Shown here in pieces: positions 1 to 64,000 of a stretch of DNA of 64,000 nt. The first letter of the stretch is position 1; each line of letters begins with the position of its first letter. The position numbers and the translations under genes were made by a program. The stretch is from Clavibacter michiganensis (GTDB lineage: Bacteria > Actinomycetota > Actinomycetes > Actinomycetales > Microbacteriaceae): positions 186,001 to 250,000 of the forward strand of contig NZ_MDJZ01000015.1 of assembly GCF_002151125.1 (NCBI RefSeq), read 5' to 3'. The notes below the pieces were generated by a model. The model made no database searches and was not told the origin of the DNA. It worked only from the letters and a program-made list of their open reading frames with translations.

Positions 1-1164
1 CACCATGACGGCGTCGGCGTCGCGGGCCGCCTCCTGCCAGGTGTCGACGTAGGTGAGCTCCGGGAACCGGCGGCGCGAGTTCTCGTTGGCGTACGGGTCG
101 GTCGCGAGCACGCGCGCCCCCTGCAGCTGCAGCTGCGCGGAGATGCTGAGCGCGGGGGAGTCGCGCACGTCGTCCGACTCCGGCTTGAAGGCGAGGCCGA
201 GCACGGCGATGTTGCGCCCGAGGAGCGATCCGCCGCACACCTCGCGGGCCACGTCGACCGCCCGCACGCGGCGGCGCATGTTGATGGAGTCGACCTCGCG
301 GAGGAACGTGAGCGCCTGGTCGGCGCCGAGCTCGCCCGCGCGCGCCATGAACGCGCGGATGTCCTTCGGGAGGCAGCCGCCGCCGAAGCCGATGCCGGCG
401 TTGAGGAAGCGCCGTCCGATGCGGTCGTCGTACCCGATGGCGTCCGCGAGCTGGGTGACGTCGGCGCCCGTGGCCTCGCACACCTCCGCCATCGCGTTGA
501 TGAAGGAGATCTTGGTCGCGAGGAACGCGTTGGCCGACACCTTCACGAGCTCGGCGGTCTCGTAGTCGGTGGTGACCCGGGCCGTGCCCGTGGCGAGCGC
601 CGTGGCGTAGACCTCGTCGAGGACGGCGCGCGCCGCCTCGCCGGTCTCGCCCGCGGGCAGGCCGTACACGAATCGGTCGGGCGTGAGCGTGTCCTCGATG
701 GCGAATCCCTCGCGGAGGAACTCCGGGTTCCACATCAGGATCGCTCCGGGCACGCGCGCGTGGACGCGCTCCGCCAGGCGTCGCGCGGTGCCGACGGGCA
801 CGGTCGACTTCCCGGCGATGACGTCGCCGTCGACGAGATGGGGGGTGAGCGCGTCGACCGCGGCATCCACGTACGTCATGTCGGCGGCGTTCTCGCCGCG
901 CCTCTGCGGCGTCCCCACGGCGACGAAGTGCACGCGGGCTCCCGCCGCCTCGGCGATGTCCGTGGTGAAGCGGAGACGCCCCGTGGCGAGCTGCTCGGTG
1001 AGCAGCTCCGGCAGCCCGGGCTCGAAGAACGGGGCGACGCCGGACTGCAGAGCGGCGATCTTGCCGGCGTCCACGTCGACGGCGACGACCTCATGGCCGA
1101 GCCTGCTCATGCTCGCGGCGTGGACCGCACCGAGGTAGCCGCAGCCGATGACAGAAATGCGCAC
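1..1164 (-). CDS. ugd: UDP-glucose 6-dehydrogenase (C-terminus off the left edge)
   Basis: Oxidises UDP-glucose to UDP-glucuronate with two NAD+, feeding capsule or exopolysaccharide synthesis in the cytoplasm. The reverse strand from the GTG at 1164 reads VRISVIGCGYLGAV, an N-terminal Rossmann motif (Gly7-x-Gly9-xx-Gly12). The catalytic segment FGGGCLPKD places the nucleophilic cysteine at about residue 264. 388 residues are visible; family members are about 430-450, so some 45-60 C-terminal residues lie outside the window. The GTG start sits directly before the nucleotide-binding strand, which leaves little room for a later start. A GDP-mannose dehydrogenase relative is possible but less likely. 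It lies downstream of treZ on the same strand but 167 bp away, with its own -10-like box. Confidence 0.93.
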   Translation of the reverse strand, partial: MRISVIGCGYLGAVHAASMSRLGHEVVAVDVDAGKIAALQSGVAPFFEPGLPELLTEQLATGRLRFTTDIAEAAGARVHFVAVGTPQRRGENAADMTYVDAAVDALTPHLVDGDVIAGKSTVPVGTARRLAERVHARVPGAILMWNPEFLREGFAIEDTLTPDRFVYGLPAGETGEAARAVLDEVYATALATGTARVTTDYETAELVKVSANAFLATKISFINAMAEVCEATGADVTQLADAIGYDDRIGRRFLNAGIGFGGGCLPKDIRAFMARAGELGADQALTFLREVDSINMRRRVRAVDVAREVCGGSLLGRNIAVLGLAFKPESDDVRDSPALSISAQLQLQGARVLATDPYANENSRRRFPELTYVDTWQEAARDADAVMV

Positions 1165-1246
1165 GAGTGTCCGTTCCCTGGAGTTGGTGCCGCGGACTGC
1201 ACATGCGGGAACCTCGTCGGCGTGCCCCCCAGCCCCGGCCAGGACG

Positions 1247-1252
1247 AACCTA
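1247..1252 (-). promoter_or_regulatory. Candidate -10 box for ugd
   Basis: The reverse strand reads TAGGTT, matching the actinobacterial TANNNT -10 consensus, about 80 nt upstream of the ugd GTG. No convincing -35 is visible. Inference from consensus only. Confidence 0.4.
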
Positions 1253-1273
1253 GCACGCGGCGTGGACGACGGA

Positions 1274-1308
1274 GGGCGGGGCCCGGCGGGCGCTCGCGCA
1301 CCCCGCCC
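1274..1308 (-). terminator. Candidate hairpin after treZ
   Basis: An 8-bp inverted repeat (GGGCGGGG / CCCCGCCC) flanks a GC-rich loop just beyond the treZ stop codon. There is no U tract. It could end the glgX-treY-treZ message. In DNA this GC-rich such stems arise often, so support is weak. Confidence 0.35.
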
Positions 1309-1331
1309 GACCCCGCCCCCGGCGCGGTGGA

Positions 1332-3134
1332 TCAGGCCAGCAGGGCCTCCGCGGAGTCCGCCACCGGGCCGAGGATCGCGGCCGAGCGCGCGGGCAGCAC
1401 GACCTCGTCGTCGCCGAGGTGGACTCCGGCCGCGGTCGCGAGCAGGAGCGCGGGACGCTCGCCCACGACGGGCACGCGCCGCTCCTCGTCGGACAGGTTC
1501 ACCACGATGGACAGCTCGCCGCGGTCCATCACCAGCAGCCGCGCCTCCTCGTGCACCTCGACCTCGACCTCGGCGAACCGGGGGTCGGTGAGGTCCGGGT
1601 GGGCGCGGCGCAGGCGGATCAGCTCGCCGTACAAGGCGAACAGGCGGGCGTGCCGCGAGTCGGCCGCCTCGGCGCCGTAGAGCTCCGACCAGTCGAGCTT
1701 GGAGTCCTGGAACGTGGAGAGGTCCTGCGGGTTCGGCACGACCGACTCGTCCCAGCCCATCTTGGCGAACTCCGCGATGCGGCCCTTCGCGGTCGCCTCG
1801 CCGAGGTCGTGCTCCGGGTGCGACGTGAAGAACTGCCACGGCGTGGTCGCGCCCCACTCCTCGCCCATGAACAGCATCGGCGTGAAGGGCGACGTGAGCG
1901 TCAGCACCGCGGCCAGCGCGAGCCCGCCCTCGTCGAGCGTCGCCGTGAGGCGGTCGCCCGTGGCGCGGTTGCCGATCTGGTCGTGGTTCTGGTTCGCGAC
2001 CACGAGGCGGTGCGCCGGGATCCGCTCGGTGTCGAGCGGTCGCCCGTGCACGCGGCCACGGAACGACGACCAGGTGCCGTCGTGGAAGAACCCGCGTGTG
2101 ATGACCTTGGCGAGCGCCTCGAGCGAGGCGAAGTCCTCGTAGTAGCCCGTGGTCTCGCCCGTGAGCGCGACGTGGACGGCGTGGTGGAAGTCGTCGCTCC
2201 ACTGCGCGTCGAGCCCGTAGCCGTGCGCCTCGCGGGACGTGATGAGCTTCGGGTCGTTGAGGTCGGACTCCGCGATGAGCGTCAGCGGACGGCCGACGTG
2301 CGCGGACAGCACGTCCACCTGCACCGCGAGCTCCTCGAGGAGGTGCGTGGCGGTGTCGTCGACGAGCGCGTGCACCGCGTCCAGCCGCAGCGCGTCGACG
2401 TGGTAGTCGCCGAGCCACATGAGGGCGTTGTCGATGATGTACTCGCGCACCGGGCCCGAGTCCTCGCCGTCGAGGTTGAGGCTGGATCCCCACGTGTTCG
2501 CCGACGCCTCGTGCAGGTACGGGCCGAACACGGGCAGGTAGTTGCCCGACGGGCCCAGGTGGTTGTAGACGACGTCCTGCACGACGCCGAGGCCGCGTGC
2601 GTGGCACGCGTCGACGAAGCGCTGGTACGCCTCGGGCCCGCCGTACGTCTCCTGCACCGTGTACCAGAGGACGCCGTCGTAGCCCCAGTTGTGCGTGCCG
2701 TTGAAGCCGTTCACCGGCAGCACCTCGACCAGGTCGACGCCGAGGGCGACGAGGTGGTCGAGCCGGTCGATCGCGGAGTCGAGGGTGCCCTCGGGGGTGA
2801 AGGTGCCGACGTGCATCTCGTAGATCACGGCGCCGGCGAGCTGGCGGCCGGTCCAGGCCTGGTCGGTCCACGCGAACGACGACGGGTCGTACGTGCGCGA
2901 GCGGCCGTGGACGCCCTCGGGCTGGCGGCGCGAGCGCGGGTCAGGCAGCGGGGTGTCGGAGTCGTCCACGAGGTAGCCGTAGTCGAGGTCCCCGGAGGGC
3001 AGGGCCTCGGCGCGCTCGGCGTCGAGGGTCCACCAGCCGTCGCCCGTGGGGGAGAGCGGCAGGCGCTCATCCCCGACGGACAGAGCCAGGGTGCGGGCCT
3101 TCGGGGCCCAGATGTCGAAGCGGTCGTCGGTCAT
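1332..3134 (-). CDS. treZ: Malto-oligosyltrehalose trehalohydrolase
   Basis: Hydrolyses the alpha-1,4 bond next to the terminal trehalose of maltooligosyltrehalose, releasing trehalose; last step of the TreX-TreY-TreZ route. The 600-residue product starts [16 protein letters not shown] (an N-terminal beta domain, E set fold) and continues into a GH13 barrel. Visible catalytic positions are Asp252 (in LRLDAVHAL, nucleophile), Glu289 (LIAESD, acid/base) and Asp385 (NHDQIGN, transition-state aspartate). The ATG at 3134 lies 2 nt after the treY stop (TGAGCATG), so translation is probably coupled. Length is normal for TreZ. A glycogen branching enzyme is excluded by the short N-terminus and by the neighbouring treY. 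Confidence 0.96.
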
Positions 3135-3136
3135 GC

Positions 3137-5478
3137 TCAGCTCCCGGGGGTGAGGTCGGCGGCGGTGGATGCGGGCGCGAGGATCGCGACCGGGTAGTCG
3201 GCGAGGAGCGCCGCGACGGACACGCGCCCGCCGTCGAGGCGGCGACCGCTCACGTGGTCGACGAGCTCGCCGTAGGGCAGCGTGATCGTGGTGGATCCCC
3301 ACCCGCCGCCGGACTCCAGCCCGACGGGCAGGCGGGTGGCGACGGTGATCGCCCCGCCGCGGTCGAAGGCGATGACGTGCGCCGCCGCGTCGCCGGTGGC
3401 GCGCACGGGCTCGTAGCCCGTGAAGAGCTCCGGGTGGTCGCGGCGGAGGCGGAGCGCGCGCGCCGTGACGAGGAGCTTGGCGGCGCCCGTCTCGTCGATC
3501 GCGGGCTCGGCGCCCTTGAGGACGGCGTCGAGGGCGGCGCGGCGCATGCCGAAGTCGACCTCGCGGCGGTTGTCGGGATCCACGAGGCTCGTCTCCCACA
3601 GCTCGCTGCCCTGGTAGACGTCGGGCATGCCGGGTGCCGTGAGCTGGATGGCCTTCGCCGCCAGCGCGTTCGACCAGCCGGGGCCGGAGAGGCGGTCGTA
3701 GAGCCCGCCGACGATCGTGCGGGCGCGCGGGTCGTCGAACGCGGCGTCGACGAGCGCGTGCATGCGCTCCTCGAAGGCCTCGTCGGGCGCGGTCCACGTG
3801 GTCGAGTCGCCGGCCTCGCGTGACGCCTTCTCGGCGTACGCGTGGAGGCGCTCGCGCGACGCGGGCCAGGTGCCGACGAGCGTCTGCCAGAGCAGGTTCT
3901 CGAACGGGCCGTCGCCGGTGGGCGCGACCTCGCGCAGCTGGCCGAGCGCGTCGCGCCAGGCCTCCGGCGTCTCGGAGAGCACGTCGATGCGGGCCCGGAC
4001 GTCCTCGCCGCGCTTGGTGTCGTGCGTGGAGAGCGTCGTCATCGCGTGCGGCGCGATGCGGTGGCGCTCCTGCTGGCGCGCGTGGAAGTCGTCGACGTCG
4101 ATCGCGAAGATCGACGGGTCGGCGCCGACCTCGTTGAGGGAGACGAGGCGCGAGTAGCGGTAGAACGCGGTGTCCTCGACGCCCTTGGCCATGACCATGC
4201 CGCTCGTCTGCTGGAAGCGCTGCGCGACGAGGGTGGACGGATCCGACAGCTGCGGCATGAGCGCGTCGATGGTGGCGACGAGGTCGGGCCGGCTGGTGCG
4301 GGCGGCCTCGGCGGCCTCCTCGAGGTGCTGGATCCCGCCGGGCAGGTAGCTGCGGTAGACGGGGAAGGTCGCGAGCAGCTCGGCGAGCGCGTCGGCGGCG
4401 TCCGTGGGAGCGTCCTCCACGAGGCGCTCGAGGCGGAGCACCTCGCTGCGGAGGATCCCGTCGGCGATGCCGCGCTTCGTGCCGCGGATCATGTCGGCCC
4501 AGCTCGTGAGCTCGCCCTGCGGCAGCCCGCGGAGCGACGCCTCGAGGTGATCGAGCTCGACCTGGCCGTCGGGGTCGACGAGCACGCGGTCGATCTCCGC
4601 GAGCGCGTCGTAGCCCGTGGTGCCGGCGGTGGCCCAGTCGGTGGGCAGCGTCTCGCCGGGCTCGAGGATCTTCTCCACGAGTACGTACGCGCCGCCCGTG
4701 ATGCGGGCGAGGTCGTCGAGGTAGCCCTTCGGGTCCAGCAGGCCGTCCGGGTGGTCGACCCGGAGCCCGTCGGCGAGGCCCTCGCGGAACCAGCGGGAGA
4801 TCTCGGCGTGCGACTCCTCGAACACGCGCGGCAGCTCGACGCGGATTCCCGCGAGCGTGTTGACGGCGAAGAAGCGGCGGTAGTTGAGCTCGGCGTCGGC
4901 GCGACGCCAGTTGACCAGCTCGTAGGACTGGCGCGCGTGCACCGTGCGGGCGTCCGCGTCGTCCTCGGCCGTGCCGGGCGCGACGGGGAACCGCTGGTCG
5001 TAGTAGCGGAGCTCGACGGTGCCGTCGTCGCCGCGGACGAGCATCAGCTCGTCCAGCTCGGACTCGCCGTCGCCGAGCACGGGGATCCGCACCTTGCCGC
5101 CGCCGAAGTCCCAGTCCACGTCGAACGCGTCGGCGTAGCGGCTCGCGGTGCCGTGCGTGAGGAGGTCCCACCACCAGACGCTCTCGACGGGCGTCGCGAC
5201 GCCGACGTGGTTCGGGACGATGTCCACGAGCACGCCGAGGCCCAGCTCGTGGGCGCGGTCCGCGACGGCCTTCATGCCCGCGGCGCCGCCGCGGGAGGGG
5301 TCGACCTGCGAGTGGTCGACGACGTCGTAGCCGTGGTCGGATCCGGGCTCGGCCGCGAGGATCGGGCTGAGGTACACCCAGTCCGCGCCGAGGTCCTTCA
5401 CGTACGGCAGCTGCTCGGCCACGGCGGCGAGGTCGAACGACTCCCGCACCTGGAACCGGTAGGTGGAGATGGGGGTTC

Positions 5479-5482
<4 letters not shown>
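3137..5482 (-). CDS. treY: Malto-oligosyltrehalose synthase
   Basis: Intramolecular transglucosidase that turns the reducing-end alpha-1,4 linkage of a maltodextrin into alpha,alpha-1,1, making maltooligosyltrehalose. The 781-residue GH13 protein opens [11 protein letters not shown] and carries RVDHPDGL (Asp243, nucleophile), LVEKIL (Glu270, acid/base) and [14 protein letters not shown], a signature of TreY. The start is a TTG at 5482; its TTGA overlaps the glgX stop by 4 nt, so it is expected to be read by ribosomes finishing glgX. It is followed by treZ after 2 nt. Confidence 0.96.
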
Positions 5483-7683
<2,201 letters not shown>

Positions 7684-7876
7684 GTGGTCCTCCAGTTGGG
7701 TCGACTCGTCCGCCGACGGCGCGCGGGGGTGCGTGCACGGGGTCCGTCGGGGGCGGGGCAGGCGGTGGATCCGCGTGGCCGCAGCGGCAGGGAGGCCGGA
7801 TGCGACGCAGCGACGCACCAGGGGCGAGGGTACCGTGAGGACCCGGATCGCCCCGCATCCATCGGGCGTCGCGGGG

Positions 7877-7882
7877 TACGGT
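7877..7882 (+). promoter_or_regulatory. -10 box, leaderless-type, GerW-like gene
   Basis: TACGGT lies 7 nt before the ATG at 7890, the spacing at which transcription would start at the start codon. No -35 is obvious. Confidence 0.45.
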
Positions 7883-7889
7883 GGGACGC

Positions 7890-8222
7890 ATGACCAACCT
7901 CGTCGCACAGCTCGCAGAGAACGTGAAGAACGCCGGAGTGGGGACGGTCTACGGCGACCCCCTCGACATCGACGGCTCGACCATCGTGCCCGTGGCATTC
8001 GCCTGGTACGGCTTCGGCGGGGGCAGCGACCTCCCCGACTCCGAGGGCAACGTCGCGGGCGGCGGCGGCGGGGGCGGCGCCACGTGGCCGATCGGCGCCT
8101 ACGTCGCCACCGACGGCGAGGTGCGCTTCCAGCCCAACGTCATCGCGCTGCTCCCGGTGGCCACGCCCGTCATCTGGATCTCGGGCAAGGTCCTCGTCAA
8201 GCTCATCAAGACGCTCAAGTAG
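7890..8222 (+). CDS. GerW/YtfJ-like protein
   Basis: 110 residues, starting MTNLVAQLAENVKNAG. The order of short motifs VYGDP, DGSTIVPVAF, GFGGGS, a run of glycines (GGGGGGG near residue 55), and GEVRFQPN matches the GerW/YtfJ family (PF09579), known from Bacillus spore germination but also present in non-sporulating actinobacteria, where the role is unknown. The C-terminus holds a short hydrophobic stretch (VIALLPVATPVIWI) followed by Lys-rich residues. No signal peptide. A GTG lies 9 nt further upstream at 7881, but the ATG has better support from the nearby -10 box. Single-gene unit ending in a perfect palindrome. Family call by eye. Confidence 0.8.
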   Translation: MTNLVAQLAENVKNAGVGTVYGDPLDIDGSTIVPVAFAWYGFGGGSDLPDSEGNVAGGGGGGGATWPIGAYVATDGEVRFQPNVIALLPVATPVIWISGKVLVKLIKTLK

Positions 8223-8243
8223 CCCTCCTTTCACGACCACCGC

Positions 8244-8275
8244 GGAGCGCGGGTGCCCGCGGGCACCCGCGCTCC
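8244..8275 (+). terminator. Perfect 32-nt palindrome after GerW-like gene
   Basis: Two 16-nt arms form a GC hairpin starting 21 nt after the stop codon at 8222. No U tract follows. Intrinsic terminators without a U tract are common in actinobacteria, so termination is plausible. Confidence 0.6.
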
Positions 8276-8329
8276 CGTGCGTCCGGGGCCGTGCTCGCGC
8301 CCTGCGCCCCGGGCGCGTCGACCGCGCGC

Positions 8330-8335
8330 TAGGCT
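8330..8335 (+). promoter_or_regulatory. -10 box of the ykoEDC leader
   Basis: TAGGCT, 12 nt before the first riboswitch helix, predicts a transcript starting near 8342, so that the RNA begins with the aptamer. No clear -35 element. Confidence 0.55.
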
Positions 8336-8342
8336 CACCGTG

Positions 8343-8433
8343 AACACGGGAGTCCGGTGAGCCGGGCTGAGAGGAAGATCACCAATCTTCGACCGTCGAA
8401 CCTGATCTGGATCATGCCAGCGCAGGGAGGCTT
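8343..8433 (+). promoter_or_regulatory. TPP riboswitch (THI element)
   Basis: The aptamer core is recognisable: GCTGAGAGG after a P1/P2 arm, then ACCGTCGAACCTGATCTGG and ATGCCAGCGCAGGGAGG, the conserved pyrimidine- and pyrophosphate-sensing strands of the TPP class (Rfam RF00059). It lies 47 nt before the ykoE ATG. No terminator hairpin with a U tract is visible in that gap, so control is probably at translation initiation through the GAAGG ribosome site near 8467, although this is inference. Binding of thiamine pyrophosphate should switch off the transporter genes. Confidence 0.95.
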
Positions 8434-8479
8434 CCATCTCGCACCCGTGCCCTCTTCCACTCCTTCGAAGGGCACGTCA

Positions 8480-9139
8480 ATGACCGCATCACCCTCCTCC
8501 ACCGCATCCGCCCCGTCCGGCGCCCCCGACACCGGCCCGCGCGCACTCCGCTCCGGCCTCCGCGCCCGCTGGCGGGTCATCGACATCGTCGTCGCCAGCG
8601 TCCTCGGCGTCGCGTGCGGCCTCGTCTTCGTCCTCTGGAACACGGCGTCCGTGCCGGTGAGCGGCTTCTTCCAGCCGCTGCTGCCGGGTCTGCAGGCCCT
8701 CGCGGGCGGCGGCTGGCTCTTCGCGGGCGTCCTCACGGGCATCGTGATCCGCAAGCCTGGCGCGGCCCTGTACGGCGAGCTGCTCGCGGCCTTCGTGTCG
8801 ATGCTCGTCGGCAACGTCTGGGGCGTGGGCACGCTCCTCTCCGGCCTCACCCAGGGCCTCGGCGCGGAGCTCGTGCTCCTCGTCTTCCTCTACGCGAACT
8901 GGCGCGCCTACGTGGCCGTGCTCGCGGGCATGGGCGCCGGGCTCGGGATGGCGATCACCGACCTCATCACCTACTACCCGGGATCCACGCCGCTGTTCGC
9001 CACGATCTACACGACGGCGGCGCTCGTCTCGGGCGCGGTCATCGCCGGCCTGCTCTCCTGGCTCGTCGCCCGGGCGCTCGCCCGCACCGGCGCGCTCTCG
9101 CGCTTCGCCTCGGGCCGCGACACCGCGGCCCGCGTCTGA
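8480..9139 (+). CDS. ykoE: ECF transporter S component YkoE (thiamine precursor)
   Basis: Membrane substrate-binding subunit of the YkoEDC energy-coupling-factor importer, thought to carry hydroxymethylpyrimidine or thiamine-like precursors. The 219-residue protein has a short Ser/Pro-rich N-terminus followed by about six hydrophobic segments (for instance IDIVVASVLGVACGLVFVLW and LVLLVFLYANWRAYVAVLAG). A larger open frame starts inside the riboswitch at 8357, but the ATG at 8480 follows the GAAGG ribosome site with normal spacing and gives the family length. The riboswitch and the two following genes support the assignment. Confidence 0.92.
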   Translation: MTASPSSTASAPSGAPDTGPRALRSGLRARWRVIDIVVASVLGVACGLVFVLWNTASVPVSGFFQPLLPGLQALAGGGWLFAGVLTGIVIRKPGAALYGELLAAFVSMLVGNVWGVGTLLSGLTQGLGAELVLLVFLYANWRAYVAVLAGMGAGLGMAITDLITYYPGSTPLFATIYTTAALVSGAVIAGLLSWLVARALARTGALSRFASGRDTAARV

Positions 9140-9141
9140 CC

Positions 9142-10704
9142 GTGCGGCGGCCGGATCGTCGACCGGCGTCCGTCGGCGCATCCCGCGTCGGGCTCGGCGG
9201 GCCCGAAGCGTCGGCCGAGGCCTCGGGCGGTGCCTCCGTGCGGGCCGAGGGCTGGGGCTGGCGGCACGCCGGCCGGAGCGCGTGGGCCGTCCGCGACGTC
9301 GACCTCGCGATCGAGCCGGGGGAGCGCGTCCTCCTGCTCGGCGCGTCCGGTGCGGGCAAGACCACGCTCATGCACGCCCTCGCGGGCGTCCTCGGCGGTG
9401 ACGACGAGGGGGAGACCCTCGGCTCGCTGCGCGTGGACGGGCAGGATCCGACCACCCGGCGGGGCCGCGCCGGCCTCGTGCTGCAGGACCCGGACGCGCA
9501 GGTGATCCTGTCCCGCGTCGGCGACGACGTCGCGTTCGGCTGCGAGAACCTCGGCGTCCCCCGCGAGGAGATCTGGGTCCGCGTCCGCGCGGCGCTCGAC
9601 GCCGTCGGCCTCGACGTCGCCCTCGACCGCTCCACGACCGCGCTCTCCGGCGGCCAGAAGCAGCGCCTCGCCCTCGCCGGGGTCCTCGCCATGCGCCCCG
9701 GCCTCCTCCTCCTCGACGAGCCGACGGCGAACCTCGACCCCGAGGGCGTCGGCGAGGTGCGGCGCGCCGTCGAGTCCGTGGTCGAGCGGACCGGCGCGAC
9801 CCTCGTGGTCATCGAGCACCGGGTCGCGGTGTGGCAGGACCTCGTCGACCGGGTGGTGGTGCTCGCCGCCGACGGCGGGATCCTCGCCGACGGCGCGCCC
9901 GACGACGTCCTCCGCGACCAGGGCGCGTCGCTCGCCGCCGCCGGCGTCTGGGTGCCGGGGCGGGAGCCCGCCGCGCCCGTGCGGGAGCGGGCCGCGACGG
10001 ACGCGCTCGTGCGCGCGGAGGGCCTCGCCGTCGGGCGCGGCGGGCCGCGCGGCACCGTCGTCGCCGACGGCATCGACGCGGCGCTCTCCTCCGGCCGGGT
10101 CACCGCGCTCACCGGGCCGAACGGCGGAGGCAAGAGCACGCTCGCGCTGACCCTCGGCGGCCTGCTGCCCCCGCTGTCCGGCCGGGTCGTCGCGGAGGCG
10201 GGCCTCGCCGACGGGCTCGGCGCGGATCCCGCCGCCTGGCGGTCCCGCGAGCTGGCCTCCCGCATCGGGACCGTGTTCCAGGACCCCGAGCACCAGTTCC
10301 TCGCCGCCACCGTCCGCGCGGAGCTCGAGGTGGGGCCCCGCGCCGTGGGCATGGATGCCGCGGACGCCGCGCGCCGCGTGGACGAGCTGCTCCTCCGCCT
10401 GCGCCTCGACGGCCTCGCGCAGGCCAACCCCTTCACCCTCTCCGGCGGCGAGAAGCGGCGCCTCTCCGTCGCGACGGCACTCGCGACGGCGCCCCGGCTC
10501 CTCGTCCTCGACGAGCCGACGTTCGGGCAGGACGCCCGGACGTGGGCCGAGCTCGTCGAGCTCCTCGCCGACCTCGTCGACCGCGAGGGCGTCGGCGTCC
10601 TCGCCGTCACCCACGACGCGGACCTCGTCCGTGCGCTGGCCGACGACGTCCTCCGCCTCGACGCCGCCCCGGACCGGGCCGGCCGCCTCGAGGTCGTGCG
10701 ATGA
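9142..10704 (+). CDS. ykoD: ECF transporter ATPase YkoD (two ABC domains)
   Basis: Fused energising ATPases of the same importer. 520 residues with two ABC cassettes: Walker A GASGAGKT at about 67-74 with LSGGQKQR and LLLLDEPTANLDPEG, then a second Walker A GPNGGGKS at about 325-332 with LSGGEKRRLS and LVLDEPTFGQD. The start is taken as the GTG at 9142, 3 nt past the ykoE stop. A later GTG (near 9239) would remove a low-complexity N-terminus of about 32 residues, so the exact start is uncertain. It overlaps ykoC by 4 nt (ATGA). Confidence 0.92.
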   Translation: MRRPDRRPASVGASRVGLGGPEASAEASGGASVRAEGWGWRHAGRSAWAVRDVDLAIEPGERVLLLGASGAGKTTLMHALAGVLGGDDEGETLGSLRVDGQDPTTRRGRAGLVLQDPDAQVILSRVGDDVAFGCENLGVPREEIWVRVRAALDAVGLDVALDRSTTALSGGQKQRLALAGVLAMRPGLLLLDEPTANLDPEGVGEVRRAVESVVERTGATLVVIEHRVAVWQDLVDRVVVLAADGGILADGAPDDVLRDQGASLAAAGVWVPGREPAAPVRERAATDALVRAEGLAVGRGGPRGTVVADGIDAALSSGRVTALTGPNGGGKSTLALTLGGLLPPLSGRVVAEAGLADGLGADPAAWRSRELASRIGTVFQDPEHQFLAATVRAELEVGPRAVGMDAADAARRVDELLLRLRLDGLAQANPFTLSGGEKRRLSVATALATAPRLLVLDEPTFGQDARTWAELVELLADLVDREGVGVLAVTHDADLVRALADDVLRLDAAPDRAGRLEVVR

Positions 10705-11495
10705 GCGCCGGCCCCGCCGCGGCCGTCCCCGTCGCCCGCGCGACCGGCCTCGCCGCGGTGAACCCCGTCGCGCGCCTGGCGGCCGCCCTCGTGCTGACGC
10801 TCGCCCTCGTGCTGAGCCTCGACGTGGTCTCGGCCGGCGCGGCGCTCGTCCTCGAGCTGCTGCTCCTGCCCTTCGCGGGGATCCGGCCGCGCGCGTTCCT
10901 CGTCCGCGGCATCCCCATCTGGATCGCGGCCCCCGGCGCCGGCCTCACGATCCTGCTCTACGGCCGCACGTCCGGCGACGTCTACGCCCAGTTCCTGCTC
11001 GTGGTCGTGAGCGAGGGCTCGGTGCTGCTGGCGGTGGCGACGACGCTGCGCGTGCTGGCCATCGGCGTCGCGTCGCTCATCCTCTTCTCGAACGTGGATC
11101 CCACGGACCTCGCCGACGGCCTGGCGCAGGTCGGGCGGCTGCCGTCGCGCTTCGTGCTCGGGGCCCTCGCGGGCGTCCGGCTCGTCGGCCTGCTCCTCGA
11201 CGACTGGCGCTCGCTCGAGCTCGCCCGCCGCGCGCGGGGCGTGGCCGACCGCGGCCGCGTCCGCCGGTTCGCCGGCCAGGCCTTCGCCCTCCTCGTGCTC
11301 TCGATCCGGCGCGGCAGCAAGCTGGCGACCGCGATGGAGGCCCGGGGCTTCGGCGGGAGCACCGCCCGCACGTGGGCGCGCCCCAGCGTGGTCGGTCGGC
11401 GCGAGGCGCTCGTGCTCGCCGTGGCCGTGCTCGTCGCCGCCGGCTCGGTGACCGCGGCCGTGGCCGCGGGGACGTGGGACTTCGTTGCGGCCTGA
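10701..11495 (+). CDS. ykoC: ECF transporter T component YkoC
   Basis: Transmembrane coupling subunit linking YkoE to the YkoD ATPases. 264 residues with several hydrophobic helices (ARLAAALVLTLALVLSLDVV and FVLGALAGVRLVGLLLDDW) and the Ala/Arg-Gly helices characteristic of EcfT proteins: LARRARG near residue 175 and AMEARGFGG near 211. The ATG overlaps the ykoD stop (ATGA), indicating translational coupling. Clearly part of the riboswitch operon. Confidence 0.9.
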   Translation: MSAGPAAAVPVARATGLAAVNPVARLAAALVLTLALVLSLDVVSAGAALVLELLLLPFAGIRPRAFLVRGIPIWIAAPGAGLTILLYGRTSGDVYAQFLLVVVSEGSVLLAVATTLRVLAIGVASLILFSNVDPTDLADGLAQVGRLPSRFVLGALAGVRLVGLLLDDWRSLELARRARGVADRGRVRRFAGQAFALLVLSIRRGSKLATAMEARGFGGSTARTWARPSVVGRREALVLAVAVLVAAGSVTAAVAAGTWDFVAA

Positions 11496-12033
11496 TCCGC
11501 GGGAGCGGCGCCCGGCGCTGGTCCTCGTCGACGGCCCGTCGGGTTCCGGCAAGTCGACCCTCGCCGACGTCCTCGTGCGCGACGGGGACGCGGACGCCCA
11601 CCTGCCCGCGGGCGCCCAGCTCCTCCGGCTCGACGACGTCTACCCCGGCTGGGACGGCCTCGAGGCGGCGTCCCGGCACCTCGAGCGGCACGTCCTGCCC
11701 GAGATGCGTCGGGGCGGACGCCCGCGCTGGCGCCGCTGGGACTGGCACGCGGACGCGCCGGCGGAGTGGCACGACCTGGACCCGGTGCGCCCGCTCGTGG
11801 TCGAGGGCTGCGGATCCCTCACTCGCGCCGCCGCGCGCCTCGCCACGCACCGCATCTGGGTCGAGGCCGACGACGCCGTCCGCCGGGCCCGCGCCATCGC
11901 CCGGGACGGCGCGTCCTTCGCGGTCGAGTGGGAGCGGTGGGACGCCCAGTGGCGCGCGCACGTGGCCCGGGAGGATCCGCGCGCCCTGGCCGACGCCGTC
12001 GTCCGCACGGACGCCGTCGCGGCGTCCGGGTAG
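11485..12033 (+). CDS. P-loop ATP-binding protein, uridine-kinase-like
   Basis: 182 residues with a Walker A motif DGPSGSGKST at about residues 16-25, a downstream LLRLDDVYPGWDG segment (typical of nucleoside-kinase-like proteins, where an aspartate contacts the substrate) and LVVEGCGSL, a probable Walker B strand. The likely start is a TTG at 11485 that overlaps the end of ykoC by 11 nt; no ATG or GTG is available before the P-loop. Substrate unknown. Its position at the end of a TPP-controlled operon makes a role in phosphorylating an imported thiamine precursor conceivable, but the fold does not resemble ThiD or ThiM. That link is speculation. Confidence 0.75.
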   Translation: MRPDPRERRPALVLVDGPSGSGKSTLADVLVRDGDADAHLPAGAQLLRLDDVYPGWDGLEAASRHLERHVLPEMRRGGRPRWRRWDWHADAPAEWHDLDPVRPLVVEGCGSLTRAAARLATHRIWVEADDAVRRARAIARDGASFAVEWERWDAQWRAHVAREDPRALADAVVRTDAVAASG

Positions 12034-12036
12034 CCT
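12031..12036 (+). promoter_or_regulatory. -10 box, leaderless-type, gene at 12043
   Basis: TAGCCT overlaps the stop codon of the kinase gene and lies 6 nt before the next ATG, predicting a leaderless transcript separate from the riboswitch operon. Confidence 0.5.
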
Positions 12037-12042
12037 GAGGCC

Positions 12043-12315
12043 ATGACCGATTCCGCACCGTCCGACGTCCGCTACCTCGCCGTCTTCGCCGACGGCCCCC
12101 TCGAGGGCACCACCGAGACCCGCGTCCTCGTCGACGGCCAGCACGACGAGACCATCAGCACGATGTCCGCCGTGGAGGGCAAGGAGTCGCTGTTCCAGTA
12201 CCGCGCGGGCGCGGTGTCCGAGGTCGCCGGCGAGCAGCGCGTCACCTACACGTTCGTGCCCGACGGCAGCGACGACGTCCTCGGCGAGGGCGACGACGAG
12301 TCCCTCGAGCTCTGA
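12043..12315 (+). CDS. Small conserved hypothetical protein
   Basis: 90 residues, starting MTDSAPSDVRYLAVFADGPL and ending in an acidic tail (DDVLGEGDDESLEL). It has no signal peptide, no membrane segment and no cysteine. The alternation of polar and hydrophobic residues (RYLAVFADG, TRVLVDGQH, RVTYTFVPDG) suggests a small beta-rich fold. I do not recognise a characterised family. The ATG is preceded by a -10-like box rather than a ribosome site, so it may be translated from a leaderless message. Confidence 0.75.
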   Translation: MTDSAPSDVRYLAVFADGPLEGTTETRVLVDGQHDETISTMSAVEGKESLFQYRAGAVSEVAGEQRVTYTFVPDGSDDVLGEGDDESLEL

Positions 12316-12328
12316 TCCCCGTCCTCCC

Positions 12329-12384
12329 GGGCGCCTGAGGCGCCCGTCCACGACCCCGGCCCGTGACGCGGTGACCGGGGTCGT
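12329..12384. terminator. Two hairpins between convergent genes
   Basis: GGGCGCC-TGA-GGCGCCC (12329-12345) and a second stem ACGACCCCGG / CCGGGGTCGT (12350-12384) occupy the gap between two converging genes and could terminate both strands. No U tract. Confidence 0.55.
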
Positions 12385-12420
12385 CGTGCGTCCGGCCGGC
12401 GACGCGTGGGCGTCGGCGGA

Positions 12421-12771
12421 TCAGGCCCAGCCGAGCTCGTGCAGCCGTGCGTCGTCGATGCCGTGGAAGTGCGCGATCTCGTGCACGAGCGTGACGTGGA
12501 CGAGGTCGCGCAGCGCGTCCATGTCCTCGGCCTCGTGCAGGTGCGGCTCGCGGTAGACGACGATGCGATCCGGCATCTCGCCGAACCCGTACTGGCCGCG
12601 CTCGGTCATGGCGACGCCGTCGTAGAGGCCGAGCAGGTCGAGCGACCCGTCCTCGGGCCGGTCCTCGACCACGAACACGACGTTGTCGAGCCCGTCGACC
12701 ATCTCGTCCGGCAGCTCGTCCAGCTCGTCGACCACCAGCCGCTCGAAGTCGTCCGGATCGCAGTGCAGCAC
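12421..12771 (-). CDS. Minimal zincin-type metallopeptidase family protein
   Basis: 116 residues. LVHEIAHFHGIDDARLHELG is an HExxHxxGxxD/H zincin site as in the short PF06262 family, whose members are single-domain, 110-130 residues and of unknown substrate. The start is placed at the GTG at 12771 (VLHCDPDDFERLV) because GGGAGG lies 8 nt before it; an in-frame GTG at 12789 would have no ribosome site. The N-terminal region LVVDELDELPDEMVDGLDNV is typical of the family. Next to, but downstream of, tRNA-His on the same strand. Confidence 0.85.
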   Translation of the reverse strand: MLHCDPDDFERLVVDELDELPDEMVDGLDNVVFVVEDRPEDGSLDLLGLYDGVAMTERGQYGFGEMPDRIVVYREPHLHEAEDMDALRDLVHVTLVHEIAHFHGIDDARLHELGWA

Positions 12772-12829
12772 GGATCCAGCCTCCCACACGCCGATGGGGG
12801 AGCCGTCGGCCGGGCGGGCCGGAGACGAC

Positions 12830-12865
12830 GGAAGGGCCGGGACCCTCTCGGATCCCGGCCCTTCC
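12830..12865 (-). terminator. Terminator hairpin after tRNA-His
   Basis: Arms GGAAGGGCCGGGA and TCCCGGCCCTTCC form a 13-bp stem with a 10-nt loop, directly 3' of the tRNA on the minus strand. Confidence 0.7.
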
Positions 12866-12868
12866 CGG

Positions 12869-12945
12869 TGGGGTGGACGACGGGGCTCGAACCCGCGACT
12901 TCCGGCTCCACAAGCCAGCGCTCTGCCAACTGAGCTACGCCCACC
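12869..12945 (-). tRNA. tRNA-His (GTG)
   Basis: The reverse strand folds as a cloverleaf: acceptor GTGGGCG with CGTCCAC, D-arm GCTC, anticodon loop CTTGTGGA with GTG at 12911-12909, and T-loop TTCGAGC. An extra G at the 5' end (12945) faces C73, the identity element of histidine tRNA. The CCA tail is encoded (12871-12869). Confidence 0.96.
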
Positions 12946-12988
12946 ATGCGGCCGATCCCGCTCTCGCGGACGGCCATGAATGAGGATA

Positions 12989-13609
12989 CTACAGCCGCGG
13001 GGCCCACGCGGACGTGACGTCCGCTGCGATGGACTGCACGTCGTCGGACGTGGGTCCCGGCGCCGGCACGAAGGCCGCGCGACGGTAGTACTCGAGCTCG
13101 CGGATCGACTCGAGGATGTCGGCGAGTGCCCGGTGGCCGCCGTTCTTGGCGGGGGAGTTGAAGTAGATCCGGGGGAACCACTCCTTGGCGAGGACCTTGA
13201 TGGAGGAGACGTCGACGCTGCGGTAGTGCAGGTGCGCGTCCACCCGCGGCATGTACTTCGCGAGGAAGGCCCGATCGGTGCCGATGGTGTTGCCGGCGAT
13301 GGGCGCCTTGCCGCCGTTCGGCACGTGCTGCAGCAGGTACTCGAGCACCGCGAACTCGGCGTCGGCGAGGCTCACCCCGGCGGGGATCTCGTCGAGCAGC
13401 CCGGAGGACCGGTGCATCTCCGTGACGAACTCGCCCATGTTGGCGAGCGCGGCGGGATCGGGGTTGATCACGATCGTGAAGCCGTCGTCCACGGGCACGA
13501 GGTCGAAGTCGGTGACGACCACCGCGACCTCCACCAGCTCGTCGATCGCGAGGTCGAGCCCCGTCATCTCGCAGTCGATCCACACCAGCCGGTCCGCGTT
13601 GTTGCCCAT
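12989..13609 (-). CDS. orn: Oligoribonuclease
   Basis: 3'-5' exonuclease that degrades 2-5 nt RNA and pGpG at the end of mRNA turnover, in the cytoplasm. The 206-residue product carries the DEDDh exonuclease signature: WIDCEMTGLD (residues 10-19) supplies the first Asp and Glu, NTIGTDRAFL the ExoII aspartate, and KNGGHRALADI the ExoIII His and Asp. Length matches the family. The ATG at 13609 is preceded by a TAGGAT box at 6-nt spacing and not by a clear ribosome site, so a leaderless message is likely. Confidence 0.95.
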   Translation of the reverse strand: MGNNADRLVWIDCEMTGLDLAIDELVEVAVVVTDFDLVPVDDGFTIVINPDPAALANMGEFVTEMHRSSGLLDEIPAGVSLADAEFAVLEYLLQHVPNGGKAPIAGNTIGTDRAFLAKYMPRVDAHLHYRSVDVSSIKVLAKEWFPRIYFNSPAKNGGHRALADILESIRELEYYRRAAFVPAPGPTSDDVQSIAADVTSAWAPRL

Positions 13610-13615
13610 CCCCCG

Positions 13616-13621
13616 ATCCTA
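13616..13621 (-). promoter_or_regulatory. -10 box, leaderless-type, orn
   Basis: The reverse strand reads TAGGAT, 6 nt before the orn ATG. Confidence 0.55.
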
Positions 13622-13653
13622 TCGGCGGGCCCGGGCCGCCCCGATGCGCCGCC

Positions 13654-13659
13654 TACCAT
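13654..13659 (+). promoter_or_regulatory. -10 box, leaderless-type, gene at 13666
   Basis: TACCAT, 6 nt before the GTG at 13666. It is back to back with the orn promoter across a gap of 56 bp. Confidence 0.5.
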
Positions 13660-13665
13660 GGGGGA

Positions 13666-13881
13666 GTGATCACCCTCCTCGCCGTCCTCCTCATCGTCAA
13701 CGGCGTCTGGAACGTCGTCGTCTGGCCGCAGTTCCTCAACCGGGTCGCGAAGGACCCGCGCGCTCGCGCCGCGGACGGCTCCCGCACCCCCTTCTTCACG
13801 GTGCACCTCGTGCTGGTGTCCGTGTCCCTGCTCCTCGCCCTCGTGTCGATCGTCGCCGCCGTCGCGGCGTTCGTCTCCTGA
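13666..13881 (+). CDS. Small two-helix membrane protein, SCO4848-like
   Basis: 71 residues from a GTG. Two hydrophobic helices (LLAVLLIVNGVWNVVVWPQFL near residues 4-24; VHLVLVSVSLLLALVSIVAAVAAFV near 47-70) are joined by a basic, polar loop. The pattern of Trp and Pro in helix 1 and a His at the start of helix 2 resembles the actinobacterial SCO4848 family of unknown function. No catalytic residues. Likely in the cytoplasmic membrane. Confidence 0.75.
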   Translation: MITLLAVLLIVNGVWNVVVWPQFLNRVAKDPRARAADGSRTPFFTVHLVLVSVSLLLALVSIVAAVAAFVS

Positions 13882-13931
13882 CCTCCGACGAGCGCACGCC
13901 GGGATCGCCGGCGCCCGTCGCCGCCGACGGC

Positions 13932-14243
13932 GTGCGGGTCCTGATGTTCTCCTCGCTGTTCTGCGTCCCGTGCCAGTCGACCCGCCGAGTGCTCGGCGAG
14001 GTCCGGCGGCTCGTGCCCTGGCTCCCGATCGAGGAGCTCGACGTGGCGGCTCACCCGGACCTCGCCGAGGAGCAGCGCATCCGCTCCACGCCCACGATCA
14101 TCGTGCGCGCCGGCGACCGCGAGGTGCTCCGCGCGGAGGGCGTGCCCACCGCCCCGCAGGTGCTGCAGGCGGTGGTGCGGGCGATGGACGGGGCGACGCC
14201 GCCCGGCTCCCAGGGCGCCCGGGACCGCCGGGACCCCGCGTAG
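13932..14243 (+). CDS. Thioredoxin-like protein with CVPC motif
   Basis: About 103 residues: VRVLMFSSLFCVPCQSTRRV gives the first strand and a CxxC redox motif at about residues 11-14, and STPTIIV contains the cis-proline that follows in the thioredoxin fold. The start is uncertain: the GTG at 13932 and ATG at 13944 are in frame, neither has a ribosome site, and the frame is open upstream through the stop of the preceding gene. Cytoplasmic, because no signal peptide is seen. A thiol-disulfide exchange role is inferred from the motif. It lies 50 nt after the small membrane protein gene and is followed by tRNA-Arg. Confidence 0.8.
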   Translation: MRVLMFSSLFCVPCQSTRRVLGEVRRLVPWLPIEELDVAAHPDLAEEQRIRSTPTIIVRAGDREVLRAEGVPTAPQVLQAVVRAMDGATPPGSQGARDRRDPA

Positions 14244-14257
14244 TACCCTCGTCTCGA

Positions 14258-14330
14258 CCCCCTGTAGCTCAATGGATAGAGCATCGGCCTTCTAATCCGA
14301 CGGTTGCGCGTTCGAGTCGCGCCGGGGGGA
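14258..14330 (+). tRNA. tRNA-Arg (TCT)
   Basis: Cloverleaf with acceptor CCCCCTG / CGGGGGG (one T-G wobble), anticodon loop CTTCTAA with TCT at 14291-14293, and T-loop TTCGAGT. The discriminator is A14330; CCA is not encoded. It reads AGA, a very rare codon in this genome. Confidence 0.95.
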
Positions 14331-14358
14331 CCCGCTGTCGGATGCGCGCGATCGGCCG

Positions 14359-14364
14359 TAGATT
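14359..14364 (+). promoter_or_regulatory. -10 box, leaderless-type, nadE
   Basis: TAGATT, 6 nt before the nadE ATG and 28 nt after tRNA-Arg. Confidence 0.55.
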
Positions 14365-14370
14365 CATCGC

Positions 14371-15192
14371 ATGCGCGACATCCAGTCACAGATCATCGCC
14401 GCCCTCGAGGTGCGTCCGACCATCGATCCCGCCGACGAGGTCCGCAAGCGCGTCGACTTCCTCAAGGCCTACCTCAGGTCCACCGGGGCCGAGGGCTTCG
14501 TCCTCGGGGTCAGCGGCGGGCAGGACTCGTCCCTCGCCGGGCGCCTCGCCCAGCTCGCCATCGAGGAGCTCGCCGCCGAGGGGCTCCTCGCCGAGTTCGT
14601 CGCCGTCCGCCTCCCGTACGGCGTGCAGGCCGACGAGGAGGACGCGCAGCTGGCGCTCTCCTTCATCGAGCCGAAGTCGAGCGTCGTGTTCGACATCAAG
14701 CGCGCCGTCGACGGCTTCCAGGCGGAGTACGCCGATTCCGCCGGGCACGCGATGACCGACTTCACCAAGGGCAACGTCAAGGCGCGCTCGCGCATGGTGG
14801 CCCAGTACGCGCTGGCCGGCCAGGCCCGACTGCTGGTGATCGGCACGGACCACGCGGCCGAGGCGGTCACGGGCTTCTTCACGAAGTACGGCGACGGCGG
14901 CGCCGACCTGCTCCCGCTGACGGGCCTCACGAAGCGCCAGGGCCGTGCGCTGCTCGAGCACCTCGGCGCGCCCGAGCGCCTGTACCTCAAGGCCCCCACC
15001 GCCGACCTCCTCGACGACACCCCCGGCCAGACCGACGAGGCGAACCTCGGCCTCACGTACGCCGACATCGACGACTTCCTCGAGGGCCGGGACGTCGACG
15101 ACGAGGTGGCCGAGGCGATCGAGGCCCGCTACGCGAGCACCGAGCACAAGAGGCGCGTCCCCGCGAGCATGTTCGACGACTGGTGGAGATGA
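14371..15192 (+). CDS. nadE: Ammonia-dependent NAD synthetase
   Basis: Final step of NAD biosynthesis: amidates deamido-NAD using ATP and ammonia. The 273-residue protein has the PP-loop motif SGGQDSS at residues 48-54, then [19 protein letters not shown] and [12 protein letters not shown], all conserved in NadE. There is no N-terminal nitrilase domain, so it is the short ammonia-dependent form. A TAGATT box sits 6 nt before the ATG; no ribosome site is seen, consistent with a leaderless mRNA. Confidence 0.96.
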
Positions 15193-15214
15193 TCCCGGCC
15201 TGACCGGACGCCAA

Positions 15215-15248
15215 GACGCCCCGCCCCTCGAAAGAGGTGCGGGGCGTC
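15215..15248. terminator. Hairpin between convergent nadE and gene at 15269
   Basis: GACGCCCCGC pairs with GCGGGGCGTC, with an inner CCTCGAAAGAGG stem-loop. It can serve both strands. Confidence 0.7.
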
Positions 15249-15268
15249 GTCGCGTCCGGTCGAGGGCG

Positions 15269-15973
15269 TCAGCGGCGCTCGCTCTCCGCGGTGCGCGAGT
15301 TGGCGGCTGCCGACGAGGGCACGGGCGGGCTGTACTGCTCGTCGGGGGACTCCACCCGGCGCTCCGCGGCGGGCTGGTCGTCTCCGCTGCGCCACGGCAC
15401 CGGGACGGGAGCGATCGCGGTCGGCTCGGCCTGGCGTCGGTCGGGCTGAGCCGCGGGGGCGTCGGCGGTGGGCTGGTCGTCCTCGAACTGCCAGCGGCTG
15501 ATGTCGCCCTGGAAGATCTTGCGCGCACGACCCGGGTGGTGCTGCCACTCGACCATGCGGTCGCGGAACTCGGCGAGCTGCGCGTCGAACTGGAAGCCGA
15601 AGCTCCCGCTGCCGCGCTTGAACTCGGTGATCTCGTGCGCGGCCCAGGTGGCGGCGGTGGCAGCGCCCTTGACGGGCAGCAGACGGATGCGGATGTCGGC
15701 CTCGCCGGCGGCGCGGTCGGCCAGCACGCGCTCCTGCGCCGTGAGCCCGTCCCAGACGGACGCCTGGCGCGCGGCATCGACCAGCACGCCGATGGCGGCC
15801 GCCTTCACCTCGCGGTCGTGGCGCGTGAGGATCCGCTGCGTGGCACCGCGCGCGATGAGGGCGGCGAGCACGCCGGCCACCACGATGGCGACGAAGGGGA
15901 CGACGACGCCGGAGAGGAGCTGCGTGCCCCGCTCGGACGCGAGGGCATCGAGGAGATCATTCCACCACTGCAT
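15269..15973 (-). CDS. Membrane-anchored hypothetical protein
   Basis: 234 residues from the ATG at 15973 (MQWWNDLLDALASERG). One clear transmembrane helix near residues 20-42 (LLSGVVVPFVAIVVAGVLAALIA) is followed by a soluble, alpha-helical domain of about 120 residues and a Pro/Ala/Asp-rich, probably disordered tail. The frame continues upstream to 16006, but a TACGGT box lies 6 nt before this ATG. No characterised family recognised. The overall plan suggests a cell-envelope protein with a cytoplasmic or external soluble domain, depending on topology. Confidence 0.75.
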   Translation of the reverse strand: MQWWNDLLDALASERGTQLLSGVVVPFVAIVVAGVLAALIARGATQRILTRHDREVKAAAIGVLVDAARQASVWDGLTAQERVLADRAAGEADIRIRLLPVKGAATAATWAAHEITEFKRGSGSFGFQFDAQLAEFRDRMVEWQHHPGRARKIFQGDISRWQFEDDQPTADAPAAQPDRRQAEPTAIAPVPVPWRSGDDQPAAERRVESPDEQYSPPVPSSAAANSRTAESERR

Positions 15974-15979
15974 GCGGCG

Positions 15980-15985
15980 ACCGTA
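15980..15985 (-). promoter_or_regulatory. -10 box, leaderless-type, gene at 15973
   Basis: The reverse strand reads TACGGT, 6 nt before the ATG. Confidence 0.45.
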
Positions 15986-16057
15986 CCCCGGGCTCCCGTC
16001 GCGCACGGGGAGGCGGCGCGGGCGCGTCGCGCGGGTACCCGCCCGCAGCCGCGGGCC

Positions 16058-16294
16058 TCAGAACCGCAGGCAGTCGACCGCGTCCTGCAGGGCCCAGAAG
16101 TCGCCGAGGGGCACGAACCCCTGCGCGTCCCGACGCAGTCGCTTCGCCCGGAAGCGCTCGCCCTGCGGATCGTGCATGCGCTCGACGTACCCCAGCACGG
16201 CGCCGTCCGGCCGGGTGACGCGGAGGAGCCCGTCGTGCAGCTCGCGGACCTGGGCCGCCGAGCGCGCCAGGGGGGTGTAGGTGATGCTGGGCAT
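16058..16294 (-). CDS. Small hypothetical protein, 78 residues
   Basis: Starts MPSITYTPLARSAAQVREL from the ATG at 16294, preceded by GGAGG with 5-nt spacing, which settles the start against a longer open frame to 16459. It is rich in Arg and aromatic residues (GYVERMHDPQGERFRAKRL, then FWALQDAVDCLRF). No signal peptide or membrane segment. I recognise no characterised family. Transcribed away from msrA. Confidence 0.75.
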   Translation of the reverse strand: MPSITYTPLARSAAQVRELHDGLLRVTRPDGAVLGYVERMHDPQGERFRAKRLRRDAQGFVPLGDFWALQDAVDCLRF

Positions 16295-16464
16295 GGTGTC
16301 CTCCGTCCGTGCGCCGCCGGCCCGGCGGTGTCCCGATGTCACCGAAGCTACGGGCGACCACCGACATCGAGGGGGCATGGAATGGGAGCCGCCCGATGAC
16401 GGTTCCCTCCCATGTCGACCACCGCGGACCTCGCGCGCGTCGACGGGAAGTAGGTTCATCTCTC

Positions 16465-16992
16465 ATGCAGACATTCATCCTCGCCGGCGGCTGCTTCTGG
16501 TGCCTCGATGCGGTCTACCGCACGCTCGACGGCGTCCAGGACGTCATCTCCGGCTACATCGGCGGGCACACCGCCCACCCCTCCTACGACGCCGTGTGCA
16601 CGGGTGCCACCGGTCACGCCGAGGCGGTGAAGGTGGTCTTCGACGAGGAGGTCATCCCCGCCGACGTGATCCTCGACGTGTTCTTCACGCTGCACGACCC
16701 GCGCCAGCTGAACCGCCAGGGCGCCGACGTCGGCACGCAGTACCGCTCGGCCATGTTCCCGGCCGACGCGGAGCAGGAGCAGCTGTTCCGCGACGCCATC
16801 GCGCGCGCCGGCGAGCTGTGGGACGGCACCGCCGTCACCACGATCGAGCCGGTCGGCACCTGGTACGACGCGGAGGACTACCACCAGGACTTCTTCGCGA
16901 AGAACCCGGGCCAGGGCTACTGCAACGCGGTCGCCGTGCCCAAGGTCAACAAGGTGCGGAAGTCGTTCGCGCAGTACGTGCGCGCCGCCTGA
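16465..16992 (+). CDS. msrA: Peptide methionine sulfoxide reductase A
   Basis: Reduces methionine-S-sulfoxide in proteins after oxidative damage. 175 residues beginning MQTFILAGGCFWCLDAVYRT; GGCFWC holds the catalytic cysteine (Cys10). YDAVCTGATGHAEAV, YRSAMF and EDYHQDF are the other conserved MsrA blocks. Because the catalytic motif is only nine residues from the start, the longer frame upstream is not needed. A TAGGTT box lies 8 nt before the ATG. Followed by a strong hairpin. Confidence 0.96.
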   Translation: MQTFILAGGCFWCLDAVYRTLDGVQDVISGYIGGHTAHPSYDAVCTGATGHAEAVKVVFDEEVIPADVILDVFFTLHDPRQLNRQGADVGTQYRSAMFPADAEQEQLFRDAIARAGELWDGTAVTTIEPVGTWYDAEDYHQDFFAKNPGQGYCNAVAVPKVNKVRKSFAQYVRAA

Positions 16993-17005
16993 TCCACGTG
17001 CTCCA

Positions 17006-17040
17006 CGACGCCCCGCGGCCTGTACGGCCGCGGGGCGTCG
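17006..17040 (+). terminator. Terminator hairpin after msrA
   Basis: A 15-bp GC stem (CGACGCCCCGCGGCC with its complement) and a 5-nt loop, 14 nt after the stop codon. Confidence 0.75.
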
Positions 17041-17093
17041 GCGTACGATCGGCACGTCCGGGCGACGGAGCCCGGGCAGGAGGGACGACGACG

Positions 17094-17348
17094 ATGTCGA
17101 TGACCACGAGCACGAGCACGAGCACGAGCACGACCACCAGCACCACGAGCGGCATCCCGCGGACGGCGGGCAAGACCTGGGTGGCCTTCGGGGCCACGGG
17201 GGCGATCGCCTCCATCCACTCGCACGAGGACGGCTACGAGGTGCGGTCACTGCACCGCGGCGTCGTCGCCGGCACCTATCCCACGCTCGAGATCGCGAAG
17301 GCCGCCCTCCGGGCCGGCCACGACGACCTCCGCTTCTCCGAGCACTGA
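17094..17348 (+). CDS. Small protein with N-terminal Thr/Ser repeat
   Basis: 84 residues from the ATG at 17094; GGAGG sits 10 nt upstream, and a second in-frame ATG two codons later is an alternative. Residues 4-19 are almost only Thr and Ser, encoded by a short (ACGAGC) tandem repeat. The rest (TWVAFGATGAIASIHSHEDG, YEVRSLHRGVVAGTYPTLEIAKAAL) looks like a compact alpha/beta domain. No signal peptide, membrane segment or known motif. Function unknown. Repeat length may vary between strains. Confidence 0.7.
   Translation: MSMTTSTSTSTSTTTSTTSGIPRTAGKTWVAFGATGAIASIHSHEDGYEVRSLHRGVVAGTYPTLEIAKAALRAGHDDLRFSEH
17103..17138 (+). repeat. ACGAGC hexanucleotide tandem repeat
   Basis: Four full ACGAGC units plus degenerate neighbours encode the Thr-Ser tract of the gene at 17094. 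Because units are 6 nt, gain or loss keeps the reading frame. Confidence 0.7.
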
Positions 17349-17475
17349 GCCGCCGCCCGCTCCTCCCCAGCGGAGGCGCGTGGCACGGGTCCCGCGATCC
17401 GCGCGCGGCGGGCGGTACGACGTCGCGGTCCCGCATGCTGCGTCCGCGGTCGACCGATCGCCGGACGGGGGACGC

Positions 17476-17889
17476 ATGCTGGTGGACGGCGCGGAGCGTG
17501 GAGCGGAGTCGCTGTCGATCCGGACGGTGGTCGCGCTGCACGGGTCCGTGGTCCGGCCCCCGCGTCACGTCCGCACCACGGAGGGCTGGGAGGTCACCAG
17601 CCTGCTCGTCGGTGGACGCTCCGGGCGAGGGTCGACCCACCGCCGAGAGATGCCGCGCGTGCCCGCCGACGTAGCCGACGCCCCGCTCCTCGTCGTGTGC
17701 TCCGGAGCCGGGGCGTGCCGGGCGCTGGGGCGCCTCGCGATCGGAGACGACGTGATCGTCGTGGGGGATCTCGTGCCGCGACGAGCCGGCCGGCCCGAGG
17801 ACGACGCCGTCGAGCTCGTGGCGGAGACGGTGCTCGCCCGATCGGGGTCCGCGTCGTCGGCGGCGCCGGAGCCTAGGATCGCACCATGA
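17476..17889 (+). CDS. SSB-like OB-fold protein (tentative)
   Basis: 137 residues from the ATG at 17476, which follows GGGGGA; the frame is open back to 17380. The pattern HGSVVRPP, then a Gly-centred strand EGWEVTSLLV, then LLVVCSGAGACRALGRLAIG and DDVIVVGDLVPRR parallels the OB-fold of bacterial single-stranded-DNA-binding proteins (GD-x-V-x-V-x-G-x-L-xx-R). The acidic C-terminal tip typical of replication SSB is absent; the tail is Ala/Ser/Pro-rich. It is therefore likely a divergent paralogue. Its stop overlaps the next gene by 4 nt (ATGA). Role unknown; the family call rests on motif reading alone. Confidence 0.55.
   Translation: MLVDGAERGAESLSIRTVVALHGSVVRPPRHVRTTEGWEVTSLLVGGRSGRGSTHRREMPRVPADVADAPLLVVCSGAGACRALGRLAIGDDVIVVGDLVPRRAGRPEDDAVELVAETVLARSGSASSAAPEPRIAP
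17874..17879 (+). promoter_or_regulatory. -10 box, leaderless-type, MarR gene
   Basis: TAGGAT inside the end of the preceding gene, 6 nt before the MarR ATG. It would allow the regulator to be transcribed alone despite the gene overlap. Confidence 0.5.
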
Positions 17890-18449
17890 GCGGATCCCCC
17901 CGGTGGCTCGAGCCGGACCAGCAGCGCGCCTGGCGGACGGTCATCGTCGCGCTGAACCACGTCAGCGAGCGCATCGAGCGCGAGCTCCTCCGTGACTCCG
18001 GGATGCCGCACGCCTACTACATGATCCTCGTGCGGCTCTCCGAGGCGGACGGCTGCGCGCTCCCGATGAGCGTCCTCGCCCGGGCGCTCCAGGCGTCGGC
18101 GAGCCGCACCTCCCACGCCGTGACCCGGCTGGAGCAGCTGGGGTGGGTCCGCCGCTCGCGGTCGCCGCACGACGGCCGGAGCCTGCTCGCGGAGCTCACC
18201 GACGAGGGCCGCGCGACCCTCGAGGCCGCGGCCCCGGGACACGCCGAGGAGGTGCTCCGCACGGTGTTCGATCCGTTGACGCCGGAGCAGACCTCGCAGC
18301 TCGAGGCCATCGCACGGGATATCCTCGCGAGCATGAGCGCATCCTCCCTCGACGACGGCCGGGGGAGCGCCCGAGGCGACGACCTCGCCATCCCCCCGGC
18401 ACCCGACCGCGACGGCGACCAGGCCCGCGCCGACGAGCCCGCCGCGTGA
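17886..18449 (+). CDS. MarR-family transcriptional regulator
   Basis: 187 residues. A winged-helix domain fills about residues 15-140: LPMSVLARALQASASRTSHAVTRLEQLGW is the recognition region and RRSRSPHDGRSLLAELTDEG the beta wing. The C-terminal 45 residues (DDGRGSARGDDLAIPPAPDR) are low-complexity and look disordered, longer than in typical 140-160-residue MarR proteins. It overlaps the upstream SSB-like gene (ATGA) and the downstream lipoprotein gene (GTGA). Ligand and targets unknown. Confidence 0.9.
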   Translation: MSGSPRWLEPDQQRAWRTVIVALNHVSERIERELLRDSGMPHAYYMILVRLSEADGCALPMSVLARALQASASRTSHAVTRLEQLGWVRRSRSPHDGRSLLAELTDEGRATLEAAAPGHAEEVLRTVFDPLTPEQTSQLEAIARDILASMSASSLDDGRGSARGDDLAIPPAPDRDGDQARADEPAA

Positions 18450-18928
18450 TTCGCGTCAGCCGCGCCCTCGTGGCGCCGGCGCTCCTCGGCGCCCTGCTCC
18501 TCTCGGCCTGCACGCAGTCGCCCGCCGCGCCGGAGCCGACGGCGTCCGCCGCCGTGACGGAGGGCGTGGACCCGGGCGCGTCGCCGGCCGCGCCCACCAT
18601 CGCGCCCGTGGACCCGGACGGCACGGCAGAGGGCAACCTGCCCGCGTTCGAGGCGACCGCGGGAGGCGTCGTCGCCGCGGACCCGAACGCGCAGGGCCGC
18701 GCCCTCGTGGACGCGCTCGTCGCCGCGGGCTTTCCGAAGGACCGCATGGAGGTCACCGCCGACGCCACGCCCCTCGGCAACTCCGTCGACTCGATCCTCG
18801 TGTCGGTGCGGCTGCAGGACGGCTGCCTCATCGGGCAGCGGGCGCAGGACGGCTTCAGCGCCCATGTGGAGCCGGTGCTCTCCTCGGATCGCTGCCTGGT
18901 CGGGCAGACGCGCTCGATCGACTGGTGA
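18446..18928 (+). CDS. Predicted lipoprotein
   Basis: 160 residues from a GTG overlapping the MarR stop (GTGA). VIRVSRALVAPALLGALLLSACTQS is a lipoprotein signal peptide with lipobox LLSAC, so the mature protein should be anchored outside the membrane at the cysteine. A Pro/Ala/Thr-rich linker is followed by a small domain with two cysteines (GCLIGQ and RCLVGQ) that could form a disulfide. The motif LVDALVAAGFPKDRMEVTADATPLGNSVDSILVSVR resembles other actinobacterial envelope proteins of unknown role; no specific family is claimed. Probably co-expressed with the two upstream genes. Confidence 0.85.
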   Translation: MIRVSRALVAPALLGALLLSACTQSPAAPEPTASAAVTEGVDPGASPAAPTIAPVDPDGTAEGNLPAFEATAGGVVAADPNAQGRALVDALVAAGFPKDRMEVTADATPLGNSVDSILVSVRLQDGCLIGQRAQDGFSAHVEPVLSSDRCLVGQTRSIDW

Positions 18929-18978
18929 GCGCGCGGCGACGGGGTCCACGTGCGGCGTCCGGGGTCCGCCGCACTGAA

Positions 18979-18984
18979 TAGACT
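18979..18984 (+). promoter_or_regulatory. -10 box, leaderless-type, ettA
   Basis: TAGACT, 7 nt before the ettA ATG. Confidence 0.5.
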
Positions 18985-18991
18985 CGCTCCC

Positions 18992-20674
<1,683 letters not shown>

Positions 20675-20678
20675 TCCC

Positions 20679-21158
20679 ATGACCCGGGTCCACGTCCCGG
20701 TCCATCTCAGGTGGGCCGACCTCGACGCCTACGACCACGTGAACAACGTGGAGGTCCTCCGTCTCCTCGAGGAGGCGCGCGTCCGCGCCTTCTGGCGGGG
20801 TGACGACGACGGCGACGGCGTGGATCCGGGGATGGCGCTCATCGACGCGACGGCCGGCGCGGCGACGATGACGATGATCGCCCGGCAGGAGATCGAGTAC
20901 CTGCTGCCCATCTCCTACGGACGCCGGCCGCTCGACGTGCAGGTGTGGCTGGGGCGGCTCGGCGGGTCCAGCCTCGAGGCCTGCTACGAGGTGCGGACCC
21001 CCGTGGGCGTCGAGCCCGCCGCGCTGTACGCCCGTGCGACGACGACCATCGTGCTGGTGGACTCCGCGACCGGGAGGCCCCGTCGGATCACGGACGACGA
21101 GCGCGCCGCGTGGGCCGACTACGTCGAGGAGCCGGTCGCCTTCAGCCGACGCGGCTGA
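20679..21158 (+). CDS. 4HBT-type acyl-CoA thioesterase
   Basis: 159-residue single hotdog domain. RWADLDAYDHVNNVEVLRLLEEARV is the conserved 4-hydroxybenzoyl-CoA thioesterase segment: the catalytic Asp lies in DAYDHVNN, followed by the long central helix. Substrate probably a medium or long acyl-CoA, but specificity cannot be read. The ATG is 4 nt after the ettA stop, so the two are likely co-transcribed. It converges on tesB, a second thioesterase of the double-hotdog type. Confidence 0.9.
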   Translation: MTRVHVPVHLRWADLDAYDHVNNVEVLRLLEEARVRAFWRGDDDGDGVDPGMALIDATAGAATMTMIARQEIEYLLPISYGRRPLDVQVWLGRLGGSSLEACYEVRTPVGVEPAALYARATTTIVLVDSATGRPRRITDDERAAWADYVEEPVAFSRRG

Positions 21159-21167
21159 GCCGGCCGG

Positions 21168-22073
21168 TCAGCCGCGGTCCGCGAGCGGGACCCGGACCAT
21201 CCCCTCCTGCGCCACGCTCGCGAGCAGCACGCCGTCGCGCGAGTAGATGCGACCGAGCGAGAGCCCGCGGCCGCCCTGCGCGCTCGTGGACTCCTGCACG
21301 TAGAGCATCCACTCGTCGGCGCGGCCGAAGCGATGGAACCACATGGCGTGGTCGAGGCTCGCGGCCTTGATGCCGGGCGTCGCCCAGGAGAGGCCGTGCC
21401 GGCGGTAGATGGACTCGAGGATCGAGTAGTCGCTCGCGTAGGCGAGGGACGCCAGGTGCACGGCCGGGTCGTCGGGCAGACGGCCGATGGCGCGGATCCA
21501 CACGGCCTGGTGCGCGACGCGGTCCGGGGCCGCGCCGAAGTAGACGGGCTGCTCGACGTGGCGCATGTCGAAGGGGCGGTCGTTCGCCCAGTGCGCGGCG
21601 ACGGGGTGGTCGATGCGGGAGAGCACGTCGCGCGCGCTCGGCAGCGACTCCGGCTCCGGGATGCCCTCGGGCATGGGCGCCTGGTGCTCGAGGCCCTCGT
21701 CCGCGTCCTGGAACGAGGCGATCATCGACAGGATCGGGCGGCCGTCCTGGTACGCCTGCGTTCGGCGGGTAGAGAACGAGCGCCCGTCGTGGATGCGGTC
21801 GACCGAGAAGGTGATGGGCTTCGTGACGTCGCCGGGCCGGAGGAAGTAGCCGTGCATGCTGTGCGGGCGGCGGTCGGCGTCCGTGGTGCGCATGGCCGCG
21901 ACGAGGGACTGCGCGAGCACCTGGCCGCCAAAGACGCGGCCCATCGGCATCCACTGCGACGGCCCGGTGGAGATGTCCTCGCTCGTGCGGGCGCCCGTGT
22001 CGGTGAGGTCGAGCGCGGTGAGGAGGCCGGCGAGCGGCCCGTCGTCCGGGATGTCGGATGCGTGGTCGGTCAT
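21168..22073 (-). CDS. tesB: Acyl-CoA thioesterase II (TesB)
   Basis: 301 residues with two hotdog domains. RVFGGQVLAQSLVAAMRTT (first domain) and SLDHAMWFHRFGRADEWMLY (second) are hallmark TesB segments, and GRGLSLGRIYSRDG closes the fold. It hydrolyses acyl-CoA to free fatty acid and CoA in the cytoplasm. The ATG at 22073 follows GGAGGACCC, a good ribosome site. Convergent with another thioesterase gene; divergent from the gene at 22157, with overlapping -10-like boxes near 22142-22148. Confidence 0.95.
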   Translation of the reverse strand: MTDHASDIPDDGPLAGLLTALDLTDTGARTSEDISTGPSQWMPMGRVFGGQVLAQSLVAAMRTTDADRRPHSMHGYFLRPGDVTKPITFSVDRIHDGRSFSTRRTQAYQDGRPILSMIASFQDADEGLEHQAPMPEGIPEPESLPSARDVLSRIDHPVAAHWANDRPFDMRHVEQPVYFGAAPDRVAHQAVWIRAIGRLPDDPAVHLASLAYASDYSILESIYRRHGLSWATPGIKAASLDHAMWFHRFGRADEWMLYVQESTSAQGGRGLSLGRIYSRDGVLLASVAQEGMVRVPLADRG

Positions 22074-22141
22074 GGGTCCTCCGCCTGGCGGGTCCGGCTT
22101 CGGGCAGCCGGGCGCCCGGCGGATCGCACGGGCGCATCCAG

Positions 22142-22148
22142 TAGCTTA
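22142..22148. promoter_or_regulatory. Overlapping divergent -10 boxes
   Basis: TAGCTT on the plus strand (22142-22147) and TAAGCT on the minus strand (22148-22143) overlap, each upstream of one of the divergent genes at 22157 and 22073. If both are used, transcription in the two directions would be mutually exclusive. Confidence 0.4.
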
Positions 22149-22156
22149 GACACGCC

Positions 22157-22852
22157 ATGACGCCCTCCTTCGCCCTCCGGGACGCCCTCGCCCTCGGCGA
22201 TCTGCAGACCTTCCTCGGCCGCTCCGCCCGCGTCGACGACGGGGCCGTGCGCCTCATCGGATCCGGTGGCGTGCTCGCCGTCTACACCTCGGTGCTGCAG
22301 CCCGCCGGACTCCTCGACCGATCGCCCACCGTGCTCGGCCTCCGCACCTTCGCGGCCGAGACCCAGGCGCCCGTGGACAGCGTCGTGCCGATCCGCGCGC
22401 TCCTCGACCGGCTGGCGCGCCTCGAGGGGCCGGCGACCGGATCCCCGGGCGAGTCCGTCGGCGTGCTCGTGCCGCCGGACACCGCCACGGCGCCATGGGC
22501 GGGGATCTCCCCGCCTCGCGCCGGGTGGGAGCGCGTCGCGGACGCGCCCGTGGCCGTGCTCCGCGCCGCCGCGCGGGCGGGCATCGACGAGGTGGCCGCC
22601 GCGGTGCCGTCGGGCATCGGCGAGCAGATCGTCGCGCGCGTGCGCGGCGAGGTGTGGGGCCGACCCGTGGAGGGAGCGCCCGACGTCCTCGCCGGGGGTG
22701 CCTTCGCGGCCTTCAGCCTAGGCTTCCTCGGCCCCGATCCCGCCCCCGACGCCGCGCCGGACGACGAGGAGCCGCCCGCCGCGGTCTTCCGCACGGGTCC
22801 GTGGACGCGACTCACGACGGCGCGCGGCCACGTGCTGGTCCGCCGGCTCTAG
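22157..22852 (+). CDS. Hypothetical protein, 231 residues
   Basis: Starts MTPSFALRDALALGDLQTFLGRSARVDDG. Soluble, Ala/Val/Pro-rich, no signal peptide or membrane helix. Sequence alternates predicted strands (AVRLIGSGGVLAVYTSVLQ) and helices (VAVLRAAARAGIDEVAAAV), with a Pro/Asp/Glu-rich insert near residues 195-210 and a conserved-looking C-terminus (FRTGPWTRLTTARGHVLVRR). I recognise no characterised family. It has no close ribosome site. Single-gene unit. Confidence 0.75.
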   Translation: MTPSFALRDALALGDLQTFLGRSARVDDGAVRLIGSGGVLAVYTSVLQPAGLLDRSPTVLGLRTFAAETQAPVDSVVPIRALLDRLARLEGPATGSPGESVGVLVPPDTATAPWAGISPPRAGWERVADAPVAVLRAAARAGIDEVAAAVPSGIGEQIVARVRGEVWGRPVEGAPDVLAGGAFAAFSLGFLGPDPAPDAAPDDEEPPAAVFRTGPWTRLTTARGHVLVRRL

Positions 22853-22896
22853 GGAGCCGCTGCCGCCGCCCTCCGCCGACCCGGGCGGGGATCCGC

Positions 22897-23292
22897 TCAG
22901 GTCTCGTCGAACGTGTTGACCATCGCGTGGGCGGCGCGCTCCAGGTAGTCCCAGAGCTGCGCCTCGTGCATCGGCGACAGGTCGAGCGAGTCGACGGCCA
23001 CGCGCATGTGCGCGAGCCAGCGGTCGCGCGCGTCCGGGTTGACGCGGAACGGCATGTGCCGCATCCGCAGTCGCGGGTGGCCGCGCTCGTCGCTGTAGGT
23101 CGTGGGCCCGCCCCAGTACTGCTCGAGGAACCCCGTGAGGCGCTGGATCGCGCCCTCGAGGTCCTCCTCCGGGTACATCGCGACGAGGACGGGATCCTCC
23201 GCGACGCCGCGGTAGAACTCCCGGACCAGCCTCTCGAACGTCGGCCGGCCGCCGACGTCGTCGTAGAACGAGCTCGCGAGCAGGTCGGCCAT
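22897..23292 (-). CDS. glbO: Group 2 truncated haemoglobin
   Basis: 131-residue 2-over-2 globin. [29 protein letters not shown], then [27 protein letters not shown] and [10 protein letters not shown] hold the family's B- and E-helix residues; the His in RMRHMPF is the likely proximal F8 ligand. NAxxRWLxHM-type segment DRWLAHM includes the G8 Trp typical of group 2. Probably binds O2 or NO for stress protection. The ATG overlaps the MscS stop by one base (TGATG), so the two are co-translated. Confidence 0.93.
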
Positions 23293-24581
23293 CAGGACTC
23301 CTCGGGCGGCGTGGCGGGCTTGCGCGGCGGGCGCGGCGCGCGCGGCGGCTTCGGGGGAGCGGCGTCGGTGGCCTGATCCGCGGGACCCGGATCCTCGGGG
23401 AGCACGGTCCAGGTGGCGGTGACCTCGTCCTCGCCATCGGGTCGGGTGTCGGGGACCGGATCCTGCTGCGGGATCACGCTCGTCGCGCGCGGGTCCTGCG
23501 GGGGCCCGGCGGCGCCGCGGACGACGGGCGACGCGGGGCCCTCCGGTGCGCTCAGCCGCGCGGCCGGCGGCCGCTGGGCGGCCTTGCGTGCGGCCCGCTT
23601 CCTCGGCGCGGGTGCCTCGGGCTGCTGCACGGGCGTCGACGCCGTGCGCGGAGGATGCGCACCGCCCACGCTCGCCGCGCTGTCGAACCCGGTGAGGACG
23701 ACGGCGGTGAGGGACGGGAGGGTGACGCCCATCGCGTCGAGGCTGGCCTTCAGCCGGGCGCGGAGCTCGCGGGAGACGTCGTCGCGCGCGTTGCTGCGGG
23801 TCTTCACGACCACGCGGATCACGACAGCCGACTCTGCGACCGACTCGATGCCCCAGAGCTCGGGCTTCTCGACGATGCGCGAGCGCCACTTCGGGGTGGA
23901 CGCGAGCTCCGTCGCGGTCGCGAGCATCCGCTCCTGCACGGCCTGGACGTCGGTGTCGTAGGGGACGGCGAGGTCGATGACGACGCGGGCCCAGCCCTGG
24001 GACATGTTGCCGACCCGGAGGATCTCGCCGTTGCGCACGAACCAGAGCGTGCCGTTGACGTCGCGGAGCGTCGTGATGCGGATACCGACCGTCTCGACGA
24101 CGCCCGTGGCGGGGCCCACGTCCACGACGTCGCCGACGCCGAGCTGGTCCTCCACCACCATGAACAGGCCGTTGAGGATGTCCTTGACGATGTTCTGCGC
24201 GCCGAAGCCCAGGCCCGCGCCGAGGGCGGCGGTGAGGAGGGCGAGGGAGGTGAGGATCCCGGGCTGCGCCGTGTCGACGACCAGCGCCAGCACGATGATC
24301 ACGATCACGACCGTGGTGATGTTGCTGAGGACGCTGCCCAGGGTGCGGGTGCGCTGGACGACGCGCACGGCGGTCAGCGGGGAGGACTGGATCGACTGCG
24401 TGTCGTCGACGTTCTGCCGCTTCTTCACCCCCGACACGATCTGGGAGACCGTGTTGCGGATGACGACCAGCAGGATCCACCGCAGCAGCAGGCCGCCGAC
24501 GATGTAGGACACGATCTTGATCAGGTCGCCCCAGGTGGAGAAGAACGAGCCGTCGCCGCAGCACACCATGCTCAGGTCCAT
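23292..24581 (-). CDS. Mechanosensitive ion channel, MscS type
   Basis: 429 residues. Transmembrane segments near residues 20-42, 75-95 and 97-120 precede the pore helix [24 protein letters not shown] and the beta domain [28 protein letters not shown], the signature of MscS. It opens under membrane tension and releases solutes on hypo-osmotic shock. The last 130 residues are a Pro/Ala/Arg-rich tail, long for the family, and probably disordered in the cytoplasm. Co-transcribed with the truncated haemoglobin gene. Confidence 0.93.
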
Positions 24582-24692
24582 CGCGGCGCGCTTCCGACGG
24601 GGATCAGGAGAGGGGAGGTCATCCGGCCGAGTGTACCGGCGGCGTCCCCGGCCGGCCCTGGGTCCGTGCGCAGGTGCGGCCGGCGGGACGAC

Positions 24693-24726
24693 GAGGGGGA
24701 CGGCCGCGGGCGCGACCGTCCCCCTC
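24693..24726 (-). terminator. Terminator hairpin after pepN
   Basis: GAGGGGGACGG pairs with CCGTCCCCCTC around a 12-nt loop, about 15 nt beyond the pepN stop codon. Confidence 0.7.
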
Positions 24727-24740
24727 GGGTGGAGCGGTGG

Positions 24741-27284
<2,544 letters not shown>

Positions 27285-27424
27285 GGTGCTCCTGCTCGTC
27301 CGTGAGGTGGGTGGGCCGTGCGTGCGGACGCGCCTCGCGGGAGGGCGCACCGGGCGGTCGGGACCGCGGGTGCGCGGGCGGAGATGCGCCGCTTTCGGAG
27401 CCGATCCTATTGCGTCGGCTGACC

Positions 27425-27430
27425 TAGGCT
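27425..27430 (+). promoter_or_regulatory. -10 box, leaderless-type, gene at 27437
   Basis: TAGGCT, 6 nt before the ATG at 27437. Confidence 0.55.
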
Positions 27431-27436
27431 TGCGGC

Positions 27437-28063
27437 ATGTCCGACGTTCAGAGCAGCCCCCGCACCACCGCCGTCGAGTTCTGGTTCGACCCGTCCTGCC
27501 CCTGGGCGTGGATGACGTCCCGCTGGGTCGACGAGGTCGCCCGCCACCGCGACCTCGACATCACCTGGCGCGTGATGAGCCTCGCCGTCCTCAACGAGGA
27601 CAAGGCCGACGACCCGCACTTCGCCGAGTTCCTCCCGCGCGCGCTCCGCTTCACGCGCCTCGTGGCCGCCGTCGAGGCCGAGCACGGCGCCGAGCACGTC
27701 AAGCCGCTGTACGACGCGCTCGGCACGCGGATCCACCTGCGCGACCAGAAGGACGCCGACGTCGTGATCCCCGAGGTCCTCGCCGAGCTCGGCCTCCCCG
27801 CCGAGCTCGCCGAGACCAGCCGCACCGACCGCTACGACGAGCCGATGCGCGCCAGCCACTTCGACGGCATCGAGCGCGTCGGCCAGGACGTCGGCACGCC
27901 CGTCATCTCCGTCGACGGCGTCGCGTTCTTCGGCCCCGTCATCTCGCCCGCGCCGAAGGGCGAGGAGGCCGTCGAGCTGTGGGACGGCGTCGTCGCCGTC
28001 GCCGCGTACCCCGGATTCTTCGAGATCAAGCGCTCGCGCACCGTGGGCCCGATCTTCGACTGA
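27437..28063 (+). CDS. DsbA-family oxidoreductase, Rv2466c-like
   Basis: 208 residues. VEFWFDPSCPWAWMTSRWVDE, ADVVIPEVLAELGLPAEL and GTPVISVDGVAFFGPVISPAPKGEEA follow the thioredoxin-fold-with-helical-insert layout of the Rv2466c group (mycothiol-dependent nitroreductase / mycoredoxin-like). The redox motif here reads CPWA, so only the N-terminal cysteine is present. GTPVI supplies the cis-proline loop. Presumably works with mycothiol in the cytoplasm; substrate unknown. A TAGGCT box at 6-nt spacing suggests leaderless expression. Confidence 0.88.
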   Translation: MSDVQSSPRTTAVEFWFDPSCPWAWMTSRWVDEVARHRDLDITWRVMSLAVLNEDKADDPHFAEFLPRALRFTRLVAAVEAEHGAEHVKPLYDALGTRIHLRDQKDADVVIPEVLAELGLPAELAETSRTDRYDEPMRASHFDGIERVGQDVGTPVISVDGVAFFGPVISPAPKGEEAVELWDGVVAVAAYPGFFEIKRSRTVGPIFD

Positions 28064-28085
28064 CCCTTTCCCGTCGCGTGCGCGG

Positions 28086-28113
28086 CGGCCGGGCACCCGC
28101 GGGTGCCCGGCCG
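28086..28113 (+). terminator. Palindrome after the Rv2466c-like gene
   Basis: CGGCCGGGCACCC pairs with GGGTGCCCGGCCG around 2 nt. The same GGGCACCC core occurs in the hairpin at 8244-8275. Confidence 0.6.
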
Positions 28114-28178
28114 CGGTGCGCCCGGCACCGCCCGCGCCGCGGGCACGACGCCGCGACGCGCGGCAGGAGGAGTGCACG

Positions 28179-28667
28179 ATGCGCATCCACATCGCGACCG
28201 ATCACGCGGGCCTCGACTTCTCGAGGTTCCTCGCCGATCATCTGGGGGCCGCGGGCCACGAGGTCGTCGACCACGGGCCCACCTCGTACGACGCGCTCGA
28301 CGACTACCCGTCGTTCTGCATCCGGGCGGCGCGGGCCGTCGTCGCCGACCAGCGCGGCGGCACCACGGCGCTCGGCGTGGTCTTCGGCGGGTCCGGCAAC
28401 GGCGAGCAGATCGCCGCGAACAAGGTCGAGGGCGTCCGCGCGGCGCTCGTGTGGAACCTGTCGACCGCCGTGCTCGCGCGCCAGCACAACGACGCCAACG
28501 TGATCTCCATCGGCGCCCGCCAGCACACCGTCGAGGAGGCCACGGCCTTCATCGACGCCTTCATCGCCGAGCCGTTCTCCGCCGAGGAGCGGCACGCGCG
28601 CCGCATCGCGCAGCTCGCCGAGTACGAGACGACGGGGGCCATCGCCGGTCACCCCGTCACCGACTAG
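28179..28667 (+). CDS. rpiB: Ribose-5-phosphate isomerase B
   Basis: Interconverts ribulose 5-phosphate and ribose 5-phosphate in the pentose phosphate pathway. 162 residues starting MRIHIATDHAGLDFSRFLAD; RpiB/LacAB fold with VFGGSGNGEQIAANK in the phosphate-binding region and NDANVISIGAR later. The catalytic cysteine of many RpiB enzymes is replaced here (VVFGGSGNG), as in other actinobacteria where a Glu serves. The ATG follows AGGAGG. Followed after 6 nt by a DNA glycosylase gene. Confidence 0.93.
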   Translation: MRIHIATDHAGLDFSRFLADHLGAAGHEVVDHGPTSYDALDDYPSFCIRAARAVVADQRGGTTALGVVFGGSGNGEQIAANKVEGVRAALVWNLSTAVLARQHNDANVISIGARQHTVEEATAFIDAFIAEPFSAEERHARRIAQLAEYETTGAIAGHPVTD

Positions 28668-28673
28668 GCCGCC

Positions 28674-29663
28674 GTGCCCGAGGGGCATTCGATCCACCGG
28701 ATCGCGAAGCAGTTCGAGGCGCACTTCGTGGGCGACGTGGTGCAGGCGTCCTCCCCGCAGGGCCGCTTCGCGGAGGGCGCGGCCGTGCTCGACGGCCGCC
28801 GGCTGATCGCGGCGAAGGCCGTCGGCAAGCAGATGTTCCTCGAGTTCGACGGCGGCGTCTGGCTCCGCGTGCACCTCGGCCTCTACGGCGCGTGGGACTT
28901 CGCGGGCGACGTCACGACGCTCAACCGGATGGGGCAGAACGGCATGCGCGGGGACGTGCCCGTGGACGACCGGGTCGACGACGCGCCCGTGGACACGGCG
29001 GCGGAGGACTCGCTCGCGAGCATCGGCGCGCCCCGCCGCGCACGGCTCCGCATGGCGGAGCAGGAGAAGGTGCACGACCCGTTCTCCGCGGGGGCCTGGC
29101 CTCCCGAGCCCGTGGGGCAGGTGCGCGTGCGGCTCCTGACCGAGCGCGCCGTCGCGGATCTCCGCGGCCCGACCGCGTGCGTCGTGGCCAGCCCCGAGGA
29201 GGTGCAGCAGGCGATCGACAAGCTGGGCCCGGATCCCCTCGTCGACGGCGGCAAGCGCTCCGAGGACCGCTTCACGGCGACCGTCCGCAGGAAGCCGACC
29301 GCCGTCGGCCTGCTGCTCATGGACCAGGCGGTGGTCAGCGGGATCGGCAACGTGTACCGGGCCGAGCTCCTGTTCCGCGCCCGCCAGAACCCGCACACGC
29401 CGGGTCGCGACGTGCCCGAGGACGTGGTCCGGGGGCTCTGGAGGGACTGGTCGAAGCTGCTGCGGAAGGGCGTCGAGGTCGGCCAGATGATGACCATGGA
29501 CGGGCTGCGCGGGAAGAAGCTCGAGGCCGCGCTCCGCAACCGCGCGGACCGCCACTGGGTGTACCACCGCGAGGGGCTGCCGTGCCGGGTGTGCGGCACG
29601 AACATCGTCATGGAGGAGGCCGCCGGACGGAAGCTCTACTGGTGCCCGTACTGCCAGGCCTGA
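28674..29663 (+). CDS. nei: Fpg/Nei-family DNA glycosylase
   Basis: Base-excision repair enzyme removing oxidised bases and nicking the abasic site. 329 residues from a GTG: after processing, the N-terminal Pro2 and Glu3 (MPEGHSIHRIAKQF) form the catalytic PE helix; the H at position 5 is typical of Nei (endonuclease VIII) rather than Fpg. A helix-2-turn-helix domain follows (AVVSGIGNVYRAELLFRARQNPH), and the C-terminal zinc finger is CRVCGTNI...WCPYC with four cysteines. Co-transcribed with rpiB. Confidence 0.92.
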   Translation: MPEGHSIHRIAKQFEAHFVGDVVQASSPQGRFAEGAAVLDGRRLIAAKAVGKQMFLEFDGGVWLRVHLGLYGAWDFAGDVTTLNRMGQNGMRGDVPVDDRVDDAPVDTAAEDSLASIGAPRRARLRMAEQEKVHDPFSAGAWPPEPVGQVRVRLLTERAVADLRGPTACVVASPEEVQQAIDKLGPDPLVDGGKRSEDRFTATVRRKPTAVGLLLMDQAVVSGIGNVYRAELLFRARQNPHTPGRDVPEDVVRGLWRDWSKLLRKGVEVGQMMTMDGLRGKKLEAALRNRADRHWVYHREGLPCRVCGTNIVMEEAAGRKLYWCPYCQA

Positions 29664-29681
29664 CGGAGCGCTGACGCGACG

Positions 29682-29715
29682 GAGGGGCCCGGATCCGATC
29701 GGATCCGGGCCCCTC
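29682..29715. terminator. Perfect 34-nt palindrome between convergent nei and dps
   Basis: Two 17-nt arms containing GGATCCG on each side form an uninterrupted stem; it serves both convergent transcripts. Confidence 0.75.
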
Positions 29716-29744
29716 GACCGTCGCTACGGGTGCTGCGGCCGGCG

Positions 29745-30230
29745 CTACTCGCTGATGTGGGCGAAGAGGAACCAGCGGTCCTTCTCGAGCCCGCGGGCGA
29801 TCTCGATGGCGACGTCCTGGCTGTTGACGTCGATCTCGCCGAGCTCCTGCACGGCGCGGTTGATGAGGTCCATCGTCGCGTCGATCTGCGCTATGACCTC
29901 GGCGATGGTCGCGCTCGACTGGCGGAAGCCCGGCGTGAGCGGCGCGGTCGTGGTGGAGGCGGCGATCGTCTCGATGCGGGCGTCGATCGGCAGGCCGAGG
30001 GCGACGACGCGCTCGGCGGCCGTGTCGGCCCAGCCCTGCGCGTGGGAGACGAGGACGTCGAGGAACTCGTGGACGCCGATGAAGTTGGCGCCGCGGACGT
30101 GCCAGTGCGCCTGCTTGCCGTTGACGGCGAGGGCCTGGAGGTTGACGACGACGGGGCTGAGGAACTGCGCCACGCCGGCGGCGACGTCGGCCGATGCGGA
30201 GCTGGTGGGGACGTGGACGGTGTCGGTCAT
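29745..30230 (-). CDS. dps: Dps-type ferritin (DNA protection in starved cells)
   Basis: 161 residues forming a 12-subunit iron-oxidising shell that protects DNA. The inter-subunit ferroxidase residues are intact: His42 (KQAHWHVRG), His54 and Asp58 (GVHEFLD), Asp69 and Glu73 (WADTAAERV). The N-terminus (MTDTVHVPTSSASADVA) has no lysine cluster, so direct DNA binding in the E. coli manner is uncertain. The ATG follows GGAGAG. Downstream of, but separate from, the giant membrane-protein gene. Confidence 0.95.
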   Translation of the reverse strand: MTDTVHVPTSSASADVAAGVAQFLSPVVVNLQALAVNGKQAHWHVRGANFIGVHEFLDVLVSHAQGWADTAAERVVALGLPIDARIETIAASTTTAPLTPGFRQSSATIAEVIAQIDATMDLINRAVQELGEIDVNSQDVAIEIARGLEKDRWFLFAHISE

Positions 30231-30383
30231 GGGTTCTCTCCTCGAGCGTCGGGGACGGTCTGCGGGCTGCGGACGATGCCGTCAATCTCGCGCATCCTGC
30301 CGCCGCCCGCAAGCAAGCTGAGGCATGGCTTACCGGTCGCCGGCGCGGATCGGCGCGGATCGGCGGGCATCGGCGGAGCGCGG

Positions 30384-33300
30384 TCACCGGAGCGCCGAGA
30401 CGCGCGCCGCCACCTCCTTGACGTCGCGGATCCGCCGCTCGTACCGCGCCGCCACGGCGATGAGCACGACGCCGCCGACGCCCGCCCAGGCCCACCAGGG
30501 GACGGTGGCGGAGGCCTCCCGGATCCACGGCCACAGCTGCGCGACCGCGTGCACCAGCAGGACGCCGGCGCCGATGAGGAAGGGCGCGCGGAGCCTCAGG
30601 CGGGCTCCGGCGAGCAGGGTCGCGAGCGCGAGGATCCCGAGGCCGACGATGCGCCAGGCCGGGCTGGGGCCGAGGTCGGCGACCAGCGGCGGGACGAGCA
30701 GGACGAGGAGTCCCGGGCCCAGGTGCCGCATGCTGCCGGCCGACGCGTCGCGGATCAGGCGCCGCGAGCCCACGACGAGGAGCGCCGCGGCGATCGGCAC
30801 CGTGACGCTCTCGACCGGCTCCGCCGCTCCCACGGCGACGAGGGCCGCGGCGACCAGCCCGCCGACGACGAGTGCCGCGACCGCGAGGACGCGGTCCTGC
30901 AGCGGGGGAGCGGCGGCGGGCCCACCGGCGGGGCGTGCCTCCGTCGTGGAGGCCGCTGCTGCTGCTGCTGCCGGCGCCGCTGCCGACGTGTCCGCCGCGG
31001 CCGTCACGACCGACGGCGAGCAGGCGACGTGGAGCGCGGCGACCAGGGTGACCAGGAGGGCGGAGCGCGGGCCGACCCCGTCCATCCACTCGGCGTGGGC
31101 GCGGAGGATCCCGGCGGTCCCCACCGCGCCCACGCCCGCGAGCGCGACCAGCGCGATGATGCGGGGCGCGGCGTGGAGCAGGGCGTCGGCGGATCCGCGG
31201 ATCCCGACCGCCGCGCTCCCCGCTGCGTCCGGGTCCCCGGCGTGACCGGTCGATGCGACCGGCGAGGCGCCCGCGTCCCCGCTGCTGCGGGTGCGGCCCG
31301 ACGCACGGGCGGGCAGGAGGGCGACGGCGAGCACGAGGACGAGGGCCGCGGTGAGCGTCCAGAGGTCCGTGCGGGCGAACGTGGCTGGTTCGTGCGCGTC
31401 GAGCTGAGCGACGGCGCGCCCGAAGCCGACGACCGGGACGGCGAGACCGGCAGCCGCTCCCGTCGCGAGGAGGAGCGACCGCGTCGGGGATGCGGCGTCC
31501 GAGCGACGCAGAGCGGCGGCGGCGAGCAGCAGGACGGCGCCGGCGGCGCCGCCGAGCACGAGGGCGCGGACGGGCGTCCCGGTCCACGACGCGACGGCCG
31601 TGGGCAGGGCCGCGAGGAGCAGGGCGCCGAGGAGGACGGGCGCCGCGCCGGATGCCCGGGGCCCGTCAGGACGCCGTCGAGCGGGCAGCCCGCGATGGAG
31701 GAGCGCGGCCACCATGAGCAGCACCCCCGCTGGCGGGAGGACGTACGGCTCGACCGCGTCGACGCGGCCTCGGCCGAGCGCCACCCACAGGGCGGCGGAG
31801 CCGAGAGCGAGCGCGACCCAACCGACGTGGCGCCGCATGCGCGACCCCGGGCCCGAGGACACGAGGAGCGCGGTCACGCCCGAGAGGAGGAGGGCGACGG
31901 GGAGCCCGGCCGCGTCGGAGGCCGCGCCGACGAGGACGGTGCCGACCACGAGCACGCCCGCCGCGGCATCGGCGGCGTGCCGCAGGATGCGGTCGGCCGG
32001 ACTCGACGCGGATGCCGGGACGTGGTCGGGAGCCGGGTTCCGGAGGCGGTCTGCGGCACCGACCGCAGCGGCGAGCACGGCGACGATCGCCGGCACGGCG
32101 AGCGCGGCGGGCTCCAGGGGCGTGTAGCCGCCGCGCCAGGCGAGCAGCGCCACCACCACGGCGCCGAGCAACGCGACCGCTGCGGAGGCCGCGAGCACCC
32201 GTCGGTGCACGGACCGCAGCACGAGGAGCACCCCGGCTCCCGCGACGAGCACCACGCTCCCGACGAGAGGCCGGATGACGCCGTCGCCGATGCCCACCGA
32301 CGCGAGCATGACGACGCTCACGAGCGCGGTCGTCGCCGTCCAGGCGGATGCGGCGACGCGGGCGTCCTCCGGGCCGCGGGAGCCGCGGAGGACGAGGGCC
32401 CCGATCCCGATGAGGAGCACCGCCGTGATCGTCAGCTGGAGGTCGACGGCCGGCGTCCGGTCGACGTGGCCGCCGGCGAGGCGGAGCGCTCGGATGCCGC
32501 CCACGGCCAGGATCCCGCTGCCGCCGCCGATCACGACCGCGCGCACCAGCGGGCGCACGGGGGACGGCGCGCGACGGAGGGCGGCGGCGGCGGTGAGCGC
32601 GAGGGCCGCGCAGATGCCGATGAGGAGGGACGGCCGGAGCACGTCGTCGGGGCGACCGACGGCGGCGAGCGGCAGCACTGCCGTCAGGATCCCAGCGAGG
32701 GTGAGCGCCGTGACACCACGACGGACGCGCGGCCCGGCCGGTGGCGTCGTCCCTCCGTCGTCGACGCGGACCGCCGCGCGGTGCATGAGCGCCGCCACCA
32801 GGAGCAGGGCGCCCGCGACGGGCAGCCAGTAGGCCTCGGACGTGGTCGCGCCGACCGCGAGCAGCCGTGACCACAGCGCCGCGATCCCCGTACTGAGCGC
32901 CGTCCACCCCCATGCGCGGCGGACGCTGCGGGACACGAGCAGCCCGTCGTGGGCGTACGAGAGGACGAGGGCCGTGGCCGCCAGGACGAGCAGCGGGATC
33001 CACAGGAGCTCCCGTCCCGCGCGCGACGGGTCGAAGGAGACGGCCGCGAGCAGCGCTCCGCCCGCCACCACGACCGCACCGACGTCGAGGGCGACGCGCA
33101 GTGCGGGGGAGACCTGCCGGTACGCGAGCAGGGCGGCCGTGACGACGAGGAGGGCGACCCCGGCGGGGACCGCGCCGTGGGGCGTGGCGCCGCGCTCGAC
33201 GAGGGCGCCGGCGGTGAGCACCGCGAGCAGCAGCGCCGGAGCGACGAGGCCCGCGGTCGTGAGCCGCCATCGGCGGAGCGCCGTGGTCCCGGCGGGTCGG

Positions 33301-35993
33301 GGGACGGCGGGCTGCGCCTCCGGACCGGGCGCACGCGCGGGAAGGGCGACGCGCCGGAGGCCGCCGACGGTCCACGCGACGAGGCCGACGACGAGGACGA
33401 CCTGGGCCGCGATGGACCAGACGGGCGATCCGGTCAGCACGCCGCCCACGCGATCCGCCCCGACGACCGCGACGGTGACCGATGTGAGGCCCCCGGGGAG
33501 CAGCACGGTCGCGAGCAGCGCGCGTCGTCGCACGCCCGGTCGCCCCGGGAGGACGCCGGAGACGAGGACGACCAGCGCGGAGGCCAGCAGGAGGAGCACG
33601 ACCGGATCCGCGGCCGCGTCGAGCGGGCTCGACCAGGGCGTCTCCTCGATGACGCGCGCGTCGACGAGGGACGGCGCGAGGCCGCCGGCGGCGACGAGGC
33701 CCACCAGCGCGGCCGCCGCGGCGGCGAAGCGCGCCGCGTCCTCGGTCCGCGCGGCACGGGATCCGACGACGAGCAGTAGGACGACGAGCGGGCTGACCGC
33801 CCACCAGGTTCCCGTGCTCGCCCACGACGCGGCCCACGCGAGTGCGCCCGCCGCGAGCGACAGCGTCACGAGCGGGGCCGCTGGGACCACGGGCAGACGC
33901 TCGGGCAGGCGGGCGGGGCGGGCGGCTGCCGCGGCGGCGGGGGAGCCCGACCCCGTCCCCACCGGTCCGGACGGGGCGTCGAGCGCGTGGGCCTCGATGC
34001 GCGCGTCCGCCTGCGGATCCGCGTGGATCCGCGCGAGAGTGTCGTCGACGCGTTCGTGCGCGGCGGACGCCGTGCCCCGCGGGGAGAGGCGCCAGGTGAG
34101 CGCCCCCGCGGAGAGGACGAGGTACGCACCGGCCACGACGGCGACGGGTCCGAGGGCGGGGATCGCGGCGACCAGGGCGGCGACCCCGGCCAAGGCGAGG
34201 AGCCCGCGGCGTTCCCGCAGGCGTCGGCCGGCGACGGCGGCGACGACGGCGAGGATCCACACCGCGACGAGGGCCAGCGCCGCCGCGCGGACGTCGTCGA
34301 CGAGGTCGAGGACGACGCTCGTGCGCCCGAGGACGGCCACTGCGTCATCCAGCGGGCCGTGCCCCCACGGCGGGATGCCCACGACGAGCACGGCCGTGAT
34401 CCCACCGGAGCCCGCGAACGCAGCGGGCAGGCCGGCGAGGACCGTCACCACGAGGGCGGAGATCGCGGCGATCCGGGCGGTGGCGGCGAGGACGGGGTCG
34501 TGAAGGCGACGCGCGGCCACGTCGAGGGCCGCGGACACGAACGCGGCGGCCACGAGCTGCGCGCAGAAGGTGAGGAGCGCGGATCCACCCGTGAGCGCCG
34601 TGACCGGGAGGGCGGCCGCCGCTCCCACGCCCGCGACCGCGGCGGCGAGCACGCGCAGCGGATCCCACGCGGACGTCGCGGCGTCGGCCGCCTCGGGTGC
34701 TGCGTCCGCGACGATCCTCCTGGCCTCGGCTAGAGGCTGAGGCGGGCCGGCGTCCACGTCGCTCCCCAGCGATGCGGCCTCGGCCACCGCCTCGTCGTGG
34801 CCGTGTTCGGCGCCGGACGCCGATCGCGCGAGCGCCCACGCGTGGGCGCCGCTGGCGACGGCCGCGACGAGGAGCGGGAGTGCGGGGACGGAGTCGGGGT
34901 CGACGGCGCTGGCGGCGCCGGCCACGAGCGCCGCCGTCGCGCCGACGACGCCGACGACCCGGAGGATCCGACGCTCGAGGGCGTCGGGCAGCGCGGCGGC
35001 ACCCGAGCGCGGAGCCGCGTGCACGAGGGCCACGGCGGACGCCGCCGCCAGGGCGAGCGCGGTGCGGGTCCCGGTGTCCGCGGAGGGGACGGCGCCGACC
35101 AGGAGGCCGGCGGCGACGGTGAGGCCGGCCCATCCGGCGATGCCCGCCGCGCGGATCCGCAACAGTGGCCGGAGGGCGAGGAGCGCCGCCGAGACGATGA
35201 GCGTGCCGACGCCGAAGTGGACGAAGGGGTCGTTCGACGCGGCGCCCGCGAGGTCGTAGGACCGCACGGCCCAGACGTCGAGGTGCAGCAGCACGACGCC
35301 GACGGCGCCGACGGCCTCCGCGGTGCCGGGGAGCCGCCGCCGGGCCAGGACTCCGGCGGCCGCGAGGGCGGCGAGGGTGACGGCCGCGGTGATCGCCGCC
35401 CGCACGACGAGCCCGTAGGTGACGAAGGCGTAGACGACGTAGAACACGGCGGCGACCGAGAGCAGCACGACGCCGACGGCGAGCAGGACGGCCGGGACGC
35501 TGATGCGGTGCCGCGGTGCCGCGCGCGCGATCGGGGGACGCACGGCGGTCCGAATCCCGATGTCCTCCTGTGCGGAGTCGGAGGGATCGGAGACGGCACG
35601 GGGCCCGACCGGCTCAGGAGGAGCGGTGGACGCGGCAGGGGCGGGAGCGGGCACCGACGGCCGCTCGACGGGCCGCGGCGGAGCGGCGGCGTCCCCGACG
35701 GGCCGCAGAGCGGGAGCGGCCACGGTCTCGCGGAGAGGCGCGGCGGCTCGGCTCCAGCGCCGCATGCCGTCGACGAGCCGCTCCCGCTCCGCCACCGCGT
35801 CCACGACGCGGTGGGACGCCTCCAGCACGGCGGCTGCATCGGGGGCCCGGACGTCCAGCCCGCAGCGCCCGCATACCAGCGCGCCCAGCGGCGCGAAGCA
35901 GGCCGGGCACAGGTCCGTGCGCAGGAGGTCCTCGGCTCGCGCCGGCCAGGGGGCGCCGCCGGTCCGCTGTCCCCGTGCGTCGTCCTCGACCAT
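30384..35993 (-). CDS. Giant multispanning membrane protein, SCO7613 C-terminal-domain type
   Basis: 1,869 residues, the largest gene in the window. The N-terminus carries a zinc ribbon, CPAC at residues 29-32 and CGRC at 41-44, then about 100 residues rich in Pro/Ala. From about residue 150 the protein is a near-continuous series of hydrophobic helices (for example VPAVLLAVGVVLLSVAAVFYVV), several dozen in all, separated by Arg/Pro-rich loops, ending in ALRSAL-type residues. The plan matches actinobacterial proteins with an SCO7613 C-terminal domain, function unknown. The ATG at 35993 is the only start that includes the zinc ribbon. Very high Ala/Val/Leu content inflates spurious frames on the other strand. 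Confidence 0.85.
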   Translation of the reverse strand: MVEDDARGQRTGGAPWPARAEDLLRTDLCPACFAPLGALVCGRCGLDVRAPDAAAVLEASHRVVDAVAERERLVDGMRRWSRAAAPLRETVAAPALRPVGDAAAPPRPVERPSVPAPAPAASTAPPEPVGPRAVSDPSDSAQEDIGIRTAVRPPIARAAPRHRISVPAVLLAVGVVLLSVAAVFYVVYAFVTYGLVVRAAITAAVTLAALAAAGVLARRRLPGTAEAVGAVGVVLLHLDVWAVRSYDLAGAASNDPFVHFGVGTLIVSAALLALRPLLRIRAAGIAGWAGLTVAAGLLVGAVPSADTGTRTALALAAASAVALVHAAPRSGAAALPDALERRILRVVGVVGATAALVAGAASAVDPDSVPALPLLVAAVASGAHAWALARSASGAEHGHDEAVAEAASLGSDVDAGPPQPLAEARRIVADAAPEAADAATSAWDPLRVLAAAVAGVGAAAALPVTALTGGSALLTFCAQLVAAAFVSAALDVAARRLHDPVLAATARIAAISALVVTVLAGLPAAFAGSGGITAVLVVGIPPWGHGPLDDAVAVLGRTSVVLDLVDDVRAAALALVAVWILAVVAAVAGRRLRERRGLLALAGVAALVAAIPALGPVAVVAGAYLVLSAGALTWRLSPRGTASAAHERVDDTLARIHADPQADARIEAHALDAPSGPVGTGSGSPAAAAAARPARLPERLPVVPAAPLVTLSLAAGALAWAASWASTGTWWAVSPLVVLLLVVGSRAARTEDAARFAAAAAALVGLVAAGGLAPSLVDARVIEETPWSSPLDAAADPVVLLLLASALVVLVSGVLPGRPGVRRRALLATVLLPGGLTSVTVAVVGADRVGGVLTGSPVWSIAAQVVLVVGLVAWTVGGLRRVALPARAPGPEAQPAVPRPAGTTALRRWRLTTAGLVAPALLLAVLTAGALVERGATPHGAVPAGVALLVVTAALLAYRQVSPALRVALDVGAVVVAGGALLAAVSFDPSRAGRELLWIPLLVLAATALVLSYAHDGLLVSRSVRRAWGWTALSTGIAALWSRLLAVGATTSEAYWLPVAGALLLVAALMHRAAVRVDDGGTTPPAGPRVRRGVTALTLAGILTAVLPLAAVGRPDDVLRPSLLIGICAALALTAAAALRRAPSPVRPLVRAVVIGGGSGILAVGGIRALRLAGGHVDRTPAVDLQLTITAVLLIGIGALVLRGSRGPEDARVAASAWTATTALVSVVMLASVGIGDGVIRPLVGSVVLVAGAGVLLVLRSVHRRVLAASAAVALLGAVVVALLAWRGGYTPLEPAALAVPAIVAVLAAAVGAADRLRNPAPDHVPASASSPADRILRHAADAAAGVLVVGTVLVGAASDAAGLPVALLLSGVTALLVSSGPGSRMRRHVGWVALALGSAALWVALGRGRVDAVEPYVLPPAGVLLMVAALLHRGLPARRRPDGPRASGAAPVLLGALLLAALPTAVASWTGTPVRALVLGGAAGAVLLLAAAALRRSDAASPTRSLLLATGAAAGLAVPVVGFGRAVAQLDAHEPATFARTDLWTLTAALVLVLAVALLPARASGRTRSSGDAGASPVASTGHAGDPDAAGSAAVGIRGSADALLHAAPRIIALVALAGVGAVGTAGILRAHAEWMDGVGPRSALLVTLVAALHVACSPSVVTAAADTSAAAPAAAAAAASTTEARPAGGPAAAPPLQDRVLAVAALVVGGLVAAALVAVGAAEPVESVTVPIAAALLVVGSRRLIRDASAGSMRHLGPGLLVLLVPPLVADLGPSPAWRIVGLGILALATLLAGARLRLRAPFLIGAGVLLVHAVAQLWPWIREASATVPWWAWAGVGGVVLIAVAARYERRIRDVKEVAARVSALR

Positions 35994-36141
35994 GCAGCCC
36001 CCCGAACTCGCCCGTTGCGGAAGCTCTCAGGCTATCCACGGAGCAGGAAGCTACCGGCTCGACGGGCGGGGCGCATCGGGCCTCCCCGAACGGGGGAGGG
36101 GCGCGAGTCGACGGTGCTGGGGAGGAGCGGCGTGACCGCGG

Positions 36142-36215
36142 TGGAGGGGATGACGGGAATCGAACCCGCGTGATCAGTTTGGAAGACTGAGGCTCTACCA
36201 TTGAGCTACATCCCC
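36142..36215 (-). tRNA. tRNA-Gly (TCC)
   Basis: Acceptor GGGGATG pairs perfectly with CATCCCC; anticodon loop CTTCCAA with TCC at 36183-36181; T-loop TTCGATT. CCA is encoded (36144-36142). Confidence 0.96.
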
Positions 36216-36320
36216 GCGATGCCCGGCACCACCGCCCCCGAGGGGCCGTGCGCCGGATGCGCGGGATCCAGCGTAGCGCAGCCGCCCGCCGCCGGTGACC
36301 AGCGCCCGGCACGAGTCGGA

Positions 36321-36326
36321 TAGGCT
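36321..36326 (+). promoter_or_regulatory. -10 box upstream of tRNA-Pro / tig
   Basis: TAGGCT, predicting a start near 36333, 75 nt before tRNA-Pro. tRNA and tig may be co-transcribed because no terminator separates them. Confidence 0.45.
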
Positions 36327-36407
36327 GTGCCACGGTCGGATCGGCTTCCGCGCGCCTGCACGTCGAGGCACGCGGGGCCCGCCTCGACCGAGGGAATGCG
36401 TGGCAGC

Positions 36408-36483
36408 CGGGGCGTAGCGTAGTGGCTAGCGCGTCCGCTTTGGGAGCGGAAGACCGCAGGTTCGAGTCCTGTCGCCCCGACCA
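36408..36483 (+). tRNA. tRNA-Pro (TGG)
   Basis: Acceptor CGGGGCG with CGCCCCG; anticodon loop TTTGGGA with TGG at 36441-36443; T-loop TTCGAGT; discriminator A36480 and encoded CCA to 36483. It lies 65 nt before the trigger factor start, a common actinobacterial arrangement. Confidence 0.96.
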
Positions 36484-36548
36484 CATCCCCGACGACGAAA
36501 TGCCGTCTCAGCCGAGGCGCGTACCGCGATTACAGGAGAACTCCACAC

Positions 36549-38015
36549 GTGAAGACCACGGTCGAAAAGCTGAGCCCCACGCGCGTCAAGCTCGCGATCT
36601 CTGCCACCCCCGAAGACCTGAAGCCGCACATCGACCACGCTTACGGCCACATCGCCGAGCAGGTCGCCATCCCCGGCTTCCGCAAGGGCAAGGTGCCGCC
36701 GCCCATCATCGACCAGCGCGTCGGCCGCGAGGCCGTGCTCGAGCACGCGGTCAACGACGGCATGGACGGCTTCTACCAGGCCGCCGTCAAGGAGACGGAC
36801 ATCCGCCCCCTCGGCCGCCCCGAGGCGGACGTCAAGGAGTGGCCCTCGAAGGACGGCACCGGCGACCTGCTCCTCGAGATCGAGGTCGACGTCCGTCCCG
36901 AGTTCGACCTGCCCGCCTACGAGGGCCTCGAGCTCACCGTGGACTCCGTGGAGGTCACCGACGATGAGGTCGGCACCGAGCTCGACAACCTGCGCAGCCG
37001 CTTCGGCACGCTGATCACGGTCGACCGCCCCGCGAAGACGGGCGACTTCGTCCAGATCGACCTCACCGCCACCATCGCCGGCAACGCCGTCGACACCGCG
37101 AGCGGCATCTCCTACGAGCTCGGCTCCGGCGACCTCATCGACGGCATCGACGAGGCGCTCGAGTCCCTCACCGCCGGCGAGAGCACAACCTTCGAGTCGA
37201 AGCTGCTCGGCGGCGACAACGAGGGCGAGACGGCCGAGATCGCCGTCACCGTCCAGTCCGTCAAGGAGCGCGAGCTGCCCGAGGCCGACGACGACTTCGC
37301 GCAGATCGCCAGCGAGTTCGACACCATCGACGAGCTCCGCGCGGACCTCAAGACGCAGGTCGGCAAGTCCAAGGTCTTCGGCCAGGTCACCCAGGCCCGC
37401 GACCAGATCGTCGACAAGCTCCTCGAGGGCGTCGAGATCCCCGTGCCCGAGAAGCTCGTCGAGGACGAGGTGCACCGCCACCTCGAGAACGAGAACCGCC
37501 TCGAGGACGACGTCCACCGCGCCGAGGTCAAGGAGTCCAGCGAGAAGGCCTTCCGCCAGCAGCTGCTCCTCGACGTCATCGCCGAGAAGGAGGAGCTGAA
37601 GGTCAGCCAGGACGAGCTGACCCAGTACCTCATCCAGGGCGCGCAGCAGTACAACATGGAGCCGAACGAGTTCGTCCAGGTGCTGCAGCAGAACAACCAG
37701 ATCCCGGCCATGGTCGGCGAGGTCGCGCGCAACAAGGCCCTCGCGGTCGTCCTGGACAAGGCGAAGGTCGTGGACGCCGACGGCAACACGGTCGACGTGA
37801 CCGAGTTCACGCAGCCCGTCGTGCGCGACGCGGATGCCGTGGACGCGGAGCCCGCCGACGCGGACGCCGAGGCCGTCGTGGCCGACGCTCCCGCGGAGGA
37901 GGCCGCGGAGGCGCCCGCCTCCGACGAGACCCCCGCGGAGAAGCCGAAGAAGAAGGCCGCCGCCAAGAAGGCGCCCGCGAAGAAGGCCGCCGAGAAGGCG
38001 ACCGACTCCGAGTAG
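36549..38015 (+). CDS. tig: Trigger factor
   Basis: Ribosome-associated chaperone and peptidyl-prolyl isomerase that meets nascent chains. 488 residues from a GTG preceded by AGGAG. The N-terminal ribosome-binding domain holds GFRKGKVPP (signature loop, about residues 43-51); a FKBP-type domain follows ([19 protein letters not shown]), then the long helical C-terminal arms. The last 60 residues are an Ala/Asp/Lys-rich tail ending [21 protein letters not shown]-like; this tail is long compared with other bacteria but usual in actinobacteria. First gene of a chaperone-protease cluster. Confidence 0.97.
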
Positions 38016-38048
38016 CCGCATCGGACGGCCGCGTCCGGCGGTCGACAG

Positions 38049-38088
38049 CACGAGGGCCCGGGGAGCACACGCTCCCCGGGCCCTCGTG
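38049..38088 (+). terminator. Terminator hairpin after tig
   Basis: CACGAGGGCCCGGGGAGC with its full complement; 18-bp stem and 4-nt loop, 34 nt past the stop. Confidence 0.8.
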
Positions 38089-38106
38089 CGTCCGGAGGCG
38101 GCGCCG

Positions 38107-38142
38107 CTCCGCCCGCGGCGGCCGTTCACTCCGCCCGCGGCG
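38107..38142 (+). promoter_or_regulatory. Tandem 14-nt repeat, candidate ClgR operator for clpP1P2
   Basis: CTCCGCCCGCGGCG occurs twice, at 38107-38120 and 38129-38142, 22 nt apart (about two helical turns). Each contains CGC-N5-GCG, the core described for ClgR, the activator of clp genes in actinobacteria. The site lies 31-66 nt upstream of the TAGATT -10 box, a normal place for an activator. In GC-rich DNA a single match would mean little; the exact tandem copy is the support. Confidence 0.5.
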
Positions 38143-38172
38143 AACACGGCGATCGGCGCGGATCCGCTCCGA

Positions 38173-38178
38173 TAGATT
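38173..38178 (+). promoter_or_regulatory. -10 box of clpP1
   Basis: TAGATT, 37 nt before the clpP1 ATG; no matching -35, as expected for an activator-dependent promoter. Confidence 0.5.
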
Positions 38179-38215
38179 CGTGACTCGAAGCGACGAATGA
38201 ATGGGAGCTCGAACA

Positions 38216-38803
38216 ATGGCCGAACCGACACTGGTACCCGGTGTTTTTGACCGACTGCTGAAGGACCGCATCATCTGGCTCGGATCCGAGGTCCGCGACG
38301 ACAACGCGAACGAGATCTGCGCGAAGATCCTGCTGCTGGCGGCGGAGGATTCCGAGAAGGACATCTTCCTCTACATCAACTCGCCCGGCGGTTCCATCAC
38401 CGCGGGAATGGCCATCTACGACACCATGCAGTTCGTCCCCAACGACATCGTCACGGTCGGCATCGGCATGGCCGCGTCCATGGGCCAGCTGCTCCTCACG
38501 AGCGGCACCAAGGGGAAGCGCTACATCACGCCGAACGCGCGCGTCCTGCTGCACCAGCCCCACGGCGGCTTCGGCGGCACGTCGAGCGACATCCAGACGC
38601 AGGCCCAGCTCATCCTCTCGATGAAGCAGCGCCTCGCCGAGATCACCGCGGGCCAGACCGGCAAGTCGGCCGAGCAGATCAACGAGGACGGCGACCGCGA
38701 CCGCTGGTTCACCGCCCAGGAGGCCCTCGAATACGGCTTCGTGGACCACATCCGCGAGTCGGCGACCGACGTCGTCGGCGGCGGCGGCACCGAGACCTCC
38801 TAG
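38216..38803 (+). CDS. clpP1: ATP-dependent Clp protease proteolytic subunit ClpP1
   Basis: Serine protease subunit of the ClpXP/ClpCP machine in the cytoplasm. 195 residues, catalytic triad Ser88 (GMAASMGQ), His113 (LLHQPHGG) and Asp162 (GDRDRWF). The ATG at 38216 follows GGGAG at proper distance; an in-frame ATG five codons upstream has no site. Followed 36 nt later by clpP2; actinobacteria need both for an active mixed tetradecamer. Confidence 0.97.
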
Positions 38804-38839
38804 AGCCCGCGACAGAGAAGACAGGTAAGAGAAGAGAAC

Positions 38840-39520
38840 ATGGAACTCCCCACCTTCGGCGGCGCCCGCGGCGCCGGCTCCACCGCCACGAGCCCGTCGT
38901 CGCGGTACATCCTCCCCAGCTTCGAGGAGCGCACGGCCTACGGGTACAAGCGCCAGGACCCGTACGCGAAGCTCTTCGAGGACCGCATCATCTTCCTCGG
39001 CGTGCAGGTCGACGACGCGTCGGCCGACGACGTCATGGCCCAGCTGCTCGTGCTCGAGTCGATGGACCCCGACCGCGACATAGTGATGTACATCAACTCG
39101 CCCGGCGGCTCCTTCACGGCCATGACGGCGATCTACGACACGATGCAGTACGTCTCCCCGCAGATCCAGACGGTGTGCCTCGGCCAGGCGGCCTCGGCCG
39201 CGGCGGTGCTGCTCGCCGGCGGCGCCCCTGGCAAGCGCCTCGCGCTCCCCAACGCGCGGGTGCTCATCCACCAGCCCGCCACGGGCGAGTCGAGCGGCGG
39301 CCAGGCCTCCGACATCGAGATCCAGGCCGCGGAGATCATGCGCATGCGCTCCTGGCTCGAGGACACGCTCGCGTCGCACACCAACCGCGACCGTGAGCAG
39401 ATCAACCGCGACATCGAGCGCGACAAGATCCTCGGCGCGAACGAGGCGCTCGAGTACGGCCTCATCGACCAGGTGCTCACCTCGCGCAAGAACCTGACGG
39501 CGGCGATCCCCGCCCGCTAG
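38840..39520 (+). CDS. clpP2: ATP-dependent Clp protease proteolytic subunit ClpP2
   Basis: Second ClpP paralogue, partner of ClpP1. 226 residues with triad Ser119 (GQAASAAAV), His144 (LIHQPATG) and Asp195 (IERDKIL). The N-terminus has an extension of about 20 residues ([20 protein letters not shown]) that is probably a propeptide removed on maturation. Ribosome site AGAGAAG is weak, in keeping with coupling to clpP1. Ends in a bidirectional hairpin. Confidence 0.97.
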
Positions 39521-39533
39521 GCCCGCACGGACG

Positions 39534-39567
39534 AGAGGGGCGGTCGGCATCAGCCGACCGCCCCTCT
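39534..39567. terminator. Hairpin between convergent clpP2 and sfnG
   Basis: AGAGGGGCGGTCGGC pairs with GCCGACCGCCCCTCT; followed on the plus strand by TCCTCT. Serves both strands. Confidence 0.8.
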
Positions 39568-39584
39568 TCCTCTGCCCGGACGCG

Positions 39585-40727
39585 TCAGGCCGCGGGCGCC
39601 GCGATCTCGCCGCGCTCGATCGCCTCGCGCTCGAGCTCCCGCACGATGGGGAGCACCTGCGTGCCGAACTGCTCGATGTCCTCGAGGTAGTGCAGGAAGC
39701 CCAGCAGCAGCAGGTCGACGCCGCGCTTCCGGTACTCGACCATGCGGCGCGCGATCTGCTCCGGCGTGCCGATGAGGCCCGTGCGGAACCCGTCGTTGTA
39801 CTGCACGAGGTCGCGGAACGTGGAGTCGGACCACATGCCCTTCCCGTCGCCGGTGGAGGAGCCCGCCTGCTTCACCGCCTGGCGGAAGCCCTCGACCGCG
39901 TCGGGGTTGGCCTTCGCGATGATCTCCTCCAGCACGTCCTGCGCCTCCTGCTCCGTGTCGCGCGCGATGACGAAGCCGTTGAGGCCGAACCTGACGCGCT
40001 CGGCGCGACCGGCAGCTCGGGCCGACGCCAGCACGTCGTCGCGCTGCTCCTCGAACCCGGCGAAGTCCTTGCCGTTGGAGAAGTACCAGTCGGTGACGCG
40101 GCCGCCCATCCCGCGGGCGTCGGTGCTGTTGCCGCCCATGAAGATCTCCGGGTGCGCCCGGCCGGGCACGGCGACGGGCGGCGGCTTCAGCGTGAAGTCG
40201 TGGATCCGGTAGAAGTCGCCGAGGTGCGTGAACTCCTTCTCCGTCCAGAGCCCCCGGAGCACGCGGATGAACTCCTCGGTGCGGCGGTAGCGCTCCCCGT
40301 GCTCGAGCCACGGCTCGCCGAACCCGACGAACTCGTCCTTGAGCCAGCCCGACACCACGTTGACGGCGGCGCGGCCGTGGGACATGTGGTCGGCGGTGAT
40401 GATCCACTTGGCGAGCACGCCCGGGTGCCAGAGTCCCGGGTGCACGGCGGCGATCACCTTGAGACGCTCGGTCGCGAGCAGGAGGCCGAGCGAGAACGAC
40501 GTGGACTCGTGCTGCTGGTCGGCGCCGTAGGACGCGGCGTACCGCACCTGGCTGAGCGCGTAGTCGAATCCGTTCCGCTCGGCGAGCTGCGCGACGCGGA
40601 CGTTGAAGTCGAAGTCGAAGTGGGTGCGCTGCTCGATGTCGCTCGTCACGAGGCCGCCCGAGACGTTCGGGACCCAGTAGGCGAAGGACAGCGCGTCGGG
40701 GGATGCGGTGGCGGTGTTCTCGGTCAT
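39585..40727 (-). CDS. sfnG: FMNH2-dependent dimethylsulfone monooxygenase (SfnG-type)
   Basis: Luciferase-like flavin monooxygenase; SfnG cleaves dimethylsulfone to methanesulfinate and formaldehyde for sulfur supply, using FMNH2 made by a separate reductase. 380 residues, with [21 protein letters not shown] at the N-terminus, then [17 protein letters not shown] and [19 protein letters not shown], all close to SfnG proteins. The ATG at 40727 is preferred over upstream in-frame starts because the extra 36 residues are Arg/Pro-rich and unlike the family. It sits, inverted, between clpP2 and clpX. No flavin reductase gene is nearby. Confidence 0.88.
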
Positions 40728-40839
40728 GCGGACATGGTGGGGGCGACGCCTGGAGCGCACCCCGAGTGTTGCGCCGTGTGACGGCCAGCACGCGACGGGC
40801 CGTGCTCCCAGGGGTCCGGGCGATGTCCCATGCACGGGT

Positions 40840-40845
40840 TAGGCT
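40840..40845 (+). promoter_or_regulatory. -10 box of clpX
   Basis: TAGGCT, giving a leader of about 28 nt before the clpX ATG. Confidence 0.5.
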
Positions 40846-40879
40846 CGTGGGACACCGCACGACTTCCGGGGAGGCTTCC

Positions 40880-42160
40880 ATGGCACGCATCGGCGAGAGC
40901 GCGGATCTGCTCAAGTGCTCCTTCTGCGGGAAGAGCCAGAAGCAGGTCCAGCAGCTGATCGCGGGACCGGGCGTCTACATCTGCGACGAGTGCGTCGAGC
41001 TCTGCAACGAGATCATCGAGGAGCGCCTGGCCGAGGCCAGCGAGGAGACCACGGGCGAGTTCGAGCTCCCGAAGCCGAAGGAGATCTTCGGCTTCCTCGA
41101 CGAGTACGTCATCGGCCAGGAGGCCGCCAAGCGCGCCCTGTCCGTCGCCGTCTACAACCACTACAAGCGCGTGCGCGCGGTCGGCACCATCGGTCCGGCG
41201 GAGACCGTGGGCGACGAAATCGAGATCGCCAAGAGCAACATCCTCCTCATCGGGCCGACCGGCTGCGGCAAGACGTACCTCGCGCAGACCCTGGCGAAGC
41301 GGCTCAACGTGCCGTTCGCGGTCGCCGACGCCACGGCCCTCACCGAGGCCGGGTACGTCGGCGAGGATGTGGAGAACATCCTCCTCAAGCTCATCCAGGC
41401 CGCCGACTACGACGTCAAGCGCGCCGAGACCGGCATCATCTACATCGACGAGGTCGACAAGATCGCGCGCAAGGCCGAGAACCCGAGCATCACGCGCGAC
41501 GTGTCGGGCGAGGGCGTGCAGCAGGCGCTGCTGAAGATCCTCGAGGGCACGGTCGCGTCGGTGCCGCCGCAGGGTGGCCGCAAGCACCCGCACCAGGAGT
41601 TCATCCAGGTCGACACGACCAACGTGCTGTTCATCGTCGCGGGCGCCTTCGCCGGGCTCGAGGACATCATCAGCCAGCGCGCGGGCAAGAAGGGCATCGG
41701 CTTCGGCGCCCCGCTGCACCGCAAGGACGTCAACGCCGACGTGTTCGGCGAGGTGCTGCCGGAGGACCTGCACAAGTTCGGCCTCATCCCGGAGTTCATC
41801 GGGCGCCTCCCCGTCGTGACCACGGTCACGCAGCTCGACCAGCGCGCGCTCATGGAGATCCTCACCAAGCCGCGCAACGCGCTCGTCCGCCAGTACCAGC
41901 GCATGTTCGAGCTCGACGGCGTGGAGCTGGAGTTCGAGCAGGGCGCCCTGGAGTCGATCGCCGACCTCGCGGTGCTGCGCCAGACGGGAGCGCGCGGCTT
42001 GCGCGCCATCCTCGAGGAGGTGCTCGGGCCGATCATGTTCGACATCCCGTCCGACAACGAGGTGGGCCGCGTGGTGATCACGCGCGAGTCCGTCGTGCAG
42101 AACGCGGCGCCCACGATCGTGCCGCGCGCGTCCATGCTCCGCGCGGAGAAGTCCGCCTGA
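40880..42160 (+). CDS. clpX: ClpX, ATP-dependent unfoldase of ClpXP
   Basis: AAA+ unfoldase feeding substrates to ClpP. 426 residues; the N-terminal C4 zinc-binding domain has Cys13, Cys16, Cys35 and Cys38. Walker A is GPTGCGKT and Walker [10 protein letters not shown]. The IGF-type loop that docks on ClpP reads IGFGAP, and the sensor region RFIGRLP-like [10 protein letters not shown] follows. The ATG follows GGGGAGG. It has its own promoter, since sfnG separates it from clpP1P2. Confidence 0.97.
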
Positions 42161-42190
42161 TCCTCCGGGCCGCACCGACGGCCCGCATTT

Positions 42191-42228
42191 CGAGAGCGCC
42201 GCACCCTGTGAGGGGTGCGGCGCTCTCG
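42191..42228. terminator. Hairpin between convergent clpX and M3 peptidase
   Basis: CGAGAGCGCCGCACCC pairs with GGGTGCGGCGCTCTCG; bidirectional. Confidence 0.8.
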
Positions 42229-42245
42229 TCGTCTCGGGATGCGGA

Positions 42246-44309
42246 TCAGTCGGCGAGACCCCTTCGTGCGAGGAGCGGCTCGATCACGGCGTCGCGTCCG
42301 CGGAAGTCGCGGTACGCCTCCAGCGGGTCCTTCGATCCGCCGACGCCCAGCAGCCGCGACCGGAACCGGTCTCCGTTGGCGCGCGTGAGGCCGCCGTTCT
42401 CGTGGACCCACTCGACGGTGTCGGCGTCGAGGACCTCGCTCCAGATGTACGAGTAGTAGCCGGCGTCGTAGCCGCCCGCGAAGGTGTGCTGGAAGTAGCT
42501 GGACGCGTAGCGGGGGAGGACGGCCGGCACGTCGAGGCCGACGGCGGCGAGGGCCTCGGCCTGGAAGGCGTCGACGTCCTCGACCCGGTCGTCGACGCCG
42601 ATCCGGTGCCAGGCCTGGTCGAGGAGCGCGGCGCCCAGGTACTCGCTCGTGAGGAAGCCCTCGTTGAAGGCGCTCGACGCCTGGACCGCGGCGACCAGCT
42701 CGGCCGGCATCGGCTCGCCCGTCTCGTGGTGCACCGCGTAGGAGCCGAGGATCTCCGGCCACAGCATCCACATCTCGTTCACCTGGCTGGGGAACTCGAC
42801 GAAGTCGCGGAACACGTTCGTGCCGGCGAAGCGGGGGTAGGTGACGCGCGCGAAGAGCCCGTGCAGGGCGTGTCCGAACTCGTGGAAGAGCGTGTTCGTC
42901 TCGTCGTAGCTCAGCAGCGTCGGCTGGCCCGCCGGCGGCTTCGGCACGTTGAGGTTGTTGAGGACGACCGTGGGCGTGTCGAGGAGGGCGCTCTGGGAGA
43001 TGAGCGGGTTCATCCACGCGCCGCCGCGCTTCGAGTCGCGCGTGTGCAGGTCGAGCACGTAGAGGCCGACGGGCGAGCCGTCCTCGTCGCGGACCTCGAA
43101 CACGCGCGCGTCCGGGTGGTACGAGGTGATGTCGTCCCGCTCCGCGAAGGTGACGCCGTAGAGCGCGGTCGCCGCGCGGAAGACGCCGTCGTGGAGCACG
43201 CGGTCTGCCTCGAGGCACGGGCGCATCCGCTCGGTGTCGACGTCGTAGCGCTCGGTGCGGACCCTCTCGCTGTAGAAGGCCCAGTCCCAGGCGGCGAGCT
43301 CGAAGGTCGGCTCGCCGCGCTCCTCCTGCGTGCGGTCGATCACGCGCTGCAGCTCGACGGCCTCGGCGCGCGCGTTGCGGGCGGCGGCAGGGGCGAGGCG
43401 GCCGAGCATGTCGGCGACGGCCTCCGGCGTGCGCGCGGTCTGGTCGGCCGTGACGGCCGCCGCGTGGCTCGGGAAGCCGAGCAGCGCGGCGCGCTCCGCG
43501 CGGAGCCGGGTGATCTCGAGCACGAGCGGCCGGTTGTCGTGCGCGTTCCCGCGGGCGCCGCGCGCGAGCGACGCCTCGAGGATCCGCTGGCGGAGCGACC
43601 GGTCGGTGAGCTGCGACAGGTACGGGTGGCCGGTGGGCAGCACGAGCGTGATGAGGTGCTTGCCCTCGAGGCCCCGGTCGGTCGCGGCCTGGGCCGCGGC
43701 CGCGATCGCTCCCGCCCCCAGGCCGTCGAGCTGGGCGGGGTCGTCGACGACGACGGCGAGGTCGTTCGTGTCCTCGAGCAGGTTCGACTCGAAGCGCGTG
43801 GTGAGGACGGACAGGCGGCGGTTGAGATCGCGGAGCCGCTCCTTCGCGGCGTCGTCGAGGCCGGCGCCCGCGATCGTGAACTCGGCGAGGTACCGCTCGA
43901 CGAGGTAGACGGACTCGGCGTCGAGGCCGGACTCGTGGCGGGCGTCGTGCACGGCGCGGATCCGCGCGTAGAGCGTGGAGTCGAGCCGGATCGCGTCCTC
44001 GTGCGCGGCGAGCTCGGGCGCGATCTCCGCGTCGAGGTCGCGCGTGAAGGGGGAGCTGTCGGCGGAGGAGAGGGTGAAGAAGACGTGGCTGACGCGGTCG
44101 AGGATCCGCCCGGCGCGCTCGAGGGCGACGAGCGTGTTCTCGAACGTCGGCGCCTCGGGGGAGTCGGCGATGGCGCGGACCTCGGCCAGGTGCTCGGCGA
44201 TCCCGGCCTCGAACGCCGGGCGGAAGTGCTCCTCGCGGATGTCGTCGAAGGGGGGCATGCCGTAGGGGAGGGTGCTCGGCTCGAGGAAGGGGTTCGGGGG
44301 CGTCGTCAT
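42246..44309 (-). CDS. dcp: M3-family peptidyl-dipeptidase (Dcp-like)
   Basis: Zinc metallopeptidase removing dipeptides from the C-terminus of short peptides. 687 residues. The zinc site is FHEFGHALHGLF (HExxH) with the third ligand Glu in the following NEMWM segment; GTNVFRDFVEFPSQVNEMW is typical of Dcp/oligopeptidase A. Residues about 1-200 are helical (EHFRPAFEAGIAEHLAEVRAI). No signal peptide, so cytoplasmic. The ATG is preceded by TAGGCT at 6 nt and no ribosome site. Confidence 0.93.
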   Translation of the reverse strand: MTTPPNPFLEPSTLPYGMPPFDDIREEHFRPAFEAGIAEHLAEVRAIADSPEAPTFENTLVALERAGRILDRVSHVFFTLSSADSSPFTRDLDAEIAPELAAHEDAIRLDSTLYARIRAVHDARHESGLDAESVYLVERYLAEFTIAGAGLDDAAKERLRDLNRRLSVLTTRFESNLLEDTNDLAVVVDDPAQLDGLGAGAIAAAAQAATDRGLEGKHLITLVLPTGHPYLSQLTDRSLRQRILEASLARGARGNAHDNRPLVLEITRLRAERAALLGFPSHAAAVTADQTARTPEAVADMLGRLAPAAARNARAEAVELQRVIDRTQEERGEPTFELAAWDWAFYSERVRTERYDVDTERMRPCLEADRVLHDGVFRAATALYGVTFAERDDITSYHPDARVFEVRDEDGSPVGLYVLDLHTRDSKRGGAWMNPLISQSALLDTPTVVLNNLNVPKPPAGQPTLLSYDETNTLFHEFGHALHGLFARVTYPRFAGTNVFRDFVEFPSQVNEMWMLWPEILGSYAVHHETGEPMPAELVAAVQASSAFNEGFLTSEYLGAALLDQAWHRIGVDDRVEDVDAFQAEALAAVGLDVPAVLPRYASSYFQHTFAGGYDAGYYSYIWSEVLDADTVEWVHENGGLTRANGDRFRSRLLGVGGSKDPLEAYRDFRGRDAVIEPLLARRGLAD

Positions 44310-44315
44310 ACAGCG

Positions 44316-44321
44316 AGCCTA
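44316..44321 (-). promoter_or_regulatory. -10 box, leaderless-type, dcp
   Basis: The reverse strand reads TAGGCT, 6 nt before the dcp ATG. Confidence 0.6.
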
Positions 44322-44336
44322 GGCCGGGCGCCGACC

Positions 44337-44342
44337 TAGGCT
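44337..44342 (+). promoter_or_regulatory. -10 box, leaderless-type, methyltransferase gene
   Basis: TAGGCT, 6 nt before the GTG at 44349; back to back with the dcp box 15 nt away. Confidence 0.6.
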
Positions 44343-44348
44343 CGGAGG

Positions 44349-45152
44349 GTGAACAGCGAGCGATACACCCACGGCCACCACGAGAGCGTCCTCCGCGTGC
44401 ACAGCGCGCGGACCGTCCGGAACTCCGCCGCCTACCTGGAACCGCACCTGCGGCCCGGGCTCGACGTCCTGGACGTGGGGAGCGGCCCCGGCACCATCAC
44501 GGTGGAGCTCGCCGACATCGTGGCGCCCGGCCGCGTGATCGGGCTCGACGTCGCGGAGGACGTCGTCCGTCAGGCCGCCGCCCTCGCCGCCGAGCGCGGC
44601 AGCGACAACGTGGAGTTCGTCACGGGATCCGTGTACGAGCTGCCCTACGCCGACGCGTCGTTCGACGTCGTGCACGCGCATCAGGTGCTGCAGCACGTGG
44701 GCGACCCCGTGCGCGCGCTGGCGGAGATGCGCCGCGTCACCCGACCCGGCGGTCTCGTGGCGGCACGCGACGTCATCTACTCGAAGGTCGCGCTCTTCCC
44801 CGAGTCGGACGGGCTGCGGCTCTGGGCGGACGTCTACCTGCCCGTGCACCGCGCGAACGGCGGGGAGCCCGACGCGGGATCCCGCCTCAAGGCGTGGGCG
44901 CGCCAGGCGGGCTTCACCGAGATCGCGTCGAGCGCGTCGGTGTGGTGCTTCTCCTCGGACGACGAGCGGGCCTGGTGGGGCGGCGCATGGGCCGACCGTG
45001 CGGTGGCCTCCTCGTTCGCGGGCCAGGCGCTCGAGGGCGGCTTCGCGACGGACGCCGACCTGCAGGCCATCCGCGCGGGGTGGCAGGCGTGGGCCGCGGA
45101 CGACGACGGGTTCCTCGCCATGCCGCACGGCGAGATCCTCGCCCGGCGCTGA
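44349..45152 (+). CDS. Class I SAM-dependent methyltransferase
   Basis: 267 residues from a GTG. The SAM-binding motif I is VLDVGSGPGTITVELA (Gly-rich loop) and motif II the GLDVAEDVV acidic end; FDVVHAHQVLQHVGDPVRAL and RVTRPGGLVAARD are motifs of the UbiE/methyltransf_11 group. The C-terminal 90 residues contain many Trp (WWGGAWADR, WQAWAADDDG). Substrate unknown. A single-gene unit with a strong hairpin behind it. Confidence 0.9.
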   Translation: MNSERYTHGHHESVLRVHSARTVRNSAAYLEPHLRPGLDVLDVGSGPGTITVELADIVAPGRVIGLDVAEDVVRQAAALAAERGSDNVEFVTGSVYELPYADASFDVVHAHQVLQHVGDPVRALAEMRRVTRPGGLVAARDVIYSKVALFPESDGLRLWADVYLPVHRANGGEPDAGSRLKAWARQAGFTEIASSASVWCFSSDDERAWWGGAWADRAVASSFAGQALEGGFATDADLQAIRAGWQAWAADDDGFLAMPHGEILARR

Positions 45153-45166
45153 GCCGTCGGGGGATG

Positions 45167-45207
45167 CGACGAGGCCCGCCGGACGGGTCGTCCGGCGGGC
45201 CTCGTCG
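45167..45207. terminator. Terminator hairpin, 17-bp stem
   Basis: CGACGAGGCCCGCCGGA with its exact complement and a 7-nt loop, between two convergent genes. Confidence 0.8.
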
Positions 45208-45236
45208 TGCGTCCGGTCTCGGACGCGGCGCGCGCG

Positions 45237-45500
45237 TCAGTCGTCGAAGGGGTCGTCGGTGCTCTCGCCGGGGATCGTGATCGTCGCCGCGTCCTCGACG
45301 GGGTCGTAGCGGATCACGGTGCCGTCGTCGAGCTCGACGACGGGCTTCCGCTCGAGCCAGGTGAGCGTCCAGCGCCACTGCGACGTGTCGGTCGCGAGCG
45401 CGACGACGTCCTTCTCGACGGTCTTCACCGCGAGGAGGACGACCTCGGGCAGCTCCGCCGGGGCGGTGCCGCCGACGGGCCAGCGGGTGCCGAGCTGCAT
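45237..45500 (-). CDS. Small conserved hypothetical protein
   Basis: 87 residues from the ATG at 45500 (MQLGTRWPVGGTAPAELPE), which overlaps the stop of the acetyltransferase gene by one base (TGATG). Predicted beta-rich: VVLLAVKTVEK, WRWTLTWLERK and PVVELDDGTVIRYDP, with an acidic end (GESTDDPFDD). No known motif. Third gene of the valS operon by overlap. Confidence 0.78.
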   Translation of the reverse strand: MQLGTRWPVGGTAPAELPEVVLLAVKTVEKDVVALATDTSQWRWTLTWLERKPVVELDDGTVIRYDPVEDAATITIPGESTDDPFDD

Positions 45501-45952
45501 CAGACGTCCTGCTCGTAGGTGACCCACGTGGTGCGGCGGGCGACGCGGTCGTAGAGGCGCTGCGCGTCCGCGTTGTCCTCCGCCGTGATCCAGCGGAGCA
45601 TGCGCGCGCCGTCGCGGCGCGCGACCTCGGCGACCGCGCCGATGAGCTGCTCGCCGACGCCCTGGCGACGCGAGATCTCGCGCACGTAGAGGTCGTCGAC
45701 GAGGAGGCCGTCGGTGCCGCGCGCGAGCCGCGAGAAGCGGTGGAAGTGCGCGAGACCGACGAGGGCGCCCTCGTGCGCGTCGTCCACGGCGACGAGCGCG
45801 GAGCTCGCGTGCCGCTCGTCGATGAGGTGGCTCCAGGCCAGGACGGCGCTCTCGTCGGTCAGCTCGGTGCCGTAGTGGTCGGCGTAGCCGGCGAACAGGT
45901 CGAACCAGGGGAAGAAGTCGCCGTCGCGGACGGGGCGGATCGAGATGGTCAT
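45500..45952 (-). CDS. GNAT-family N-acetyltransferase
   Basis: 150 residues; acetyl-CoA binding motif A is VREISRRQGVGEQLIGAVAEVARR (R-x-x-G-x-G signature) preceded by the strand GLLVDDLYV. MTISIRPVRDGDFFPWFDLFAGYADHYG is the typical N-terminal region. Acceptor unknown. Its ATG overlaps the valS stop by 4 nt (ATGA), so it is co-translated with valS. Confidence 0.9.
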   Translation of the reverse strand: MTISIRPVRDGDFFPWFDLFAGYADHYGTELTDESAVLAWSHLIDERHASSALVAVDDAHEGALVGLAHFHRFSRLARGTDGLLVDDLYVREISRRQGVGEQLIGAVAEVARRDGARMLRWITAEDNADAQRLYDRVARRTTWVTYEQDV

Positions 45953-48594
45953 GCGTCGGTCTCCTCGGGCTGCTCGGCGTTCGCGAGCGTGATGCGGGTG
46001 ACGGCGGGGCCGTCCCCCTCGGTGAAGGTCAGGTCGGTGATGCGGCCCACGGCGCGGAGGTCCCGCGCCACGAGCTCGAGCGAGCGGATGTCCTCGGGCG
46101 ACGCGGAGACGACGGCCTCGGCGACGGGCGTCTTCTGCGACGCCTTGGCGTCGGTCTTGGCACGGCGGATCCCTACGAGCGCGCGACCCGCGAGGGCGAG
46201 CAGCCGCGGATCGGCCGTACCGCCGGTCGCGGGGGCGTCCGGGGTCGGCGCGGTCGGCCACGGGGCGGTGTGGATCGAGCCGTCGTGCGACCAGCTCCAC
46301 GCCTCCTCGGCCGCGAACGGCACGAAGGGCGCGAACAGGCGCAGCAGCACGTCGAGGGCCTCGCGGAGCGCGGCGACCGCGGATCCCCGGTCGGCCGGGT
46401 CGGCGTCGGCCGAGTAGGCGCGGTCCTTGACGAGCTCCAGGTAGTCGTCGCAGAAGGTCCAGAAGAAGCTCTCCGTGACCTCGAGCGCGCGAGCGTGGTC
46501 GTACTCCTCGAGCGCGGCGGTCGCGGTCTCGACGACCTCGGCCAGGGCCGCGAGCATGCCCACGTCGATGGCGTGCGTGGCGCGGGCGCCCTCCGGGGCC
46601 TCGAAGGAGAGGATGAACTTCGCGGCGTTGAGGACCTTGATCGCGAGCCGCCGGCCGATCTTGATCTGCGTCGGGTTCTGCGGGTCCATCGCGGCGTCGA
46701 CGCCGAGGCGCGCGGACGCGGCCCAGTAGCGCACCGCGTCGGAGCCGAACTGCTCGAGGGTGGCCGCCGGGGTCACGACGTTGCCCTTCGACTTCGACAT
46801 CTTCTTGCGGTCGGGGTCGAGGATCCAGCCGGAGATCGCGGCGGTCCTCCACGGCGCGGCGCCGTGCTCCAGCTCGGCCCGGAGGACCGTCGAGAACAGC
46901 CACGTGCGGATGATGTCCTGGCCCTGCGGGCGCATCGAGAACGGGAAGACGAGGTCGAACAGCTCCGGGTCGCGCTCCCAGCCGCCCGCGAGCTGCGGGG
47001 TGAGGGAGGAGGTGGCCCAGGTGTCCATCACGTCGAGCTCGCCCTGGAAGCCGCCGGGCACGCCGCGCTGGTCCTCCGTGTAGCCGGGGGCGGGATCCGA
47101 GGACGGGTCGACGGGGAGCTGGTCCTCGGTCGGAGTGATGGCCCGGTCGAACTCCGGGTTGCCGTCGGCGTCGAGCGGGTACCAGACGGGCAGCGGCACG
47201 CCGAAGAAGCGCTGGCGGGAGACGAGCCAGTCGCCGTTGAGGCCGCCGACCCAGTTCTCGTAGCGGACGCGCATGAAGTCGGGCACGAAGCCGATCTCGC
47301 GGCCGCGGCCGATGAGGCCCTGGCGCAGCTCCTCATCCCGGCCGCCGTTGCGGATGTACCACTGGCGGGTGGAGACGATCTCGAGGGGCTTGTCGCCCTT
47401 CTCGTAGAACTTCACGGGGTGGGTGATCTTGCGGGGCTCGCCGACGAGCTCGCCGGACTCGGTGAGGAGCTCGACCACGGCGGCCTTCGCGGAGAAGACC
47501 GTCTTGCCGGCGATGGCGGCGTACGCCTCGCGGCCCGCCTCCGACGTGACCGCGGCGGGGGCCTCGGAGACGATGCGGCCGTCGAAGCCGACGATCGCGC
47601 GGTTCTCCAGCTGCAGCTCGCGCCACCAGACGACGTCGTTGAGGTCGCCGAAGGTGCAGACCATGGCGATGCCGGATCCCTTGTCGGGCTGCGCGAGGTG
47701 GTGCGCGAGCACGGGGACCTCGACGCCGAACACGGGCGTCGTGACGGTGGTGCCGAACAGGCCCTGGTAGCGCTCGTCGTCGGGGTGCGCGACGAGGGCG
47801 ACGCACGCCGCGAGGAGCTCCGGGCGCGTGGTGTCGATGATCACGTCGTCGCCGTCGGGGCGGTGGAACGCGAGGCGGTGGTAGGCGCTCGGCTGCTCGC
47901 GGTCCTCGAGCTCGGCCTGCGCGACCGCGGTGCGGAAGGTGACGTCCCAGAGCGTCGGCGCGTCGGCCTGGTACGCCTCGCCGCGGGCGAGGTTGCGGAG
48001 GAACGCGCGCTGCGAGGCGACCTGCGCCTCGGCGCCGATGGTGCGGTAGCTCTGGCGCCAGTCGACGCTGAGGCCGAGCGTGCGGAAGAGGTCCTCGAAC
48101 TGCTTCTCGTCCTCCTCGGTGAGGCGCTCGCACAGCTCGATGAAGTTGCGGCGGGAGATCGGCACCTGGTCGGCGGGCTTCGACGTGCCGCCCGTCTCGG
48201 AGGGCCGGTAGTCCGGGTCGTAGGGGAGGGTCGGGTCGCAGCGGACGCCGTAGAAGTTCTGGACGCGGCGCTCGGTGGGGAGGCCGTTGTCGTCCCAGCC
48301 GAGCGGGTAGAAGACGCTCTCGCCGCGCATGCGGCGGTACCGGGCGATCACGTCGGTGTGCGTGTAGCTGAACACGTGGCCGATGTGGAGGGATCCGCTC
48401 GCCGTGGGCGGCGGGGTGTCGATGGAGAAGACGGTGCCGGCGGCTGCCTCGTCGCGGCGGAAGTCGTACGTGCCGTCGGCCTGCCAGCGGCCGCCCCACT
48501 TGGCCTCGAGGCCCTCGAGGGCCGGCTTGTCGGGGACCCGGGCGACCGGTGCGGTCTGGCCCTCGGCGGTGTCCGGACGTCGTTCGTCAGCCAT
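45949..48594 (-). CDS. valS: Valyl-tRNA synthetase
   Basis: Class I synthetase charging tRNA-Val. 881 residues. HIGH motif in GSLHIGHVFSYTHTD, KMSKS loop in KKMSKSKGNVVTP, and the CP1 editing domain between (FDRTTPPTVP-type residues; IIDTTRPELLAACVAL). C-terminal anticodon-binding domain follows, but the tail is short for the long coiled coil of many ValRS. The ATG gives MADERRPDTAEGQT. Leader of about 60 nt after a TAGCCT box (48667-48662); no T-box is seen there. Confidence 0.96.
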   Translation of the reverse strand: MADERRPDTAEGQTAPVARVPDKPALEGLEAKWGGRWQADGTYDFRRDEAAAGTVFSIDTPPPTASGSLHIGHVFSYTHTDVIARYRRMRGESVFYPLGWDDNGLPTERRVQNFYGVRCDPTLPYDPDYRPSETGGTSKPADQVPISRRNFIELCERLTEEDEKQFEDLFRTLGLSVDWRQSYRTIGAEAQVASQRAFLRNLARGEAYQADAPTLWDVTFRTAVAQAELEDREQPSAYHRLAFHRPDGDDVIIDTTRPELLAACVALVAHPDDERYQGLFGTTVTTPVFGVEVPVLAHHLAQPDKGSGIAMVCTFGDLNDVVWWRELQLENRAIVGFDGRIVSEAPAAVTSEAGREAYAAIAGKTVFSAKAAVVELLTESGELVGEPRKITHPVKFYEKGDKPLEIVSTRQWYIRNGGRDEELRQGLIGRGREIGFVPDFMRVRYENWVGGLNGDWLVSRQRFFGVPLPVWYPLDADGNPEFDRAITPTEDQLPVDPSSDPAPGYTEDQRGVPGGFQGELDVMDTWATSSLTPQLAGGWERDPELFDLVFPFSMRPQGQDIIRTWLFSTVLRAELEHGAAPWRTAAISGWILDPDRKKMSKSKGNVVTPAATLEQFGSDAVRYWAASARLGVDAAMDPQNPTQIKIGRRLAIKVLNAAKFILSFEAPEGARATHAIDVGMLAALAEVVETATAALEEYDHARALEVTESFFWTFCDDYLELVKDRAYSADADPADRGSAVAALREALDVLLRLFAPFVPFAAEEAWSWSHDGSIHTAPWPTAPTPDAPATGGTADPRLLALAGRALVGIRRAKTDAKASQKTPVAEAVVSASPEDIRSLELVARDLRAVGRITDLTFTEGDGPAVTRITLANAEQPEETDA

Positions 48595-48661
48595 GCGTGC
48601 TCCGGTTCCCTCGATGTGGACGGCACCGTGTCGATGGTGAGGTGCCTTCTGTGCGGGGTTC

Positions 48662-48667
48662 AGGCTA
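48662..48667 (-). promoter_or_regulatory. -10 box of valS
   Basis: The reverse strand reads TAGCCT, giving a leader of roughly 60 nt. Confidence 0.4.
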
Positions 48668-48684
48668 CCGGATGGGGGCGCGAT

Positions 48685-48722
48685 GGCCGGATGCGGGGGC
48701 GGCGGACCCCGCGCATCCGGCC
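48685..48722 (-). terminator. Terminator hairpin after pckG
   Basis: GGCCGGATGCGG pairs with an almost complementary CCGCGCATCCGGCC, just beyond the pckG stop. Confidence 0.6.
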
Positions 48723-48729
48723 CGCCGGG

Positions 48730-50670
48730 CTAGGCGGCGGCTCCTCCGGCTGCCGTGCGGAATCCGCGGCGCATGCCCTCGAGCCGCTCGATCAGCTCCC
48801 GGGGCACGCGGTCGCCGAAGCGCGCGAAGTGCGCCTCCACGGCGTCGAGCTCCTCGAGCCAGAGTGCGGGATCCAGCGCCAGCAGCTCGTCGAGCGCGCC
48901 GTCGGCGAGGTCGAGCCCGGCGACGTCGAGGTCGTCCGCGACGGGCAGGCCGCCGACCGGGCTCGGGCGGACGTCCACGCGGTCCTCGACGCGGCGCACG
49001 ATCCACTCGAGCACGCGCGCGTTCTCGCCGAAGCCGGGCCAGAGGAAGGAGCCGTCGTCGCCCTTGCGGAACCAGTTGACCTGGAAGACCCGCGGGGCTC
49101 CGGTTCCGAGGCCCGCGCCGACCTCGAGCCAGTGCCGCCAGTGGTCGGCCATGTCGTAGCCGCAGAACGGCTGCATCGCGAAGGGGTCGTGGCGCAGCTC
49201 CCCGACGCGGCCCTCGGCGGCGGCCGTCCGCTCCGACGCCATGGTCGCCCCGATGAAGACGCCGTGCTCCCAGTCGTCCGCCTCCGCCACGAGCGGGACG
49301 TTCGTCGCGCGGCGGCCGCCGAAGAGGATCGCGTCGACCACGACGCCGTCGGGGTCGTCCCAGTCGTCCGCGAGCGACGGGCACTGCTCCAGCGCCACGG
49401 TGAACCGGGCGTTCGGGTGGGCGGCGGGCGTGCCGGATCCGGGCGACCACGGCCTCCCCTGCCAGTCGACGAGGCCCGCCGGCGGCGTCGGGGTCATGCC
49501 CTCCCACCACACGTCGCCATCGGGGCGGAGGGCGACGTTCGTGTAGATCGCGTTGCCCCAGATGGTGGACATGGCGACGGGGTTCGTGGTCTCGCCCGTG
49601 CCGGGCGCGACGCCGAAGAGGCCGCGCTCGGGGTTGACCGCGCGGAGGCGGCCGTGCACGTCGGGCCGGAGCCAGGCGATGTCGTCGCCGAGCGTCTCGA
49701 CCGTCCAGCCGGGGATCGTCGGGGTGAGCATCGCGAGGTTCGTCTTGCCGCACGCCGACGGGAAGGCGGCCGCGACGTGGAACCGGCGGCCCTCGGGGCT
49801 CGTGATCCGGATGAGCAGCATGTGCTCCGCGAGCCAGCCCTCGTCGCGCGCCATGACCGACGCGATGCGCAGCGAGAAGCACTTCTTGCCGAGGAGAGCG
49901 TTGCCGCCGTAGCCCGAGCCGAAGGAGATGATCTCCCGCTCCTCGGGGAAGTGGCAGATGCGCTTGTCGGCGTTGTGCGGCCAGGCGACGTCGGGGCGGC
50001 GGATCCCGTCGTCGTCGACGAGGGGCGCGCCGAGACCGTGCAGCGCACGCACCCACGTGGTGTCCGGGCCGATGAGGCGGAGCGCGTCGTCGCCCATCCG
50101 GGTCATGAGCGCCATGCTCGCGACGACGTAGGGGCTGTCCGTGATCTGCACGCCGAGCTGCGAGATCGCGCCGCCGAGCGGGCCCATGGAGAACGGGACG
50201 ACGTAGAGGGTGCGGCCGCGCATGGATCCGGCGAAGAGGTCCCGGAGCTCGGCGCGCGTCTCCGCCGGGTCGCGCCAGTTGTTCGTGGGGCCGGCGTCGG
50301 CCTCGTCCCTGGAGCAGATGAACGTGCGGTCCTCGACGCGCGCCACGTCGGCCGGGTCGCTGCGGGCCAGGAAGCTGTGCGGGCGCCACTCCGGGTTCAG
50401 CCGGATGAGCGTGCCGGCGTCGACCATCCTCCGGGTGATGCGGTCGTACTCGGCGACGCTGCCCGTGCACCAGACCACCTCGTCGGGCAGCGTGAGCCGG
50501 GCGACGTCGGCGACCCACTCGGCGATGCGCGGGTCGCGGCAGCGCGCGGGAGCGGCCGCGCCGGGCGGGAGGGGGACGGGGTCGTGCGCGGCGGCGCCGG
50601 TCCCGGTCCCCGTCCCGCCCACGTGCGGGCGGTCGGCGGTGAGCGTGGGTGCGTCCTGGATGGTGGTCAT
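48730..50670 (-). CDS. pckG: Phosphoenolpyruvate carboxykinase, GTP-dependent
   Basis: Decarboxylates and phosphorylates oxaloacetate to PEP, the first gluconeogenic step. 646 residues; [12 protein letters not shown] is the GTP P-loop with the catalytic cysteine that is diagnostic of the GTP form, and [15 protein letters not shown] and [14 protein letters not shown] are other conserved blocks. N-terminal 40 residues are Gly/Ala/Thr-rich and variable. Divergent from a RamB-type regulator, which probably controls it. The ATG at 50670 opens [16 protein letters not shown]. Confidence 0.96.
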
Positions 50671-50744
50671 GTCGGTCCGTCCTCGTCGATCGGTCTGTTG
50701 TTCCAGCGTGCGACCCGTCAGGATGGGGTTCCAGGATCTATCCG

Positions 50745-50768
50745 CGTGAAGAAGCGCGGATGTTCACG
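50745..50768. promoter_or_regulatory. Inverted repeat in pckG / regulator intergenic region
   Basis: CGTGAA (50745-50750) and TTCACG (50763-50768) form an inverted repeat with 12-nt spacing, ending 13 nt before the regulator's ATG. A possible operator for the adjacent RamB-type protein, by position alone; the sequence does not obviously match the corynebacterial RamB site. Confidence 0.35.
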
Positions 50769-50781
50769 GAGAGGTGAATGC

Positions 50782-52209
50782 ATGGACCAGCTCGTCATCG
50801 GCCGGCGCATCCGGCACGCGCGGAAGGGCGCGGGGCTCACGCTGCAGGCGCTCGGGGAGCGGGCGGGGATCCTGCCGAGCCAGCTGAGCATGATCGAGAA
50901 CGGCCGGCGCGAGACCCGGCTGTCGACCCTCGGGCGGATCGCCGCCGCGCTCGGAGTGGACGTCACCCACCTGCTCGCCGCGGACGCGCCGGACGCGCGC
51001 TCGGCCCTCGAGATCGAGCTCGACCGGGCGCAGCGTTCCTCCTTCTACGGCTCGCTCGGGCTGCCCGCCGTGCCGGCGAGCCGTGCGCTGCCGCAGGAGA
51101 CGCTCGAGGCGCTCGTCGGCCTGCATCGCGAGCTCGCCCGGCGGGAGCGCGAGTCCATCGCGACGCCCGAGGAGGCGCGGCGCGCGAACACCGAGCAGCG
51201 CCTCATGATGCGGCAGCAGGACAACCACATCCCCGCCATCGAGGAGCTGGCCGAGCGGATGCTCGCCGACGTCGGCCACCGGAGCGGCGCGCTCTCGCAC
51301 CGCAGCGTCAGCCGCATGGCCGAGGGCCTCGGCTTCGAGCTCATCTACGTCGACGACCTGCCGCGCTCGACGCGCTCGGTGACGGACCTCGGGGAGGGGC
51401 GGATCTACCTGCCGCCCGCGTCCATCCCCGGCGGCCACGGCCTCCGCTCGATGGCGCTGCAGGCGATGGCGCACCGCGTCCTCGGGCATGAGGAGCCCGC
51501 GAGCTACGCGGACTTCCTGCGCCAGCGGCTGGAGATCAACTACTTCGCGGCCGCCTGCCTCATGCCGCTGACCCAGTCGGTCGAGTTCCTGGCCGAGGCC
51601 AAGGCCCGGCGCGACCTCGCCGTGGAGGACTTCCGGGACGCGTTCGGCGTGACGCACGAGGCCGCGGCGCTCCGGCTCACGAACATCTCGACGACGCACC
51701 TCGGCCTCCGCGTGCACTTCCTGCGGGTCGGCGGCGACGGCGCGGTCTACAAGGCGTACGAGAACGACGGCCTGCCGCTCCCCGTCGACGTGACGGGCGC
51801 GGTCGAGGGCCAGCCGGTGTGCCAGGAGTGGGCCGCCCGCGGCGCGTTCGACAGGACCAACCGCACGACCGAGTTCCACCAGTACACGGACACGCCCGCG
51901 GGCACGTTCTGGTGCTCGACGCAGACGGGATCCACCGCCGAGGGCGAGTACTCGATCACGTTCGGCGTGCCGTTCGCGCACGCGAAGTGGTTCCGCGGGC
52001 GGGAGACGACGGCGCGCAGCGTGTCGCGCTGCCCGGACGAGTCGTGCTGCCGGCGGGCGGATCCCGCGGACGCCGGCCGGTGGCGCGACCGCGCGTGGCC
52101 GAGCGCCCGGCTGCACGCGCACATCCTCGCGCCGCTGCCGCGCGGGTCCTTCCCCGGGGTGGACGACCGCGAGCTGTACGCGTTCCTCGACCGGCACGCG
52201 GGGGTGTGA
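50782..52209 (+). CDS. RamB-type (ScfR) transcriptional regulator
   Basis: 475 residues. An XRE helix-turn-helix at about residues 8-62 (IRHARKGAGLTLQALGERAG, LPSQLSMIENGRRETRLSTL), a middle ImmA/IrrE-like segment (residues 200-290) ending NYFAAACLMP, and a C-terminal domain (DUF2083 type) with cysteines RCPDESCC. This order is that of RamB and other short-chain-fatty-acyl-CoA-responsive regulators, which govern acetate and propionate use. The usual HExxH of ImmA is replaced here (QAMAHRVLGH), so it is unlikely to be a protease. The ATG at 50782 follows GGAGAGG. Probable regulator of divergent pckG. Confidence 0.88.
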   Translation: MDQLVIGRRIRHARKGAGLTLQALGERAGILPSQLSMIENGRRETRLSTLGRIAAALGVDVTHLLAADAPDARSALEIELDRAQRSSFYGSLGLPAVPASRALPQETLEALVGLHRELARRERESIATPEEARRANTEQRLMMRQQDNHIPAIEELAERMLADVGHRSGALSHRSVSRMAEGLGFELIYVDDLPRSTRSVTDLGEGRIYLPPASIPGGHGLRSMALQAMAHRVLGHEEPASYADFLRQRLEINYFAAACLMPLTQSVEFLAEAKARRDLAVEDFRDAFGVTHEAAALRLTNISTTHLGLRVHFLRVGGDGAVYKAYENDGLPLPVDVTGAVEGQPVCQEWAARGAFDRTNRTTEFHQYTDTPAGTFWCSTQTGSTAEGEYSITFGVPFAHAKWFRGRETTARSVSRCPDESCCRRADPADAGRWRDRAWPSARLHAHILAPLPRGSFPGVDDRELYAFLDRHAGV

Positions 52210-52266
52210 CGCGCGGGCGCCGGGCCGGCGGCGGGGGCGCCGTGCGGCTGCGCGGCCACGGGGCCG

Positions 52267-53927
<1,661 letters not shown>

Positions 53928-53931
<4 letters not shown>

Positions 53932-54788
53932 AACTCGCGCACCCGTCGCTCGAGCGCGCGGCCGAGGACGGTCGACGCGGTCGCCGTGAGCACGATCATG
54001 AGGCCGGGCACGACTGTGAGCCACGGGGCCGAGCCGATGTAGGTGCGGCCCGCCGCGAGCATCGCGCCCCACTCGGGATCCGGCGGCACCGTCCCGAGCC
54101 CGAGGTAGCTGAGGGAGGACGCCCACACGATCGCCTGGCCGACGCCCAGCGTGCCGAGCACGAAGAGCGGCGCGGCCGTGTTCGGCAGGATGTGGCGGGC
54201 CAGCACCACGAGCGGCGGGCGGCCGAGGACGGTGGCCGCCTCCACGTACGCGGAGCGGCGCACCGACATCACCCGGCCGCGGATGATGCGCGCGTAGCCG
54301 GGCGCGGCCGAGATCCCGACGGCGAGCGTGGCGCTGCCGATGCCGGGTCCGAGGATCACGATGAGGAAGAGCGCGAGCAGCAGGCCGGGGAAGGCGAAGA
54401 CCACCTCGATGACCCGGTTGACGGCGAAGTCGGCGACGCGGCCGAGGAGCGCGGCGGCGAGACCCAGGACCGCGCCGAGGCCGAGGCCGATCGCGGTGGC
54501 GCTCACGCCGATGACGAGGCTGGGGCCGGCGCCGTGCACGACCCGCGTGAGCACGTCGCGGCCCGACTCGTCGGTGCCGAGGAGGTGGCCCGGGCCGGGC
54601 GCTCGGAACGCCTCGGCGGGGGCGATGGCGAGCGGGTCGCCGGGCGCCACGAGGCCGGGCACGAGGGCGGCGGCCAGGAGCGCGAGCACGACGATCGACG
54701 CCCCCGCGGTGCCGATCGCGGCGAGCACGCGGATGGGCGGGCGCGACGGCGCGGACGCGAGGAGCGTCTCGGCCCGGGGGTCGCTCAT
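53928..54788 (-). CDS. Peptide-type ABC transporter permease (DppC-like)
   Basis: 286 residues, about six transmembrane helices. HLLGTDESGRDVLTRVVHGA is the hallmark N-terminal segment of DppC/OppC permeases, and VEAATVLGRPPLVVLARHILPN is the EAA loop that contacts the ATPase. The ATG overlaps the preceding permease stop (ATGA). Confidence 0.94.
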
Positions 54789-55840
54789 CGCGCGGCCGCC
54801 GAGACGTCGGCGTCGGTCGCCGAGGCCGCTCCGCCGCCGGGCGCGACCGCGGGCACGGGACCCGTCCGCGCGTCGACGAGCCGCGGGTCCACGATCCGCG
54901 CGAGCAGGTCGGTCACGGCCGTGAGCACGATGTAGACGACCGCCACCACGAGCACCACGCCGACGATGACGGGCACGTCCCGGCTGGTCACGGCCGAGAG
55001 GGCGGTGCGGCCGAGGCCGGGCCGGGCGAAGATCTGCTCGACCACCACGGCGCCCGAGATGAGGAAGCCGAAGGCCCAGCCCGACAGCGCGATCCCGGGG
55101 GCCGCCGCGTGCCGCAGCGCGTGCCGCAGCCGCACGCCCGCCTCCGACTCGCCGCGGGCGCGGGCGGCCAGCGCGAACGGGGAGTCGAGCGCGTCGAGCA
55201 GCGCCTCGCGCATGATCTGCCCGAGGAACCCGGCCAGCGGGATCGCGAGCGTGAGCACCGGCAGCACGAGCCCTGCGGGCGAGGATCCGCTGACGGCCGG
55301 CAGCCAGCCGAGGCCGGTGGAGAACACGAGGATCAGCACCACGCCGATCCAGAAGTGCGGCAGCGAGGCCGCCACGATCTCGACGCCCGCGCCCACCGCC
55401 CCCGCGACGCGGCCGGCGCCCGTGGAGAGGAGGGCGAGGCCGAGCGCGAGGATCCACGCGACGGCGAGCGCGAGCACGGCCAGCAGCAGCGTGCCCGGCA
55501 GCTGCCGCGCGAGGACCGCCACGACGTCCTCGCGGAGCGCGTACGACCGGCCGAGGTCGCCCTGCGCGAGGCGGCCGAGCTGCGCCAGGTACTGCACGAG
55601 GAGCGGCTGGTCCAGCCCGTACTCCGCGCGCACGGCGGCCACGGCCTCGGGCGGCGCCTGGGATCCGGGCCCGCCGAGGATCGCCTGCGCGGGGTCGCCC
55701 GGGATGAGCCGGACGGCGAGGAACGTGACGGTCGCGACCGCCCAGAGCACGAGGACCGCGCCGCCGATCCGAGCCCCGGCGGCCCGCAGGAGCGCGGGTC
55801 GACGGGAGCCGGACGCGGGGACGGCGCGGCCGCGCGTCAC
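54785..55840 (-). CDS. Peptide-type ABC transporter permease (DppB-like)
   Basis: 351 residues, about six helices. FLAVRLIPGDPAQAILG and YGLDQPLLVQYLAQLGRLAQGDLG mark a DppB/OppB permease; the EAA loop is RARGESEAGVRLRHALRHAA. The GTG start overlaps the stop of the substrate-binding protein gene (GTGA). The C-terminal 25 residues are Ala/Gly-rich and probably cytoplasmic. Confidence 0.94.
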   Translation of the reverse strand: MTRGRAVPASGSRRPALLRAAGARIGGAVLVLWAVATVTFLAVRLIPGDPAQAILGGPGSQAPPEAVAAVRAEYGLDQPLLVQYLAQLGRLAQGDLGRSYALREDVVAVLARQLPGTLLLAVLALAVAWILALGLALLSTGAGRVAGAVGAGVEIVAASLPHFWIGVVLILVFSTGLGWLPAVSGSSPAGLVLPVLTLAIPLAGFLGQIMREALLDALDSPFALAARARGESEAGVRLRHALRHAAAPGIALSGWAFGFLISGAVVVEQIFARPGLGRTALSAVTSRDVPVIVGVVLVVAVVYIVLTAVTDLLARIVDPRLVDARTGPVPAVAPGGGAASATDADVSAAAR

Positions 55841-57483
55841 CGGGCGAGCCAGGTGTCGTACAGCGTCGGCGTCGCGACGGACGGCAGGGCGCGGAGCCCC
55901 TGGACGGCCGTCCCGTGCAGGAAGTGGTTCTGCTGGTCGTACAGCGGGAGGATCCAGTACCCGGCCATCACGCGCTGCTGCACGTCGGCGTAGAGCGCGT
56001 TCCGCCGGTCGAGGTCGGTCGTGGCGCGCGCCTCGGCGAGCGCCTGGTCGATCTCCGGCACCGACACCTTGGCGTGGTTCGCGAAGTAGCCGCTCGGCGC
56101 GGGCGTGATGCCGGAGGTGTCGTAGAGGATCCGAAGCACGTCGGGCCCCGCCTTCGTGTACGGCGCGCTGACGAGCTCGTACGCGTCGTCGCCGAGCGCC
56201 TCGTACCAGGAGCCGAGGTCCATGGGCTCGAGCTGCACGTCGAACCCGACGGCCTTCACGTTCGCCTGGATCTGCTCGAACAGCGACTGCTCGGCGGGGA
56301 TCGACTGGTTGGTGCTCACGGGGAAGCGGAGCGTGAGGCGCTGGCCGTCCTTCGTGCGGATCCCGTCGGCGTCCGTCGCGGACCAGCCGGCCTCGTCGAG
56401 GAGCTCCGCCGCGCGGTCGGCGTCGATCGCGAAGAGGTCGGGGTCGGAGACGGCGGCCGGCTCGGTGCTCGCGAGCGGCGAGTACGAGCGCTCGGCCGTG
56501 CCCTGGAAGAGCGCGGTGATCCCCGCGTCGACGTCGGCCGAGCGGATGAACGCCTCGCGGACGCGCTCGTCGTCGAAGGGCGCCTGGCCGGAGTTCAGCT
56601 CGATGCGGTTGGAGGCGCCCGGTCGCGGCGCGTCCAGCTCGCCGAGCGCGTCGCCCGCCGTCGCCGAGGCGATCGCGTCGGGCTGCGCGTTGTCGATCAC
56701 GTCGACCTCGCCGCTCTGCAGGGCCGCGTAGCGGGAGGCGGCGTCCGGCAGGAAGCGCCAGTCGATGCGCTCGAGGTACGCGGGGCCCTCGTGGGCGGCG
56801 TCCGAGGGCGGCGAGGAGTAGTCGTCGTTGCGCACGAGCGAGATCGACTGCTGGCGATCCCAGCGCTCGACGCTGAAGGGGCCGGTGCCGATGGGCTGCG
56901 CGCAGTTCGCGTCCGTGCCGCGGGCGATCCCGGCGGGTGACTCCATCGCGAGCCAGGGCTGTGAGAGCGACTCGAGCAGCGCGCTGTCGGGCGTCGAGAG
57001 CGTCAGCCGCACGGTGGAGGCGTCGACCGCGGTCGCGTCCGTGATCGCCTGCAGCGCGAGGTACCCCGTGGAGGAGAGGGTCGCGGGATCCTGGACGTGG
57101 CGGATGTTCGCGACCACGGCGTCCGCGTCGAACGGCGTCCCGTCGGTGAAGGTCACGCCCTGGCGGAGCGCGAGCGTGAGGCCGAGGCCGTCGTCGCTCC
57201 AGGTCCAGCTGTCGGCGAGCCACGGCGTGATCCCGCCCTCCCCGTCGAGCGACACGAGCGGCTCGAGGAACTGCGAGGAGACGAGCGCCTGCGGGTAGTT
57301 GCCGCCGACGTGCGGGTCGAGGCACTCGGGCTCCGCGTCGCCGGACGCGTAGACGAGCGTGCCGCCGGAGACGGGCGTCGTGGACGCCTCGGGGGTGGCC
57401 GACGTGCAGCCGGTGAGGACGAGGGCGGACGCGGCGAGGGCGCCGAGGCCCGCGAGGGCGCGGGCGCGCGAGGTGGGGATCAT
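55837..57483 (-). CDS. Family 5 extracellular solute-binding lipoprotein
   Basis: 548 residues. Signal peptide MIPTSRARALAGLGALAASALVLTGC-like with lipobox LTGC, so anchored outside the membrane. The body follows the SBP_bac_5 layout: YASGDAEPECLDPHVGGNYP near the mature N-terminus, WTWSDDGLGLTLALRQGVTFTDGTPFDADAV, and a long C-terminal domain. Substrate class (peptide, nickel or opine) cannot be read. First gene of the importer operon, divergent from a TetR gene. Confidence 0.93.
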   Translation of the reverse strand: MIPTSRARALAGLGALAASALVLTGCTSATPEASTTPVSGGTLVYASGDAEPECLDPHVGGNYPQALVSSQFLEPLVSLDGEGGITPWLADSWTWSDDGLGLTLALRQGVTFTDGTPFDADAVVANIRHVQDPATLSSTGYLALQAITDATAVDASTVRLTLSTPDSALLESLSQPWLAMESPAGIARGTDANCAQPIGTGPFSVERWDRQQSISLVRNDDYSSPPSDAAHEGPAYLERIDWRFLPDAASRYAALQSGEVDVIDNAQPDAIASATAGDALGELDAPRPGASNRIELNSGQAPFDDERVREAFIRSADVDAGITALFQGTAERSYSPLASTEPAAVSDPDLFAIDADRAAELLDEAGWSATDADGIRTKDGQRLTLRFPVSTNQSIPAEQSLFEQIQANVKAVGFDVQLEPMDLGSWYEALGDDAYELVSAPYTKAGPDVLRILYDTSGITPAPSGYFANHAKVSVPEIDQALAEARATTDLDRRNALYADVQQRVMAGYWILPLYDQQNHFLHGTAVQGLRALPSVATPTLYDTWLAR

Positions 57484-57535
57484 GGGTGCTTCCGGTGGGG
57501 GCGCCGCTGCGGACGCTGGTGCGGGTGTTTCTGTA

Positions 57536-57555
57536 CCGCGTCCAACAATACGCGG
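57536..57555. promoter_or_regulatory. Inverted repeat, candidate TetR operator
   Basis: CCGCGT (57536-57541) and ACGCGG (57550-57555) with 8-nt spacing form a 20-bp near-palindrome in the 104-bp gap between the importer operon and the TetR gene, where a TetR dimer would be expected to bind. Confidence 0.45.
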
Positions 57556-57587
57556 AAGCCGGAGGTCCGGTGCGCCAGGATGGGCGC

Positions 57588-58193
57588 ATGACCTCCGCCC
57601 GTCCCGCCGGCCGCCCGCGCCGCTCGTCGCGCGCGACCCTCGAGGAGGCGGCAGCCGAGCTGTTCCTCGAGAACACGTACGCCGCGACGACCGTGGAGCA
57701 GATCGCCCAGCGGGCGGGCGTCAGCCGCGCCACCTTCTTCAACTACTTCGCCTCCAAGGCCGACCTCCTGTGGGCGGGCCTCGACGACACGCTGCGCGCG
57801 TGCGGCGAGGCGCTGGCCTCCGCGGATCCCGCGGCGCCGGCCGTCGACGGCGTCGTCGACGCGCTGATCGACGCGGCGTGCTCCCGCGGCGAGGGCTGGC
57901 TGCCGCTCGCCCTCACGCAGCACGAGGTCATGGGCCTCGGGGCCGACGTGCAGGGGGAGGGGGTGGCGCGCGCGGCCCCGCTCGTGGATCCCGTGGCGCA
58001 GGCCCTCGCGCGCGCCTCGGGCCGCCGCGCCTCCGCCGCACCTGTGCGCGTCGCCGCCGCCGTGCTCGCGGCCGCGACCGCCGCCGCGGTCGTCGCCTGG
58101 GCGGGCGACGGCGTGGGCCGCGGCCCGCTCGACGAGGCCGTCCGCCGCGCGCTGGATCCGCTCCGCCCCTCCCTCGCCGCCGCCCTCGGCTGA
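57588..58193 (+). CDS. TetR-family transcriptional regulator
   Basis: 201 residues. The N-terminal DNA-binding domain covers residues about 15-62: EEAAAELFLENTYAATTVEQIAQRAGVSRATFFNYF is a textbook TetR helix-turn-helix. The C-terminal ligand domain is Ala-rich. The ATG at 57588 is chosen because it sits 6 nt after a CAGGAT box and precedes the HTH at the usual distance. Likely regulator of the divergent importer operon and itself. Confidence 0.92.
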   Translation: MTSARPAGRPRRSSRATLEEAAAELFLENTYAATTVEQIAQRAGVSRATFFNYFASKADLLWAGLDDTLRACGEALASADPAAPAVDGVVDALIDAACSRGEGWLPLALTQHEVMGLGADVQGEGVARAAPLVDPVAQALARASGRRASAAPVRVAAAVLAAATAAAVVAWAGDGVGRGPLDEAVRRALDPLRPSLAAALG

Positions 58194-58239
58194 CCGGCGG
58201 GCCCGCCCGTCATCCGCCGCGACGGACCAGGATGGGCGC

Positions 58240-58989
58240 ATGACCGCCGACGCCGTCCCGCAGCCCGACCTCGCCTCCTCGTTCGGGTCGGTGGCCGACC
58301 AGTACGACCGCGTCCGCCCCGGCTACCCCGACCTGGCCGTCGAGTGGATGCTCCCGGCCGGCGCCCGCCGCGTGGTCGACCTCGGGGCGGGCACCGGCAA
58401 GCTCACCCGCCTGCTGGGCGCGCGCGGCCTCGCCGTCACCGCGGTCGAGCCCGATGCGGCCATGCGGCGGGTCCTGCACGCGACCGCCCCCGACGTCGAC
58501 GTCCGGGCCGGCAGCGGCGAGGCGATGCCCCTGGGCGACGGCGAGGAGGACGCGGTCCTCGTCGCGCAGGCCTGGCATTGGATGGACGCGGGCACGGCCG
58601 CGCGCGAGGCCGCGCGCGTCCTCCGCCCGGGCGGCCGCCTCGGCATCGTCTGGAACGTCATGGACACCAGGGTCGACTGGGTCCGCGAGCTCGACGCGCT
58701 CCTCCAGCCGGGCGCCCGGGGCCCGGCCCGTGCCACGGAGCCCGGCCCGTTCCCCGGATACGGCCCGGTCGAGCACGCGTCGTTCGCGCACGTGCACCGC
58801 ATGACGCCGGAGGACGTGGTGCAGCTCGCCGGATCCATCAGCCGGATCATCGTGCTGCCCGGCGTCGAGCGCGCCCGCGTGCTCGACGACATCCGGACGC
58901 TCCTCGCCGGCCACCCGGACACGAGCGGCCGCGACGCGCTCGACCTGCCCTACCGCGCCGACGCGTACCGCGCCCAGCTCGGCGGCTAG
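58240..58989 (+). CDS. Class I SAM-dependent methyltransferase
   Basis: 249 residues. VVDLGAGTGKLTRLLGARG is SAM motif I, and AVEPDAAMRRVLHA the following acidic end; WHWMDAGTAAREAARVLRPGGRLGIVWN is the methyltransf_11 region. N-terminus SFGSVADQYDRVRPGYPD is typical of YcgJ/UbiE-like proteins of unknown substrate. The start region repeats that of the TetR gene (identical 19 nt). Likely its own leaderless transcript after the TetR gene. Confidence 0.9.
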   Translation: MTADAVPQPDLASSFGSVADQYDRVRPGYPDLAVEWMLPAGARRVVDLGAGTGKLTRLLGARGLAVTAVEPDAAMRRVLHATAPDVDVRAGSGEAMPLGDGEEDAVLVAQAWHWMDAGTAAREAARVLRPGGRLGIVWNVMDTRVDWVRELDALLQPGARGPARATEPGPFPGYGPVEHASFAHVHRMTPEDVVQLAGSISRIIVLPGVERARVLDDIRTLLAGHPDTSGRDALDLPYRADAYRAQLGG

Positions 58990-59018
58990 CGGCGCCCGAT
59001 CGCGCGGCGACGGCGCGC

Positions 59019-59024
59019 TAGGAT
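59019..59024 (+). promoter_or_regulatory. -10 box of the T-box-ileS transcript
   Basis: TAGGAT, placing the transcript start near 59031, immediately before the T-box. Confidence 0.55.
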
Positions 59025-59030
59025 CTGTGG

Positions 59031-59230
59031 CACAGGCGTCGATCCGGACATCACCGGGGAGCCTTCGGAAGAAAGCCGCGGGGACGCGGCGAGTAGAACC
59101 GAACGGCCGGGCCCGTCATCGCCTTCGCAGAGAGTGGCCGCGCGTCGCGTGGCAAGCGGGGTGGTACCGCGCTCGGGGATCCGCACAGGGGTCCGGGCGT
59201 CCTCGCGGAGAGCCGACGCCGCAGGAGATG
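59031..59230 (+). promoter_or_regulatory. T-box leader of ileS (translational, actinobacterial type)
   Basis: Stem I carries GGACATCACCGGGGAGCC with ATC (59050-59052) as the isoleucine specifier, in the short actinobacterial form. The T-box itself is GCGGGGTGGTACCGCGC (59156-59172); TGGT at 59162-59165 would pair with the ACCA end of uncharged tRNA-Ile. Downstream stems near 59180-59220 could hide the AGGAG ribosome site at 59223, so control is probably at translation, as known for other actinobacterial ileS leaders. Uncharged tRNA-Ile turns synthesis on. Confidence 0.94.
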
Positions 59231-59232
59231 CC

Positions 59233-62200
59233 ATGACCTACCCCCGTCCCGTCCCCGACGACCCGGGCGCGCCCGACCAGGTCGCCGCGAGCCCCCGCTT
59301 CCCGGACGTCGAGAAGGGCATCCTCGCGTTCTGGAAGCGCGACGACACCTTCCGCGCCTCCGTCGAGCGGCGCGAGGGATGCGACGAGTGGGTCTTCTAC
59401 GACGGCCCGCCGTTCGCCAACGGCCTCCCGCACTACGGGCACCTCCTCACCGGCTACGCCAAGGACGCCTTCCCGCGCTTCCAGACCATGCGCGGCAAGC
59501 AGGTCCACCGCCGCTTCGGCTGGGACACGCACGGCCTGCCCGCCGAGCTCGAGGCGATGCGCCAGCTCGGGATCACCGAGAAGAGCGAGATCGAGGAGAT
59601 GGGCGTCGAGCAGTTCAACGCCGTCGCCCGTCGTTCGGTGCTCGAGTACACGGGGGAGTGGGAGGACTACGTCACCCGCTCGGCCCGTTGGGTCGACTTC
59701 GAGGACGACTACAAGACGCTCGACCTCGACTTCATGGAGTCGGTGATCTGGGCCTTCAAGCAGCTGCACGAGAAGGGCCTCGCCTACGAGGGCTTCCGCG
59801 TGCTGCCGTACTGCTGGCACGACCAGACCCCCCTGAGCAACCACGAGCTTCGGATGGACGACGACGTCTACCGCATGCGCCAGGACCAGTCGGTCACCGT
59901 CACGTTCCCGCTCGTCGGCGCCAAGGCCGAGTCGCTCGGCCTCACCGCCGTGCGCGCGCTCGCCTGGACGACGACGCCCTGGACCCTGCCCACCAACATG
60001 GCGCTCGCGGTCGGCCCCGACATCACCTACGCCGTGGTGCCCGCCGGGCCCGCCGGCGCGCCCGACTCCGAGGCGCCCGACTCGCTGCCCCGGGAGTCGT
60101 CGGTGCAGCTCGCGGCCGAGGTGCTCGGATCCGAGTACCTCATCGCCCAGGACCTCGTCGGCAACTACGCCAAGGACCTCGGCTACGCATCTGCCGACGA
60201 GGCCCGCGCCGCCGTGTCCCGCACCGTGCTCGGCCGCCAGCTCGAGGGCGTCTCCTACGACCGGCTGTGGGACTTCTACGCCGACGTCGAGCGCTTCGGC
60301 ACGGAGAACGCGTGGCAGGTGCTCGTCGCCGACTACGTCACGACCACCGACGGCACCGGCATCGTCCACCAGGCCCCGGCCTACGGCGAGGAGGACCAGC
60401 AGGTCTGCGCCGCCGCCGGGATCCCCGTGATCCTGTCCCTCGACGAGGGCGGCCGCTTCGTCGACACCGTGCCCGAGGTCGCGGGCGAGCTGTGGTCGGA
60501 CGCCGGCAGGACGCTCACGCGCATGCTCAAGGCGCAGGGACGCCTCATCCGCCAGGCCAGCTACGAGCACTCCTACCCGCACTGCTGGCGCTGCAAGAAC
60601 CCCCTCATCTACAAGGCGGTGTCGAGCTGGTTCGTGCGCGTCACCGACTTCCGCGACGACATGGTGCGCCTCAACCAGGACATCGAGTGGACGCCGGAGA
60701 ACGTCAAGGACGGCCAGTTCGGCAAGTGGATCGGGAACGCCCGCGACTGGTCGATCAGCCGCAACCGGTTCTGGGGCAGCCCCATCCCGGTGTGGAAGAG
60801 CGACGACCCGGCCTACCCGCGCGTCGACGTGTACGGCAGCCTCGACGAGCTCGAGGCGGACTTCGGCGTGCGCCCCACCGACCTCCACCGGCCGTTCATC
60901 GACCGGCTCACGCGTCCCAACCCCGACGACCCGACCGGCAAGAGCACCATGCGCCGCATCGAGGACGTGCTCGACGTCTGGTTCGACTCCGGGTCCATGC
61001 CCTTCGCGCAGGTGCACTACCCGTTCGAGAACCGCGAGTGGTTCGACGAGCACAGCCCGGCGGACTTCATCGTCGAGTACATCGGCCAGACCCGCGGCTG
61101 GTTCTACACGCTGCACGCGCTCTCGACCGCGCTCTTCGACCGGCCCGCGTTCTCGAGCGTCGTCAGCCACGGCATCGTGCTCGGCAACGACGGCCAGAAG
61201 ATGTCGAAGTCGCTGCGCAACTACCCGGACGTCAACGAGGTGTTCGACCGCGACGGATCCGACGCCATGCGCTGGTTCCTCCTCGCGAGCCCCGTGCTCC
61301 GCGGCGGCAACCTCGTGGTCACCGAGGAGGGCATCCGCGAGGGCGTCCGCCAGGTGCTGCTCCCGCTCTGGAGCACGTGGTACTTCTTCTCGCTCTACGC
61401 CAACTCCGCGCAGCCCGGGGGATACGAGGCGCGCCGCGACACGACGAGCGACGACGTGCTGGACCGCTACATCCTGGCCCGCACGCGCCGGCTCGTCACC
61501 GAGGTCACCGAGCACATGACCGCGCTCGACTCGACGCTGGCCGCGGCCTCGCTCCGCGACTTCGCCGACGTGCTCACCAACTGGTACGTGCGTCGCAGCC
61601 GCGACCGCTTCTGGACGGGCACGGAGGCGGGCGACACGCGCGCCTTCGACACGCTCTACACGGTCCTCGAGACCGTGACGCGCGTCGCTGCTCCGCTGCT
61701 CCCGCTCGTCTCCGAGCGGATCTGGAAGGACCTCACGGGCGGGCGCAGCGTCCACCTGGAGGACTGGCCCGAGCCCGACGACCTGCCGGCGGACGACCGC
61801 CTCGTCGAGGTGATGGACCGCGTGCGACAGGTCGCGTCGACCGCGCTCTCGCTCCGCAAGCAGTCCGGCCTCCGCGTGCGCCAGCCGCTGGCGCGCCTCA
61901 CGGTCGTGAGCGACGACGCCGACGGGCTCGCGCGCTTCGAGGACATCCTCCGCGACGAGCTCAACGTGAAGGCCGTCTCCGTCGAGGAGCTGACCCCGAC
62001 GAGCGCGGCTGACGCGGGCATCACCCGCCGGCTCACCGTCAACGCGCGCGTCGCCGGGCCCCGCCTCGGCAAGGGCGTGCAGCAGGTGATCCAGGCCGCC
62101 CGCGCCGGGGACTGGACGGAGGCCGACGGCGAGGTCGTCGCGGGCGGCGTGCCGCTCGTGGCCGGCGAGTACGAGCTCGTGCTGGAGGTGGCGGGCGACC

Positions 62201-62535
62201 GCGCCGACCAGGCGCTCGCGCTGCTGCCGGGCGGCGGCTTCCTGCTGCTCGACACCGCGCTCACGCCCGAGCTCGAGGCCGAGGGCCTCGCGCGCGACGT
62301 CGTGCGGAACGTCCAGGACGCGCGGAAGGGCGCGGGGCTCGACGTGAGCGACCGCATCTCCCTCGTGATCCGGCTGGACGCCGCGGGCGCCGAGCAGGCC
62401 GAGCGGTTCCGCGACCTCATCGCGCGTGAGACCCTGGCGGTGGCGCTGCGGATCGACGCGGACGCCCAGGCGACGGAGTCCGGCATCACCGTCGGCGGCG
62501 GATCGCCCCTGTACATCGAGGTGGAGCGAGCATGA
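59233..62535 (+). CDS. ileS: Isoleucyl-tRNA synthetase, type 2 (eukaryotic-like)
   Basis: Class I synthetase charging tRNA-Ile. 1,100 residues. The HIGH motif reads HYGH (residues 67-70) in [16 protein letters not shown], and the KMSKS loop is KMSKS at 656-660. [14 protein letters not shown] and the CP1 editing domain with TTPWTLPTN follow the IleRS2 pattern seen in eukaryotes and many actinobacteria. The ATG at 59233 follows AGGAG by 5 nt; a two-codon ATG-CCA-TGA frame overlaps it. Cytoplasmic. Regulated by the upstream T-box; coupled to folC by a 4-nt overlap. Confidence 0.96.
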
Positions 62536-64000
62536 GCGACCAGCAGGGCGGACGGCCCTTCGACGACGACGAGCCCCGGCGCGACGACGACTTCGAGCCG
62601 GAGACGGACGAGGGCGTCGACGCCGCGGCGCGCGCCCTCGACCCCGACGTCGACGGCCTGAGCGACGACCAGCTCTTCGCCGACGACGCGGCGGAGCTCC
62701 GCCGCGAGGCGGAGCAGTCGATCGTCGCCGGCCGCGAGGTCGACGACGAGAACTACTTCGAGCGGGAGGGCGACGCCGTTTACCAGGCGCTCCTCGCCCG
62801 CGTGGGGGAGCAGGCGCCGCAGCCGCGCCTCGCCGCGACGCGACGCGTGGTCGAGCTGCTGGGCGACCCGCAGCGCGCCTACAAGATCGTGCACGTCACG
62901 GGCACCAACGGGAAGACGTCGACCAGCCGGATCGCCGAGAGCATCCTGCGCGCCGCCGGGCTCCGCACGGGCCTGTTCACGAGCCCGCACCTCGTGCGCC
63001 TGAACGAGCGCATCGTCGTCGACGGCGAGCCGATCACCGACGAGGCGCTCAGCCGCAACTGGGCCGACGTGGAGCCGTTCATCGACCTCGTGGACCAGGA
63101 GCTCGTCGCCGCGGGCGAGGAGCCCGTCACCTTCTTCGAGGCGCTCACGGTGCTCGCGTTCGCGTCGTTCGCCGACGCGCCCGTGGACGTCGCCGTGATC
63201 GAGGTCGGCATGGGCGGCGAGTGGGACAGCACCAACGTCGGCGACGGCCAGGTCGCGGTCTTCACGCCCGTGTCCCTCGACCACACCCAGCGGCTCGGAT
63301 CCACGGTCGCGGAGATCGCGCGCACGAAGTCCGGCATCGTGAAGCCCGCCTCCGACGTCGTCTCCAGCGCGCAGGCGCCCGAGGTCGTCGCCGAGCTGAC
63401 GCGCGCCGCCGAGCTGACCGAGTCCACGTGGTCGATGGAGGGGGACCGGTTCCGCCTCCTCGACACGACGCTCGCCGTCGGCGGCCAGGTCATCTCCGTG
63501 CAGGGCCTCGCGGGCACCTACCGCGATGTGTTCCTGCCGATGTTCGGCGCGCACCAGGCGCAGAACGCCGCGGTCGCGATCGCCGCGGTCGAGTCGTTCC
63601 TCGGCGGCGGCGACCACGCCATCCACGACGACGTGCTCGCCGAGGGACTCGCCACCGCCACGAGCCCCGGCCGCCTGCAGGTCGTCGGCACCGAGCCCAC
63701 CGTGCTCGTGGACGCCGCGCACAACCCCGCGGGCGCCGCGTCCCTCGCGGCCGCGCTCCCCGTCTACTTCACCTTCGACCGCGTGACCGCCGTCATCGGC
63801 GTGCTCGCGGACAAGGACGCGGAGGGCATCGTGCGCGAGCTCGCACCCGTCGTCGACCACTTCATCGTCACGCGATCCGCCTCCGAGCGGTCGGTGGATC
63901 CCGACGAGCTGGCGCGCATCGTCGTCGGCGTCGTCGGCCGCGACCGCGTCACGGTCGAGCCCGACCTCCGCACCGCCCTCGACGACGCGCGCGACTCCGC
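62532..64000 (+). CDS. folC: Folylpolyglutamate synthase / dihydrofolate synthase (cut by right edge)
   Basis: Adds glutamates to folates, and condenses dihydropteroate with glutamate. The ATG overlaps the ileS stop (ATGA). An acidic, probably disordered N-terminus of about 75 residues ([18 protein letters not shown]) precedes the Mur-ligase-like core: [20 protein letters not shown] is the P-loop (near residue 119), [13 protein letters not shown] and [12 protein letters not shown] follow, and [15 protein letters not shown] marks the C-terminal domain. 489 residues are visible; the last tens of residues lie beyond the window. Confidence 0.95.

Follow-up and report, generated by a model that had tools for sequence, protein, structure and literature searches.

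Our question was whether two identical copies of a 14-nt word in front of the protease genes clpP1 and clpP2 of Clavibacter michiganensis make up a double site for the regulator ClgR, or whether only one of them is an operator. The window, by which we mean the whole stretch of 64,000 nucleotides that was analysed, carries on its forward strand the gene for trigger factor (tig, 36549..38015, an open reading frame with PF05697 and PF05698 above cut-off), followed on the same strand by clpP1 (38216..38803; PF00574, and 271 bits with NF001368 at a cut-off of 249) and clpP2 (38840..39520; 321 bits with NF009205 at a cut-off of 228). For clpP1 the list of open reading frames gives a start at 38201, and we prefer the ATG at 38216. 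After tig an 18-nt perfect inverted repeat with a 4-nt loop (38049..38088, forward strand) can be seen by eye; it has no T run, is probably the tig terminator, and resembles a hairpin also visible in sequences of the genus. The 3' end of tig is itself repetitive (37890-37999 of the window), with overlapping tandem repeats that correspond to an Ala/Lys-rich protein tail. The probable -10 box of clpP1P2 is TAGATT (38173..38178, forward strand), judged from its sequence and from the spacing of TANNNT boxes in the family, and by eye no TTGACA-like -35 box stands at the usual distance from it. The repeat pair sits between the hairpin and this promoter.

The two copies of CTCCGCCCGCGGCG are both exact and lie at 38107-38120 and 38129-38142, an offset of 22 nt. 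An earlier sequence-only reading had described an exact 14-nt tandem repeat at this interval, 31-66 nt upstream of the -10 box and with CGC-N5-GCG in each copy, and all of this was borne out. The two-copy arrangement occurs a single time in the 3.02-Mb genome, where a search with the backwards pattern gave 0 matches, and first-order Markov shuffling of the upstream 150 nt, repeated 200 times, never produced a second copy that was as good. If up to 2 mismatches are allowed, the window has 22 single 14-mers and shuffles led us to expect 18.9, thus the unusual feature is the pairing and not the word. Short tandem repeats are frequent in this GC-rich window (61 rows with a score of at least 40 in TRF), and the 22-nt pair is missing from the rows that TRF reported. 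RNA structure across the array was rejected as a candidate, as folding of this part of the window is not better than that of its shuffles (z +1.0). A dispersed repeat is also unsupported: when the 18 genomes of the genus were searched for exact copies of the 16-mer unit, 20 of the 25 found were upstream of clpP1 and five were elsewhere.

The proximal copy is easier to understand when sequences from outside the genus are considered. The family set of clpP1 upstream sequences was put together from 31 of 80 named loci, 27 loci and 120 stretches, together 178, and 177 of these were anchored (L157 was left out); merging of duplicate sequences, such as L004 and L151, left 173 distinct ones. The family is taken to be Microbacteriaceae, given that the upstream sequence of L151 is identical to that of Arenivirga flava (L004), the genus for which the taxonomy was checked; one locus, L031, is titled Actinomycetales only, and the other named loci were taken as Microbacteriaceae by name. 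GCGAACA was found upstream of clpP1 in 169 of the 177 anchored sequences and the remaining 8 keep GCGAA, in the form of GCGAACT, GCGAACG, GCGAATA or GCGAAAT. A TANNNT box follows the GCG at 30 nt (127 sequences) or 31 nt (45), that is in 172/177, compared to 1.6% in shuffled downstream sequence; this is a slight undercount since the true site of L216, located by hand, has a spacing of 30. The box is at 29 and 27 nt in L214 and L278 respectively, and L292 and L293 have the site with no TANNNT box at 26-39 nt. The commonest form of the family site is YGCC-NNN-GGCGAACA, and the proximal copy is part of it. The left triplet in the 169 sites is TGC in 118, CGC in 43, AGC in 6 and another in 2, and the base preceding it is C in 106 and A or T in 46.

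Given the family-wide GCGAACA and the fixed spacing to TANNNT, the proximal copy is, to judge by its sequence, the genus version of a family-wide site. The most constant part of this site, GCGAACA, extends past the 14-mer that had been marked at first. CGC-N5-GCG was rejected as sufficient to define the site, because the family keeps GCGAACA and its left triplet is mostly TGC. The site is not restricted to this family: of 49 clpP1 loci from outside it, 29 have YGCY/AGCY-NNN-RGCGAACA ahead of the gene, with 0.025 expected from shuffles, and a Bifidobacterium breve MAG is among the positive loci. The other 20 of the 49 have no GCGAACA in a matching site, and 9 of the 49 fail a looser pattern too.

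The predicted operator, CTCCGCC-CGC-GGCGAACA at 38129..38146 on the forward strand, can be compared to ClgR sites that have been described. It has the core YGCY-N3-RGCG with an A/T-rich right arm (CGCC-CGC-GGCGAACA), but its left flank is not the WNNW that the published consensus has, as the left triplet of the window is preceded by a C. According to the passages available of two papers on Mycobacterium tuberculosis (PMC3613350, PMC2905415), the ClgR operator consensus of clpP1P2 there is WNNWMGCYNNNRGCGWWS, and changing CGC to AAA in the site cut promoter activity 3.4-fold. In these accounts the arrangement is alike, with YGCY-N3-RGCG followed by AAC upstream of the -10 box. It differs in the distance to the clpP1 start, which is 70-87 nt here and about 100 there; in the flank, where the M. 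tuberculosis consensus has A/T before the left triplet and the sites here often have C, with a left triplet that is mostly TGC in the family; and in the variable array of truncated cores that the genus of the window has just upstream of the operator. For B. breve UCC2003 the passages of PMC9004370 give a ClgR site TNCGCT-N3-GGCGNAA, based on sequence comparison and gel shifts. It is likewise upstream of clpP1 and clpC, and the B. breve MAG locus (L074) has CTGCTGTGAGCGAACA; the last base of that consensus differs from GGCGAAC, and those passages do not mention an array.

A regulator that could use this site is encoded in the genome. A ClgR homologue with a ClgR-type HTH is encoded adjacent to cinA; its best PDB match is 5woq, a ClgR, with an E-value of 1.2e-21, followed by 3f51 at 2.8e-15, and GYLSEVERG is common to the homologue and the structures in the aligned HTH. 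The top match of the regulator is the NCBIfam ClgR model NF041677, yet the score of 99 bits, obtained on 101 aa from a GTG start to the stop, is below the cut-off of 170. Finding the site upstream of clpC was one of the checks proposed along with the double-site idea, and here the expectation held: clpC carries it in 18/18 genus genomes, within the invariant stretch CGCATCGCGTCACGCCCACGGCGAACAGGGGCATGCAC (L295-L312), and the proximal copy is thus of a form common to the clpP1P2 and clpC promoters. A similar site, [CT]GCC-NNN-AGCGAACA, precedes an M17 aminopeptidase gene by 71-124 nt in 18/18 genus genomes (L325-L342; G000:C4:96824-96838 in the source genome). We predict from this sequence that the M17 aminopeptidase gene may be a further ClgR target, but given the varying distance of 71-124 nt the target could be this gene or a neighbour. 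The expected site upstream of clgR itself did not turn up, as a scan of the 5 kb around the gene gave no self-site and only a weak match without AAC. This ClgR-like match, CGCCGGCAGCGAT, is some 140 nt ahead of the start presumed for recA (L098, about G000:C12:34932). The genome-wide search with the site pattern gave 8 matches and the reversed control 1; three of the 8 are assigned, to clpP1, clpC and the aminopeptidase gene, and five are not tied to a promoter. Taken together, the family conservation, the sites at clpC and the aminopeptidase gene and the presence of a ClgR homologue make the proximal copy a well supported prediction of a ClgR operator.

The distal copy behaves differently. 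The core of the proximal copy is identical in 18/18 genus genomes and is then followed by AACACGG, while upstream of it there are 0 to 6 extra units at a step of 22 nt, or 23 nt in three genomes (G001, G006 and G011). Units were counted by hand from matches that have at most 2 mismatches, and there are seven in G016; four in G017, G001, G014, G006 and G004 (at least four in the last, which meets a contig end); three in G005, G008 and G007; two in the source genome (G000) and in G002, G003, G015 and G011; and one in G009, G010, G012 and G013. Being different in unit number at one locus between relatives among these 18 genomes, the array is a variable-number tandem repeat, and the distal CTCCGCCCGCGGCG of the window (38107..38120, forward strand) is one unit of an array that has 1 to 7 of them in the genus. 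A well supported sister pair (99/97) has 3 versus 2 units, and as only 2 of the 17 inner branches of the genus tree are starred, changes in copy number were not counted on the tree. AACA follows the unit in 0 of 32 distal copies versus 18 of 18 proximal ones, and core mismatches are seen in 9/32 distal versus 0/18 proximal units; in G002 and G007 the distal GCG itself has lost a base. The distal copy of the window holds CGC-N5-GCG, with a right arm that reads GCGGCC in place of GCGWWS. The ClgR site that had been proposed is thus well supported for the proximal copy, but a double ClgR site is not supported, as the distal copy is without the AACA arm and belongs to an array of changing length. 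Absence of the repeat from related species had been named as evidence against the proposal, and a second copy with up to 2 mismatches is absent in 4/18 genus genomes and in 164/173 other sequences. In the distal units the core does show less variation than the linker (5/15 events, p 0.017; 5/13 distinct changes, p 0.058), a marginal signal whose size depends on how the changes are counted, and copying from a constrained proximal unit would give the same.

Duplications of the core are also seen in other genera. Of the 173 sequences, 9 from 8 genera have the core a second time within 150 nt at no more than 2 mismatches, with 0.38 expected, and in 5 of the 173 this copy has at most 1 mismatch, with 0 in shuffles. 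The spacings are 22, 25, 31, 38, 39, 40, 48 and 56 nt. A second full GCGAACA site occurs in genus g45 only (two species; L219 and L227), at 31 nt from the other, and from its sequence this pair is likely a real double ClgR site. It had been suggested that the two copies of the window lie on the same face of the helix. This fits the two copies here, as 22 nt are 2.1 turns at 10.5 bp/turn, but given the 23 nt in three genus genomes and the varied spacings in other genera, helical phase is no general constraint. In some genera the distal core is followed by A-CTGTGCT (L004, L162, L262) or GG-CTGTGC (L234, L204), with looser forms in L260 and L163. A (A|GG)CTGTG after the distal core was also noticed in L004, L162, L183, L204, L234 and L262, often with an inverted GTTCGCC or TTCGCCGTGG. 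These CTGTG-flanked distal cores look like an inverted-repeat element tied to clpP1; exact matches of one such distal form in 279 genomes are at 4 places, each upstream of clpP1, and those of another form in 199 genomes are at 11 places, at least 5 of them upstream of clpP1. As a family-wide motif CTGTGC was rejected, for it is not enriched (near the site 8/172 and far from it 1/172, with a Markov mean of 6.4 and a maximum of 12).

The explanation that we consider probable is that there is one ClgR operator on the clpP1P2 promoter, with truncated, slippage-made duplicates of variable number upstream of it that are weak at best. The predicted operator at 38129-38146 would be centred at about -47.5 from the inferred start, where ClgR could help RNA polymerase at a promoter that has a -10 box and no good -35. 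Slippage or unequal recombination would have made the distal copy, as a truncated duplicate of the operator core and of the flank upstream of it, and a duplicated segment that ends inside GGCG would leave the distal units without the AACA arm. Each of them would then be a weak, half-matched ClgR site at best, with at most a weak tuning of clpP1P2; the distal copy is probably no full switch site alone, while some accessory ClgR binding by the distal cores is possible.

A different way to look at the array is as a rheostat, in which distal cores of low affinity act through local ClgR or same-face cooperativity so that the number of units sets clpP1P2 output; the in-phase truncated cores would tune clpP1P2, and the duplication would have arisen repeatedly in the family, at this promoter alone, to adjust the dose of Clp protease while the single clpC site stays fixed. 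Most distal units do keep CGC-N5-GCG at a period of 22/23 nt, 8 other genera show duplication at this place as well, including the two full sites of g45, and the core changes less than the linker. Of the three sites only the one at clpP1 has arrays; at clpC and the aminopeptidase gene the best second copy has 4-6 mismatches (18 + 18 genomes), a result that at the same time led us to reject the idea that ClgR sites in general come with an array. However, the arm missing from every distal unit, the lost GCG base in two genomes, the single unit in four of 18, spacings in other genera that are mostly not whole turns and a core signal that is marginal all make us doubt this account, and we regard it as unlikely. 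We give still less credit to the idea that the distal element is there for some other protein or structure, perhaps as an inverted-repeat element in its own right with (A|GG)CTGTGC. The CTGTGC-type words in several genera and the distal forms whose matches are all or partly upstream of clpP1 would fit it, but the word is not enriched near the site, it is CTG[CT]GCT, CCGTGC or another loose match in the genus of the window, and the fold of the array stretch is no better than that of shuffles; this makes it quite improbable. Finally, a regulator different from ClgR could use the proximal site as its operator, with a neutral array beside it. The left flank that departs from the published consensus is in its favor, but clpP1 and clpC are common targets, the core and right arm are like those of ClgR sites in the literature, and the genome encodes a ClgR homologue, which leaves it very improbable indeed.

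The predicted operator is of a known kind, and what would be new is the array next to it, with its changing number of truncated cores. The closest likeness to the array that we found is in promoter tandem repeats that alter how many regulator sites there are, such as the nadA promoter of Neisseria meningitidis, for which the passages of PMC3899988 also describe a repeat number that varies, with a unit that holds part of a regulator site. The array here differs from that account in its 22-nt unit, in a variation seen between species, and in units that are without one arm of the site. A published repeat-typing scheme for Clavibacter, as far as its available description goes, uses eight loci and none of them is a 22-bp repeat. 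In titles and abstract openings of mostly non-subscription literature we found no description of a variable ClgR-core array, and we came across no ClgR paper on Microbacteriaceae: 0 papers combine ClgR with Microbacterium, the single one for Clavibacter is listed as a fungal-metabolite study, and among the 8 listed of 112 for Leifsonia none has both names. Our findings give a comparative footing in Microbacteriaceae to clpP1P2, clpC and the predicted M17 aminopeptidase gene as ClgR targets. They also bring to light a natural promoter series from close relatives, running from 1 to 7 core units, with which the effect of extra activator half-sites becomes testable.
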